Shown: positions 1 through 44,263 of the stretch, piece after piece
How the letters are laid out: every line of letters starts with the position of its first letter
Numbering within the stretch: the stretch's first letter is position 1
Made by a program: the position numbers and the translations under genes
DNA from: a virus
DNA: 44,263 nucleotides
Virus record (IMG/VR): IMGVR_UViG_3300047409_000063
Coordinates: 1-44,263 of that record
Strand: one strand, 5' to 3'
The notes under the pieces: model-generated
Seen by the model: the letters and a program-made list of their open reading frames with translations, nothing else
Database searches by the model: none
What the model was told of the DNA's origin: nothing

Positions 1-87
1 CCCTGTTTTGCAGCGTCTAACCTCGCTTCTCTCAAGAGAGCGGGTCATTTTATTCAGCGCCTCTAAGTCGGAAACCGCACTGTTCAT
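1..87 (-). CDS. Partial leftward gene, unknown, cut by the window edge
   Basis: An open leftward frame runs off the left edge; only the first 29 residues are present, starting MNSAVSDLEALNKMTRSLER. The start at 87 is preferred because a purine-rich AGGAAG lies about 10 nt upstream. The same GCAGGA(A/G)GAT block occurs before the leftward gene at the other end of the window (near 44070-44080), so the two divergent gene pairs share a ribosome-site environment. No function can be assigned from so short a piece. Confidence 0.35.
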   Translation of the reverse strand, partial: MNSAVSDLEALNKMTRSLERSEVRRCKTG

Positions 88-140
88 TGGACGGAAATCT
101 TCCTGCATTTTTACAAATCCCTTCATGACAAAAAACGAAC

Positions 141-365
141 ATGAGGAACGATACGCATCACGACAACGATGACTTCAATCCATGGACATCGATCGGCTTG
201 CAGACCGCGATGTTACTGAACCGGCTGCGAATACAGGCGCAGCTTTTAGAATTACAAACCGACAGCCCTGAGAAAGGCGTAGAGAACGACAAGGCCGACA
301 ACGAGCGCGCTACCCGCGAGGAGAAGGAAGATCAGCGCCGCTTCGTTGAAAGGAGATTTCGATAG
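141..365 (+). CDS. Small charged hypothetical protein, copy 1
   Basis: A 74-residue hydrophilic protein with an N-terminal part rich in Asp, Asn and His, a helical middle (LQTAMLLNRLRIQAQLLELQ) and a highly charged C-terminal half. It resembles small proteins of unknown role seen in Bradyrhizobium-type genomes (family memory, not a search). A second, partial copy begins at 44090. Across the aligned 162 bp nine codons differ and five of these changes are silent, including a two-base TTA/CTT leucine swap, which argues that this frame is translated. Relatives as I remember them are longer at the C-terminus, so this copy may be shortened after VERRFR. Confidence 0.6.
   Translation: MRNDTHHDNDDFNPWTSIGLQTAMLLNRLRIQAQLLELQTDSPEKGVENDKADNERATREEKEDQRRFVERRFR
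162..323 (+). repeat. Imperfect direct repeat, left copy (partner 44102-44263)
   Basis: These 162 bp align without gaps to 44102-44263 with 12 mismatches. The middle and right parts are almost identical, while the left part is more diverged, and the sequences before the repeat do not align at the same offset. It is therefore not an exact terminal overlap. It holds most of the small charged gene. Confidence 0.85.
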
Positions 366-428
366 ATTGCGGATGTCAGATATTCCCGCAAAGGGATCAT
401 CTAAATCGCGCGGTGTAGTGTGCGCGTG

Positions 429-466
429 AGAGCCGGGTTGCGGTCCCCCCGCCGTGACTCGGCTCT
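429..466 (+). terminator. Stem-loop, possible terminator between convergent small genes
   Basis: AGAGCCG (429-435) pairs with CGGCTCT (460-466), and an inner GCGG/CCGC helix (440-452) can form inside. On the + strand it is followed by TTTATTC, a weak U-tract, so it may end rightward transcripts from the gene at 141-365. It also abuts the stop codon of the leftward gene at 467-577 but lacks a U-tract in that direction. Confidence 0.4.
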
Positions 467-577
467 TTATTCTGAAGTGTCGCATGATGTACCCCATCGA
501 ATGTATTTTCCGACGAAAACACCCAACACAACTTGCAACGCGAACCACGCTAGAAGAAAGATGAGCGCATGCATCAT
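467..577 (-). CDS. 36-residue membrane protein, last gene of the leftward operon
   Basis: The protein starts MMHALIFLLAWFALQ, followed by VVLGVFVGKYIRWGT; residues 4-23 form one probable membrane helix with a short polar C-terminus. Its ATG at 577 overlaps the TGA of the upstream gene as ATGA, the same coupling seen at the other two junctions of this operon. This regular arrangement is the main evidence that the tiny frame is real. No family is recognised. A role in superinfection exclusion or membrane effects is only a guess from position beside the immunity region. Confidence 0.55.
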   Translation of the reverse strand: MMHALIFLLAWFALQVVLGVFVGKYIRWGTSCDTSE

Positions 578-876
578 GCTTCGGCCTCTTTGAGAGCCAG
601 ATGCTCTGCGATGTAATCGAGATACGCGCGCCCGAACCATTCACCGGCCAAAACCCATTTGCAGCGCGCGACGCGGCGGATATCGAGGCCATAATAATCC
701 GTGAGATCGGCCAGCAACCGATCATTATTGGGCGATGAATAGTCGATCACGCGCCCCTTGCTCGCTTGGAAGCGATCGTAAATTGCGCGGAGCTTCGATC
801 CTTCGCTCGGGATGGCATTTCGCGGCGCGTGGCTTTTGCGCCCGGTCTTGAAGAGGCTGGCGGGCGCGGATCTCAT
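574..876 (-). CDS. Hypothetical protein in immunity-side operon
   Basis: A 100-residue protein starting MRSAPASLFKTGRK. The start at 876 is chosen over an upstream ATG at 888 because it forms an ATGA overlap with the stop of the preceding gene. The N-terminus is basic; the middle reads SKLRAIYDRFQASKG and the C-terminal half DLTDYYGLDIRRVARCKW, suggesting a compact helical fold, perhaps DNA-binding. No family is recognised. It is probably co-translated with the Cro-like and GIY-YIG genes and repressed with them in the lysogen. Confidence 0.65.
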   Translation of the reverse strand: MRSAPASLFKTGRKSHAPRNAIPSEGSKLRAIYDRFQASKGRVIDYSSPNNDRLLADLTDYYGLDIRRVARCKWVLAGEWFGRAYLDYIAEHLALKEAEA

Positions 877-1250
877 GCCAACACCCATCGAATTGGAATG
901 CCCTTGCGGCGTCTCACGAGGGGAAATGTAGGAATTTCAGCTACTACCGGAATAAAATCAGGTGCCGTTTTCTGCCGAACAAACGCAAGAACTTCGACAG
1001 TGGGATGGAACCATTCAGCGCGGTGCCAACTGTTAGCCAGCAACAAATGCGCCTGTCTTTCATCAGATCGCTCGCCAGCAAAGAAACCGATCCATCTCAA
1101 AGCATGAGGGCTGCCAGCCTGATAAGTGCGGACCCGATATTTCACATTGGACTTAGTGAAACCGATTTTAACCGGCCCATCGGCGCCGACTTGAAGGAAG
1201 TATATGCTTCCCAAATGCGCCGGAAGATTTGAACGAGAACTGAGCATCAT
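873..1250 (-). CDS. GIY-YIG / T5orf172-like nuclease-fold protein
   Basis: A 125-residue protein. Residues 14-35 (GSIYFLQVGADGPVKIGFTK) match the start of the T5orf172/MUG113 branch of the GIY-YIG fold: IYFLQ for the first strand and VKIGFT for the second. A later Glu in GERSDERQAHLLL and an AEWF motif match the usual E..H and EWF positions of that branch. Members are thought to bind or cut DNA; a catalytic role here is inference. It starts with ATGA overlapping the Cro-like gene and ends with ATGA overlapping the next gene, so it belongs to the repressor-controlled leftward operon. Confidence 0.7.
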   Translation of the reverse strand: MMLSSRSNLPAHLGSIYFLQVGADGPVKIGFTKSNVKYRVRTYQAGSPHALRWIGFFAGERSDERQAHLLLANSWHRAEWFHPTVEVLAFVRQKTAPDFIPVVAEIPTFPLVRRRKGIPIRWVLA

Positions 1251-1453
1251 GCAGCCGTCTCACGGCGCTTGCGCATGAAGTTGCGGACGCGATCCAGCGT
1301 CTCGGGGCGCGGCCAGCGTCCCCGTTTAAGCTCGTGAAGGAACCCTTCATCATTGAGGGCCAGCTTCCCGAAGGCGGTAACGCTCATGCCGTTCCGAGCG
1401 CGGAACGCTTCGATCTCATCCAAGAAAGGTTGAATTGAGGAATGCAGTTTCAT
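1247..1453 (-). CDS. Cro-like small DNA-binding protein
   Basis: A 68-residue basic protein, MKLHSSIQPFLDEIEAFRAR at the N-terminus, with a helix-turn-helix pattern around SVTAFGKLALNDEGFLHELK and a basic tail. It is divergent from the S24 repressor and is the first gene after an operator-bearing promoter, the usual place of a Cro or anti-repressor. An ATG at 1465 is in frame but overlaps the -10 box (1461-1466), so the transcript should begin near 1454-1460 and the first usable codon is ATG 1453. The mRNA would then be nearly leaderless. The exact role (Cro versus anti-repressor) is inferred from position. Confidence 0.7.
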   Translation of the reverse strand: MKLHSSIQPFLDEIEAFRARNGMSVTAFGKLALNDEGFLHELKRGRWPRPETLDRVRNFMRKRRETAA

Positions 1454-1460
1454 GATTGTT

Positions 1461-1490
1461 ATCATAATGGGACCATTCCCATTATGTCAA
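1461..1490 (-). promoter_or_regulatory. Leftward early promoter with operator in its spacer
   Basis: Read on the minus strand, TTGACA (1490-1485) is followed by an 18-bp spacer (1484-1467) and TATGAT (1466-1461), a near-consensus sigma-70 promoter. The 18-bp palindrome 1466-1483 lies in the spacer, so bound repressor would cover the polymerase site. The predicted transcript starts only a few bases before the ATG at 1453. Confidence 0.75.
1466..1483. promoter_or_regulatory. Operator OL: palindrome AATGGGA-N4-TCCCATT
   Basis: A perfect 7-bp inverted repeat with a 4-bp centre. Exactly the same 18 bases occur again at 2366-2383, before the rightward operon. Two further TCCCATT half-sites lie at 1499-1505 and 1508-1514, toward the repressor gene, and could serve autoregulation. 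The likely ligand is the S24-type repressor, the Cro-like protein or both. Confidence 0.8.
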
Positions 1491-1539
1491 GTAGGAATTC
1501 CCATTTTTCCCATTACGGGGTAGCGTTCTAAAAAAGGGG

Positions 1540-2289
1540 ATGGATAAAAATGACATGGTACGGAAGTTAATCCAGGACCGCCTAGCCGAACTGGAAATGA
1601 GTAGAAAAGAATTGTCGCTCGCGATTGGTTGCGACGGCGGCTACATCTCGCAGTTTTTAGTCAGAGGAGTGCCTCGCGAGCTGCACGAACCCGAGCGGCT
1701 TAAGATCGCCGAGATTTTGAAAGTTCCAGAAGAGAAACTTCGCGGCCCATCATCTCCGTTGCCAAAACGCACCTATGTTAAAAATGAAGACACCGCTCGC
1801 GAAAGTTTAATTGACATAAAACCGCCACCAAACGATACGGTCGGAGAAGCGCCACCCAATCAAAAGCAACAATTCATCCAGAGCGCTCAACTCTATGTAA
1901 ATATGGATTTGCCGGTGTACGGAACAGCCCAGGGTGGTGAAGGCTCGCTTGTTATTTCCGACAGACCGGTCGATTACGTGACGCGGCCGTCCGTCTTAGC
2001 GCGAGTGCAGGACGGCTATGGCATGATCGTTGACGGCGATTCAATGTACCCCGCACTGAAGGCCGGTTGGATAGCTCTGATCAATCCTCATCTACCGCCG
2101 CGAAGCGAGGACATTTGCATTTTCCGTTGGCACGCCCAGGACGGAACGGTGAACGCGATGGTAAAAGAATATCGCGGCCAGACTGAAACGCACTGGAAGG
2201 TGCGGCAGCACAATCCTGCCAGAGATTTCACGCTCAAAAAGAGCCAGTGGCAGATATGCCACAGGGTCGTCGGCAGCTATTTTTCCTAA
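1540..2289 (+). CDS. LexA/S24-type phage repressor (CI-like)
   Basis: A 249-residue repressor. Residues about 7-60 form an HTH domain (ELSLAIGCDGGYISQFL is the recognition region). A charged, Pro-rich linker (about 65-120) leads to an S24 peptidase domain starting LPVYGTAQGGEG. The catalytic Ser is S168 in GDSMYP and the Lys is K209 in MVKEY, as in LexA and CI self-cleaving repressors; the cleavage region is probably around residues 130-133. So it should be inactivated by the host SOS response. It sits between two operator clusters and is transcribed toward the early operon. The start is uncertain: AAGGGG touches ATG 1540, and an in-frame ATG at 1555 lies further from it. Confidence 0.9.
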   Translation: MDKNDMVRKLIQDRLAELEMSRKELSLAIGCDGGYISQFLVRGVPRELHEPERLKIAEILKVPEEKLRGPSSPLPKRTYVKNEDTARESLIDIKPPPNDTVGEAPPNQKQQFIQSAQLYVNMDLPVYGTAQGGEGSLVISDRPVDYVTRPSVLARVQDGYGMIVDGDSMYPALKAGWIALINPHLPPRSEDICIFRWHAQDGTVNAMVKEYRGQTETHWKVRQHNPARDFTLKKSQWQICHRVVGSYFS

Positions 2290-2300
2290 AAAATACCCTT

Positions 2301-2326
2301 CCCCTGCCGTAATTTTAGCAGCGGGG
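2301..2326 (+). terminator. Weak stem-loop after the repressor gene
   Basis: CCCC and TGC (2301-2307) can pair with GCA and GGGG (2318-2326) with a two-base bulge. It is followed by TAAAAATTTATT, which is AT-rich but not a clean U-tract. It may lower repressor read-through into the early operon. Confidence 0.3.
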
Positions 2327-2343
2327 TAAAAATTTATTGTGAA

Positions 2344-2361
2344 AATGGGAATTTACCCATT
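2344..2361. promoter_or_regulatory. Operator OR2: AATGGG-N6-CCCATT
   Basis: A 6-bp inverted repeat with the same AATGGG/CCCATT arms as the other operators but a 6-bp centre. It lies four bases upstream of the second operator and overlaps the start of the -35 box, as expected for cooperative binding by two repressor dimers. Confidence 0.7.
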
Positions 2362-2389
2362 GACGAATGGGACCATTCCCATTTATGTT
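2360..2389 (+). promoter_or_regulatory. Rightward early promoter; spacer is the operator OR1
   Basis: TTGACG (2360-2365), an 18-bp spacer (2366-2383) and TATGTT (2384-2389) form a sigma-70 promoter. The spacer is exactly the operator palindrome identical to 1466-1483. The first gene downstream starts at 2440 with GGGGAAAG before its ATG. The promoter should drive the long rightward operon up to 11527 when the repressor is lost. Confidence 0.75.
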
Positions 2390-2439
2390 CTCCCCATCGA
2401 ACGAAACACCGGCCAGCCGGATCGATAGGGGAAAGCAGC

Positions 2440-2739
2440 ATGAAGCGCACCAGCCATTCCTACTTCATCGTTATGCAGGACTACGCCGAGCGCGGCCTAG
2501 AGGCAATTGTCCAGCCAGAACGCACCCGACGCGACATCGTGCAGATGTTGGCTCATGGCGAATACCAGCACGTCGCTTTCATCCATCATGTAGACGGGCT
2601 TTTCGTCGAAGACGTGACGAATGAACTGTTCGATGAGGCGGAAGCCTTAGCCCGCGAAACCGCTCCCCCATCGTCATGGGTTCGCGAAGTTCAAGCGATG
2701 GATCATGCGCACGACCTCCGAAAAAACGAGGTGGCGTGA
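2440..2739 (+). CDS. Hypothetical protein, first gene of rightward early operon
   Basis: A 99-residue protein, starting MKRTSHSYFIVMQDYAERGL, soluble and acidic in its second half. A good ribosome site (GGGGAAAG) precedes ATG 2440. As the first product after the repressor-controlled promoter it is probably made early, but no family is recognised and no function is assigned. Confidence 0.7.
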   Translation: MKRTSHSYFIVMQDYAERGLEAIVQPERTRRDIVQMLAHGEYQHVAFIHHVDGLFVEDVTNELFDEAEALARETAPPSSWVREVQAMDHAHDLRKNEVA

Positions 2740-2852
2740 TGAAATCCTTTCTCACCCGACACGACCTCGACGCCACTGACGTTCGGGACTTCGTTGTGAT
2801 CGTTTTGTTTATCGGAACGCTCGGCCTCTGGGCCTTGATAGTTGGAGGTTAG
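2739..2852 (+). CDS. 37-residue single-pass membrane protein
   Basis: The frame starts MKSFLTRHDLDATDVRDF and continues into a hydrophobic helix (VVIVLFIGTLGLWALIVGG) that ends at the stop. Its ATG overlaps the TGA of the preceding gene by one base. The short soluble head and one C-terminal membrane helix are typical of small phage early proteins. The role is unknown. Confidence 0.6.
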   Translation: MKSFLTRHDLDATDVRDFVVIVLFIGTLGLWALIVGG

Positions 2853-2855
2853 TCC

Positions 2856-3116
2856 ATGTTCGATCTTACACTTGAATTCGTTTCGGACGCCATGAAAGAG
2901 CCTGCGCTTTCGGCCGAGGAACAGATGGAACGCAGGGTCGATAGCATCATTCGCGACTTGGATGAACTGATCGCCTTCGCGGCCAACACGGAAACCGTTG
3001 ATTTGGTCGAAGGTCAGCGGATCGGCGTCGGGCAGATCGTTTCCCGCGCGCAACTGGTCGCCTCGTTTCTCCTGGCACGCAATCCCAACAAACTGCGGGT
3101 GATTTCCAATGGGTAA
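2856..3116 (+). CDS. Hypothetical early protein
   Basis: An 86-residue, mostly helical acidic protein starting MFDLTLEFVSDAMKEPALSA. GGAGG lies about 9 nt upstream of the ATG, inside the end of the previous gene. Its last 8 bases overlap the next gene, so translation is probably coupled to the recombination protein that follows. No family is recognised. Confidence 0.7.
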   Translation: MFDLTLEFVSDAMKEPALSAEEQMERRVDSIIRDLDELIAFAANTETVDLVEGQRIGVGQIVSRAQLVASFLLARNPNKLRVISNG

Positions 3117-3822
3117 AAAGTCGCCAGAAATTATTGAGTTCCAGAAGACCCACGGGATTACGGAGTCCGAGATGTGGGAGGTGCGGCCCGGTTCATGGGC
3201 CGTGAAGCATTGCGCTATCGAGCGCATTGTTGCCAAGCAGGGCATCAAGTTTGAGCGGCCCGCTATCATCGAAGTCAACACCGCCGAGAAGATTATGGTC
3301 ATCTGCGTTTTCGGCACGCTTGGCGACCGCACCGAATGGTCCTTTGGCGAAGCATCGCCAGCAAATTGCAAGATAGCATATCCAGCGTCGATTGCCGAGA
3401 AAAGAGCGAAAGACCGAGTAGCTATCAAGCTACTGAATGCAACGGGCGAGGCGATCTATTCGGAGGATGAGTTCGGTGAGGAAACCAAGCCGCGTCAAAA
3501 CCCGCACGTCACCCGGCCGTCCGATGTCGTGTCTCCCGCCGACTACGACGAACACGGCGAGATCATCGATAATATCCCACACGCGCCGACAGCGCAAAAA
3601 CTGCGCGTAGCCGACCAGCGGCCGCTTTACGATGCGATCCAGAAGGAAGCATTGGCGTTCAACAACTCTGCGGGATTCATGGCTTGGATGAGGTCTCCTC
3701 AGACCATACAGCGCGTGGCTGACTTCAAGCCCGACTGGCAGGAGATTTTCCGAGGGACTTGCAAGGAACACTTGGCAGACCTTCGCGAGGGCGAAACTGA
3801 CACAATGAGGATGACGGCATGA
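3109..3822 (+). CDS. Phage recombination-associated protein, candidate ssDNA-annealing protein
   Basis: A 237-residue protein. The central motif SIAEKRAKDRVAIKLL followed by YSEDEFGEE is shared with a family of phage proteins found beside SSB-like and NinB genes; the pattern A.KRA..R...KL recalls Rad52/Sak-type annealing proteins. The N-terminus (about 1-85) holds alternating strands; the C-terminal third is helical. Upstream it overlaps a small gene, downstream it overlaps the SSB-tail protein in ATGA form, which supports a recombination role. The specific annealing activity is an inference. Confidence 0.55.
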   Translation: MGKKSPEIIEFQKTHGITESEMWEVRPGSWAVKHCAIERIVAKQGIKFERPAIIEVNTAEKIMVICVFGTLGDRTEWSFGEASPANCKIAYPASIAEKRAKDRVAIKLLNATGEAIYSEDEFGEETKPRQNPHVTRPSDVVSPADYDEHGEIIDNIPHAPTAQKLRVADQRPLYDAIQKEALAFNNSAGFMAWMRSPQTIQRVADFKPDWQEIFRGTCKEHLADLREGETDTMRMTA

Positions 3823-4079
3823 CCGAATATGACAGAACAAATCGCGGATCGATCTGGAAGAACGACGACAAGCGCGAGGACAAGCATCCGGATTTCAAGG
3901 GCAGTCTTAACGTCAATGGCGTTGAATTTTGGGTGTCAGCATGGAAGCGCAAAGAGGGCGCATCGCCGAAATCCCCGGCGCTGTCTTTTAGCGTGAAGCC
4001 GAAGGAGGAGAAGCCCGCGCCCAAAGCCGGTACTGCCGCCCAATATGACGACATGGACGGGGACAGGATTCCTTTTTAG
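3819..4079 (+). CDS. Small protein with SSB-like acidic C-terminal tip
   Basis: An 86-residue protein. Residues 5-60 (SIWKNDDKREDKHPDFKG, NVNGVEFWVSAWKR) match a common small phage family of beta-rich proteins without a settled function. The last ten residues, DDMDGDRIPF, copy the acidic tip (DDDIPF-type) by which bacterial SSB recruits repair and replication partners, after a charged linker rich in Lys, Glu and Pro. It lies between the candidate annealing protein and NinB. A role as a small ssDNA-binding or SSB-mimicking protein is inferred from the tip and the neighbours. Confidence 0.6.
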   Translation: MTEYDRTNRGSIWKNDDKREDKHPDFKGSLNVNGVEFWVSAWKRKEGASPKSPALSFSVKPKEEKPAPKAGTAAQYDDMDGDRIPF

Positions 4080-4090
4080 GGGACGATCAA

Positions 4091-4471
4091 ATGACCCGCG
4101 CAACTCTCGTTCTAGTCTCTCCTGAGATCAGGCAGCGCGCCGCCCATTGGGCTGCCAAGCTGCCAGAGGGGACGCGAATTGATTTCAAGGCGCCGAAGCG
4201 TTCGCTACCACAAAATGATCGTATGTGGGCCATGCTCACCGATGTCTCGGCGCAATTGCCTTGGCACGGAATCAGGCTTTCCGCAGACGATTGGAAGCTG
4301 ATCTTTCTGGACGCGCTGAAGCGTGAGCTTCGCATGGTGCCCAATCTCGACGGCACCGGCTTTGTGAACCTTGGCCGATCTTCCTCCGATTTATCGAAAG
4401 AGGAAATGACGAACCTTATCGAGCTGATCCATGCTTTCGGGGCAAATCACGGGGTGACGTTTCATGACTGA
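4091..4471 (+). CDS. ninB: NinB family recombination protein
   Basis: A 126-residue protein matching the NinB (Orf) family in length and motifs: KAPKRSLPQNDRMWAMLTD near residues 36-54, then the DWKLIFLDALKRE segment and an acidic SKEEMTNLIELIHAFGA helix near the end. NinB proteins bind ssDNA and help the phage recombination pathway, standing in for host RecFOR functions in lambda. It is encoded directly after the SSB-tail protein and overlaps the HNH gene by 8 bases. Confidence 0.9.
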   Translation: MTRATLVLVSPEIRQRAAHWAAKLPEGTRIDFKAPKRSLPQNDRMWAMLTDVSAQLPWHGIRLSADDWKLIFLDALKRELRMVPNLDGTGFVNLGRSSSDLSKEEMTNLIELIHAFGANHGVTFHD

Positions 4472-4763
4472 GCTTCGCCAGCGTGAACCGCGACAGCGCG
4501 ACGAACGGCATTTGAATTATATTCGAAGCCTGCCGTGCTGCATCTGCGGCGAGGACACCACAGTTGAAGCGGCTCACATCCGCACCGCATCACTAGCACA
4601 CGGTAAAAGATGGACAGGCAAGCAAGAGAAGTCGAGCGACAAATGGGCGCTTCCGCTCTGCAACAAACATCACCGCGAACAGCACACCATGAACGAAATG
4701 GCGTTCTGGAAACAATACGGGCTCGATCCATTCATGCTGGCAATTTCATTGAGGTCACGATGA
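4464..4763 (+). CDS. DUF968-like HNH nuclease
   Basis: A 99-residue protein with paired Cys in PCCICGED (residues 24-31), a His in EAAHIRT and a C-terminal LCNKHHREQHT motif, the zinc-binding and catalytic pattern of DUF968/HNH phage proteins, which resemble the Rap/NinG-type junction nucleases. The conserved LDPFMLA end matches the family as well. It follows NinB, as recombination nucleases often do, and overlaps the next gene as ATGA. Holliday-junction cutting is plausible but not shown. Confidence 0.8.
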   Translation: MTELRQREPRQRDERHLNYIRSLPCCICGEDTTVEAAHIRTASLAHGKRWTGKQEKSSDKWALPLCNKHHREQHTMNEMAFWKQYGLDPFMLAISLRSR

Positions 4764-5548
4764 CGGACTCGCACTCCTATCCTGACACCATGGAAGCCTT
4801 ACAGGCGGCTCACAAGTCTATAATGGCGGCCGGTATCGGCTCCTGCGATTGCCACACCAAGACACCAGACGCAGCCTTTCATGCCGAGCATTGTCGTTAT
4901 CTTAAAATACTTTCCGCGCTGGATAGCTTGGAAATCGTTGAAGAAGGCATCGCAGCTCTTGCCCAATGTGCGCCGGAGCCCGCCGCTTGGCAGTGGCGCT
5001 ACGTCGGCGAAGATGAATGGAAGACGCCATCTGGCGGCATAAAATTAACTGCGGAAGAGCTTAAGCGCGAACGCCCAATAGAACAGCGCCCCCTCTTCGC
5101 TGCCCCTGCCCAAGCACCATTGATGCATCGGCCAGAACATATCATTGAGGCGATAATCCTGCTCCGCCTCCATGAGAAGCGCATAGAGGGCTACACAATC
5201 GAGACAGCCCAGGAGATTGCGGAGGCACTTTCGCTCTCGATCCCTGCCAAAGCAGAACGGAAGGCACTAGAGCAAATCGCCATTGTCTGCACCAAGAACA
5301 TGGACAGGGATTGCAATCACCGGATGGCGCTCGATTACGTCAGGGAAATCGCCAACGATACCATATCCGCACTCCCATCGACAGCACGCGCAGTCCTCCC
5401 CGGCCATGACGAAACGATGGCGAACCTCGATGCGCTAACGATAAAATCGACAGATCCGCGCTGCACCTGCGCCGCCATCGTAAATCCAAACATCCCGCAT
5501 GCACGGACATGCCCGCTGTTCTCCCCACAAAGCGGAGGCCAATCATGA
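4760..5548 (+). CDS. Hypothetical protein, 262 residues
   Basis: The start at 4760 (MTDSHSYPDTMEALQAAHKS) is chosen because its ATG overlaps the preceding TGA; a longer frame upstream is only the shadow of the HNH gene. The protein has scattered His/Cys pairs (SCDCHTKTPDAAFHAEHC near 30-47 and CTCAAI near the end), which might bind metal, and a central segment with WQWRYVGEDEW. No family is recognised. Confidence 0.65.
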   Translation: MTDSHSYPDTMEALQAAHKSIMAAGIGSCDCHTKTPDAAFHAEHCRYLKILSALDSLEIVEEGIAALAQCAPEPAAWQWRYVGEDEWKTPSGGIKLTAEELKRERPIEQRPLFAAPAQAPLMHRPEHIIEAIILLRLHEKRIEGYTIETAQEIAEALSLSIPAKAERKALEQIAIVCTKNMDRDCNHRMALDYVREIANDTISALPSTARAVLPGHDETMANLDALTIKSTDPRCTCAAIVNPNIPHARTCPLFSPQSGGQS

Positions 5549-5835
5549 GCTGGCGCCAAGGTGTAGGCAAATGCGAACCGTCTGAGCAAACGCTGGCGCT
5601 GATGGATCAGGATTTGGCTAAGACGCGGAATGCCGTGATCGAGGAGTGCGCGAAGATCGTAGACGCGGAATGCGAACGCATCTTATCGATGCAGACGCCA
5701 ACTAGCGACCCGTTCTCGGTGACAGATACGGTCAACATGAATCTGCGCATGATGGCGGCCATGTTGCCGGAAATATCCGCCGCAATTCGGGGGCTCACGC
5801 TGTCGCGGCCAGATGGAAAGACTGGGGCGGAGTGA
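5545..5835 (+). CDS. Hypothetical protein, 96 residues
   Basis: Begins MSWRQGVGKCEPSEQTLALM at an ATGA overlap with the previous stop, preceded by GGAGG. The middle is one long helix with many Cys/Glu/Ala (RNAVIEECAKIVDAECERIL), reminiscent of small phage proteins that share an AxxCAxxxD-type helix with tail-end variation. The function is unknown. Confidence 0.65.
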   Translation: MSWRQGVGKCEPSEQTLALMDQDLAKTRNAVIEECAKIVDAECERILSMQTPTSDPFSVTDTVNMNLRMMAAMLPEISAAIRGLTLSRPDGKTGAE

Positions 5836-5840
5836 CGCGG

Positions 5841-6263
5841 ATGGTCGCCATCAACTTCAAACCTGAGTTTGTGTTTGCGATCGACGGTGGCCATAAGCGG
5901 CGCACGATCCGCAGATTCCGAAAAACGGGTAATCCAGAGGCTGGCAAGCCGCTTCAGCTCTATACGGGCATGCGGACGTTATCCTGCGAGAAGATCCGCG
6001 ATGTCACATGCACCCGTGTCCGAGAGGTCGAGATCGACCACATGGGCGTTAAACTGGCTGGGAAGCCACTCTATGCCGGCGATGCGCCCGCGTACCAGGG
6101 CGGACCCGACCCAGAATCCTACGATGGTGACTTCGCGCGGGCCGATGGTTTTGCCAGCTTCGGAGAAATGCTCGATTTTTTCGATATGCAGTACGGACTG
6201 CCATTCAAAGGCCAACTCATCGAATGGTCACTTTCCCTCTCTTCGCAAGAGGGTCAGACCTGA
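5841..6263 (+). CDS. ASCH-domain-like protein
   Basis: About 140 residues. The beginning MVAINFKPEFVFAI, then GHKRRTIRRFRKTGNPEAGK and LQLYTGMRT follow the ASCH/PUA-like pattern in phages (a K..TIR stretch, then a strand with LYTG and a basic residue). ASCH domains are small beta barrels proposed to bind RNA; some act as amidohydrolases on modified bases. A GTG at 5832 overlaps the previous stop and could also start the protein; ATG 5841 has GGAG nine bases upstream and is preferred. Confidence 0.7.
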   Translation: MVAINFKPEFVFAIDGGHKRRTIRRFRKTGNPEAGKPLQLYTGMRTLSCEKIRDVTCTRVREVEIDHMGVKLAGKPLYAGDAPAYQGGPDPESYDGDFARADGFASFGEMLDFFDMQYGLPFKGQLIEWSLSLSSQEGQT

Positions 6264-6355
6264 TGGACCTAGAACACGCCCGACTCCTGCAACAAGGCTG
6301 GTGGCTAGCGCCGGACGGTTGCTACCGCAAAGGCGAGAAGGCAAAGGGGGAATAG
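6263..6355 (+). CDS. 30-residue putative peptide
   Basis: The ATG overlaps the preceding TGA by one base and the stop abuts the next ATG, so the frame fills the gap exactly. The peptide MDLEHARLLQQGWWLAPDGC followed by a Lys/Gly-rich tail resembles no family known to me. The fit into the operon is the only evidence. Confidence 0.4.
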   Translation: MDLEHARLLQQGWWLAPDGCYRKGEKAKGE

Positions 6356-6550
6356 ATGACTGACTGGAAGCCATCATGCGACGCGCCCGAGGGCGTCGTT
6401 GTCGAAACAAAACTTCAGGATGAGAAGGGCGATCGTAACCACGGCCCACTCAAACGTCAGGGCAATCTTTGGTTCACGCCGGACGGCGCTATGTACGTCT
6501 ATTACACGCCGACGCACTTTCGCATTCCGCAGGAGAACGCTGATGGCTAA
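6356..6550 (+). CDS. Small phage protein with MYVYYTPTHFR motif
   Basis: A 64-residue protein starting MTDWKPSCDAPEG and carrying NLWFTPDGAMYVYYTPTHFR near its end. This pair of motifs occurs in many small phage proteins of unknown role, related in style to DUF551 proteins. A small beta-rich fold is likely. It overlaps the next gene by 8 bases. Confidence 0.7.
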   Translation: MTDWKPSCDAPEGVVVETKLQDEKGDRNHGPLKRQGNLWFTPDGAMYVYYTPTHFRIPQENADG

Positions 6551-6854
6551 TTTCTACGATATCCATGCCAAAGCTATCGAGCGCGCATTTAATCTCAACA
6601 CTCGCGAGACAAATGATTATTTCCGGGTGATCATGTGGGAGCCGCTGGCAAGCTATGACGCGGCGCCAGAGAATGATGCGGCGACCATCATTACGTTTAT
6701 TCGTATTGGTCCAGCCACTTACGAACCGGCCAGTAGCGCGGACAAGGCGGCGATCCATGACTGGGATCGAAGGCACCGACACTCACCAAGCAGCGCGTGG
6801 GAGTTGCCGGACTTTAGCGTTGATGCGTCCACACCCCCAGGGAGCGGCAAGTGA
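6543..6854 (+). CDS. Hypothetical protein ending in GSGK
   Basis: A 103-residue protein, start MANFYDIHAKAIERAFNLNT, aromatic-rich. Its C-terminus STPPGSGK is encoded by a DNA block (6828-6854) that recurs at the end of the next gene with 24 of 27 bases the same. The block contains AGGGAG and the stop/start overlap, so the last residues probably reflect a duplicated ribosome site rather than protein function. Confidence 0.6.
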   Translation: MANFYDIHAKAIERAFNLNTRETNDYFRVIMWEPLASYDAAPENDAATIITFIRIGPATYEPASSADKAAIHDWDRRHRHSPSSAWELPDFSVDASTPPGSGK

Positions 6855-7423
6855 GCCAGCGAGAATCCGGTTACGAGCGCAAAGAGCGGGATCTGTATGA
6901 AACCCCCGAGTGGGTTACACTCGCCCTGTTCCCTCACCTACCAAGGCAACCGGAGGTCATCTGGGAGCCGGCGGCCGGCAGCGGGAAGATGGCCCGCGCG
7001 ATCGTCAAGGCCAGCCCGAAGGTCGTAAGTGTCATTGAAAGCGACATTGAGACCGGGGCCGATTTCCTGTCTGAGCTCGTCGTTGAAGATGGCGTTGAAG
7101 CGATCATAACGAACCCGCCATACGTCTTGGCCCAGGAGTTCATCAAGTCAGCCCTCGATCGTATGGAGGGCCACGGCATCGTCGCCATGCTTCTCAGGAC
7201 AGATTTCGACCACGCCAAGACGCGGGGGCATTTGTTTGCTGGCCATCCAGCCTTCGCAAAGAAGGTCGTTCTTACAAAGAGAATACAGTGGTTTGAGGAT
7301 TCCAAGGGCTCGCCGTCATTTAATCACGCATGGTTCATTTGGGATTGGCAGCACATCGGGCCGCCGACGTTGGCTTATGGCCCTGGTGCTCCTGTGTCCA
7401 CACCGTCAGGGAGCGGCAAATGA
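6851..7423 (+). CDS. NPPY-type SAM-dependent DNA methyltransferase
   Basis: A 190-residue protein with GTG start overlapping the previous stop as GTGA. Motif I is WEPAAGSGK (residues 38-46), followed by an acidic SAM-ribose position near ESDIE and motif IV TNPPY (87-91), typical of N6-adenine methyltransferases. No target-recognition domain is obvious, so it is a short, orphan enzyme with unknown specificity, perhaps shielding phage DNA from host restriction. It lies in the accessory part of the early operon. The C-terminus repeats the STPxGSGK tail of the previous gene. Confidence 0.85.
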   Translation: MSQRESGYERKERDLYETPEWVTLALFPHLPRQPEVIWEPAAGSGKMARAIVKASPKVVSVIESDIETGADFLSELVVEDGVEAIITNPPYVLAQEFIKSALDRMEGHGIVAMLLRTDFDHAKTRGHLFAGHPAFAKKVVLTKRIQWFEDSKGSPSFNHAWFIWDWQHIGPPTLAYGPGAPVSTPSGSGK

Positions 7424-7662
7424 TCGAAGATTATGATGCAATCAAAGCCGGCGAGCGTGTCAGCGATATGTGGCTGGCGCTTGGGGAGAAGATCGCTCAG
7501 GGGGTCGAATCTCTCGTTGTGGACGCGGACGACCCTGTGAAAGCTATTCGTTGGGCTACTTGCGCTGAAGCTTGCTTCTGGAAAGCGACCGGAGATGCTG
7601 ACTCCCACGACGTAAAGGACGTGCTCGATCCTGTGGGAAACGCTGGGAGCTGCGGCAAATGA
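7420..7662 (+). CDS. Hypothetical protein ending in GSCGK
   Basis: An 80-residue acidic protein, MIEDYDAIKAGERVSDMWLA at the start, with ATGA coupling to the methyltransferase. It is rich in Ala and Asp and appears helical. Its end, GNAGSCGK, is a third, weaker version of the GSGK tail that carries the ribosome site for the next gene. Confidence 0.65.
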   Translation: MIEDYDAIKAGERVSDMWLALGEKIAQGVESLVVDADDPVKAIRWATCAEACFWKATGDADSHDVKDVLDPVGNAGSCGK

Positions 7663-7919
7663 GCCAGATCAAGGCCGAGCACTATTTCCTAGATCCGCTC
7701 GACACGTTCCCGGCGCGTTGGCGCGACAAGATCGGGCCTATCAGGGTTATGGCTGGCCCTGTCACGGGTTATGTGATGTGCCGTCGCCCAGGTGGATATC
7801 CCTTCGTTCTGCATGTCTCCGATCTTTGCAACGCGACGAAGCACCCTCCCCACGGGCCATTTGAAATCATCGTGAAAACGCGCCGCACCTCACAGCTCCC
7901 TCAGGCTGAACGCTCATGA
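7659..7919 (+). CDS. Hypothetical protein, 86 residues
   Basis: Begins MSQIKAEHYFLDPLDTFPAR with ATGA coupling to the upstream gene. The body is beta-strand-rich (GPIRVMAGPVTGYVMCRRPG) and could be a small SH3-like or PUA-like fold. It overlaps the excisionase-like gene by four bases. No family is recognised. Confidence 0.65.
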   Translation: MSQIKAEHYFLDPLDTFPARWRDKIGPIRVMAGPVTGYVMCRRPGGYPFVLHVSDLCNATKHPPHGPFEIIVKTRRTSQLPQAERS

Positions 7920-8266
7920 CCCTGCCGGCCGTTTACAAGCCCCGCGAGGTCGCCCAGCATCTCGGCTGGCCGGAAAGATTTGTGCGACGCGAAGCCCTGC
8001 GGCTTGGCGCGTGCCGCGGATCGGGGCATCGTATGCGGCTGCTAGACGAAGATGTCAGGAAGATTTTGGAGGCTAACAAGTGCCCGTCAAGCTCATCAAG
8101 CGTCACGGCGTCTGGCATATCGACGACACTCTTGGCCCGCCTGGCCGGCGTGTCCACGTCCGTCAGTCAACCAAAACAACCGACAAAGCGAAGGCCCAGA
8201 GGTACGCTACCGACATCGAAGGAAAAATCTGGAACGGTCATTTCGATGGTCCGACAGCAATCCTAA
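7916..8266 (+). CDS. Excisionase-like HTH protein, long overlap with integrase
   Basis: A 116-residue protein. Residues 1-55 (VYKPREVAQHLGWPERFVRR and the RLLDEDVRKILEANKC end) form a winged-helix/MerR-AlpA-type DNA-binding domain typical of excisionases in rhizobial prophages, always next to the integrase. The rest is a low-complexity basic Ser/Thr/Pro tail. That tail (8080-8266) is encoded in a different frame inside the integrase gene. Similar Ser-rich tails after the HTH are common in this family as I remember it, so the overlap may be genuine. Confidence 0.7.
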   Translation: MTLPAVYKPREVAQHLGWPERFVRREALRLGACRGSGHRMRLLDEDVRKILEANKCPSSSSSVTASGISTTLLARLAGVSTSVSQPKQPTKRRPRGTLPTSKEKSGTVISMVRQQS

Positions 8267-9114
8267 CGTTTGCCGAGGCGGTGAAGCTGTATCGCTCCGC
8301 CGGCAAGGACAACAAGTTTTTAGGGCCAGTCGAAGCCTATTTGAAAGACTGGCTGGTCAAGGACATCAAGCCGAGCACGTTGAAGCAGATGGCGATCGAA
8401 CTATTCCCCGGCAATTCCGGCGCCAGCATGAACCGGCGCGCGTTGACTCCGGCGCAGTCGGTCATCAATCATTGCGCCGAGGCCGAGCTATGCCCTCCCA
8501 TGATGATCAAGAACAGATTCGAGGAAGATGGCGAGCCGAAAGAGCCGGCCACGATGGAGTGGATTAACCGCTTTCGGGAAACGTCCGGGCTGATCCTGGG
8601 CAACTATGCGCTGTTCATGATCCTGACCGGATGCAGGCCATCGGAGGCCCTAGCGGTCGATCCCGTGAGAGATCTGGACCTTGAGGCCCGCACGGTCATC
8701 ATCAGGAACAAGAAGGAGCGCGGGCAGCACAAGGGCAAGCGCAAGGCGCATCTGCCCGCCATGCTGGTTGCTGCGCTCGCCAATATGCCAATTGAGCCGG
8801 GCCGGCCTCTGTTCTGGTATCGGAGCTACAACAGCGTGACGTGGCCTTGGAACCAAGCCATCAAGCGCGCCGGCATTGAACGCTTAACGCCGCACTGCTG
8901 CCGCCATGGCTGCGTCACGCAACTGCTACGCCGCGGCATCGATCCGGTAACGGTCGGATGGCTGGTCGATATGACAGCGGAAATGGTGATCGAGACCTAC
9001 GGCCACGCGATGAAAGACGCCACGCTGACCGATCGAATAATTGACACGCCACTTACACGCGCGATTTCAGAAGTGGCTGAAAACATAGGAAAGACCGGCA
9101 CTTACGGAAAGTAG
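8080..9114 (+). CDS. int: Tyrosine site-specific integrase
   Basis: A 344-residue tyrosine recombinase that would join and excise the phage genome at an att site. The catalytic Arg lies in TGCRPSEA (R186), the Lys near KKERG (211-212), the HxxR box is PHCCRHG (H272, R275) and the nucleophile is probably Y307 in ETYGHA, a variant found in alphaproteobacterial phage integrases where the second His follows the Tyr. The N-terminus is a short arm-binding region (KRHGVWHIDD) and a core-binding domain (about 60-150). The start is GTG 8080 inside the excisionase tail. Integrase as part of the repressor-controlled operon is notable. Confidence 0.93.
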   Translation: MPVKLIKRHGVWHIDDTLGPPGRRVHVRQSTKTTDKAKAQRYATDIEGKIWNGHFDGPTAILTFAEAVKLYRSAGKDNKFLGPVEAYLKDWLVKDIKPSTLKQMAIELFPGNSGASMNRRALTPAQSVINHCAEAELCPPMMIKNRFEEDGEPKEPATMEWINRFRETSGLILGNYALFMILTGCRPSEALAVDPVRDLDLEARTVIIRNKKERGQHKGKRKAHLPAMLVAALANMPIEPGRPLFWYRSYNSVTWPWNQAIKRAGIERLTPHCCRHGCVTQLLRRGIDPVTVGWLVDMTAEMVIETYGHAMKDATLTDRIIDTPLTRAISEVAENIGKTGTYGK

Positions 9115-9297
9115 CGTATTCCACCGGAAGGAAGAAGTTAAGATATGCCCATCCCGAAAAAGGGCAATGAATCAAAGGCATTTCTTTTTCGTAACCTTGG
9201 CCTCGTGCCAAAACTTGCGTGAACGATATAAGAACTTTCTGACGGATTGACACGCCATTACCACGCGCCGTTCCCTGCCCGTTCATGGAGAAGCAAG
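9115..9297 (+). other. Non-coding gap after integrase; possible attP region
   Basis: This 183-bp stretch holds no convincing gene. A small TGCCC/GGGCA hairpin lies at 9146-9166. Attachment sites often lie beside int, so attP may be here, but no core can be named without the host sequence. GGAG at 9287-9290 serves the gene starting at 9298. Confidence 0.35.
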
Positions 9298-9525
9298 ATG
9301 GATTTCGAGCTTGAAGACACCCGCCGCCGACTGATCGCCCTTCGCGACAAGCACGGGGCCGACAGCCCAGCCGGGCACCGTTGCTCCAACATAATCGAGC
9401 AGTTGCAGAACATGCGGGACGCCGAGGGCGAGCAGCGCGGGCACCTCGTCAGGGCCATGCAGCAGCAGATGACGGAACTGGCCAGTCTCGCCACCTATGC
9501 AGAACACCACGAGGATGCGACATGA
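9298..9525 (+). CDS. Hypothetical helical protein
   Basis: A 75-residue all-helical protein, MDFELEDTRRRLIALRDKHG at the start and an amphipathic HLVRAMQQQMTELASLATYA end, compatible with a coiled coil. The start at 9298 follows GGAG at the correct distance. It overlaps the next gene as ATGA. The function is unknown. Confidence 0.65.
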   Translation: MDFELEDTRRRLIALRDKHGADSPAGHRCSNIIEQLQNMRDAEGEQRGHLVRAMQQQMTELASLATYAEHHEDAT

Positions 9526-9710
9526 GCGATAAAACCGTCGAACAACTACTTCAAGAGCAGAATGACTTAATTCGCCAGCAAAATGAACTGCTGCGGCAAT
9601 CTAACGCGACCGCTATCGGAGTTTCGGCTTCTCAGCATGCAGAGGAGATCAAAGCTCGCGAGCGGCGGAATACGCCGTGGTGGGCCAAGCCCCCGACATG
9701 GGCACGGTGA
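9522..9710 (+). CDS. Small coiled-coil protein
   Basis: A 62-residue protein with a predicted coiled coil (VEQLLQEQNDLIRQQNELLR, residues 6-25) and a C-terminal NTPWWAKPPTWAR tail rich in Trp. It is coupled to the upstream gene through ATGA. No family is recognised. Confidence 0.6.
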   Translation: MSDKTVEQLLQEQNDLIRQQNELLRQSNATAIGVSASQHAEEIKARERRNTPWWAKPPTWAR

Positions 9711-9731
9711 TCAGTAGGGAGGGCGAGAGCC

Positions 9732-10094
9732 ATGGGCATGTTCGATTATATCCGTTGCGAAGCGCCGTTGCCTGACGGATGGCGGCCAAAAGAGGCGCTG
9801 CAAACAAAGGATTTTGACTGCGACATGGTTTGCCATGTCATCAGCGCCCAAGGGAGGCTGATGCTTGAGCGGATCGACGCGGTTCATGAAGTGCCGAGAG
9901 CAGAGCGTCCCTACCCCGACGATGACGGATTGCTTGGCCTATGTGGCTCTATCCGCAGGGATACAAGTTTGCATGATGCGGATTTCCACGGACTTGTGAA
10001 CTTCTACGGTCATGACGAGAGGAAAGTCTGGCACGAATACAATGCAAAATTCACGGACGGCCAGCTTATCGAGATACTGCCGGTGACGGAATAG
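9732..10094 (+). CDS. Hypothetical phage protein with MGMFDYI start
   Basis: A 120-residue protein. The N-terminal MGMFDYIRCEAPLPDGW and the following LQTKDFDCDM are typical of a widespread family of small phage and prophage proteins without known function, likely a two-layer beta fold. GGGAGGGCGAG before the ATG is a strong ribosome site. Confidence 0.75.
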   Translation: MGMFDYIRCEAPLPDGWRPKEALQTKDFDCDMVCHVISAQGRLMLERIDAVHEVPRAERPYPDDDGLLGLCGSIRRDTSLHDADFHGLVNFYGHDERKVWHEYNAKFTDGQLIEILPVTE

Positions 10095-10106
10095 GAGCGC
10101 GAGAGC

Positions 10107-10328
10107 ATGAACGACTATGAGATGTTATTCTCACCGGGCGGTCTTATCCCCGTGAACGTCGAGACAACCGGGCACCTCGTGCAAGAGGTGGTGAGGCTCC
10201 GCGAGATATTGAAAAAGATCGAATATGCTTCGCGCAAGGACAGCCTGACCGAATCTGAGCGGCTGGAAAGCGTGCGGATTGTATTGACCCGAGAGGGCTT
10301 CACTCTCTCGAATGGAGAGCGCGGATAG
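10107..10328 (+). CDS. Hypothetical protein upstream of the ribozyme element
   Basis: A 73-residue acidic, helical protein, MNDYEMLFSPGGLIPVNVET at the start. Its stop codon TAG (10326-10328) lies inside the left arm of the large inverted repeat, so the ribosome finishing this gene would run into the stem. The function is unknown. Confidence 0.6.
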   Translation: MNDYEMLFSPGGLIPVNVETTGHLVQEVVRLREILKKIEYASRKDSLTESERLESVRIVLTREGFTLSNGERG

Positions 10329-10507
10329 GATTTAGAGCGTGGGTGTGCATGGCTCCGATGTGCAGCACACATCTGGCCCGGCACTTTTTAAGCGCCTGAT
10401 GATCGCCCGAGAGGGCGTGAAACCCCTTCCAAAAGGGTTGCGCGGAGTGGTCCCAGCCGGGGAACAACTGACCACCAGTCGGAGCCACCTACGCTCTAAA
10501 TCCTATC
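10324..10507 (+). repeat. 184-nt inverted-repeat element enclosing the ribozyme
   Basis: GATAGGATTTAGAGCGT (10324-10340) is perfectly complementary to 10491-10507. Further in, GGCTCCGA (10351-10358) pairs with TCGGAGCC (10479-10486) and CCCGGC (10377-10382) with GCCGGG (10456-10461). Local alternatives are GATGTG/CACATC (10357-10373) and GTGGTC/GACCAC (10447-10475). Together they can fold the whole non-coding gap into a long, branched stem with the hammerhead at its tip. A transposon-like origin (terminal inverted repeats) is an alternative reading. Confidence 0.8.
10392..10443 (+). ncRNA. Probable hammerhead ribozyme (type I)
   Basis: The core elements occur in order. Stem I is GCGC (10392-10395) with GCGC (10440-10443). 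CTGATGA lies at 10396-10402. Stem II is CGCCC-GAGA-GGGCG (10404-10417) with a GNRA-type loop. GAA(A) lies at 10419-10422. Stem III is ACCC (10422-10425) with GGGT (10435-10438), extended by two pairs past a C/A mismatch. The cleavage base would be T10439, after the required U (NUH rule). One deviation is a U/U pair at the first position of stem II. Hammerhead ribozymes of this type are known from phage-related bacterial DNA. Cleavage would cut the early mRNA 108 nt before the next gene. Confidence 0.75.
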
Positions 10508-10541
10508 ACACCACTCCTGACCGAACACCGAAAGATAGGAG
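10501..10541 (+). promoter_or_regulatory. Possible ribosome-site sequestering pair
   Basis: TCCTATC (10501-10507), the end of the right arm, is perfectly complementary to GATAGGA (10534-10540), which carries the ribosome binding site AGGAG of the gene at 10548. The same TCCTATC also pairs with GATAGGA of the left arm (10324-10330). The two pairings exclude each other, so the element could act as a switch. Confidence 0.5.
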
Positions 10542-10547
10542 AACAAT

Positions 10548-10979
10548 ATGGGCTGCGATATTCACATGGTCCTTGAAGAACGGGACGATGAATTTGGCTG
10601 GGTCGGCATCAACGCATTCCACGGACACCGGGACCGCAAGGGCAGTTCGTCGTGGCCCGGCGCAACCGATCGTCACTATAAGCGATTTGCCGCCCTTGCC
10701 GGTGTCCGGGGTGAAGGACCTGAACCCAAGGGCATTCCGGACGATGCCAGCCCGTTGACCCGCCTAGAGATCAAGGGATGGGGAGGTGACGGCCATTCCC
10801 ATTCATGGCTTCCGATTTCCGAGGCGGCTAAAATCTTCTCGACGAGATTTTATGAAACCGAGATGCCTCTCGATCCCAAAAGCTATGAGGCTGACTACCC
10901 GGCTGAATTTTGGTTTGGTGCATCTACCGATACTGCATCCCTGGAAAACTATCGTCTGATTTTCTGGTTCGACAACTAG
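10548..10979 (+). CDS. Phage protein with MGCDIHM start, downstream of ribozyme
   Basis: A 143-residue protein. The start MGCDIHMVLEERDDEFGW and the middle GWGGDGHSHSWLPISE match a common phage family of unknown function; conserved Cys, Asp and several His suggest metal binding. The ribosome site GATAGGAG precedes ATG 10548 and is complementary to the right arm of the ribozyme element, so its translation may be controlled by that structure. Confidence 0.8.
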   Translation: MGCDIHMVLEERDDEFGWVGINAFHGHRDRKGSSSWPGATDRHYKRFAALAGVRGEGPEPKGIPDDASPLTRLEIKGWGGDGHSHSWLPISEAAKIFSTRFYETEMPLDPKSYEADYPAEFWFGASTDTASLENYRLIFWFDN

Positions 10980-11086
10980 GCACTTTCACTGTTGAGCAGA
11001 GATCGGGTTAATGGTGACTGGTGGGATTGCAAGGAACCATCGAGCGGGTGTGAGGCCCGCACACATAAGCGAGGAGGGAAAGAGCC
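10980..11086 (+). other. Short non-coding leader before the gene at 11087
   Basis: These 107 bp contain no convincing frame. A GCGGG/CCCGC hairpin lies at 11044-11060 and GAGGAGGGAAAG before ATG 11087 is a strong ribosome site. No promoter could be identified with confidence. Confidence 0.3.
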
Positions 11087-11527
11087 ATGGATAGAGAGCG
11101 GATGCGGAAAGCGATGGAGGACATGAGGCCTAATCCAAATCCGCGCGTCATAGCGCTGGTGGACTACGCCATCGACCAAATCGCCCCCAGACTTACCCAT
11201 AACGAGTGGTACGCTGACTGGCTCGCGTGGGCAGCACGATGGAGGTCCGGTGAGCGCGTACCGCAGGATTGCGTAAATGCTGCGAATGCATGCTTCGAGA
11301 AGCGGGATCAAATTAATCCCTTGTTCCATACCCTCGGTCAGCTTGCATGGGGCGCTAAGGAGGCGTGCTACACCACGTCAAAGGGCGGCTGGCTGACCGT
11401 CCGATACATCGCCGATGCAATGGTGACTTTTGGGGTTGCCTTTCCGGAAGAAGGACTGGCGGCGCTTGAGCCGCCGACAAAAACCGTGACGCCACGCTCC
11501 CTCGATGCTGGCCAACCAACGCGCTAG
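11087..11527 (+). CDS. Hypothetical protein, last gene of the early operon
   Basis: A 146-residue protein starting MDRERMRKAMEDMRPNPNPR. The helical middle with WYADWLAWAARWRSGERVPQ and AANACFEKR is like a family of small Rhizobiales phage and plasmid proteins of unknown role. It ends at 11527, four bases past the stop of the convergent late operon, so the two transcription units meet here without a clear terminator. Confidence 0.65.
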   Translation: MDRERMRKAMEDMRPNPNPRVIALVDYAIDQIAPRLTHNEWYADWLAWAARWRSGERVPQDCVNAANACFEKRDQINPLFHTLGQLAWGAKEACYTTSKGGWLTVRYIADAMVTFGVAFPEEGLAALEPPTKTVTPRSLDAGQPTR

Positions 11528-11925
11528 CCGTGTGGATCGACAATCACAAATCCTGCAATCGATCTGGCATGAACGCGCGTGGCATGTCCGCCAGAATTTG
11601 CATCGAAGGCTAGCCACGTATTCCCGCTGATATGCTGTTCAAGCACGAAAACATGATGCCGTCTCACGGCCGCCATCCCAGGAGCCGGCGCGGCTCTCGG
11701 AAAGCGGAACCAGTTGGCGGCACGCCATAGCTCATGGCGCATTGCGTTCCCGAAGATCCGCACCGCCGCCCCGCAGCCACAGAATGCGCGTGAGGGGCAA
11801 CCAGATGGATGGGCTACAACAGCCCCATAACCCGCCAAATGCGCTGTACGGTGCCTGTGACGGGCTTGGGCAGGCGATAGCAGGCAGGCAACGCAAAGCG
11901 CCGCGAGAACAGCGGTTTTCAGCAT
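11524..11925 (-). CDS. Secreted protein, putative papain-like (NlpC/CHAP-style) fold
   Basis: A 133-residue protein with a signal peptide (MLKTAVLAALCVACLLSPAQA). The mature part has a Cys-rich GCPSRAFCGCGAAVR segment and two His segments, VRRHHVFVLE and DANSGGHATR, a layout that could supply a Cys-His pair as in NlpC/CHAP peptidases. Similar proteins are common in Bradyrhizobium and its prophages. It is the last gene of the late operon, after the lysis genes, so a part in envelope breakdown is possible but unproven. Confidence 0.55.
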   Translation of the reverse strand: MLKTAVLAALCVACLLSPAQARHRHRTAHLAGYGAVVAHPSGCPSRAFCGCGAAVRIFGNAMRHELWRAANWFRFPRAAPAPGMAAVRRHHVFVLEQHISGNTWLAFDANSGGHATRVHARSIAGFVIVDPHG

Positions 11926-11941
11926 TAAAGATTCCTTGGTT

Positions 11942-12241
11942 TCAGTGTTCTCCGTCTACGCTCTGGCGCTGCCCCGTGATGAAGCCTTTGCCGCGGCGCA
12001 GATCGAACAATTCTCTCTGAACCGTCGAGAGCGTGGTTCCGTGATTGGTAAGGCGTTCTTCGATGGTGGCGAGGCGGCTGTCTGTATCTCGGGAGAGTTT
12101 GATTGCTTCCTCCACAGCCCCCAGACGAACCGATAGTAAATCAATGCGCCCGCCAATACGGGTAAAAGCGACCACAAATCCGACAAGCAGAACGACGGCA
12201 TTTAGCACGGCTCCAGACGTTATTGTCGGATCGAATTGCAT
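11942..12241 (-). CDS. Holin or XhlA-like membrane-anchored coiled-coil protein
   Basis: A 99-residue protein. MQFDPTITSGAVLNAVVLLV begins a membrane helix (about 10-28), followed by a long coiled coil (RIDLLSVRLGAVEEAIKLSR and RLATIEERLTNH). This one-helix-plus-coil layout occurs in phage lysis accessory proteins such as the XhlA group. ATG 12241 is preferred over an upstream in-frame TTG at 12256. It lies in the lysis cassette next to a lipoprotein and an endolysin. Confidence 0.6.
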   Translation of the reverse strand: MQFDPTITSGAVLNAVVLLVGFVVAFTRIGGRIDLLSVRLGAVEEAIKLSRDTDSRLATIEERLTNHGTTLSTVQRELFDLRRGKGFITGQRQSVDGEH

Positions 12242-12321
12242 TGGCGCGTTTCCCAACCGTTAAGGGATTTTAGCTAGGAAAGCCCCAGCCGTCGTGAGGT
12301 CTCGCGGCCTCGTGGCGGTTA

Positions 12322-12356
12322 GGGACGCTTCAGGCGTTTGCGCGCTTGAGCGTCCC
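12322..12356. other. Stem-loop in the lysis cassette gap
   Basis: GGGACGC (12322-12328) pairs perfectly with GCGTCCC (12350-12356) in the 121-bp gap between two lysis-region genes. No U-tract follows on either strand, so it is more likely an mRNA stability or processing element than a terminator. The rest of the gap holds nothing recognisable. Confidence 0.4.
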
Positions 12357-12362
12357 GCCTTA

Positions 12363-12611
12363 TCAGGTAGTGGTGGTGCCATCGTCGGGCGGGAGCGGTT
12401 GCTGGAAGTCCGCGCTGTCCGTCTGAAGCTGGGCCAAAAGCGCGTCCACCTGTGCCTGTGTCGCATTGGAGCCAGCCAGCATCCCGGCGATGGCGAGGAC
12501 GTAAGGCTCCATGCTGACCACGCCCTTCTGAATCGCAGGGGCAACCTTGATAATGGCTTCAACGATCTGTTCCGCCAGGATCACCCCAGCCTCGATTGCT
12601 GCCGCGTCCAT
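12363..12611 (-). CDS. Hypothetical protein of the lysis cassette
   Basis: An 82-residue Ala-rich helical protein, MDAAAIEAGVILAEQIVEAI, with an acidic DDGTTTT end. Its ATG overlaps the TAA of the lipoprotein gene. The hydrophobic helices (VILAEQIVEAIIKVAPAIQK and YVLAIAGMLAGS) could associate with a membrane, but no clear holin pattern is present. Role unknown. Confidence 0.6.
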   Translation of the reverse strand: MDAAAIEAGVILAEQIVEAIIKVAPAIQKGVVSMEPYVLAIAGMLAGSNATQAQVDALLAQLQTDSADFQQPLPPDDGTTTT

Positions 12612-12997
12612 TATTGAACTCCGTTTTTGGCAAGAAGGTCTTGCAGGTCGCCTACGGCGGTAGCCGCCGCGCTAATGACGTTAGTGGCGTCCACGGTCGG
12701 ATACGCCTTCATAAACGTGTTGGCCTTTTCCATTGCAGATATCGCCTTGAGATCGGCCGCTTGCAGCTTCACAACAACAGAGCGTTGCGCGCACGGCGAC
12801 GTGACGGTTGCAACGGTGCCGGTTTTGCAGAGCGGGAGGGCCTTATAGGCGCGCTCGCCACTGAGCGCGATGCCGTAAGCGGCTTCTACGGATTGAATGG
12901 TATTTAGCGAGACAGAGCTGTTCAGATTGAGTTTCGGACCCGTGGCGCAGCCGCCGAGCGACAGCCCGACAGCCGCAAGGATAAGTAATTTACGCAT
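12611..12997 (-). CDS. Small lipoprotein, possible spanin-like or lysis accessory
   Basis: A 128-residue protein whose N-terminus MRKLLILAAVGLSLGGC is a lipoprotein signal with the lipobox LGGC (Cys17). The mature part is helical, ending VISAAATAVGDLQDLLAKNG, with one Cys pair. In a Gram-negative phage lysis cassette an outer-membrane lipoprotein could be the o-spanin partner, but it is longer than usual for that and lacks the Pro-rich linker, so this is only a possibility. Confidence 0.7.
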   Translation of the reverse strand: MRKLLILAAVGLSLGGCATGPKLNLNSSVSLNTIQSVEAAYGIALSGERAYKALPLCKTGTVATVTSPCAQRSVVVKLQAADLKAISAMEKANTFMKAYPTVDATNVISAAATAVGDLQDLLAKNGVQ

Positions 12998-13008
12998 TGG
13001 AGTTCCTT

Positions 13009-13368
13009 TCAAGATGCCTTGCGCTGGCCTTCAAGCGCAGCGGTTGCCATTGCGGGATCTGTGATGGTGATGATCGCTTTGCCGTTCGGCGCAGCATTAA
13101 CGAGGGCTTTTGGATTGGCGCCGATCGCTGCGGCCTGTCCGGCAGCACTGGCGGCGAGGTAACCCTTGATCGAAGTATAGACGGGGTAGAGCAAGCTGGC
13201 CAAAACCACCAAATCATTGACAGTAGCGCCAAGCGCGCCGATCGCGGCCTTGATCTGATCGAGCGAGATTCCCTTGGCCTGCAAACCAAAGATGGCGAAC
13301 GCGGTCGCGACTACGGTGCCAGCCGATTCCGCAGCCGACTTGACTTGTGCCTGCGTTGGCAGGGGCAT
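13009..13368 (-). CDS. Membrane protein of lysis cassette, holin candidate
   Basis: A 119-residue protein, MPLPTQAQVKSAAESAGTVV at the start, with hydrophobic stretches around VVATAFAIFGLQAKG and NDLVVLASLLYPVYTSIKGY that may cross the membrane. The soluble C-terminal part is Ala-rich. Its place directly after the endolysin suggests a holin or related function. The start at 13368 follows a GGAGAAC ribosome site. Confidence 0.5.
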   Translation of the reverse strand: MPLPTQAQVKSAAESAGTVVATAFAIFGLQAKGISLDQIKAAIGALGATVNDLVVLASLLYPVYTSIKGYLAASAAGQAAAIGANPKALVNAAPNGKAIITITDPAMATAALEGQRKAS

Positions 13369-13391
13369 GATGTTCTCCAGTGATGTGAGGG

Positions 13392-13979
13392 TTAGAAAGG
13401 CTCGGGGTACCATTCCCCGCTGATGGTCGGATCGATCAGGGTCATGCGTTGCAGCAGTGCCGCGCAGCCAGTTTGATGGTCAACGGCTTCCGGGTCGAAA
13501 TGCCCATCCGCGACGTATTTCCCGCGATGATATTGGTCGGTCGAGGACCAGACGTAGGGCGATGGCAGGCCGCGCGCGAAGTAGCCGAGACCATTGTATT
13601 GTTCGAGCAGCGTCAGCGCGCCGCCGATCGTCCAGTCATCCCAGCGCGATGCAAACGGCGGACAATGTTCAAGCGCATCTTCGGCCGCCAACTCCCAGGA
13701 GGTGAAAGGCCCTCGCCCGCGCGGAACGTGGATGGAAACCTTGTTCCACGGGTCGCCCTGCGCCAGCGAGGCGCTCCAACTCTGCGCGGATTCCCGCTGA
13801 TGGATCACCGCGATAATCGGCCATGGCACGCCCGAAGCCGTTCGCACATTCTCATAGCGGGTTTTCGCGTTGACCAGCCGATGCGCAACCGTATCCAGCA
13901 CTCGCGCCCATTCCGGCAATATATGGCACGAATGCCAACGCTTGGCGTTCGCTGCCTTGAGGGCTTCGATATCGGGCAT
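13392..13979 (-). CDS. Phage endolysin (lysozyme-like)
   Basis: A 195-residue protein. The segment IIAVIHQRESAQSWSASLAQ (residues about 55-74) carries a catalytic Glu (E63) in the His-x-Arg-Glu-Ser setting found in rhizobial prophage lysozymes; VPRGRGPFTSWELAAEDALE follows, also conserved there. The C-terminal part has aromatic motifs (YNGLGYFARGLPSPYVWSST). It should cut peptidoglycan glycan strands. There is no signal peptide, so release would depend on a holin, for which neighbours are candidates. Confidence 0.8.
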   Translation of the reverse strand: MPDIEALKAANAKRWHSCHILPEWARVLDTVAHRLVNAKTRYENVRTASGVPWPIIAVIHQRESAQSWSASLAQGDPWNKVSIHVPRGRGPFTSWELAAEDALEHCPPFASRWDDWTIGGALTLLEQYNGLGYFARGLPSPYVWSSTDQYHRGKYVADGHFDPEAVDHQTGCAALLQRMTLIDPTISGEWYPEPF

Positions 13980-15005
13980 CTAGATAATTCTGATGATGTA
14001 ATTGCAGACGATCGTCGGCTGCACGGTGCGGTGCGCGTTGCCGCTGGTGTTGTTTGACGTGCCCGTACCCGTGACTGAAGCGTCTGCCGCGAGTTGTGAC
14101 CCGTTTGCGATGGTTTTTGCGGAGCCGGGGCTGGCCCATCCGAAGCTACCGCCGGTCGAGGAATCTAGATATGTGAAGTTAAGGGAGCTGCCATTCACCC
14201 GGAAGCCAGACACCGAGCCCGTTGCGCTAACCGTTGTGGTGATCCCCGTTGGCAGTTGGGCAAGGCTAAGGGTTTGGCTTTCGGCACCACCAACAGCCCC
14301 GAGCGCCGTGGAATCGCCGCCAAAATAGGTCGAGGTAAGCCGCGTTGCGCTGGCCTCCTGCATCGCGGAGATGCGCCCGGTTTTATCCGGCAGATTGAAC
14401 GTGGTTGACCCGTCGCCCGAGCCGTAGGTCGTGCTCATAATCGAGAAAAGCGTGGCATAGGTCGTGCGCGAGATCGCCTGCCCGGCCGGAAATGCAAACG
14501 AGGTGTTCGGCGCCGTTGCGCCCCAGAAATCCATGCCAGCGGCGAGCGGGATATTATAAGGATTGGTCATGTTCATGAGGTAGAACACGGCGTCAGAATT
14601 GTTATAGCTGACGATGTAGGGCGTGCCTAGAACAAGCGTTCCGTTCGGCAGCGCAATTCCCGGTGCCATGCGAATGGATTTCGCGCCGAGGCTGTCCACG
14701 TTAAGGGTCACGTCAACGCCGACTGCGTTTGTGTTGGTGGCATGGGGCACAAAGGCTATTTTCTGCCCAGCCAGATGCGCCAAGGTATCAAACGATTGAT
14801 AGCTCGAAACCGTGTAGGCCGTAGCCGTGCCGCCTGTGGTAATACCGCCTGCGATGTCGTCGCGGTATTTCGCGGTTTCCGCCATCATGGCGCGGGCGCT
14901 GTCGTTCACGCTGGACGGTGATTGCCCCTCGGCCCAATTGATCGCAGATGACGCGCTTGCGTTCGAGGACGCTGTTTGCGACCACGTGTAGAAACCTTGA
15001 GACAT
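13980..15005 (-). CDS. Tail fibre with phage tail collar domain
   Basis: A 341-residue protein. The N-terminus (SASSAINWAEGQSPSSVNDS) is a virion-attachment motif seen in many tail fibres. Residues about 165-215 form a tail-collar domain: MDFWGATAPNTSFAFPAGQA, then YATLFSIMSTTYGSGDGSTT and FNLPDKTGRI. The last residues, NAHRTVQPTIVCNYIIRI, form the conserved C-terminal tip. It would act in host recognition. It lies between the endolysin and a transglycosylase-like protein at the end of the tail module. Confidence 0.88.
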   Translation of the reverse strand: MSQGFYTWSQTASSNASASSAINWAEGQSPSSVNDSARAMMAETAKYRDDIAGGITTGGTATAYTVSSYQSFDTLAHLAGQKIAFVPHATNTNAVGVDVTLNVDSLGAKSIRMAPGIALPNGTLVLGTPYIVSYNNSDAVFYLMNMTNPYNIPLAAGMDFWGATAPNTSFAFPAGQAISRTTYATLFSIMSTTYGSGDGSTTFNLPDKTGRISAMQEASATRLTSTYFGGDSTALGAVGGAESQTLSLAQLPTGITTTVSATGSVSGFRVNGSSLNFTYLDSSTGGSFGWASPGSAKTIANGSQLAADASVTGTGTSNNTSGNAHRTVQPTIVCNYIIRII

Positions 15006-15011
15006 TGATGG

Positions 15012-15719
15012 TTATCCTTGAGGGAAGATCGGCGCGCGGTTGGCGAACGCGGCATGGAGGGCGGTTAAGTCGATCGGCTTGCGCGGGGCGTAGAAGATTT
15101 GCGGGGCCTGAGCCATTTGCGGCGCCGGCATCTGGGCAAAGGCTGATGGAACGGCACCGAGGGCGGCCTGTGCTTGCTGCGGGAATATCGGTTGCTGCGG
15201 TTGCGGGATAGCTTGTGCAGGGGCGCTAGGCGGGCTTGCGGGACTCGCTGAAGCCGTTTGCATCGGTTGGCTAGAACCGCCTACCTTCCGCGCCGCCCAC
15301 GCCTGCAAGCCCTGCGCTGTCATCCCTGCAAGGAACGGATTGGCCTTGACGACGCCGGCCCCGAGAATGTCCCCAACCGGAGCATTCGGATCGGCCTGCA
15401 AGACCTTGACCGCCCCTCCCGGCCCGGCGAAATGGGCCAAATAGGTATTGCCGTCCGTGACAGGAACACCGGCCTTTGATAGAATAGCTTGGTTATCCGA
15501 GGCGTATGCCCCGGTCATTTCGCGAGAGAGTTGTGGATCTGATTTCAAAGCAATCAAATCCGCGTCGGATTGGCCGGCTAAATCAGGCCGATGCGCCCTT
15601 ATTGTCGAAAGCCAAGTGGAATCGATGAACTGACCAAGCCCTGACGCAGACGAAGTAGGATTAGACGCGGTTGGATCGCCGCCGCTTTCAGCACCGATAA
15701 TGGAGTCTATGAGGCCCAT
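15012..15719 (-). CDS. Virion-associated lytic transglycosylase
   Basis: A 235-residue protein with an N-terminal SLT domain: catalytic Glu E11 in IIGAESGGDP, then SSASGLGQFIDSTW and TYLAHFAGPGGAVKVL. The C-terminal third is Pro/Gln/Ala-rich and disordered. Such enzymes locally open the peptidoglycan during DNA entry. It is encoded beside the internal virion proteins, as expected for an ejected enzyme. Its ATG (15719) shares the bases CATG with a divergent small gene. Confidence 0.85.
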   Translation of the reverse strand: MGLIDSIIGAESGGDPTASNPTSSASGLGQFIDSTWLSTIRAHRPDLAGQSDADLIALKSDPQLSREMTGAYASDNQAILSKAGVPVTDGNTYLAHFAGPGGAVKVLQADPNAPVGDILGAGVVKANPFLAGMTAQGLQAWAARKVGGSSQPMQTASASPASPPSAPAQAIPQPQQPIFPQQAQAALGAVPSAFAQMPAPQMAQAPQIFYAPRKPIDLTALHAAFANRAPIFPQG

Positions 15720-15864
15720 GGATATTGATCTACCGCCTAAGGATTATGTTTCGGAACGCGAGAAGCCCAAAGAACCAATATTCGGTCCCGGTCTTCCCGG
15801 CGCGCTCGCCTATTTCATTACGTGGGTTGTGGTGGCTTCAGGCGTCTACTGGATTACTCACTGA
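15718..15864 (+). CDS. 48-residue membrane protein on the opposite strand
   Basis: The only likely rightward gene inside the leftward late operon. MDIDLPPKDYVSEREKPKEP is a charged head; PGALAYFITWVVVASGVYWI is a membrane helix ending two residues before the stop. It fills the 138-bp gap between two structural genes almost exactly and shares its start region with the divergent transglycosylase gene. GAGG lies just before the ATG. Its orientation suggests separate expression, as in a moron, but no promoter was identified. Confidence 0.5.
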   Translation: MDIDLPPKDYVSEREKPKEPIFGPGLPGALAYFITWVVVASGVYWITH

Positions 15865-17864
15865 CGCCGCTGAGTTCCGGGCAACGCGACGGCTACGCCG
15901 CCTGCCGCCCCGCGCCCGACATTCCGGGCGATGTTCTGCACGAATTGAATGCGCTGCACTGTCCGATCGACCATTTCGCGCAAGGCGTTCGGTGCAAGGC
16001 TCTGGCCGTTCTGCAAAATGATACGAGCGACAGCAGCGCGGACCTCCGGGGTATTCCCGGTGAGAGCATTGTGGCCGGCTGCAAGGGCAGTCCTCACCGC
16101 CCCATGCCAGTTGCCGGTCATGATCTGCCCGATCAAATGCGGATCGACGCCCATAGCCGCATGATCGTTGAGATTGTCCGCCGTCTTCGAACCGCCCATA
16201 GCCGCGTTGCGGGTTTCGAACATGGTGTTTTCGCGGGTTAGCCGCCGCTGCATCAGGGGATTGCCGGGCGCCATTACAGCTGCTTCGTCCTGAAACGCGG
16301 GGCTGGTGAGCGGTCGCGCAGCGTTGGTGCCGAACGGGCTTTTCTGCGCGTCGGCGATAAGCGGATCGGCATAACCCGAACGGAATGCTTGCTGGCCCGG
16401 AGGCTGAAGCGCTTGGAACGCCGGGATCGTATCTTCGGTGCGCCCGCGCATCGCGGCATTGCGGCCGGCTTGAACCGCATCGATATTGCGGGAGGCTTGG
16501 GCAAAATTGGCGTTCGCAGCACGGTAGCCCGGCGATGCGTTTTCCATCGCGGCATCTAACTGCCGCACGGCACCCCCGATCAGCCTAGCCCTGTTGCCGT
16601 TGCCGTTCTGCTGGGCGCTTTGGGCCGCGTCGGCCATGTCGCCCCGGATGCGTTGCACGGCCTCGAAATCGTCAGGATTGACCCGAGACAACCGCTGCCG
16701 AAAGGGCGTTAGAGCCGCTTCCACGCTATCATTGGCCGGACTTATAACTTGTCCGGGGTCCGTCCCGATAATTCGATCGAGATGGTTTAATGTGCCGGTT
16801 ACGTCTACTTGATTGGCGCCATTTCGCACGGCACCATAATCGGCATCGGCGTTAGTGCCGCGAGCTGCCGTTAGACGCGCCTCAGTCTGCGCCGCCGTTT
16901 CTGGTGCATTAAAGCCCTCCGCGAGCGTTCCAGCAACGCGCCGAGCCTGTCCCGCTTGCCGCGCATCCAAAGCCGCAACCGCCGTCGTGCGCCCCTCTCC
17001 CGGCGCCCTGGTGACGGTCGAGAGCAACCGTTGTCCAGGATTCCCCATAGCATCGGCGACGGTGTAAGCGCCCTGCCCGTCGTTGCCAGCTTGTACAACG
17101 TCGTGGCTGATTTGGTTCGGATCGACGCCGCTTTCATGGATGCCCCGGGCGACCTGAGATTCCGCAAAGCCCTGCGGGTTAATGCGAGCGCGGATGTTGC
17201 TGACGACCGGAGACACCGCCGCGCCGGCCAGCCTTAGAGCCCCCGGCGTTAACCCGCCAAGTGCCGCGCCAGTGGCGAGCCCCTTTATGGCATTGTTGAA
17301 CCGTTCTTTGAAGCCGTTGCCTTCCATGGCGCCGGAAAACGCGCCAAATCCGGCGGCGTCGGCGGCCGACGCAAGCGACCGCATTCCTAGACCAGCTTCA
17401 GGTGCAAGCAGGCGAGCAGCCGTTAGGCCACCACCTGCAAGGCCAGCCGCGCTAGCAGCGCCGCCAAGAATTTCGGTCGCCGTGCCTAGCGCCCCGGTAT
17501 TCTCCCGCGCCTTGTTCATTATATAGTCTTCGCGGGCCTTGGCGTAATTATAGCCCTCGGCGGGATTGAACGTGCCGCGCTTTATCATTTCCAGCGGCGT
17601 CATCAGCCCCGCCTCAATGGTGCTGTCGGCTCCCATCGTATAGCCGTGAGCTAGCCGCCGAGTATATCCAGCAGAATTATCAATCGCGGGATTTGCCTTG
17701 GCTTCATCGATCGCGGCTTGCTGGTATTTGTCGGGCGCAGGGGCAGCGGGCGCATCGGATTTAGCACCATGGAAGGCGGAAAACGCTGCTATAGCCGCAT
17801 GCTCGTCTGGCGCATCGACGTGGTACGTGCCGCCGTCAGGTCCGGTTAGTTCAAAGGTTGCCAT
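15858..17864 (-). CDS. Internal virion / DNA ejection protein
   Basis: A 668-residue, Ala- and Gly-rich helical protein. The first 35 residues (FELTGPDGGTYHVDAPDEHA) resemble a short beta module often at the start of phage ejection proteins; a hydrophobic Gly/Ala segment near 130-230 (ILGGAASAAGLAGGGLTAAR) could insert into membranes; the C-terminal half is long helix. Size, composition and position between portal-side tail genes and the transglycosylase fit a podoviral ejection protein. No exact family is named. Confidence 0.65.
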   Translation of the reverse strand: MATFELTGPDGGTYHVDAPDEHAAIAAFSAFHGAKSDAPAAPAPDKYQQAAIDEAKANPAIDNSAGYTRRLAHGYTMGADSTIEAGLMTPLEMIKRGTFNPAEGYNYAKAREDYIMNKARENTGALGTATEILGGAASAAGLAGGGLTAARLLAPEAGLGMRSLASAADAAGFGAFSGAMEGNGFKERFNNAIKGLATGAALGGLTPGALRLAGAAVSPVVSNIRARINPQGFAESQVARGIHESGVDPNQISHDVVQAGNDGQGAYTVADAMGNPGQRLLSTVTRAPGEGRTTAVAALDARQAGQARRVAGTLAEGFNAPETAAQTEARLTAARGTNADADYGAVRNGANQVDVTGTLNHLDRIIGTDPGQVISPANDSVEAALTPFRQRLSRVNPDDFEAVQRIRGDMADAAQSAQQNGNGNRARLIGGAVRQLDAAMENASPGYRAANANFAQASRNIDAVQAGRNAAMRGRTEDTIPAFQALQPPGQQAFRSGYADPLIADAQKSPFGTNAARPLTSPAFQDEAAVMAPGNPLMQRRLTRENTMFETRNAAMGGSKTADNLNDHAAMGVDPHLIGQIMTGNWHGAVRTALAAGHNALTGNTPEVRAAVARIILQNGQSLAPNALREMVDRTVQRIQFVQNIARNVGRGAAGGVAVALPGTQRRQ

Positions 17865-19549
17865 CAGTTCACTCGCCTGATGGTTACGCCGCCGATTTTG
17901 GTCGATTGGCCGGGTTGAAGCGCAGGCGATGCGGTCGCGGGCGCCCCCGAAGCACTCACGCCCGGGACGCCTTGTCCGGTGCTCGTATCTTCCGAGCCCA
18001 TCAGCTTGTTGAATGACGCGCGATTTTCAGGGTAGAGAAAATCCTGCTCGTCTCGCTGCGATTTCGTGCCCTCGTTGAAGGCTTTGGTGTGCGACTGGAG
18101 GCGCTTTTGCAGAAGCGACATGGCTTCTGCCACGGCGGCATGCAGTGCCTCGGGCGAATCCGCGCGGTTGAATTTATCCCGCAATTCCGCCGAACCTGAT
18201 ACCGAAGAATGGCCCCCGGACAAAGCAAAGTCGAGTTCTTTGATGGCGGCTTCTTTGTTAGTTTCGAACGTCGCCTTAGCCTTTTGATAATTGGGGTCCA
18301 TGTTGGACGCGTAAGCGTCGTGAATCGCGTTCGCGGCGTGCGGGAAATAAGAATAGTTCCCGAGTTTGTCGATTGTCTGATCCAGCGTTGCAAAATGCCC
18401 AATGGTGGTGTTGATCGACTTCGTGACGCGAGATGCAATCCCGGACGCATAGTCTTTTCGAGTGGCGGCGCGCGTAGCGAAGTCTGAAGAACTCGTTGCG
18501 CCATCAACCGCAAGCACATCCTTAATCATGCGGTCAGCATTCGGCTTTAGTGCTGCGACACCTGTCGGCAGCGGTATGTCACCATTGACCATCGATTCGA
18601 TCCGTCGCGCATAGTCGGGATCGGCTTTTCGGAGCGCGTCAAGACGCGCCTGACCCGTCAAATTGTCATCTACGGCAAACCTGCCAGCCGGGGCCGCAGG
18701 AGCGCCGCTATATTTCCCGGTTGATGGGTCGAACGTTACCTGCGATTCGCTGCCGTCCGCATTCTTGACGGTGACATGCTGGAATTTATCATCCGGCTCA
18801 TAGGCGCGCGTTGTCTGCTTCGTTGCCGGATCGTAGATATAGCCGTTGCCGATCGACATCGGCGTTTTATCAGGACTATAGGCCCGCGTGATTTGTCCGG
18901 ATCGCGGATCGCGGATATAGCCGCTGCCGAGATTTTCCACATTCTGCGGCCCGTAGGCTTGCGCGACAACCGTCTTGAGCAATTCAGGATTGCCGATAGC
19001 CGCCTGCGCCGTAACTGGGTCGACGCCTTTTTGGATCAATGCGCGGAGCGTCAAGTTCTGACTCTGCTGGGCGATGCCTTGGGGGTCGTTTCGCTGGCCG
19101 GTCGCGAGTCCTGAGATGCCGTTCGCGAGCGCGGGGAGAATACCGCCGCCGTTAGCAAAACCCTGAATGCCTGCCATCAAACGGTCGCCAAACCCTGGAC
19201 CTTGTAGCTGCATCGCCTGTTGCGGCTGCGCTGGAATAACCGGAGGCGGCTGTTGCGGGACGGGCTGCGCCATCTGCGCGTTAGCTTGCGAGGGTGCGCC
19301 GTTGGGGCCATAGGGCCACGATGCACCATCAAGCGGGCTTGGCTGCGCGTTCTGTTGCGGGGCACTGATCGGGGCATATGACGGCGAGCTTGGTGCTTGC
19401 GCCATGGCCTGCATCGGCTGGGCACCATATTGTGCCTGATCCGATGGAAGCCCAGACGAAAATTGTTGGTTCAGCGCGTTGTTGCGCAGGAAGTCCAGCA
19501 AGCCGCCGCCGTTGGAACTGTTTGACAGCAAAGAATCGAGCAGGCCCAT
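17864..19549 (-). CDS. Structural protein, probable second ejection protein
   Basis: A 561-residue protein with an N-terminal GLLDSLLSNSSNGGGLLDFL, a long Gln/Pro/Ala-rich disordered part (about 30-110), then repeated short motifs GSGYIRDPRSGQITRAYSPD and GNGYIYDPATKQTTRAYEPD, and a helical C-terminus ending IGGVTIRRVN. The repeats suggest a small duplicated beta unit. Its stop overlaps the next gene's start. Position between two other virion proteins makes a structural role likely; a precise role is not known. Confidence 0.6.
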   Translation of the reverse strand: MGLLDSLLSNSSNGGGLLDFLRNNALNQQFSSGLPSDQAQYGAQPMQAMAQAPSSPSYAPISAPQQNAQPSPLDGASWPYGPNGAPSQANAQMAQPVPQQPPPVIPAQPQQAMQLQGPGFGDRLMAGIQGFANGGGILPALANGISGLATGQRNDPQGIAQQSQNLTLRALIQKGVDPVTAQAAIGNPELLKTVVAQAYGPQNVENLGSGYIRDPRSGQITRAYSPDKTPMSIGNGYIYDPATKQTTRAYEPDDKFQHVTVKNADGSESQVTFDPSTGKYSGAPAAPAGRFAVDDNLTGQARLDALRKADPDYARRIESMVNGDIPLPTGVAALKPNADRMIKDVLAVDGATSSSDFATRAATRKDYASGIASRVTKSINTTIGHFATLDQTIDKLGNYSYFPHAANAIHDAYASNMDPNYQKAKATFETNKEAAIKELDFALSGGHSSVSGSAELRDKFNRADSPEALHAAVAEAMSLLQKRLQSHTKAFNEGTKSQRDEQDFLYPENRASFNKLMGSEDTSTGQGVPGVSASGAPATASPALQPGQSTKIGGVTIRRVN

Positions 19550-20404
19550 TTACTTCTTCCCGCCAAAAAGACTGCCAAGCGAACCGACGATCGTCCCAAA
19601 CTGCTGCGCGCCGCTCATCTGGTTTTGCGTGTTGCCCGTTCCGGTTGATTGCGAGCCAAGGCCTGCAATGGGAATGCCGATCTGGGCGAGCAACCCGAGC
19701 GCCTGCACCGGGATGCCGCGCCGTTGCGCTTCCGCCTGCAAGGTCGCGTTGGCGTTGGCGTCCTGCGCGGCCGGCGCGTTCGCCGCCGTGGTAACGCCCT
19801 GCCCCTGGTTGGTGAGATACTGCTGCTGAAGGCCCGAGAGTATGCCCGCATTGGTGTTGCCGGCGTTGTAGAGGTTGCTTGCCGCGCCCTGCTGGTTCTG
19901 GACGTTCTGATTGTATTGATTGGTCAGGATTGGGGCCATGCCTGCAGCAAGCCCCTGCCCCAGCGCCTTCTGGTTATAGCCCGAGCCATCGCGTCCGGCT
20001 GCTGCAAACGAGCCGTTGACCTGCCCCGTGATTTGATCCTGAAGCGCGGAAAGCTGGTTGCCGATCCCCGGCGTCTGCATCGGGTCATAATTGGTGTTAG
20101 ACGCGAGCGGGTTGGTCTGCGCCTGATAGTTCTGATAATTCTGATTGACGTTGCCGGCCTGATTGTTGGCGCCGCCGCCGCCGAGCAGGCTGCCGACGTA
20201 GCCGTTGATCTGGGGCGAAAAATTGGGCGAGGAATTGGCGTTGTTCTCAATGGTGTTGAGCGCGTTCGACTCGTTCCAAGTCGTCCCGGTATTGCCGAGG
20301 TTGCTGTTCACCTGTCCCAACATGCCGGTTAGCGCGGGCTGCGCAGCCGTCCACGGTGCCGTGGTCGAGGACTGCGTTTGATTTGAACTGCTCGTTCCGC
20401 CCAT
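19550..20404 (-). CDS. Asn/Gln/Gly-rich virion protein
   Basis: A 284-residue low-complexity protein, beginning MGGTSSSNQTQSSTTAPW and rich in Asn, Gln and Gly, ending in a Gly-rich helix IVGSLGSLFGGKK. The segment SFAAAGRDGSGYNQKALGQG recalls small podoviral proteins that precede the ejection proteins. It sits in the same order here. A virion role is inferred from the neighbourhood only. Confidence 0.6.
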   Translation of the reverse strand: MGGTSSSNQTQSSTTAPWTAAQPALTGMLGQVNSNLGNTGTTWNESNALNTIENNANSSPNFSPQINGYVGSLLGGGGANNQAGNVNQNYQNYQAQTNPLASNTNYDPMQTPGIGNQLSALQDQITGQVNGSFAAAGRDGSGYNQKALGQGLAAGMAPILTNQYNQNVQNQQGAASNLYNAGNTNAGILSGLQQQYLTNQGQGVTTAANAPAAQDANANATLQAEAQRRGIPVQALGLLAQIGIPIAGLGSQSTGTGNTQNQMSGAQQFGTIVGSLGSLFGGKK

Positions 20405-20817
20405 CAGGCTAGATCCTTTTCCATAATCACGTATTGCACGTGATAGTCTTTCAATTCACGCGCCCAGCCCTTGCGGCCGTAGAAGCGAACGCATTTCGCG
20501 CCTTCGGCTTTGGCGTAGTTTTCAATGCGAGACAGCAGCGGCATCCAGCGTTCGCGCTCTGATCCGGCGCACGCCGTAAGCACCAGCACCGGCTTGTCAC
20601 GGGTTTTAATCAGATGCGTGGTTGCAGCGGCTTCAACGTGGTCGGATAGCGCAAGCCATAGAAGTTGATCGCCAGCCAGAACGTCGTATTCGATGTCTCT
20701 GAAGTCGCTGAGGTCGGTCTTTTCGATAGCTGACCGGATCAATTCTTTCGCTTGCGGCCAAATTTGATGAACGTCTTTTGGATCGACGCAGAGCAGATCA
20801 GGCAATTCGGTAAGCAC
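20404..20817 (-). CDS. GNAT-like phage protein
   Basis: A 137-residue protein with the strand-helix pattern of the GNAT acetyltransferase fold: QLLWLALSDHVEAAATTHLI, PVLVLTACAGSERERWMPLL, then AEGAKCVRFYGRKGWARELK and a final strand VQYVIMEKDL. The G/R-x-GW near residues 113-118 fits many podoviral proteins of this type, located beside tail genes. A clear acetyl-CoA loop is not obvious, so it may be structural or have lost the activity. Confidence 0.6.
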   Translation of the reverse strand: MLTELPDLLCVDPKDVHQIWPQAKELIRSAIEKTDLSDFRDIEYDVLAGDQLLWLALSDHVEAAATTHLIKTRDKPVLVLTACAGSERERWMPLLSRIENYAKAEGAKCVRFYGRKGWARELKDYHVQYVIMEKDLA

Positions 20818-21394
20818 TGACGGTGCTATCTTTGGAGTTGCCGGTTAGATTGAACTTAATAGCACCCGTCGTGTTGGTAGCGTCTTTCACGCTTATGCGG
20901 ATGTTCGCGGCCGGGGATGCAATGACGCCAGATAAGGTGGCTGTCGCCGCGAAGTTCTGAGATGCAGCAACACGGGTCGAAGCGATCACGGTCGTTCCGT
21001 CCCATAATTTTACGTCGAAAGCGTCAGGCCCGGCGGCGGTATCAATTACGGTAATAGTGCCGCTTGCAAACCATGTCCCGACGGTGCCTTGCGCCACGCT
21101 AGGACCGTCGAAATAATTGGCGGTATTGTTGAGCGCAACATCGCCGCTTAAAGAGGCAGTTATCTTTGATCCTGTAAGCGCCGCAAGGTTTGCCGCATTG
21201 GTCGCGATAGCAGCCGTGTTCGTGGCGATGGCCGCCGTATTGGTCGCGATGCTTGCCGTGTTGGTCGCGATGCTTGCCGTATTGCTCGCGACGTTGGTGG
21301 TGTTGGTCGAAGTCGCGCTGGCCACTAGCTGCTGTGATCGGATAAGCTTCTTGGTGTCGGTTTCCTCAACGCCTGGGACATAAAGCGCGGTCAT
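20798..21394 (-). CDS. Virion protein with heptad repeat stalk
   Basis: A 198-residue protein. After a short head, residues 38-72 form five heptads of type NTASIAT / NTAAIAT, a pattern of trimeric coiled coils in tail fibres and head fibres. The C-terminal 110 residues are beta-rich (TITVIDTAAGPDAFDVKLWD, and a final KFNLTGNSKDSTVSAYRIA) and could be a jelly-roll or Ig-like head domain. It overlaps the GNAT-like gene by 20 bases. A fibre-like structural role is inferred. Confidence 0.6.
   Translation of the reverse strand: MTALYVPGVEETDTKKLIRSQQLVASATSTNTTNVASNTASIATNTASIATNTAAIATNTAAIATNAANLAALTGSKITASLSGDVALNNTANYFDGPSVAQGTVGTWFASGTITVIDTAAGPDAFDVKLWDGTTVIASTRVAASQNFAATATLSGVIASPAANIRISVKDATNTTGAIKFNLTGNSKDSTVSAYRIA
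21179..21283 (-). repeat. Five 21-bp coding repeats (heptads)
   Basis: Tandem units of 21 bp code for NTASIAT, NTASIAT, NTAAIAT, NTAAIAT and NAANLAA. The DNA copies are nearly identical, so the number may vary by slippage, changing the coiled-coil length in whole heptads. Confidence 0.8.
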
Positions 21395-23100
21395 GTCGAA
21401 CCAGACATTGCAGGATCAGGCTCGATCCCAGCGGCATAGGTCCAGACCGTCCCGGCCGGAATGCGCTGCTTGAACCGGATATAGCGGGCTTCGCGCCTCA
21501 AATTGACGTTGCCGGTTCGCGCCATCATCGCAATTTCGGTGCCTTGCGTCGGCGTGGCGTTCAAAGCCTGCCGCCACGAAACCGAGCCATAAACCGTTGG
21601 CGCATCCGTCACCGGCCTAAACCCGTTGACGAAGATTTCGGTTCCGGCCGTGCCCTGCTCGGCGCTCTCAAGCGTGGCTTCAAGGTTGGTGCCGGTAAAG
21701 AAACCCAGCTTATGCGAGCTATTGAACTGCGCTATTTGCGGCTGAACGGCTGTCGCGAATGAATCGAGACTGACGCCGAGCGCATCCAGCGAGGCTGAAA
21801 TGGCGTCGAGGTTTTCCAGGGTTAACCCGGTTTGCGAGACGCCGAGCAGATATTCCCCGCTCATGGCGATCTGGAACCAGCGGTCCAGCGCCGAGTCATA
21901 GCCAAGGATCTTGTCGTAAAGCCCGGTCGTGCCTGAAATCGACTTGTAAGCCCAATAAATGCGGCTTGAGCGCGGATCGGCGGCACCGATAAATAGCTGC
22001 AAGTTCGCCTTGTCAAGATCGATCAGAAATGTCCGGTCTACCCGCTCGCGTCCGATCTGCACGGGAACGCCGCCGGGATCGATCTTGAAGAAGCCTTGGC
22101 CGGCGTAGAAATAGATCGTGGCCCCCGCCCGGATGATCGAATACGGCGCATAAAGCCCCATGTCCTGCGTGATGCGCTCGATCTGGAAGATAAATGCCGA
22201 GCCTGGAATGTAGGACATCCGGCGCATGGCCTGATCCTGGAAGATCGTACCGAACTCGCCGCCAGCTACACCTCTGACAATGCCGCCGTCCGGTTCGTCT
22301 TGAAAATCGCTGCTATTGGTCCCAGAGGTCCATGAGGCCGAAGCGTTGAAACTGTTCAACCCAGACCATTGGATGCGATAGGGTTGCGAGAGAAGCCCGG
22401 ACAGCACGAGAAACCGACCGACCACGCTGATATAGGCCGCCTGCGGAGGCGAGCCCAGCGCCACGGCAAAGGCTCCGGCGGACGACAGGTCAAACACCTG
22501 CAACACCACGTTAGCCTGCGTGGCAAACACCAGATTGCCGGTCTGGGCGAACTGCCATTGCGAGGAAGCCGTCAGCGCCGAATAAATCGAGGTAACAGAC
22601 TGGACGCCGGATTGACTGCCCGTGGTATTGATGACCGAGCCGCCCGGCGTAGCCGAGATTTTGAACGAAGACCCGGAAAGGCTGGTCGCGCTGACGTAGT
22701 AGGTTGTCCCCGCCGTTATCCCGGTCGGAAGAGCGCCCGTGGTCGAGAACACAATCGGGTCATTCGCCGCGAATGTGTTGGTATAGGTGACGACGCCGGG
22801 CGTGGCGATCGAGATGGTGCATGTCGCCGGAAGGCTGACGTTCTTCCATGTGAAATCGGTATTGTTGAGTTGATAAAGCCTGTCCGACGTGCCGGCAAAG
22901 ATCGCAATCGATCCATCGGATTTCAGGGCATAGAAGCCACCACGGCAGGGCGCAGGAAGCGAGCCGGTCAGCGTTGCAAAATCGGGAAACGGGCCGTAAC
23001 CATCGCCACGCGGCAGCACGTTGAGGATATTGTGGACGCTGGAGCCTTGATAATCTGTGGTGTCCGGGCGGAAGTCCCCCCATGGGATCATCGCGGCCAT
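21391..23100 (-). CDS. Tail nozzle / stabilisation-type beta-propeller protein
   Basis: A 569-residue beta-rich protein. The start PWGDFRPDTTDYQGSSVHNI and NVLPRGDGYGPFPDF, then repeated strand blocks (RLYQLNNTDF, QWQFAQTGNLVFATQANVVL, GRFLVLSGL, RIYWAYKSI) are typical of podoviral tail-tube proteins that combine a propeller with nozzle domains, comparable to P22 gp10 or T7 tail tubular protein B. It overlaps the adaptor gene by one base. A short MAAM start is used. Confidence 0.65.
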   Translation of the reverse strand: MAAMIPWGDFRPDTTDYQGSSVHNILNVLPRGDGYGPFPDFATLTGSLPAPCRGGFYALKSDGSIAIFAGTSDRLYQLNNTDFTWKNVSLPATCTISIATPGVVTYTNTFAANDPIVFSTTGALPTGITAGTTYYVSATSLSGSSFKISATPGGSVINTTGSQSGVQSVTSIYSALTASSQWQFAQTGNLVFATQANVVLQVFDLSSAGAFAVALGSPPQAAYISVVGRFLVLSGLLSQPYRIQWSGLNSFNASASWTSGTNSSDFQDEPDGGIVRGVAGGEFGTIFQDQAMRRMSYIPGSAFIFQIERITQDMGLYAPYSIIRAGATIYFYAGQGFFKIDPGGVPVQIGRERVDRTFLIDLDKANLQLFIGAADPRSSRIYWAYKSISGTTGLYDKILGYDSALDRWFQIAMSGEYLLGVSQTGLTLENLDAISASLDALGVSLDSFATAVQPQIAQFNSSHKLGFFTGTNLEATLESAEQGTAGTEIFVNGFRPVTDAPTVYGSVSWRQALNATPTQGTEIAMMARTGNVNLRREARYIRFKQRIPAGTVWTYAAGIEPDPAMSGST

Positions 23101-23702
23101 TAGGGCGTAACGTCCAAGGTGCGAACGGCCATGCCTTGCCGTTCGTTAAAGTCCAACATGGCGATTTCGTTGAATACCTCATCCCGGCGGGTTTTCCATA
23201 AGGACGCCGCCTCGAATGCCTGCCCTTTGTTGAAGGCGTTGGCCTCACACAGCGAGCCGAACAAATAGGCGTCGGGATGGTTGGTGTAGAGCCAGTTCAG
23301 CGCACCAGATAGCGCTGGCGTGCGCTGGAAATAATCGAAAGTAAGGGCCGTATCGTCCGACGGGGCAAGCCGGAGATTGGTGCCCTCGATCGTGAATAAT
23401 ACCGGAATGCCTGACGTGATATTGAGATATTGCGCGTAGACGGTCGGCGCAACGTAGTTCAATTCATGGATCGGTTGGCCCGTCCACGTCACCCGGCGAT
23501 ACCCGAGATAATCCGCCGGTATCGTTGCAACGCCGCTCGATGGCGTCAGCGTGGCAGTCGTCTCCTGAAGCCGGACCTTTAGCTTTCGGGCCGCCGCACA
23601 TTCAAATAGCGTGATGAAATCGGGAATGTACGCCGTGAGGTCGTCACGGGCCAGCCAGTTCGCTATTTGCGTTTGCAGATCGGCGTAGCTAGCGAGCGCC
23701 AT
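23100..23702 (-). CDS. Tail adaptor protein (gp4 / tail tubular A-like)
   Basis: A 200-residue protein starting MALASYADLQTQIANWLARD, with FITLFECAAARKLKVRLQET and VATIPADYLGYRRVTW, followed by FDYFQRTPALSGALNWLYTN and HPDAYLFGSLCEANAF. These helices and strands match phage adaptor proteins that bridge portal and tail in podoviruses. Start 23702 forms TGATG with the stop of the previous gene. Confidence 0.75.
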   Translation of the reverse strand: MALASYADLQTQIANWLARDDLTAYIPDFITLFECAAARKLKVRLQETTATLTPSSGVATIPADYLGYRRVTWTGQPIHELNYVAPTVYAQYLNITSGIPVLFTIEGTNLRLAPSDDTALTFDYFQRTPALSGALNWLYTNHPDAYLFGSLCEANAFNKGQAFEAASLWKTRRDEVFNEIAMLDFNERQGMAVRTLDVTP

Positions 23703-24016
23703 CAGAAGACCCATCCCGTTTGCAGCTTAGGCTTTTCGACCTTGAGATAAGCATAGTCAGGGTCTTGCAGCTTCTTAGCTACCAGCCGATCCCACTCGGG
23801 CGAATACATCTGAAGCGTCGTGTTGCCCTTACGGTGTTCGTCATAGAACCAGTTCAGCAGAACGATATTTGGGATGCGGTGCGTATGCCGCCCCCAGTCA
23901 GAGTGTTGATCTTCCGAACGATTTTCTTTGTTCAGGTCCAGGATCGGTTCAACGTCCTGCACGTTAACGAAGGTGAGACATCTCTCACCTTCGTCTATGT
24001 AGAGTTTGCGTTCCAT
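23702..24016 (-). CDS. Hypothetical structural-region protein
   Basis: A 104-residue protein, start MERKLYIDEGERCLTFVNVQ, with TAATG coupling to the upstream gene. Strand-rich at first, then a helical LNWFYDEHRKGNTTL and a Lys-rich end. It sits between two virion genes, so a structural or assembly role is likely. No family is recognised. Confidence 0.6.
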   Translation of the reverse strand: MERKLYIDEGERCLTFVNVQDVEPILDLNKENRSEDQHSDWGRHTHRIPNIVLLNWFYDEHRKGNTTLQMYSPEWDRLVAKKLQDPDYAYLKVEKPKLQTGWVF

Positions 24017-24312
24017 TACTGGGTAATTTCCACCACAGAAACGGTCTGGATGGTCGGCGAGTAGATCGAAATCTTCTGCCCCGGCGTGACGGTGAAATGG
24101 TTTTCCCAATTTGGCGGGATCATGGCATCGGTCGCCGCCGCCGTGGGCGTTTGGTCGACTTTGGCATAACAAACCGCAGACGCCACGACGCGGATTTGGA
24201 ATGTCTGGCTACCGAACGCCGCCGAGGCCGCAGCCGTCGAAGTCGTTGCAACCGCTACGTTGTTGACGGTGCCGAGCCTGGCGCTGTCAACATTGGCAAA
24301 GCCTCGTGACAT
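24016..24312 (-). CDS. Hypothetical virion protein
   Basis: A 98-residue beta-rich protein, start MSRGFANVDSARLGTVNNVA preceded by GGAG. It has a compact beta fold (FQIRVVASAVCYAKVDQTP, HFTVTPGQKISIYSPTIQTV), like small head or tail attachment proteins. It is the first gene after the second UUCG terminator, so its level should be lower than that of the capsid gene. Confidence 0.6.
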   Translation of the reverse strand: MSRGFANVDSARLGTVNNVAVATTSTAAASAAFGSQTFQIRVVASAVCYAKVDQTPTAAATDAMIPPNWENHFTVTPGQKISIYSPTIQTVSVVEITQ

Positions 24313-24331
24313 TGAGTTGTCTCCAAAAGAG

Positions 24332-24355
24332 AAAAGGCCCGCCCGAAGGCGAGCC
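24332..24355 (-). terminator. Intrinsic terminator T2 with UUCG loop
   Basis: On the minus strand GGCTCGCC-TTCG-GGCGGGCC forms an 8-bp stem (one G-U pair) with a UUCG tetraloop, followed by TTTTC. It lies after the gene at 24361-24768 and before the next leftward gene. Confidence 0.8.
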
Positions 24356-24360
24356 AAGGT

Positions 24361-24768
24361 TTAGCCGCGACGAATAACGGCGTAGTAGTGAACGTGACCG
24401 CCAGCGGTGCCAGATCCGGTTGCGGCGAACTTGATAATGTCGCCTTCCAGACAGGTATTTGCAGCCGTGATGGTGGTATTTGCCGCAACGCCATTGGCAA
24501 TGATGCCGGAGACGCTAGCGCCGTCGAGATCGCCGATTGCCGAGCTTGACTGAGTAACGACCCAGTTTCCACCCGTGATCGCCGTCCCCGCGATCGAGGT
24601 CGTCACCGTCGCGTCGGCCGTCGAAAGAACGCTGCCGAGCGCAGAGCCGACTTCCTTGACCGTGCCCTTGAATGGCGCGGCAATAACGCCTGCAATGCCG
24701 GTCGCTAAACTTAATGCCGTGGTCGTGATCCTCACCTCATCGAGAGGATGAGCAATAGGTAGAGCCAT
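24361..24768 (-). CDS. Ala/Thr/Gly-rich virion protein, possible head decoration
   Basis: A 135-residue beta-rich protein, start MALPIAHPLDEVRITTTALS, ending VHYYAVIRRG. Composition (Ala, Thr, Gly, Ser) and place directly after the major capsid gene fit head decoration or stabilisation proteins. It is isolated by terminators on both sides (24785-24809 before it, 24332-24355 after it). The decoration role is inferred from position. Confidence 0.6.
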   Translation of the reverse strand: MALPIAHPLDEVRITTTALSLATGIAGVIAAPFKGTVKEVGSALGSVLSTADATVTTSIAGTAITGGNWVVTQSSSAIGDLDGASVSGIIANGVAANTTITAANTCLEGDIIKFAATGSGTAGGHVHYYAVIRRG

Positions 24769-24784
24769 TTAAGTAGCCTCCAAG

Positions 24785-24809
24785 AAAAAGGGCGACCCGA
24801 AGGCCGCCC
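24785..24809 (-). terminator. Intrinsic terminator T1 with UUCG loop after capsid gene
   Basis: On the minus strand GGGCGGCC-TTCG-GGTCGCCC (24809-24790) forms an 8-bp stem with one G-U pair and a UUCG loop, followed by TTTTTC. It lies 22 bases after the capsid gene stop and would let most transcripts end there. Confidence 0.85.
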
Positions 24810-24831
24810 ATAAGGTTGATGTTGAAGGCTC

Positions 24832-25791
24832 TTACGAGCTGGTGAGGTCGAAAACGCCGCCCGAGGCTTTTTCGTTTCTGCTCTCAAGTGTATACTGGCA
24901 CAGCACCGTCTCGGCGTCGCTGTCGCCGGTCTTTGCCAGCTTGTAGGTGTAGAAGTTACGGCCGGGCAATGGCGCGTAAGCCCACTTGTCCATTTCGAGC
25001 ACGAGAACATCTCGCGTCCGCATGAACAGGTCGGGCACCACGGAAAGCGTGCCGAAGTCGGAGGTATAGACATCTACCGCCGCCGTGATCTTCTTTTCGT
25101 TCGCGGCCTGCGTGGTGGTGCCGCGACCCGAGAACATCGAAAACGCCTGCTTGTTAAACGAACCAAGCAGAACCTTGGTAGGACGGCCGCCAGCATCATA
25201 GCACTTCTTCAGGACGCCCTTGAGCTGGTTTTCCGTGAACGCGCGCTGGGTGCCGTCGGTGCGGAGCGATGTGCCGTCCGCCGCAGTCGGGTCAACGCCG
25301 CTCGCACCCTTGTCGGTGTTGGTCTTGATCCATGACAGCGCATCCGCCAGCTTGGGAGCGGTAGACGTGTTGCCTGTAACCGCCGCTTGGTTGGCGCCGG
25401 TCAGGATCGCTTCGATATCGCGCTTCAGTTCCATGCCCTTGAGCATGATCTGATAGTCCATTTCGTTGCCGCGCCCAGCGTGGTCAACTGACTGCTGAGT
25501 GCCGGTCACGCGCGGAGTTTTGCGCGAGATTTGGCAGACGTTATTCAGACGAACGGTTACCGTGGTCGCGTCCGCTGCATAGCTGTCGTCGCCTTCCAAC
25601 TGCGCGTTGGAGGTAGAAGCCGCCGCGAGCGCCTGGGTCTGCCATTCGTGCTTGGTGGCTGATGCCTTGGAGCGCTCGATGCCCGAATAAAACGGGGTAA
25701 GCGTAGGGTCGATGCGGTAGATATCGTCGCCGAGGTCTTCACGATTGCCGATTGCGACCATCGATGTGAGGGCGGAAGTTGCGAGTCCCAT
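24832..25791 (-). CDS. Major capsid protein (DUF5309 / SU10-like)
   Basis: A 319-residue protein forming the head shell. DDIYRIDPTLTPFYSGIERS near the N-terminus, then WQTQALAAASTSNAQLEGDD and RVTGTQQSVDHAGRGNEMDY are typical of the DUF5309 / SU10-like capsid family (HK97 fold). The C-terminal half has DVYTSDFGTLSVVPDLFMRT and the strand LEMDKWAYAPLPGRNF, also characteristic. It follows the scaffold gene, and a strong terminator follows it. Confidence 0.88.
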   Translation of the reverse strand: MGLATSALTSMVAIGNREDLGDDIYRIDPTLTPFYSGIERSKASATKHEWQTQALAAASTSNAQLEGDDSYAADATTVTVRLNNVCQISRKTPRVTGTQQSVDHAGRGNEMDYQIMLKGMELKRDIEAILTGANQAAVTGNTSTAPKLADALSWIKTNTDKGASGVDPTAADGTSLRTDGTQRAFTENQLKGVLKKCYDAGGRPTKVLLGSFNKQAFSMFSGRGTTTQAANEKKITAAVDVYTSDFGTLSVVPDLFMRTRDVLVLEMDKWAYAPLPGRNFYTYKLAKTGDSDAETVLCQYTLESRNEKASGGVFDLTSS

Positions 25792-25796
25792 AGTAG

Positions 25797-26900
25797 TTAA
25801 CCTTTCCTGCCGGCGGCCCTTCGGAGACCGAGGATTTGCGCGCTTATTCTGATGGCGCGGTCGCCGCTGGCGTTTGCGAGTTGTTTGGTGAGGGCTTGGA
25901 TTTGCTGCGAGACGCCAGAACTGGCTGGTTTCGCAGTACCGGGACGCTGGACGGGAGGAAGCGGTTTAGCCGAAGCGGTTTTCGTGGCACTCTGGATGTC
26001 GGCTAGTTTCAAGCTGTCGGCGACGAGTTGCTGAAACCGATGGTCGTAAATGGAGAGCTTTTGCTTGCCATTGGCGTAATCGTTCAGTTCGTCTGGCTTG
26101 AAGCCGAGATCAGAGAGCCTTTCGGCCGCTCGTTTCATCAGCGCGGGGCCTTTGTCCTTGTCTGCAAGCTCCGGGATCAGGTCGGCCGCAAGAGCATTTT
26201 CCGCATTGACGTGTTGCGCCCATTCGGATTGCTGTTTTTGGCTCTGCTGAGACTTGGCCCGTTCCTGTTCGGCGTTGACAGCTTGCAACTTTGTCTGATG
26301 CGCCTGCCATTGCAGATATCGAAACGGATCTTCGCTCGCCAAGCGAGTAACGTCATCCACGGATCTGATATCCGCGAATGCCGATTGCTGGGCGTCCTGT
26401 AGGGTTTGCATCAAGGCCGGAAGTTGGGCCTCGTACTGCTGCTTTGCCTTTTCCGCCGCTTCACGCTCGGCCTGGATGGCCTTGCGCTGTTCAGCGATCT
26501 CGTTTTGGACTCGGCGCACCTCTGCACTGTCTTTGCTGGCCCGCTCGGTCAGGTATTCCTGGGTTGTGCGGGGTAAAGCGTTCCAATGCTCGGCTTGCTC
26601 CTTTGTCCAAGACCTCGGCAGGGCGAGTGGCGGTTCTGCAACCGGGTCGTCCTCCTGCGTCTCGCCGGTAGGCTGATCTGCATCAGCGGCGGCGTTGCCC
26701 TCATCGGGCAATTCTTCTTGCTCAACCGGAGCGGCTTCAGCCTTCTCGACGGGAGCGGGATCTTCTTTCTCTTGTTCGCGTTGGCGGCGAAGTTGGACCG
26801 CTTGTTCTAGGGATAGCTCGCTTGCGCCATCGTCCACGATAGGAATAACGGCAGCAATAGGCGCTTCCCCGCCCGTTTGGGCGGCGACTTGTTCAGACAT
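25797..26900 (-). CDS. Head scaffolding protein
   Basis: A 367-residue, strongly charged protein: an acidic N-terminal 110 residues (SELSLEQAVQLRRQREQEKE), a WTKEQAEHWNALPRTTQEYL motif frequent in phage scaffolds, then about 150 residues of coiled coil rich in Glu, Gln and Lys, and a basic C-terminus. It directly precedes the capsid gene, the usual order. Scaffolds guide capsid assembly and are then released. Confidence 0.8.
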   Translation of the reverse strand: MSEQVAAQTGGEAPIAAVIPIVDDGASELSLEQAVQLRRQREQEKEDPAPVEKAEAAPVEQEELPDEGNAAADADQPTGETQEDDPVAEPPLALPRSWTKEQAEHWNALPRTTQEYLTERASKDSAEVRRVQNEIAEQRKAIQAEREAAEKAKQQYEAQLPALMQTLQDAQQSAFADIRSVDDVTRLASEDPFRYLQWQAHQTKLQAVNAEQERAKSQQSQKQQSEWAQHVNAENALAADLIPELADKDKGPALMKRAAERLSDLGFKPDELNDYANGKQKLSIYDHRFQQLVADSLKLADIQSATKTASAKPLPPVQRPGTAKPASSGVSQQIQALTKQLANASGDRAIRISAQILGLRRAAGRKG

Positions 26901-26933
26901 AAATCTTCCTTGGGTTGGCCTGCTAGGACGGGA

Positions 26934-27224
26934 TCATATGATGCCAAACCGCTTTTTGCGCTCTTGGCCTTCAATGAGGTTCTTTAGGTCTACTTCGGCT
27001 AACTTGCCGCTGTCGTGGGTAACAACCAGCGCCATCATCAGTTTCTCAAGCAGGTTGACGGATTGCCAAACCCGCTCACGTTCATCTGGCGTTTTGCTCT
27101 GCTGCCAAAGCCTAATCAGTTCGTTGCGGACGCTTTCGGTGGCGGAGACGAAAGCCTCGTTCTTAAGCAGGCTATCGGCCCGCGCGCCGTCCGTCCGCGC
27201 TTTAAGCAGCTTGTCGTCGTTCAC
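26934..27224 (-). CDS. Hypothetical head-region protein
   Basis: A 96-residue helical protein, MNDDKLLKARTDGARADSLL, with a conserved-looking RNELIRLWQQSKTPDERERV WQ stretch and a basic KKRF end. Small helical proteins with this pattern often precede the scaffold gene in podovirus-like genomes. Its start overlaps the glycosyltransferase stop by 23 bases. No function assigned. Confidence 0.65.
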   Translation of the reverse strand: MNDDKLLKARTDGARADSLLKNEAFVSATESVRNELIRLWQQSKTPDERERVWQSVNLLEKLMMALVVTHDSGKLAEVDLKNLIEGQERKKRFGII

Positions 27225-28530
27225 CCAGAATTCCCTTTATCTTGTCGCGCACGTTGGCAATGCAGGGCGACCAGTCATCCTGCTTTTTCTGCCGGATCAC
27301 TCTCGCGCTGTCGTACCAGAGCGTCTTTTCGCTGTTCCGGTTCCAGCGCCAGTCCGAGTGATTGGTACAGAGGATGAAAACGGGCTTCCCCAATGCGCCG
27401 GCAACGTGAGCAACCGCTGTATCCACAGCGACAATCAGGTCCAGCGCTTGAATAAGTCTCGCAGTATCGCGCCATGTATTTGCCAGCGGTTCGAGGTTTG
27501 CGACAAACCCGTCATAGCCCAGCGCTGTCACCTCAAGGGCCGCGCCACCCTTCTGCAAGGAATAGAATGCGGTCCCTGGAATATCGAACAGCGGACAGAA
27601 CTCGGAGAACGCGATCGAGCGATGCGCGTCCATGCCGTATTCGGAATTACCGCGCCACACCAAGCCGATGTTGAGCTTGCCGCGTTTGGGTAGTTCATAC
27701 GGTTCGGCCTTGAAATATGGCTTGCCGCTTACTGAAGCGTAGTCGATGTCGGTGCGCCAGGGGACCGACATTGATCCAACGACATAATCGCACTCGAAAG
27801 GACCAGATAATGGGACAATGCCATCAATTCTGATATTATCGGCAACCAGATCAAGGAGTCCGTCAGCAGGCCCGCAAAGCAGGACTCGATCGGCGCCAAG
27901 CTCTCGAAGTCTCGGGATGTATCGGCAGAACTGGACGAAATCGCCTTGGCCTTCTTCGTGGTAGACGACAATCGTTTTGCCATTGAGATCTTGACCCTTC
28001 CAATACACCACATCGGGCGGCAGCTTTTGCTGGGCAATCAGCTTGCCGTTGTTCTTTAAGCGTTGCGCCGCGCACTCTTTGCGGATTTCAAACTGCCGAA
28101 AACCCTCTTGCAGGTCGCCGGACGCCAGCGTGGCAATCGCCCGGTCTTTCAGAATTTCAGGGTCGCCCGTGACCTTATAGGCTTGCATGTAATAGTCGGA
28201 GGCTTTGCGGTTTTCGTTCAGCGCGCGATAGGCGATGCCGACATGATGCAGGAACCGGCCGCGCCATTCGTCGTCAACCAGCGGCAGACCCTTCTGATAT
28301 AGCTTTAACGCCTGCTCGAAATGCCCGGTGCGGTGCAGCGCAGACGCATAGTTGAACAATGCGGAAATCTGTTCCGGCGCGATCTCATAGGCTCGTTTTG
28401 CGAGCGGCAGATAGTGTTTCCCGTATTCAATCTTTTGCGCGATGTTGGCGTATTGACCGACCAGCGCCGCAGTATCGTCAGGGTTGCGGATCAGTTGGTT
28501 ACAGGTGGCGCGGTAGTTCTCGACGTTCAC
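27202..28530 (-). CDS. TPR-containing glycosyltransferase (GT9/GT41-like)
   Basis: A 442-residue protein. Residues about 20-175 form tetratricopeptide repeats (AYEIAPEQISALFNYASALH, HFEQALKLYQKGLPL, AYRALNENRKASDYYMQAYK). The C-terminal half is a GT-B glycosyltransferase domain with HEEGQGDFVQFCRYIPRLRE, the GLVWRGNSEYG motif and VDTAVAHVAGALGKPVFIL, as in TPR proteins of the GT9/GT41 type. It would transfer a sugar, perhaps to Ser/Thr of a protein or to a surface glycan. It is embedded in the head module, next to an FkbM methyltransferase, so it is a cargo gene. Confidence 0.85.
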   Translation of the reverse strand: MNVENYRATCNQLIRNPDDTAALVGQYANIAQKIEYGKHYLPLAKRAYEIAPEQISALFNYASALHRTGHFEQALKLYQKGLPLVDDEWRGRFLHHVGIAYRALNENRKASDYYMQAYKVTGDPEILKDRAIATLASGDLQEGFRQFEIRKECAAQRLKNNGKLIAQQKLPPDVVYWKGQDLNGKTIVVYHEEGQGDFVQFCRYIPRLRELGADRVLLCGPADGLLDLVADNIRIDGIVPLSGPFECDYVVGSMSVPWRTDIDYASVSGKPYFKAEPYELPKRGKLNIGLVWRGNSEYGMDAHRSIAFSEFCPLFDIPGTAFYSLQKGGAALEVTALGYDGFVANLEPLANTWRDTARLIQALDLIVAVDTAVAHVAGALGKPVFILCTNHSDWRWNRNSEKTLWYDSARVIRQKKQDDWSPCIANVRDKIKGILGERRQAA

Positions 28531-29315
28531 GCGGCTTCCTTCATGACCCCGATATTCTCAAGCGTCTTGTCGTCCCTGTGGACCGCCAGGATATTCATCC
28601 CGCTCGGGAGCACGCGATAGCCCTCGTTGCGCAACGCCGCGGTAATTACTTCCTTGTCAGACTTCACGGTTTCAACAAACAGGATCGGCTTGCAGCGCTC
28701 GATGGTTTCGGCCGCGCCTTGCAGGGCTTCGGCTTCCATGCCTTCAACGTCGATCTTGAGCAGGTCCAGCCGTTCCAATCCCAGCCCGTCAATCGTGATG
28801 GCCTGCACCGTCGAGGTCGGCTTGGCGTAGTCGATCGATTGCCCGATGTGCTCGGTGCCGACCCTCGGCCTTAATTCAAATGAGCCGAACGAACCCTGTT
28901 GGGTATAGTCCGGCTCTGGTATGGACAACTCGCCGGAAACATCCGCCAGTGCTGCCCATATCGCCCGTGCATTGAAGCAATTCTGCAAGGTGATATTGCC
29001 TGCCAGCGCGTAGAATACCCGCTCCTGGGCCTCTACAGCGATGACAGACCCCCACTCCCGCATCAGGCGTGCCCATTCAAGGGTATGAACACCGATGTTG
29101 GCCCCTCCGTCGATGGCAACGACCCCATCACCGAAGTGATTGCGCCGGCATACTAACAAGTTCTTCAGGTTCTCCACGTCGCGCGGGTCATAACAGCGGT
29201 TTTCCATGATCTGGGCGCCGACGCCGTAAAAGTCGCCGCTCATCAAGTGATTGTAATCCATGCGGTTGACCAGCATCGGGCCGTGGTCGGAGGACGCCAG
29301 GACGAACGCGATCAT
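28527..29315 (-). CDS. FkbM family methyltransferase
   Basis: A 262-residue SAM-dependent methyltransferase. AIDGGANIGVHTLEWARLMR (about residues 92-111) is motif I; EAQERVFYALAGNI follows; DLLKIDVEGMEAEALQGAAE is the FkbM signature. Such enzymes O-methylate sugars or glycans. It overlaps the glycosyltransferase gene in ATGA style, which suggests that the sugar laid down by that enzyme is then methylated. An N-terminal MLVNRMDYNHLMSGDFYGV extension is typical of phage and rhizobial members. The acceptor is not known. Confidence 0.85.
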   Translation of the reverse strand: MIAFVLASSDHGPMLVNRMDYNHLMSGDFYGVGAQIMENRCYDPRDVENLKNLLVCRRNHFGDGVVAIDGGANIGVHTLEWARLMREWGSVIAVEAQERVFYALAGNITLQNCFNARAIWAALADVSGELSIPEPDYTQQGSFGSFELRPRVGTEHIGQSIDYAKPTSTVQAITIDGLGLERLDLLKIDVEGMEAEALQGAAETIERCKPILFVETVKSDKEVITAALRNEGYRVLPSGMNILAVHRDDKTLENIGVMKEAA

Positions 29316-31258
29316 GCTAGCAATGCCATCAAAATTAAATCTTCCTCGTCGTCATCTTCCATTTGCCGCAGCATCGCTTCGGCGATCTGGATCGCTACCC
29401 GCGCCTGCATTGCGGTCTGCGCCGAATTGGCCAGCGTGGCTTCTTCCAGCGCTTCCGTTAGCGGCGCGATCGACGGCGCGATGTCACCTAGCAGGCCCGC
29501 CTTGATGCCGACCTGTTCGGCCAGATCAACGGCTTCGCGTAGTTCTTCGCCGGTCTTTTTCTTGAGCAGCCGCGCCTTGGCTTGCGCCGCCCGCTTGGCG
29601 TCTAGGAAATTCTCATATTCCCTGCGAGTAAAGCCGCCGGCCCCGCGCCGGTTGGTGAGTACAGTCTGCCCGTCCGTGTTGGGCTGGTCGAGGTTGGTTG
29701 ACAGCGCGCCGACGACGATATTCGACTGCACGCCTAGCAACGTGACTGAAACGGCGGTCGGGACGCTGACGGTTACATCCGCCGCAGTGCCCGTGGCCGT
29801 CGTACCGCTGGGCGATACATTCGCGACGCCGGTAACGGTCGGCGTATTCGCCGCGCTTGCCGATTGAACGCCGGTAACGCTGGCATTGGCGGGCGCGGTG
29901 ACCGACAGCGAACCCACGCTGGAAGCCGCAGAGACGCCCGTCAGGCTTACATTGCCAAACCCGGTAACAGTTGGCGTCCCAGCCGCAGAGGCCGCCTGTA
30001 CGCCCGTTAGATTGACACTGGTAGCACCGCCAACGGTAACGGTGATCGTCCCGGCCGAGCCGGTCGCAAACACACCGGTAATCGGAACATTGGCAAAGCC
30101 CGTGATGGTTGGAACGCCAACCGTAGAAGCGGACTGCACGCCCGTAACGCTGACATTTGCCGCGCCCGTAACGGTCGGGATATTGGCAACGCCCGTCGCC
30201 GCAATGCCCGTGACATTGACGCTGACAGGGGCCGCCGTCGCGGCCGTAACAGAGCCGACAGAGCTTGCCGCCGCAACGCCGTTCACCGAGACATTAGCAA
30301 AGCCCGTCACGGTCGGAATACCCGACGAGCTAGCCGAAACCACTCCAGTCAGGCTTACGTTAGCTTTTCCTGAAACGGTCGGGACATTCGCTGCAGATGT
30401 CGCCGCGCCGCCGGTCAGACTGGCGCTGGCCTTAATACTGGCAGTCGGCGTATTCGCCGCGCCCGTCGCGGCAGTGCCGGTTAAAGTTAGATTTGCCTTT
30501 CCCGTGACTGTAATCGTGCCGGCGGCACTGGTAGACGAAGCCCCCGTAACGTTGACGCTAACGCCGCCGCCTGAGCCTGCCGCGCGAATCTCGACTGCGC
30601 ATGACGCATACTGGTATGGATCGTTCAGCGCGCCGTAATCAACGGTCGAAATGGCGCCGGCTTTAGATTCCGTCGTGGAACGGAACCAGCCGCTCGTACC
30701 GGATTGCGTTTTATATTGCTCAGTCCACCCAGACCCGCCGGCCACAACCGCATTGCCATGATCGCCGTCGCAAGCAATTATAGCGACCACAGCACTGGAG
30801 GAAGCCGCCGTACCACCAAGCGAATAACTCAGCGTGCCGGTGTTGCTGCCATTAAGATTGCTCTCGGCCTTTAAGCCTAGAGGGGTCGATGTGTCGTATC
30901 CGGTCCATGCCGTGATAGCGACAGCGCTCGCCGTTCCATCCGAGGTAAACGCCCCCTTACCGGCCCCGGCCGACAACTGAATAGTTACGGTCTGTCCGGT
31001 TGTGTTAGGAGCAGTCCACGTTTCGGCAAAAGCACCGGTTGAGCCGACGCCGTTAGTTGATGTTTTCTGCTTCGTCCACGTCAGCGCCGTGCCGGTGTTG
31101 GCGACCGCGAGTGTAGGATCTCCGTTGGCGTTGTTGATCTGCGCAATTTGCAGAACAATCAACGAACTCGCCGGCAGGACGCAACCGGCAAAATTCTTTG
31201 TTACATTGGCGTAGTCGAAGCCATTTTCGCTGTAGATTAACGAACCGCTGAGGGCCAT
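29312..31258 (-). CDS. Large repeat-rich virion protein
   Basis: A 648-residue protein. Residues about 1-230 form a beta-sandwich domain (CVLPASSLIVLQIAQINNAN, QTVTIQLSAGAGKGAF, VVAIIACDGDHGNAVVAGGS) like concanavalin-type head or tail domains in phages. Residues about 237-510 consist of about twelve 22-residue repeats (such as NVSLTGVVSASSSGIPTVTG), rich in Ser and Thr. The C-terminus has a charged helical part with Lys/Glu and a very acidic DDDEEDLILMALLA end. It probably forms an extended beta stalk. The repeats are possible acceptors for the neighbouring sugar enzymes. Confidence 0.75.
   Translation of the reverse strand: MALSGSLIYSENGFDYANVTKNFAGCVLPASSLIVLQIAQINNANGDPTLAVANTGTALTWTKQKTSTNGVGSTGAFAETWTAPNTTGQTVTIQLSAGAGKGAFTSDGTASAVAITAWTGYDTSTPLGLKAESNLNGSNTGTLSYSLGGTAASSSAVVAIIACDGDHGNAVVAGGSGWTEQYKTQSGTSGWFRSTTESKAGAISTVDYGALNDPYQYASCAVEIRAAGSGGGVSVNVTGASSTSAAGTITVTGKANLTLTGTAATGAANTPTASIKASASLTGGAATSAANVPTVSGKANVSLTGVVSASSSGIPTVTGFANVSVNGVAAASSVGSVTAATAAPVSVNVTGIAATGVANIPTVTGAANVSVTGVQSASTVGVPTITGFANVPITGVFATGSAGTITVTVGGATSVNLTGVQAASAAGTPTVTGFGNVSLTGVSAASSVGSLSVTAPANASVTGVQSASAANTPTVTGVANVSPSGTTATGTAADVTVSVPTAVSVTLLGVQSNIVVGALSTNLDQPNTDGQTVLTNRRGAGGFTRREYENFLDAKRAAQAKARLLKKKTGEELREAVDLAEQVGIKAGLLGDIAPSIAPLTEALEEATLANSAQTAMQARVAIQIAEAMLRQMEDDDEEDLILMALLA
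29730..30550 (-). repeat. About twelve 66-bp coding repeats
   Basis: Tandem units of about 22 codons encode variants of NVSLTG(V/A)xSASSxGxPTVTGFA. The copies have diverged, with some 23-residue units, so the array seems old rather than freshly expanded. The boundaries given are approximate. Confidence 0.8.
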
Positions 31259-31283
31259 GCGTCACCCTTCAGAGTATGCTGTG

Positions 31284-31571
31284 TTAGCCGACCTGTTCGG
31301 TGATGTTTTTGGCGTCCGCAACCTGGAACGTGCCCTGCATCGATCCGATAGAGCCGTTCACCAAGTTAAACACGGTCTGGCCCTTGCCGGTCGGGAGGCC
31401 GAACAGGGTTTCGACGTCCGTGAACACTGTTCCATCATTGTTGTGGCTCATGATAGCTAGAACGCGTTCGCCCGTTTCAAGAGCTTCGCGCAACTGGAAA
31501 ACATACGAACGCAGCAAGGATGCCTGCAAACCCGTATTTGTCGGGTCGATCTTGATATAATCGCGCGCCAT
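31284..31571 (-). CDS. Hypothetical virion-region protein
   Basis: A 95-residue protein, start MARDYIKIDPTNTGLQASLL, then LREALETGERVLAIMSHNND and LVNGSIGSMQGTFQVADAKN. The mixed alpha/beta pattern is seen in small phage head-tail proteins, but I do not recognise a named family. It adjoins the beta-rich virion protein upstream with no spacing. Confidence 0.6.
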   Translation of the reverse strand: MARDYIKIDPTNTGLQASLLRSYVFQLREALETGERVLAIMSHNNDGTVFTDVETLFGLPTGKGQTVFNLVNGSIGSMQGTFQVADAKNITEQVG

Positions 31572-32216
31572 TTATGCTAACCTCAGAATTGCATTTGACG
31601 AGTCGGGCGTGGGGAAAATGATGGTAAAATCCCCCGCCGTTGCGGTCTTGTCGGCGCCGAAGTCATGCACCGAAACCGTGCGGTTCAATCCCGCATAGCT
31701 GTTATATATTTCGCAGCCCCGCGCCGTAATGGTCGCGGTCGAAAACACCAGATCGGCAAAATCCATGAACGCCGTGGTCGAGGTCAGGCTGGGCATCGAA
31801 GCTGAGAGCGTCAGCGCCGAGCCGCCCGCCGAATAACCCGTTCCAGTTGCCTCATTGGTCGCGCTGTAGGTCGCCGTGGTGCCGTCCAACGTGGCCGAGG
31901 ATGTATACAGCGCCAGTTTGTAGGATGCCGCCATGGGGTTCGTGAACGTCAGCGTTCCCCCCGTAATCGTGCCGGTCGAAGCTGCCGACGAAGTAAACGT
32001 GGTGGCCGAACCAATCACCGTGACGATCGACGACCCGCCGACATTGGTGCCAGTGAACGACATGCCGAGCGTTAGCCCGGCCACGCTCGATGCCGAGGTA
32101 TAGGCGGTCGAACTCGACGAACTCGCCGTGATGGTGAATCCGGTCGTGGTCATGATGTGCTGGCCGGAAAATAGCTGCTGTTTAAAGCTGCCGGCCATGC
32201 TTGTGCTGATCGCCAA
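31572..32216 (-). CDS. Beta-rich virion protein
   Basis: A 214-residue protein rich in Ser, Thr and Gly. The start MAGSFKQQLFSGQHIM and the later SYKLALYTSSATLDGTTATY, GYSAGGSALTLSASMP and FMDFADLVFSTATITARGCE follow a common phage family that sits near the head module. An insertion-like part (TITASSSSSTAYTSASSVAG) lengthens it. It should be a virion component; precise position is unknown. Confidence 0.65.
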   Translation of the reverse strand: MAISTSMAGSFKQQLFSGQHIMTTTGFTITASSSSSTAYTSASSVAGLTLGMSFTGTNVGGSSIVTVIGSATTFTSSAASTGTITGGTLTFTNPMAASYKLALYTSSATLDGTTATYSATNEATGTGYSAGGSALTLSASMPSLTSTTAFMDFADLVFSTATITARGCEIYNSYAGLNRTVSVHDFGADKTATAGDFTIIFPTPDSSNAILRLA

Positions 32217-32217
32217 G

Positions 32218-32811
32218 TTAATCTCCTTTGAGGTATTGGATCGCCTTGAACAACAATTTCTCGTTGTCCCCTAGGAGACCGATGGCTTGGTTGCATGGGC
32301 CACAAAGCAGGCCCCGTACTCGGCCTGTATCGTGGCAATGATCTACTGCGAATGTTGGTTTTCCGCGCGGCGATACTGACTCACACACCCCGCATCTGCC
32401 ATTTTGGAGGGCGAGCATTTGATCGTATTGCTCTAACGATATTCCATATTTTTTCTTGAGTTGGTGCCGCCTATAAACAAGCAGTCTTTTTTCTGTTGTT
32501 TGCTTCTTGGCCCAAAGTTTCGTTACATCAACGGCGCAAACCTTGCAGCAACTTCTCGGATAGGCCTCAGATTTGTTGCGAGAAATTCCGAATTCCTCAA
32601 TCGGCTTTGTCTTTCGACACCGGGAGCAAGTTTTCTTACCGGTTACAGCCCATTCGCCGCGCGGTGAAACAAGACCCCTATTCGTACAGGCCTTACAGTT
32701 CGCGGATGGATAGCCCTGCGCGCTCCAATAGAACTCTTTTAGAGGTTTTGACCCTCCGCATTTGGTGCAAGTTTTTGCGTCTGTTCTACGCCATTGTGCT
32801 GGCAGCCCCAT
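32218..32811 (-). CDS. Free-standing endonuclease VII-type HNH nuclease
   Basis: A 197-residue protein with two N-terminal zinc knuckle repeats (CTKC 15-18 with CKAC 39-42; CSRC 62-65 with CKVC 89-92) that resemble each other, then a recombination endonuclease VII domain: YDQMLALQNGRCGVC (129-143), FAVDHCHDTGRVRGLLC (about 154-170) and GPCN. The DHCHDTG motif supplies the catalytic His and metal site. Position amid head genes and the duplicated zinc knuckles suggest a homing-type nuclease rather than the junction-resolving enzyme of T4. Confidence 0.88.
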   Translation of the reverse strand: MGLPAQWRRTDAKTCTKCGGSKPLKEFYWSAQGYPSANCKACTNRGLVSPRGEWAVTGKKTCSRCRKTKPIEEFGISRNKSEAYPRSCCKVCAVDVTKLWAKKQTTEKRLLVYRRHQLKKKYGISLEQYDQMLALQNGRCGVCESVSPRGKPTFAVDHCHDTGRVRGLLCGPCNQAIGLLGDNEKLLFKAIQYLKGD

Positions 32812-32875
32812 GCTAAACCCCTAAGATGTTTCGGTAGTTGCATGTTACTCTGCCAACAAAGAAATTGCCATTAGA

Positions 32876-33163
32876 TCACATCCTCAAGATGATATCGGCC
32901 ACGTCTGGATTGCCGGGCTTCAGTTGGTTGTAAAGCGTGGTGCGGTCTGACTTAATCGCCATTTCCATGTAACGCATCAGCACGATCTTGATCTGCGCTT
33001 TGAACAAGTCGGCCTGCTGCGCTAGGGCCGGCGAGGTAGTGTCTGCGACGTGCAGGAGCTTGCGCAGCGCCAGGTTGGAGATTTCATCTACATTCATGCC
33101 GCGCCCGGATGTGGTATAGGTCTTGATGTCCCCGGCAAGCGTCTCGCCGTCCGTCCCGATCAT
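32876..33163 (-). CDS. Hypothetical protein after portal
   Basis: A 95-residue helical protein, start MIGTDGETLAGDIKTYTTSG, with the central IKIVLMRYMEMAIKSDRTTL. Small helical proteins often follow the portal in such phages. It overlaps the portal stop by four bases (ATGA). The function is unknown. The 64 bases after its stop, before the nuclease gene, hold nothing recognisable. Confidence 0.65.
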   Translation of the reverse strand: MIGTDGETLAGDIKTYTTSGRGMNVDEISNLALRKLLHVADTTSPALAQQADLFKAQIKIVLMRYMEMAIKSDRTTLYNQLKPGNPDVADIILRM

Positions 33164-35073
33164 TTGGCCCCCATTGGTTTACCGTCCGTGCCGCGCTCAA
33201 TCATCATCGTTTTGTTGCCGCGCTTGATCGCAGCCGCCTTGCCCGCCTTGTCGCGGATGATCTCAATCGGAGCGTTCGCTGCTTCTTCGATCGAGGATTT
33301 CAGTTCCTTGATGTGATCGACCGATGCCGTCTTGCTGGAAGCATTCTTGTGTTCAAGTTGCTTGTTCTCAATGGTCTGGCCATGCTGCTGGGCCGATTGC
33401 GTCAGCGCATGTTCGTGCAATTGCTGCGCATGCGTCATTTTCTGCTGATGCAGCTCATGCGCCCTTTGATCCGCGCGTTCCTTCAAGGCCGCGTCGATCA
33501 TCGCCATTTCTTTGTCAAGCTGGGCCTTTTCGCGGGCTAACTGTAATTCGCCCTCCATCTTCACTTTCTGATGGAACGCATCCAGTTGCGCCTTTTCGCT
33601 GGCCTGCTGGCTCTTGATCTGGGCCTGTTGCTGTTCAAGCGCGGCCTTCTGTTGGTTGGCCTGCGCGTCGTTCTGGGCCTTCTGCTGCTCGATCTGCACT
33701 TTGGGATCAGGCGGCGGCGGGACAGGAGGATGCATCAACTGCCCGTCCGGCCCCTTTTCGGTCGGATCGTTGAAGAACCGATCGGGGTTTTTGTACCCCA
33801 TGATCTTGGTGACTTCAGATGCCGTATTGAATAGCGCGGTATCGTCCACCAGATTGGCCTTGCCGCCGGCCAGCAATTCCTTCTGGATATTCCCCAGCGC
33901 CATCAATTGCGCGAACTGCTGCGCCTTGCCTCCGGTTCCAAGCCCGACGTTGATCGTCATGTCGTCGCGCGTTTTCCAGTTCCTTGGATCAACCGGAACC
34001 CATTTATTGCGAAGCCTAACGGTTGCCTGTTCCTGCCCGTGCGAGCGGATGGTGTGATGCAACAACGAGAAGATACGCCGCACGCCTTCCGCCATAACGC
34101 GGGCGGTCAGCTTCATTCGCATCTGCGAAGACGAGAACACTTGTGCTACTGCCGTGGCGCTCTGATTTTGCAGCGCGTTGGCGTCTAAGCCTTGGGTTTG
34201 CTTTGATAGCCCGGTGCGGGTCTCAAGCTCGGCATCGAGGTATTGCAGCATCGGGTAGACGCTGGGCGTAATATCGGGGACCGTTTGCCAATTAAGGCCA
34301 CCAGCAGTTTTAGTACGCACAACGCCGCCAGAACGAGACACAAGCAGATCGTCAAGAGTATTCGGGCCAGCATTGGCCTCGGCAACTTCAACGCGCGGAT
34401 TGTTGTGAAGATAGAGGTTATCAAGCGCGCCTCGCTTTAACGCGGTCTTTTCCCGCATTACAGGCATGACGAGATCGGCAACCGACCGGCCGAAAAAGCG
34501 ATGGGTAATCGGAACCGGCGTGGTACACGCGAACGGAATCACGTCGATCGGCTCGATGACCTCTTTGCCGTCCTTGATAAGGATTTCGCCCTGGTCGCCG
34601 CCAGTCACCACCATATACAAACAGGGCTTGCCGTCGCCCTTGTAGTCCATCCGAACGTAATGCTCGGTGAGCTTGACCAGCCGCGCCGAGGAATTCACAT
34701 CCGAACTGATGAAATGCTCGTTGACCGAATCCCGCGCCGTGGTCTCGACGTTGGTGTTGCCAACGTATTCGGATAGCTCCTTGACCTGCTGTTCGTCAAA
34801 ACCCTCCGCGATTAGTTGGCCTTCGGTCTTGGTGACGACCTCGTGGAACGCATAATTGCAAGTCTCGATGTCCCGCGCGCCGCGTTCAATGCCGAATTCC
34901 TCGGGGGGGACGCCAAGCACCTTGGCGCAAGCGTATTTCTTGGTCGTGACGATCGTAACATCGTGCGTGGTTGGCTGGGGCTGCGGCGTGAGGGCCTGCG
35001 CCATCTGGGCCTGGGGATCGGGCGCAGGTGGAGCAGCGCCTTGCAGCGCGGTCGGCGGGGTAATGGCGTCCAT
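33160..35073 (-). CDS. Portal protein, C-terminal part (637 residues)
   Basis: It corresponds to most of a podoviral portal protein: VLGVPPEEFGIERGARDIET begins the conserved part, followed by YAFHEVVTKTEGQL, YMVVTGGDQGEILIKDG, VIPFACTTPVPITHRFFGRS and the ALDNLYLHNNPRVEVAEA segment. The last 200 residues form a long coiled coil of Gln, Lys and Ala that could be the barrel. The start MDAITPPTALQGAAPPAPDP is Pro-rich linker-like, and the N-terminal portal domain is encoded separately just upstream. The two frames meet as TGATG. Confidence 0.8.
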   Translation of the reverse strand: MDAITPPTALQGAAPPAPDPQAQMAQALTPQPQPTTHDVTIVTTKKYACAKVLGVPPEEFGIERGARDIETCNYAFHEVVTKTEGQLIAEGFDEQQVKELSEYVGNTNVETTARDSVNEHFISSDVNSSARLVKLTEHYVRMDYKGDGKPCLYMVVTGGDQGEILIKDGKEVIEPIDVIPFACTTPVPITHRFFGRSVADLVMPVMREKTALKRGALDNLYLHNNPRVEVAEANAGPNTLDDLLVSRSGGVVRTKTAGGLNWQTVPDITPSVYPMLQYLDAELETRTGLSKQTQGLDANALQNQSATAVAQVFSSSQMRMKLTARVMAEGVRRIFSLLHHTIRSHGQEQATVRLRNKWVPVDPRNWKTRDDMTINVGLGTGGKAQQFAQLMALGNIQKELLAGGKANLVDDTALFNTASEVTKIMGYKNPDRFFNDPTEKGPDGQLMHPPVPPPPDPKVQIEQQKAQNDAQANQQKAALEQQQAQIKSQQASEKAQLDAFHQKVKMEGELQLAREKAQLDKEMAMIDAALKERADQRAHELHQQKMTHAQQLHEHALTQSAQQHGQTIENKQLEHKNASSKTASVDHIKELKSSIEEAANAPIEIIRDKAGKAAAIKRGNKTMMIERGTDGKPMGAK

Positions 35074-35642
35074 CAGTAACCGGCCCCTGACGTGCCGGAT
35101 TCGCCACCATTAACGCTATGCTCGATGATCTTCATCGCACCGTCGCTGGCCTCTACAGCCTGCGCCAGCATCGCGAATTGATCCTCAGACAAATCATAAT
35201 AGGTCTCGCGTTCTTCCTGCTCGTTTTCTTCCCACCAGACTTTGACGATGCCGACCTTTTGCAACAGCGCATCCTTGATGAACGAATACAGCACCATGAA
35301 ACCGGGGTTCTTCTGCATGAACACGTGGTTCACGTAGTCGGTTTCCTGTTGCGCGGCTTCTTCGTCCTCGGGACCGACCGGCTCAAACCGGACAACCTCG
35401 TCAGAGCCCGCAAAGATGTCCATCAGGTTCGGCATCAGCCCTTCGATGGTGTCGGAAACATCCATGCTGACCGTCTTGGAGCGGCCATCCTGCGCCGGCA
35501 TGTCTTGGGACACGTCGCCGAGGTAATACCGCATTGCCTGCTCGCGCTCGCGGACCAATTCGTCAGCATTCATCGCAGCAAGCGCGGACGCCTTCTCCTG
35601 GGCTAACATGGCCTTGAGGGTAATGAGGTCCATTTTAGCCAT
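35073..35642 (-). CDS. Portal protein, N-terminal part (189 residues)
   Basis: The segments ELVREREQAMRYYLGDVSQD, DVSDTIEGLMPNLMDIFAGS, DEVVRFEPVGPEDEEAAQQE and YSFIKDALLQKVGIVKVWWE are the usual N-terminal portion of the large podoviral portals. In relatives as I remember them they continue directly into the VPPEEFGIE part, which here lies in the next gene in the -1 frame, starting one base inside this stop. Whether the break reflects a true split gene, a frameshift site or a sequence error cannot be told from the window. Confidence 0.8.
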   Translation of the reverse strand: MAKMDLITLKAMLAQEKASALAAMNADELVREREQAMRYYLGDVSQDMPAQDGRSKTVSMDVSDTIEGLMPNLMDIFAGSDEVVRFEPVGPEDEEAAQQETDYVNHVFMQKNPGFMVLYSFIKDALLQKVGIVKVWWEENEQEERETYYDLSEDQFAMLAQAVEASDGAMKIIEHSVNGGESGTSGAGY

Positions 35643-35647
35643 TGGCT

Positions 35648-36943
35648 TTAAGCTATTCCCATATTGGCGTATTGGATCGGGCGATTGAATCCGGTGTGGT
35701 AAGGTCCAGTCTCGCCGTCCAGCGTCATCGCGAGATAGCGCCCAGAGTCGGCAAAATGGCTTGTCCAGTCGTGAACGGGGCGCGGTTTCAACGCTTGCAG
35801 TTTGTCGTCATACTCGGAGCGGTACATCTTCCAGGCATCAATTAGCCGGACGTTTTTCTTGGCGTCGATCCAGCAGCGCGGAATGATGGTGCGAACGGCG
35901 TTAATGCCGTCCTCGACCCGATGCATCTTGGCTACCGTGAGATTCTTCAGCCCGAGGCTTTCCAGCACTTCAAGCCGGGACTTGCCCGTCCCCAATTCTC
36001 TCGCCTGTGCGTCATGCGGGACGATGTGCCCAGCATAGACATATGGCTTGTTCATCAACTCCCGAACGTAATGCCCAAGGTCAACGCCGGATGCCTCGTA
36101 ACTGTCAATGATATGGATTTCGCGGCCTATGACCTGGGCGAAAATGATAGCAGTGCTATCACGCATCCCAAGATCCCACGATGTCCAGACTTGCGCGGTC
36201 GGCTCATAAGGCACGCCAGTGATGCGGCCTTCTTCCTGCGCGGTCGCCATCAGCTTCCCGTAATAGGCGCCGATGATAGCCGCTTCAAACGAGCATTCGA
36301 ATTCTTGCGCGTATTGTTCTTCTGTTAGCCCAGATTTGAGGCTTGCCAATTCCTCGGGCTTGATGATGCCGGTTTCGCTAGCCTTCAGGATCAGACGAAA
36401 CCAGCCCGGCAAATCCTCGCCAGCTTCGTTCTTATCTACCTTGTAGAACCAGTCTCGCCCTGCTGGCGTGCCAATAAATGTAGCGCCGCCGTTGAAGTCC
36501 GCCAAAGTCGGCCGAATGACTTCCGGCCATGCGCGCGGGTCCATCTGCGCCGGCTCGTCAATCGTCACATCGTCGTTGTACGTGCCACGCATCCGATCAT
36601 AATTGTCGGCACCGTATAGTTTAAACCTCGCCCCGTTGTGCGGAAACTCAACGAACAGCTCGGATTCGGATGTCTTGATGCCTGGAATCGCAGAGCAATA
36701 GTGCTTCACATAGGACCAAGCCACATCCTTGGCCTGGGTGAATGTGGGGGCAATGTATGAATAACGCGGAGGCGGGAACTTCCGCTCGTTTGTTATCGCT
36801 TGCTTGACCTTATCGTTGATGCAGCCAACTGTTTTTCCAAAGCGCCGATGCGCTACAATCTTGGCAAAGCGTTCGGTGCGGTCGTGGTATGCTTCAAACT
36901 GCGGGCGCGGCGTATAGGGAATTACGATCTTGCGTGATGCCAC
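35648..36943 (-). CDS. terL: Terminase large subunit
   Basis: A 431-residue packaging motor. The Walker A-type loop is AHRRFGKTVG (residues 31-40), Walker B is DDVTIDEPAQ (124-133) and the C-terminal nuclease begins at VWTSWDLGMRDSTAI (252-266) with catalytic Asp D257. The start is GTG 36943. A small 48-residue gene overlaps its start by 22 bases. It precedes the portal genes, the standard order. The packaging type (headful or cos) is not evident from the sequence alone. Confidence 0.93.
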   Translation of the reverse strand: MASRKIVIPYTPRPQFEAYHDRTERFAKIVAHRRFGKTVGCINDKVKQAITNERKFPPPRYSYIAPTFTQAKDVAWSYVKHYCSAIPGIKTSESELFVEFPHNGARFKLYGADNYDRMRGTYNDDVTIDEPAQMDPRAWPEVIRPTLADFNGGATFIGTPAGRDWFYKVDKNEAGEDLPGWFRLILKASETGIIKPEELASLKSGLTEEQYAQEFECSFEAAIIGAYYGKLMATAQEEGRITGVPYEPTAQVWTSWDLGMRDSTAIIFAQVIGREIHIIDSYEASGVDLGHYVRELMNKPYVYAGHIVPHDAQARELGTGKSRLEVLESLGLKNLTVAKMHRVEDGINAVRTIIPRCWIDAKKNVRLIDAWKMYRSEYDDKLQALKPRPVHDWTSHFADSGRYLAMTLDGETGPYHTGFNRPIQYANMGIA

Positions 36944-37068
36944 TGCATAATCTCGCGCAACGCAGCGAGCCGTTCAAAGTTCCGATACCAGCCACGAGCT
37001 AGCAGCTTTTCAGCCGCTCGGGATGCCTGCTCGTAGTCAAGGCCGCTGTATTCGTAGAACTTGCCCAT
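36922..37068 (-). CDS. 48-residue protein upstream of terminase
   Basis: MGKFYEYSGLDYEQASRAAE followed by KLLARGWYRNFERLAALREI; a soluble helical protein. Its ATG overlaps the TAA of the preceding gene (TAATG) and its stop lies inside the terminase gene. The tight coupling on both sides supports translation. It could be part of the small packaging or regulatory subunit, but no family is recognised. Confidence 0.6.
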   Translation of the reverse strand: MGKFYEYSGLDYEQASRAAEKLLARGWYRNFERLAALREIMQWHHARS

Positions 37069-37301
37069 TAGTCCGCTTTCTTGTGCTGCCATGTCACAGT
37101 CAGTTGGACCGGGCCGCCGTCCTCATCGCCGGATACCGGTTGCGTGGGCTTACCCCATCCCCGATCTAGAAGGCTGTTTGCTGCGGCTACGCGGGCCGCT
37201 GGTGGGGCATCAGAGGCGTGCATGATACTGGCTAGGGTTGCCAATGCGCCCTCTGTGTGGCCCCGCGCTAATGATCGGATATCGGTAAGATTTTTAGCCA
37301 T
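37068..37301 (-). CDS. Small pre-terminase protein, possible TerS-like
   Basis: A 77-residue protein: MAKNLTDIRSLARGHTEGAL, then helical ATLASIMHASDAPPAARVAA and NSLLDRGWGKPTQPVSGDED. The helical AARVAAANSLLDRGWGKP motif is common in small proteins placed just before the large terminase, some of which act as or with the small subunit. The activity was not established here. Confidence 0.65.
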   Translation of the reverse strand: MAKNLTDIRSLARGHTEGALATLASIMHASDAPPAARVAAANSLLDRGWGKPTQPVSGDEDGGPVQLTVTWQHKKAD

Positions 37302-37316
37302 TTACTGAGTTTGGGG

Positions 37317-37496
37317 CTATGCGCCCTTTGCCTTCTCGATTAGTTGCCGCTTGATTTCATCCTGTGGCGTCATGGCGGGAACGCGAACGCTGATCTGTCC
37401 CCAGCTCCAACGCTCGAATTTGCCGCCGTCTTCGTATTGCATCGTCACCTTGTGCAAGCCGTCCTCGGCTAGCTGGGCTATGGCGCTATTGCTCAA
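37317..37496 (-). CDS. 59-residue hypothetical protein with TTG start
   Basis: The reading frame fills the gap between two genes. It begins at TTG 37496, overlapping the previous gene's stop by 11 bases, and reads LSNSAIAQLAEDGLHKVTMQ, then YEDGGKFERWSWGQISVRVP. A compact beta-containing fold is likely. No ATG start is available before residue 19, so the start is uncertain, but the sequence has normal protein-like composition. Confidence 0.5.
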   Translation of the reverse strand: MSNSAIAQLAEDGLHKVTMQYEDGGKFERWSWGQISVRVPAMTPQDEIKRQLIEKAKGA

Positions 37497-38001
37497 GAGC
37501 TGGTCCGCCGTTGGTCAGTTCAGCCACCTCGGCGCGCAGGTCAGATGCCTCTTTCAGCACCTTGTTAACTTCCGCGAGGACAGCGCCGGCCGCATGATCT
37601 GATTCGGCAACGGCATCGGCCGCGCCTTGACGGACTTCTGCCAATTTGGCTCGTGCCGCTTTAAGCTGTTCGCCAATGGTCATGGGTTTAGGCTTCTCTT
37701 GGCTTACAAAGGGGCTGGTAGGAACTTCAGTTCGCACGTCGGGTAATGAAAACGGGCCGGCCTGCGCCACATAGTCCGAAAAAGCTTGGGTTAGATTATT
37801 GGCCCCACTCTGATAGTTTGAATAATTATTCTGGTTTGCGTTGCCAGCGCCTGCATTTACCCCAGCCTCCGCATTCACCGGCTGGTCTCGCAATGCGGCG
37901 TTGATCGATTCAACCGACATCTTAAAAACCGCCTCGGAAAGATCGCTGGCGTATAGCCTGAACAAAAGCGGGCTGAACGGCCGATCGTCAGGCCGGTTCA
38001 T
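37486..38001 (-). CDS. Hypothetical protein with coiled-coil C-terminus
   Basis: A 171-residue protein. The start at 38001 (MNRPDDRPFSPLLFRLYASD) overlaps the stop of the previous gene by 14 bases; an in-frame ATG at 37920 (MSVESINAALRDQPVN) with upstream GAGG is an alternative. An Asn/Gly-rich middle (NAGAGNANQNNYSNYQSGAN) leads to a helix-rich C-terminus (IGEQLKAARAKLAEVRQGAA) that looks like coiled coil. Its place before the packaging genes suggests a late early or structural role. Confidence 0.6.
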   Translation of the reverse strand: MNRPDDRPFSPLLFRLYASDLSEAVFKMSVESINAALRDQPVNAEAGVNAGAGNANQNNYSNYQSGANNLTQAFSDYVAQAGPFSLPDVRTEVPTSPFVSQEKPKPMTIGEQLKAARAKLAEVRQGAADAVAESDHAAGAVLAEVNKVLKEASDLRAEVAELTNGGPALEQ

Positions 38002-38233
38002 CTTCGGGAGTGACATATTCGGACGGGGCGGTATCTGCCCACACCTGACGACGCTCTTCCGCGAGTTTGTGAGCGTAATTGATCTGGCCGTCGGTAAGAC
38101 GGTCACTCGGCGCGGTATCGGCGGACTTGGCAAGCCTATCCGCCTCTTTGCGCCTTTCGTCGGCTACGTCGTGCTGCCAGTATTTCTTGGCATAGCCGGA
38201 TCTAAAATCAATTCCGGCAATTACATCACCCAT
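37988..38233 (-). CDS. First gene of the late operon, hypothetical
   Basis: An 81-residue protein, MGDVIAGIDFRSGYAKKYWQ, followed by basic/acidic helical sequence (ADERRKEADRLAKSADTAPS) and DRLTDGQINYAHKLAEERRQ. The start at 38233 lies only 15 bases after an intrinsic terminator, so it is reached only if polymerase reads through. A TTG at 38245 is in frame but its surroundings are poor. Function unknown. Confidence 0.6.
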   Translation of the reverse strand: MGDVIAGIDFRSGYAKKYWQHDVADERRKEADRLAKSADTAPSDRLTDGQINYAHKLAEERRQVWADTAPSEYVTPEDEPA

Positions 38234-38247
38234 GGGGCGCCCCAATG

Positions 38248-38275
38248 AAAAACCCGCCAGGACGAACCGGGCGGG
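38248..38275 (-). terminator. Intrinsic terminator just before the late operon
   Basis: On the minus strand CCCGCC (38275-38270) pairs with GGCGGG (38258-38253), followed by TTTTT (38252-38248) and the late genes. It would stop leftward transcripts coming from the replication operon. Directly upstream lies the inverted repeat CAAATCAC/GTGATTTG (38278-38285 and 38304-38311). Confidence 0.8.
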
Positions 38276-38284
38276 CGCAAATCA

Positions 38285-38325
38285 CGATGCTCTCTGATTT
38301 GGGGTGATTTGTGACGGAATGTCAA
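38285..38325 (-). promoter_or_regulatory. Possible late promoter (-35 TTGACA)
   Basis: TTGACA on the minus strand lies at 38325-38320, just past the end of the replication operon. No good -10 box lies 16-18 bases further on (CAAATC-type sequence only), so it may need a phage activator, or not be a promoter at all. Any transcript would start close to 38290 and meet the terminator at once. Confidence 0.35.
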
Positions 38326-38663
38326 GAGGCGGCACCACGCTTGTCCCGGGAAGCGATGCAGATTTTTAGGATTTCGTGGAACGGATGATCCGGCGCAATC
38401 TCATCCCCAAAAGTATCAAGTTCTTCTTTTATCAGATCCTCTAACGAGATTTTGTATTTGGCATCGGTAGAAATCGGATCGTCCGCCCAGACTGAAAAGG
38501 TTAGGTCGTTGTGACTTAAGCCGGAATAGGCCCCCTTAAAATAATCAACCACAGCATCTTTCACGCACTTATCAACCAATTCGCGGAGAAGACTGGAAAT
38601 TCCAGAGGTGGCTTCCGCAAAAGCCTCCCCGCCGATCCAGTACTGCGGGTCATAAGCCATCAT
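38322..38663 (-). CDS. Hypothetical protein, last of the replication operon
   Basis: A 113-residue acidic protein, start MMAYDPQYWIGGEAFAEATS with ATGA coupling to the upstream gene. Mixed alpha/beta composition, ending in a Lys/Arg-rich helix. Its stop lies about 47 bases before the terminator. No family is recognised. Confidence 0.65.
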   Translation of the reverse strand: MMAYDPQYWIGGEAFAEATSGISSLLRELVDKCVKDAVVDYFKGAYSGLSHNDLTFSVWADDPISTDAKYKISLEDLIKEELDTFGDEIAPDHPFHEILKICIASRDKRGAAS

Positions 38664-39235
38664 CCTATCCCCCAGAGCTTTGCTAATCTTCGCGCACTCA
38701 CCCGTAGAATGCGCTCCGCATTATCCCGCGCCGTGGTCCGCGAGTTATACCCGACCGAAAACCCGGCTATTTCGAGCGAATGCTCCTGACACACCACGTT
38801 GTCCACTATGATGCCTGGTTTGTGGCCGATCGTATCTCTCGCGGCTCGGTATTGCTGACGATGATGCGCTTGCTTTTCGGACTTCGCCATGCCGGACATT
38901 GAACCGGGGTCGGATGCGAAGATTCGGTTGAGGTCCGCCGAGCCTAGCGCGGATTGAAGACCGGCCGAAAACCAGTGGTGTTTGTATTTCTGAAGCGCGA
39001 TGTATTCAGTGCGCAGGCCCTCTTCCAATGCCCTCGACTTGGTTGCCCTCGTAAGGCGGCTGTAGAGCCTGTCCATCGTGCTATCGACGAACTGGTATAT
39101 CCTGCCGCCTCGCTTGTCGTCGCCTACGTGGACGTGATTGTGGGCTTTCGCAAGCCGTTCTAACGTCGGTCCTTCAACCGGCCTGTATTCCACGGGTATT
39201 CCCTTGAGTTTCTTGCGTGATGCTAATGCGTTCAT
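38660..39235 (-). CDS. Conserved rhizobial-type phage protein
   Basis: A 191-residue protein starting MNALASRKKLKGIPVEYRPV. The segment LNRIFASDPGSMSGMAKSEK, followed by AHHRQQYRAARDTIG and VCQEHSLEIAGFSVGYNSRT, matches a family of Rhizobiales phage and prophage proteins of unknown role as I recall; the C-terminal helical RILRVSARRLAKLWG may be DNA-binding. An earlier in-frame start is not favoured because of the GGGGCAACCAA before this ATG. Confidence 0.6.
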   Translation of the reverse strand: MNALASRKKLKGIPVEYRPVEGPTLERLAKAHNHVHVGDDKRGGRIYQFVDSTMDRLYSRLTRATKSRALEEGLRTEYIALQKYKHHWFSAGLQSALGSADLNRIFASDPGSMSGMAKSEKQAHHRQQYRAARDTIGHKPGIIVDNVVCQEHSLEIAGFSVGYNSRTTARDNAERILRVSARRLAKLWGIG

Positions 39236-39258
39236 TTGGTTGCCCCGGTTGCCCCAGA

Positions 39259-39651
39259 TCAAAACGGTTCTTTTCGTTCCCACGCATCACGCTCGGCTAG
39301 TTGTGCGTCGATCCGCTTTTGACGGGCCGCAGCCTCTCGTCTCGGCTGCATGCGGGTCTCGCAAGCGTCATAAACTTCCTTCACGGTCGGCAAAAAGTCG
39401 CTCATCACGGGAAGCCCCTTGCTCGGATGCGTCACCGCTATGATGATATCCTCGGGGTATTGCGTCAGAAGCGACGTGATCGCCGCAACGTAGGTCTCCG
39501 GGTCGTTGGCTTCGCCCTTGCGAAAGCAGCCGAACATTAGTCGCGCCCGTTGTGCCGCAAATTGCGTCGATTTCGCCAGATCCGCGGTTGAAGCTGTCGA
39601 GGATACTAACGAGATTGTCGGTTGCTTGAAGGACGTTGCCAGTTTTTGCAT
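39259..39651 (-). CDS. Hypothetical replication-module protein
   Basis: A 130-residue protein. SLLTQYPEDIIIAVTHPSKG and LPVMSDFLPTVKEVYDACE (about residues 61-98) recur in small rhizobial phage proteins near replication genes; RLMFGCFRKGEANDPETYVA precedes them. The first 50 residues are Ser/Thr-rich. It overlaps the replication gene upstream by 284 bases in another frame. The downstream part is the more convincing reading of this stretch. Confidence 0.6.
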   Translation of the reverse strand: MQKLATSFKQPTISLVSSTASTADLAKSTQFAAQRARLMFGCFRKGEANDPETYVAAITSLLTQYPEDIIIAVTHPSKGLPVMSDFLPTVKEVYDACETRMQPRREAAARQKRIDAQLAERDAWERKEPF

Positions 39652-40360
39652 TTTCCACCTTTGCCGGTTGATCTTCCCATCGGTCTTGATTCAGGAATGT
39701 TGCGGGATTTAACCAAGGGCGGTCCGGCGGCTTGGTGCGAATGTAGGCGTGGACGCCGAGCATGATCGCTTCGAACGGCACGCCGCGTTTGCGGGCAGCG
39801 GCAAGGGCCTTCACGGCAGCGGGCTTGCCAACCTTGTTCGGCCAATCCGCCCAGAAAATATTAAATTCGTTGGGATCGAACGAAAGCGCGACTGCGCGCG
39901 GTTCTTTCTTATCTGCTTCTGTATCTGTATCTGTATCTGTATCTGGTCGTTTCGCTTCCGTTACGGGACCGTTACGCTCCGTTACAGTGGAGTTTTTCCG
40001 ATGTTTTTCCCGCCATTTTTTCTGACGTTCGGCGTTCGTTGGATCCGTTATATCAGTCTCGTATTGCCTTTCTTTCCAACGGGTTATCTCTATGGTGTCG
40101 TTGGTGCAGCAGGCAATCAGATTTGCCCTGTCCATTTGCTCTAGGACCGACTGCAATTCGTTCTGTTCGAGGTCCAAAATGGCCGCATAGAAGTCCTCAC
40201 CACGGACAGCCCGACCCCTATGATCATCGTGCGATGCGTCCTCCAGTAGAGCGGCCCACACGCCCATAACGGTAGCTACCGTTACGCCAGCGTTACGCGC
40301 GACGACGCGAAACTTGCCATCCTCGCAAGTTCCTTCATGCCAGCGAAACCATCGGCTCAT
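39368..40360 (-). CDS. Phage replication protein (DnaD/O-like), extended C-terminus
   Basis: A 330-residue protein. The start MSRWFRWHEGTCEDGKFRVV is a winged-helix-like N-terminus, followed by VWAALLEDASHDDHRGRAVR, a linker with DTDTDTDTEADKK, then FNIFWADWPNKVGKPAAVKA and RPWLNPATFLNQDRWED, the typical end of DnaD/lambda O-like helicase loaders. The real domain seems to end near residue 235-250; the last 80-90 residues run through the frame of the next gene and look like non-selected sequence. A frameshift or a long overlap are both possible. Confidence 0.75.
   Translation of the reverse strand: MSRWFRWHEGTCEDGKFRVVARNAGVTVATVMGVWAALLEDASHDDHRGRAVRGEDFYAAILDLEQNELQSVLEQMDRANLIACCTNDTIEITRWKERQYETDITDPTNAERQKKWREKHRKNSTVTERNGPVTEAKRPDTDTDTDTEADKKEPRAVALSFDPNEFNIFWADWPNKVGKPAAVKALAAARKRGVPFEAIMLGVHAYIRTKPPDRPWLNPATFLNQDRWEDQPAKVENAKTGNVLQATDNLVSILDSFNRGSGEIDAICGTTGATNVRLLSQGRSQRPGDLRCGDHVASDAIPRGYHHSGDASEQGASRDERLFADREGSL
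39921..39944 (-). repeat. Hexanucleotide microsatellite (GTATCT)4
   Basis: Four copies of GTATCT on the + strand encode the Asp-Thr repeat in the linker of the replication protein. Unit length six keeps the frame, so slippage would change only the linker length. Confidence 0.85.
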
Positions 40361-40593
40361 GGGAGCATCCCGAGCGCAGCCATATAGGCGTCAACGTCGG
40401 CGGCAAGCTCCGCGGCCTTCTTGGCGTCTGCGCGCTGCTTGCGGACGACAACCCGGAGAGCGGCAGGATTGAATCCATTGCCTTTGGCTTCCGCGTAAAC
40501 GTCGCGAATATCGTCCGCGGTCGCTTTCTTTTCGTCCTCTAGCGTGTTGATCCGGGATATGATCGATTTAAGCTGGTTGTCGCCGGGCGTCAC
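40357..40593 (-). CDS. GapR-like nucleoid protein (DUF2312)
   Basis: A 78-residue protein matching DUF2312/GapR over its whole length: LKSIISRINTLEDEKKATAD, then DIRDVYAEAKGNGFNPAALR and VVVRKQRADAKKAAEL, ending VDAYMAALGMLP. In Caulobacter GapR clamps overtwisted DNA ahead of replication and helps topoisomerases. A phage copy beside replication genes may assist phage DNA copying or compete with the host GapR. ATGA links it to the gene upstream. Confidence 0.92.
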   Translation of the reverse strand: MTPGDNQLKSIISRINTLEDEKKATADDIRDVYAEAKGNGFNPAALRVVVRKQRADAKKAAELAADVDAYMAALGMLP

Positions 40594-41138
40594 TTTTGCA
40601 CCCCGCCCATTTGCAGGCGCGCAAATCGGAGTGCGGCTCCTTTCGCTTTAATCGTTCGTGTCCTGACACCTGTTTTCTGCCCGGTAGGGCGACCGAGTTC
40701 ACGCTTGTATAGTTTCGGAGGATAAAGCTTGATTGTTTTTTCCCCATCGCGCTCTAGCGTCTTGAGCAGTTTTTTCGTCCCAACCGCCGTGTCAAAAAGA
40801 GGAGCAATTTTGTCGTGGTGCGTGTAAACTACGCATTCAGAAGGAAGCCCGTCTTTGGTTTTCGTTACGAAATAAGCTCGGCTATGAAACCAGTCTACAA
40901 AGTGGAATGGATGCGGAAACGCATCGCCGTGCGCCTGGGAACAGATGGCCATGGCACAAATTTGCGTATTGCCCTGCCCCCCCAACTCGATCGACCGGCG
41001 CAAGTGATCCTTGGTCAACGTCAATTCGACTTCCCGCAATGCTGGACGAACTTTAGCCCATGCGGTGATTACCTTTCCGTTTTCGAGTTTGAACCTGAAG
41101 GCGTGCCTATGCTTCGGCTGAATTTTAGCCATCCTCAT
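40590..41138 (-). CDS. Hypothetical protein, 182 residues
   Basis: A basic protein, start MRMAKIQPKHRHAFRFKLEN with beta strands at first (VITAWAKVRPALREVELTLT) and a strongly basic C-terminus (RELGRPTGQKTGVRTRTIKA) that could bind DNA. It lies between an HTH protein and GapR-like protein in the replication operon. No family is recognised. Confidence 0.65.
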   Translation of the reverse strand: MRMAKIQPKHRHAFRFKLENGKVITAWAKVRPALREVELTLTKDHLRRSIELGGQGNTQICAMAICSQAHGDAFPHPFHFVDWFHSRAYFVTKTKDGLPSECVVYTHHDKIAPLFDTAVGTKKLLKTLERDGEKTIKLYPPKLYKRELGRPTGQKTGVRTRTIKAKGAALRFARLQMGGVQK

Positions 41139-41590
41139 TTCTCCATTTGTTTAACGAGACGGCGCCATGCCGCCGCCGTATCCCGAGCGGCCTCTATGAT
41201 TTCCTCATCCACAGGCCCGTCATATGTGGCGAGGAGCATTGCTTCGTTGGCGAAGAGTAAGAACGCATCTTTTTTGCGAGGAGGTTCGGGCCTGGCCTCT
41301 TCACGGCGGGGAAGACGCCGGGCTTTGCCGTCGAGGCCAATTCTGGTTTCCGCCTCAACTGACACACCTGTGTCAGTTGACTGTCTGGCGCGTCTCACCG
41401 TCTCAAAACTTACGCCTGCTACCTTGGCAATCGCTCGGTTTGACATCTGAGGGTTGGCAGCTATCGCCTCGGCCGCGAGGCAGCTCGCTGGCAGATACGG
41501 TGCCCCGCAATCGCACGGTGCTTCAGCAATGGAGCCGCAAGCAGAACAGGCAAGTTCAACCGGACGCCGAATTTGAATAACGTTTGTCAT
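41135..41590 (-). CDS. Zinc-ribbon plus helix-turn-helix protein
   Basis: A 151-residue protein. Residues about 15-30 hold the Cys pairs CSACGSIAEAPCDCG, a short zinc ribbon. NPQMSNRAIAKVAGVSFETV (about 46-65) is a helix-turn-helix, followed by the conserved RARQSTDTGVSVEAETRIGL DG pattern frequent in rhizobial phage and plasmid proteins. The C-terminal part is helical. A role as transcription regulator or replication-site binding protein is likely. A perfect palindrome (ACACACCTGTGT-type) in its own DNA near 41365-41375 may be incidental. Confidence 0.7.
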   Translation of the reverse strand: MTNVIQIRRPVELACSACGSIAEAPCDCGAPYLPASCLAAEAIAANPQMSNRAIAKVAGVSFETVRRARQSTDTGVSVEAETRIGLDGKARRLPRREEARPEPPRKKDAFLLFANEAMLLATYDGPVDEEIIEAARDTAAAWRRLVKQMEK

Positions 41591-41972
41591 CGCATTCCTC
41601 TTTGATTTGATCGGGAACGCGATTGCTACTGTTATTTCTACGGAGGAGACCCCAGCACTCCAGGGTAATCAGGGCCTCGTCTAAGCCCTTGGCGACCGCT
41701 GTCTTTGCTCCAGCTTCCTGCATGGCCGCATGCGCAAGCCTCTGGGACGGCCTGACAGCCCCGCCAGTCGCTTTCAATTCAAGCCCAAATATCTCCCCAT
41801 CCTTAATCAGAAGGATGTCAGGAACGCCGGCAATCACTCCCATGGCCTTGAAGGACTTGCCTTCGGACCATGACCGCTTGCCGCCGTTCGGGACGTGGAA
41901 CCAAAACACTTTCGGTTCGCTGCGGAGGAGAAGGTTTTGAATGACCGCTTTTTGTATGTCGGCCTCGGTCAT
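41556..41972 (-). CDS. VRR-NUC domain nuclease
   Basis: A 138-residue protein with PD-(D/E)XK-type motifs of the VRR-NUC family: VPNGGKRSWSEGKSFKAMGV (about residues 27-46), GVPDILLIKDGEIFGLELKA, with Asp and the ExK pair, then TGGAVRPSQRLAHAAMQ. VRR-NUC phage proteins act on branched DNA, as Fan1-type enzymes do. The start at 41972 makes an ATGA overlap with a small upstream gene. The downstream overlap with the HTH gene is 35 bases. Confidence 0.85.
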   Translation of the reverse strand: MTEADIQKAVIQNLLLRSEPKVFWFHVPNGGKRSWSEGKSFKAMGVIAGVPDILLIKDGEIFGLELKATGGAVRPSQRLAHAAMQEAGAKTAVAKGLDEALITLECWGLLRRNNSSNRVPDQIKEECDDKRYSNSASG

Positions 41973-42142
41973 GACCTCGCCTCCTGCTTGAGCCCAGGAA
42001 TCGGGCATTCGCAGATCCAGGCTAGTTCAACCCCGTAGTTGTGGTGGTGCATCCAAGCGTTGGGAAAGGACATTACCCAGCCGAGCTTGTAGTGATCCTC
42101 TATCCGGTCATAGCGAACGAATTTCATGGCGCGAGGAGTCAT
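41969..42142 (-). CDS. 57-residue hypothetical protein, ATGA-coupled on both sides
   Basis: MTPRAMKFVRYDRIEDHYKL, then GWVMSFPNAWMHHHNYGVEL and AWICECPIPG. The ATG overlaps the methyltransferase stop and the TGA overlaps the VRR-NUC start, both as ATGA, so translation is almost certain. The His triplet followed by aromatic residues and a CEC motif hints at metal binding. Unknown family. Confidence 0.7.
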   Translation of the reverse strand: MTPRAMKFVRYDRIEDHYKLGWVMSFPNAWMHHHNYGVELAWICECPIPGLKQEARS

Positions 42143-42849
42143 AACAGCGCCTCCTGCTTGGCAGGCTTGGGCGCTTCAACGAACATATCTGGCGCGTCTA
42201 GTGCGGCTTTGATGCGCTTGCAGGCTATGTCGAAGTATTCCGGCTCGCGCTCAATCCCGATAAATTGCTTCCCCAGATTGACGGCGGCAACGCCCGTAGT
42301 CCCCGACCCCATAAACGGATCTAAGATCGTTCGAGCTTTCGGAAGAAAGCCGATGCACCAGGTCATCACCTCGATGGGCTTCTGTGTCGGATGAAATCTT
42401 TCGCGGCGGTCGGCAAAAATCTTGTTATTCGCAAGCGTAAATTTCTTAGGCGTGGTAGCGTCAAGGCTGGTCCAAGCCAGTTCCCCGTCACCATAGGTAG
42501 GCATTGTTTGGCACTTGTCCCACCAAAGCCATCGACCGCGCGCCGGGAATAAGTCGGCAAAATAGTTTCCGCCCCATATAATTTGGTCATCCGAAGCGGA
42601 CATGATTAGGTCAAAGACAACCTTATGAGGGCGCTCTCTGTCCCACTCATTGTCGGGATAATGCGCGGACGGGATGGGCTTGCTGCCGTTAAAGCGCGCG
42701 GCTTCCTTCTTCTTTCCTTGGTCGGCACCAATCCCATAAGGCGGATCAGTCACCACGGCATCGACCTTGCCCAAAGTTGGCAATATCTCTCGGCAATCGC
42801 CCAAGTACAGCGTCACGCCTTCCGCCAGATGTTCGACGCGATGGCTCAC
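42139..42849 (-). CDS. DNA methyltransferase (DpnA-like, beta class)
   Basis: A 236-residue protein with motif IV DPPYG at 35-39, followed by the target domain, the RFHPTQKP motif (151-158) and motif I FMGSGTTG at 179-186, then IGIEREPEYF. The order IV to I defines the beta class of N6-adenine or N4-cytosine methyltransferases. No restriction enzyme is next to it. It is coupled on both sides by ATGA and could protect phage DNA or control replication by methylation. Confidence 0.9.
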   Translation of the reverse strand: MSHRVEHLAEGVTLYLGDCREILPTLGKVDAVVTDPPYGIGADQGKKKEAARFNGSKPIPSAHYPDNEWDRERPHKVVFDLIMSASDDQIIWGGNYFADLFPARGRWLWWDKCQTMPTYGDGELAWTSLDATTPKKFTLANNKIFADRRERFHPTQKPIEVMTWCIGFLPKARTILDPFMGSGTTGVAAVNLGKQFIGIEREPEYFDIACKRIKAALDAPDMFVEAPKPAKQEALL

Positions 42850-43058
42850 GCGGCTTTCTCCCGCTTAAGCCGAGCAATCGTGACGATCTGCAATTCCGCC
42901 TGTAAGATACGGATGCAAACGCTTGTCTTATGGATGTTCGGCTTGCCGTCCGTGTAGCCCTGCAAGCGTTCGATCTGGGTCTTGAGGTGGAGTGCCTGTT
43001 GCGCCTGCGGCAATTTGCGGATGCGGCGCAACATTTGGTTGAGAAATGCCTCTCTCAT
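42846..43058 (-). CDS. Hypothetical protein, 70 residues
   Basis: A small helical basic protein, start MREAFLNQMLRRIRKLPQAQ, coupled through ATGA to the DnaA-like gene and to the methyltransferase gene. The N-terminal part is mainly Arg/Leu/Gln-rich. No family recognised; a nucleic-acid-binding or regulatory role is possible. Confidence 0.65.
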   Translation of the reverse strand: MREAFLNQMLRRIRKLPQAQQALHLKTQIERLQGYTDGKPNIHKTSVCIRILQAELQIVTIARLKREKAA

Positions 43059-43666
43059 GCCAGTATCTCCCGCTTTATTTCCGCGATCTCTTCAGCCAAG
43101 CCGTTGTCCTCGGCGAGACGTTGATTTATCCGCCTGACCGAGTGGAGTATGGTCGTGTGATCTCGACCCATGCGGCGGCCGATTTCCGGCAGCGAACGCG
43201 AGGTTAGTTGCTTGCAGAGATAGACCGCGACCTGGCGAGGCAATACGACATCCTTGTCCCGCCGCACTGACAGGATCTCGTTGCGGGCGATGCCGTAATG
43301 GCGCCCCACGGCTTTGATGATATCCTCGACCTGGATAGCGCGAGGCACGACCGCCCCGAGTTCTTTACCGACAGAGAACCATTGCGATTTCGGCAGCGGA
43401 ATCGCCTTTTGCCGTTCCACCCATGTTTTGACCGGATCAACAGGTTCGTTGATAGCCATCAAACTCGCTATTACGGCTGGCAACGAGCTGATCTCTGAGC
43501 CCGAGATTGACTCAGGTTCAGCCAGCTTAGGTCGTTTTTCCTGCATGACTTCGGCATGATGTTTTCTTAATAGCGAAAGAAGCTCTGCCGATCCGTTCTT
43601 CGCTTTGTCGCAATAACCCTTGTCCTCATCCGCCGAGCGGTGAGGTCTGTCTAGTTGATCAAGCAT
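43055..43666 (-). CDS. DnaA domain IV protein
   Basis: A 203-residue protein whose C-terminal 90 residues are a DnaA DNA-binding domain: VEDIIKAVGRHYGIARNEIL (residues 113-132), then RRDKDVVLPRQVAVYLCKQL and the signature GRDHTTILHS (167-176). The AAA+ ATPase domain is absent; the N-terminal half is unrelated and probably disordered. It could bind DnaA boxes at a phage origin or occupy those of the host. It heads the operon with the replication protein at its end. Confidence 0.88.
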   Translation of the reverse strand: MLDQLDRPHRSADEDKGYCDKAKNGSAELLSLLRKHHAEVMQEKRPKLAEPESISGSEISSLPAVIASLMAINEPVDPVKTWVERQKAIPLPKSQWFSVGKELGAVVPRAIQVEDIIKAVGRHYGIARNEILSVRRDKDVVLPRQVAVYLCKQLTSRSLPEIGRRMGRDHTTILHSVRRINQRLAEDNGLAEEIAEIKREILA

Positions 43667-43692
43667 TATTCCCCGTGCCCCCGTTGCCTTTC

Positions 43693-44028
43693 TTAGTTAG
43701 TCTTGCCCACCACAGCTTTAGCCGCGACCACAGCAGCGTTCCCAGCGCCGGCAATGGCTTCAGTTCTAGTGATGTCTCTCTTGAGCTTGTTGAATTGGCG
43801 CGCGCATTCGGCGTCGTATGCAGCTTTGATAAGCGCATAGGTTCCTGCGCTGATCTTTTTGACGGCGGAAAGACGGTATCGGAGTTGCCAGAGTGTCCAG
43901 TAGTTAACGCCATATTCTTGTTCTATCCCTCGCAGCGCATTCTCGGCATCGCCTGGGCCTCGCACTCGCATCCGCGTTAACTCTCGCGACCACTGTGCAG
44001 CTTCTTGAACGAACGCGGTTTCACTCAT
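43693..44028 (-). CDS. Conserved rhizobial phage protein, first gene of replication operon
   Basis: A 111-residue protein, start MSETAFVQEAAQWSRELTRM at 44028. The pattern GPGDAENALRGIEQEYGVNY followed by WTLWQLRYRLSAVKKISAGT is shared with small proteins of Rhizobiales genomes and phages. The helical C-terminal half has ECARQFNKLKRDITRTEAIA. The frame extends upstream as far as 44080 with a GGAGG sequence there, so a longer N-terminus (TTG or GTG) is possible. Confidence 0.65.
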   Translation of the reverse strand: MSETAFVQEAAQWSRELTRMRVRGPGDAENALRGIEQEYGVNYWTLWQLRYRLSAVKKISAGTYALIKAAYDAECARQFNKLKRDITRTEAIAGAGNAAVVAAKAVVGKTN

Positions 44029-44089
44029 TTGCCTACCCGTCAAAAACTTTTTGAGCACTTTCAAAAAATCCTCCTGCATGCTGATCGGC
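44029..44089. other. Divergent gap between replication operon and small + gene
   Basis: 61 bp with A-rich and T-rich runs and a GGAGG/CCTCC-type ribosome site on the minus strand. No promoter could be found with confidence, and no AATGGGA operator occurs here. Confidence 0.3.
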
Positions 44090-44263
44090 ATGAAGAAGGC
44101 TGACAATGACAACTTCGACCCTTGGACATCGATCGGTTTGCAGACCGCGATGCTTCTGAACCGGCTGCACATACAGGCGCAGCTTTTAGAATTACAAACC
44201 GACAGCCCTGAGAAAGGCGTAGAGAACGACAAGCCCGACAACGAGCGCGCTACCCGCGAGGAG
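44090..44263 (+). CDS. Small charged hypothetical protein, copy 2, partial
   Basis: The frame starts MKKADNDNFDPWTSIGLQTA and runs off the right edge after 58 residues. It corresponds to residues 1-61 of the copy at 141-365; the two differ at the N-terminus, at N/D exchanges and at R/H and A/P positions. The start environments differ as well, so these look like paralogs or variants, not one continuous overlap. Confidence 0.6.
   Translation, partial: MKKADNDNFDPWTSIGLQTAMLLNRLHIQAQLLELQTDSPEKGVENDKPDNERATREE
44102..44263 (+). repeat. Imperfect direct repeat, right copy (partner 162-323)
   Basis: 150 of 162 bases agree with 162-323 without gaps. If this region were used to close the molecule, the unit length would be 43,940 bp, but the flanking 1-161 and 43941-44101 do not match, so closure is not simple. 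Confidence 0.85.

Follow-up and report, generated by a model that had tools for sequence, protein, structure and literature searches.

Hammerhead ribozymes have been known in phages since about 2010 and have no accepted function there (PMC3088659, PMC6155905). The type I hammerhead (RF00163; PMC3088659) combines a CUGANGA and GAAA core, an A15.1-U16.1 pair and H at position 17 with three stems, the molecule being open at stem I, and the phage ribozyme described here shares all of these traits. In contrast to that class, however, it is embedded in a larger conserved RNA with two pseudoknots, frequently has A-A or U-U at positions 10.1/11.1, and in the window falls below the Rfam thresholds. ROOL and GOLLD are likewise structured RNAs of phages and prophages, often near tRNA islands, with no function assigned; they are several times larger, many GOLLD RNAs exceeding 800 nt (PMC12286853) while the core of the present RNA measures about 100 nt, and the present family differs from them by an optional ribozyme and by circular permutation. 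RNAs C and D of phage T4 (rnaC and rnaD) are comparable by annotation as small stable RNAs inside a phage tRNA cluster. Other small phage RNAs, pseudo-ToxI (PMC3475682) and the Racr anti-CRISPR RNAs (PMC10651486), target host defence in trans through mimicry; unlike such decoys, the present RNA has no resemblance to a host RNA that we could find.

The window is the whole stretch of viral DNA that was analysed, 44,263 nt of IMG/VR record IMGVR_UViG_3300047409_000063. Positions 10324-10507 represent one member of a structured RNA family in which the hammerhead is one module of a larger RNA. An earlier note had placed a hammerhead in the leader of the gene starting at 10548, and its positions for the core, the GAAA, the cut, the arms, the ribosome site and the gene start were all correct on recheck. 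The features are as follows.

10324-10342, plus strand: 5' arm of P1, a closing helix of 19 bp formed with 10489-10507 (fold and helix search)
10343-10348, plus strand: 5' strand of pseudoknot PKa, GUGUGC, pairing with 10365-10370, with the conserved GUGG (10339-10342) just before it
10350-10358, plus strand: 5' strand of P2, UGGCUCCGA, pairing with 10479-10487
10359-10364, plus strand: conserved linker UGUGCA, UGACAU in the other subtype (alignment and tally)
10365-10370, plus strand: 3' strand of PKa, GCACAC, pairing with 10343-10348
10371-10383, plus strand: conserved AUCUGG, the 5' strand of P3, CCCGGC (10377-10382), and an A; near-invariant
10392-10395, plus strand: 5' strand of stem I, GCGC, pairing with 10440-10443; stem I varies in a compensatory manner
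10396-10402, plus strand: hammerhead core CUGAUGA; the CUGANGA-GAAA core is intact in 76 parsed members
10403-10418, plus strand: stem II, a U-U apposition (10403/10418) followed by CGCCC/GGGCG and a GAGA loop
10419-10438, plus strand: GAA, then stem III, ACCC/GGGU, from A15.1 (10422) to U16.1 (10438)
10439-10440, plus strand: predicted cut after U10439 (H17), which would leave a 5'-OH on G10440
10447-10452, plus strand: 5' strand of pseudoknot PKb, GUGGUC, pairing with 10470-10475, with the conserved CGYGGA (10441-10446) just before it
10456-10469, plus strand: 3' strand of P3, GCCGGG, and the conserved GAAYAACU; near-invariant
10470-10475, plus strand: 3' strand of PKb, GACCAC, pairing with 10447-10452
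10479-10487, plus strand: 3' strand of P2, UCGGAGCCA, pairing with 10350-10358
10489-10507, plus strand: 3' arm of P1 with the terminal UCCUAUC (fold and helix search)
10514-10541, plus strand: small hairpin of CUCCUG (10514-10519) with UAGGAG (10536-10541) over the ribosome site (fold)

The core of about 100 nt thus comprises the helices P2 and P3 (the latter 10377-10382/10456-10461) and two 6-bp pseudoknots, PKa and PKb. P2, P3 and the hammerhead (10392-10443, its GAAA at 10419-10422) are nested, while PKa crosses P2 and PKb crosses P3. The 5' module runs GUGG-PKa-P2-PKa'-AUCUGG-P3 and the 3' module CGYGGA-PKb-P3'-GAAYAACU-PKb'-P2'; P2 and P3 hold both modules together and PKa and PKb knot them. 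Two subtypes occur whose features co-vary, with UGACAU or UGUGCA in the PKa loop and CUAGG or CAGG after PKb. The GATAGGA and TCCTATC arms on which the earlier note had focused are merely the base of the 19-bp P1 that closes this pseudoknotted RNA. The TAG stop (10326-10328) of the upstream open reading frame 10107-10328 falls within the left arm of P1.

The assignment of the ribozyme to type I stood in its topology and its cut site, both supported by 76 aligned relatives, and did not stand for the canonical closing pair of stem II. The Watson-Crick 10.1-11.1 pair is absent from the window, where the U10403/U10418 mismatch opens stem II. As U-U at this position is reported to occur in natural, active hammerheads and to be the mismatch that is tolerated best (PMC3088659), the window ribozyme is, judged by its sequence, a hammerhead-type variant and not a canonical type I member. 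Taken alone, the hammerhead stretch is weak evidence, since Rfam returned nothing at the gathering score and no ribozyme family at E ≤ 10 for the window, the 63-nt stretch folds no better than its shuffles (z -0.9), and U-U stands where stem II expects G-C. The whole 233 nt, on the other hand, folds far better than shuffled sequences (z -5.4; 0/200 shuffles reach this value) because the hammerhead is nested within long helices. It is the homologous sequences that mark the motif as real. Stems I-III, open at stem I, surround the core with covariation in the family alignment, and a CUGANGA and GAAA core with an NUH cut site, never with G17, is present in the window and in 76/76 hammerheads of the family.

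The core was detected by blastn in the Arthrobacter phages Constance and Karkharias and in Enterobacter phage SDFMU_EhYP; reading these three side by side, conserved blocks flank the hammerhead and complementary pairs change jointly. Patterns of the conserved blocks were searched over IMG/VR and over bacterial and archaeal genomes, the hits were parsed for structure and identical copies were dropped, and the resulting family of 104 distinct copies (93 in standard order and 11 circularly permuted) was gathered by conserved motifs, whose sequence conservation is therefore partly built in. Nearly all of these copies lie on phage contigs; named phages that infect Enterobacter, Arthrobacter, Mycobacterium and Microcystis carry the element as well, and the held-out Mycobacterium phages Gaia and phiGD24-3 and Microcystis phage Mwe-JY26 were recognised at 83-123 bits. 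In the species genomes of bacteria and archaea, 84,980 in number, a 36-bp pattern found 6 stretches, so that the element is rare in bacterial genomes by this measure, and the plasmids searched gave no match. One further match, a weak one of 28 bits, came from a survey of 385 alphaproteobacterial genomes (L305, 1501-1637, minus strand); its 5' module is conserved and its hammerhead-like insert altered, and it is possibly a divergent or decayed member.

A covariance analysis of related phages, the route that the earlier note had suggested, bore the structure out, as the core covaries and a model built from relatives with no hammerhead, or with a non-hammerhead insert, recovered the window at E 7e-17, the hammerhead appearing as a single clean insertion in the match. 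PKa, for which 38 different 6-mers occur, is paired at 6/6 positions in 89/93 members, falling to 11% when partners are swapped between members; PKb likewise has 6/6 pairs in 89/93 (14% after partner swap), and P2 has at least 7 bp in 85/93 (8.7% after swap). The covariation score reached 0.605 in 13 members lacking a functional hammerhead, against 0.193 for shuffled and at most 0.142 for slid alignments, and 0.418 against a control of 0.116 in 34 members with a hammerhead. In the 13 members just mentioned, all 234 of 234 cells of PKa, P3 and PKb were paired. The support for P3 is thinner than for the other helices because P3 is otherwise near-invariant, and it comes from alignment A2 and from the held-out phages, with compensatory changes to CCCAGC/GCUGGG and CCCGAC/GUCGGG, since in the MAFFT alignment A1 the P3 columns are shifted, and stem II and GAAA are partly misplaced in some rows. 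All four predicted helices, P2, P3, PKa and PKb, are backed by covariation. P1 is more variable, reaching at least 10 bp in 34/65 members with a hammerhead and 11/28 standard members that lack one, so that about half of the standard members are without a P1 of this length; a P1 of 14-28 bp is frequent among members away from tRNA genes.

The hammerhead itself occurs at one fixed point in 65/93 standard copies and is absent from 28. This point, at the tip of P3, invariably adjoins the 3' module on its 5' side; the 28 standard members lacking the ribozyme have other inserts there, which range from about 9 nt to unrelated hairpins. In a structure-aware parse of 76 hammerheads, the A15.1-U16.1 pair was kept in 76/76, and position 17 was C in 59, A in 14, U in 3 and G in none, which points to selection for cleavage, although the 76 sequences are not fully independent. 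The sequences of stems I-III diverge greatly among members with pairing retained. Positions 10.1/11.1 were G-C in 41, A-A in 25 and U-U in 7, and a non-G-C combination stood in 33/76 where G-C is a strong rule; from these sequences, ribozymes with A-A, U-U or other non-G-C combinations could be slow. Degenerate hammerheads were also seen, in L019, in L038 and in Mycobacterium phage Gaia (L295, 2465-2618), where the scaffold is intact and the ribozyme core has decayed to UUGAUAA. Presence and absence of the hammerhead call for 17-18 state changes on a poorly resolved tree of the core alone, at least 5 of them forced by well-supported branches, and by this reckoning gains or losses at this fixed site have been numerous.

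The earlier note had further proposed that TCCTATC (10501-10507) can pair either with GATAGGA at 10324-10330 or with the identical GATAGGA at 10534-10540, which contains the ribosome site of the gene with its ATG at 10548, and that hammerhead cleavage may toggle between the two as a translational switch. The 7-nt complementarity to the ribosome site is real, its excess over chance being borderline (shuffled-arm p 0.03). The competing helix over the ribosome site, however, is not supported energetically. In an energy calculation that leaves out pseudoknots, making TCCTATC pair there comes at a price of 12.7 kcal/mol relative to the optimal fold, so that the two structures are not of comparable stability. 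Nor would the cut change which pairing wins, as the halves would stay bound (-28.7 kcal/mol) and the predicted probability of the alternative helix is 0 both uncut and cut, rising to about 0.34 only for a fully separated 3' product. Among 37 members with P1, complementarity to a ribosome site is notable in the window alone, L018 being set aside as a tandem copy; by this comparison of sequences, complementarity between the P1 arm and the ribosome site is not shared across the family. The element is missing from seven phage loci that carry relatives of the downstream gene, members inside tRNA arrays have no gene to control, and the element turns up in places as unrelated as tRNA arrays, a capsid-tail gap and permuted contexts. 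On the grounds of energetics, of the relatives of the downstream gene and of the arm complementarity in the 37 members, a ribosome-site switch was rejected as the main function, and we regard it as exceedingly improbable. According to the fold, the local hairpin at 10514-10541 could mask the ribosome site in front of the 10548 gene with no involvement of the ribozyme.

In the window the element lies in an early operon, 1.2 kb downstream of an integrase, and no tRNA was found there. The Enterobacter phage element is located downstream of the capsid gene and upstream of tail tubular protein A, and no downstream gene is common to the members. The combination of phage origin and tRNA island known from ROOL and GOLLD is nevertheless seen in the family, though not in the window: a tRNA gene lies within 150 nt of 28/104 members, the nearest one on the same strand in 28/28, while the other 76/104 have no tRNA gene within that distance. 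The arrays that hold members contain 11-28 tRNAs. Between tRNA-Gly and tRNA-Lys, the element fills an exact gap of 98 nt in L029, a member that has no hammerhead, and occupies 111 nt in L013, and a permuted copy of 180 nt sits exactly between tRNA-Gly and tRNA-Ser in L119, from which it follows that tRNA processing would release the RNA precisely. In the Arthrobacter phages L004 and L005, at about 1900-2200, tRNA-like T-arm sequences that ARAGORN did not call flank the element. Two phage contigs carry a tmRNA gene within several kb of the element (L088, 3523-3882, and L098, 10261-10608; Rfam tmRNA, 116 and 89 bits).

The 11 permuted copies, which include the Enterobacter phage group, Bordetella trematum (L238), L062, L119 and L124, represent the same ring opened elsewhere, in the order hammerhead, 3' module, P1 as a hairpin and 5' module, with the hammerhead still directly 5' of the 3' module. 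It follows that the RNA ends are not fixed. Permutation needs 3 changes on the core tree; to judge from the sequences, it may have had a single origin. Tandem copies are a natural route to permutation, and hammerheads would be expected to cut a tandem transcript into permuted monomers. Such tandems were observed in L018 (11150-11447), running on into L075 (1-130), and in L257 (minus strand), with two copies 172 nt apart.

Taken together, the element looks like a stand-alone RNA gene and not a switch for the next gene, and we consider it probable that it is a trans-acting phage RNA gene of the ROOL/GOLLD kind with an optional self-processing ribozyme. Its ends would be freed by tRNA processing in tRNA arrays and, elsewhere, by processing at the long P1. 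The hammerhead would serve as a self-processing device, giving the 3' module a start with a 5'-OH; cleavage would nick standard-order RNAs into two strands that are still paired and would trim the 5' end of permuted copies. Decay routes that require a 5' monophosphate could be slowed by such an end. By analogy with ROOL and GOLLD in the tRNA islands of phages, the product is most likely a stable RNA that is made in infected cells and has a structural or decoy role. A narrower form of this proposal, which we hold only tentatively, is a self-splitting, permutable RNA of phage tRNA islands with two paired strands, the hammerhead making the 5' end of the second; here the state of the core or a bound factor would set the cut, and the target would lie in host defence or translation.

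Other readings explain part of these data. Gene-flanking hammerheads of phages have been proposed as transcript processors (PMC3088659), and with members in polycistronic tRNA arrays and operons the element might be a cis cutter that splits phage transcripts into units, the RNA having no further role. This is unlikely, as 28/93 standard members without a hammerhead keep the whole core with the same covariation, and as the cut halves in standard order would remain joined by P1, P2 and P3. The frequency of these hammerhead-less members also counts against a natural aptazyme or riboswitch, in which the pseudoknotted core would sense a ligand or protein and set hammerhead activity; the short linker that joins the hammerhead to the tip of P3, as in engineered aptazymes, and the conserved unpaired AUCUGG and GAAYAACU, which could form a pocket, would suit such a device, yet the lack of a constant downstream gene and of an expression platform in the permuted forms makes it equally doubtful. 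The patchy occurrence of the hammerhead, the tandem copies in L018/L075 and L257 and the wide host range might instead suggest that the ribozyme is a mobile or selfish unit, moving from phage to phage and lodged in the scaffold by chance. We find this very improbable, given that the scaffold persists without the hammerhead, that the insertion point is always identical and that the hammerhead stems are very different between members.

Several described RNAs were compared directly with the family. Rfam searches of the window, L004 and L006, 14 member loci, PaP3 and T4 found the scaffold covered by no family, and the ROOL and GOLLD models matched neither the window nor the member loci. The hammerheads of PaP3 and Bcep176 tested in PMC3088659 were rejected as members, with no convincing match to the family models; the Bcep176 match was partial (13.6 bits) and overlapped an annotated CDS on the opposite strand. 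T4 rnaC and rnaD were also rejected, neither family model finding them and no hammerhead being seen. In the open PMC set, the conserved strings matched only an unrelated Aspergillus paper and a search by topic found no description, and so the scaffold family is apparently new to the literature, the hammerhead part being of a known kind.

At least 76 phage hammerheads thus belong to one definable RNA family. Because scaffolds with the ribozyme, scaffolds lacking it and permuted ones all occur, natural pairs offer a way to test what the cut does. If the RNA is stable and trans-acting, the tRNA islands of phages would have a compact class of RNA in addition to ROOL and GOLLD. The Enterobacter phage relative L006 scored 28.7 bits with Rfam Hammerhead_1, below the gathering score of 34, and such subthreshold scores, together with the frequent A-A or U-U at the closing position, suggest that many ribozymes of this kind escape the hammerhead models in current use.
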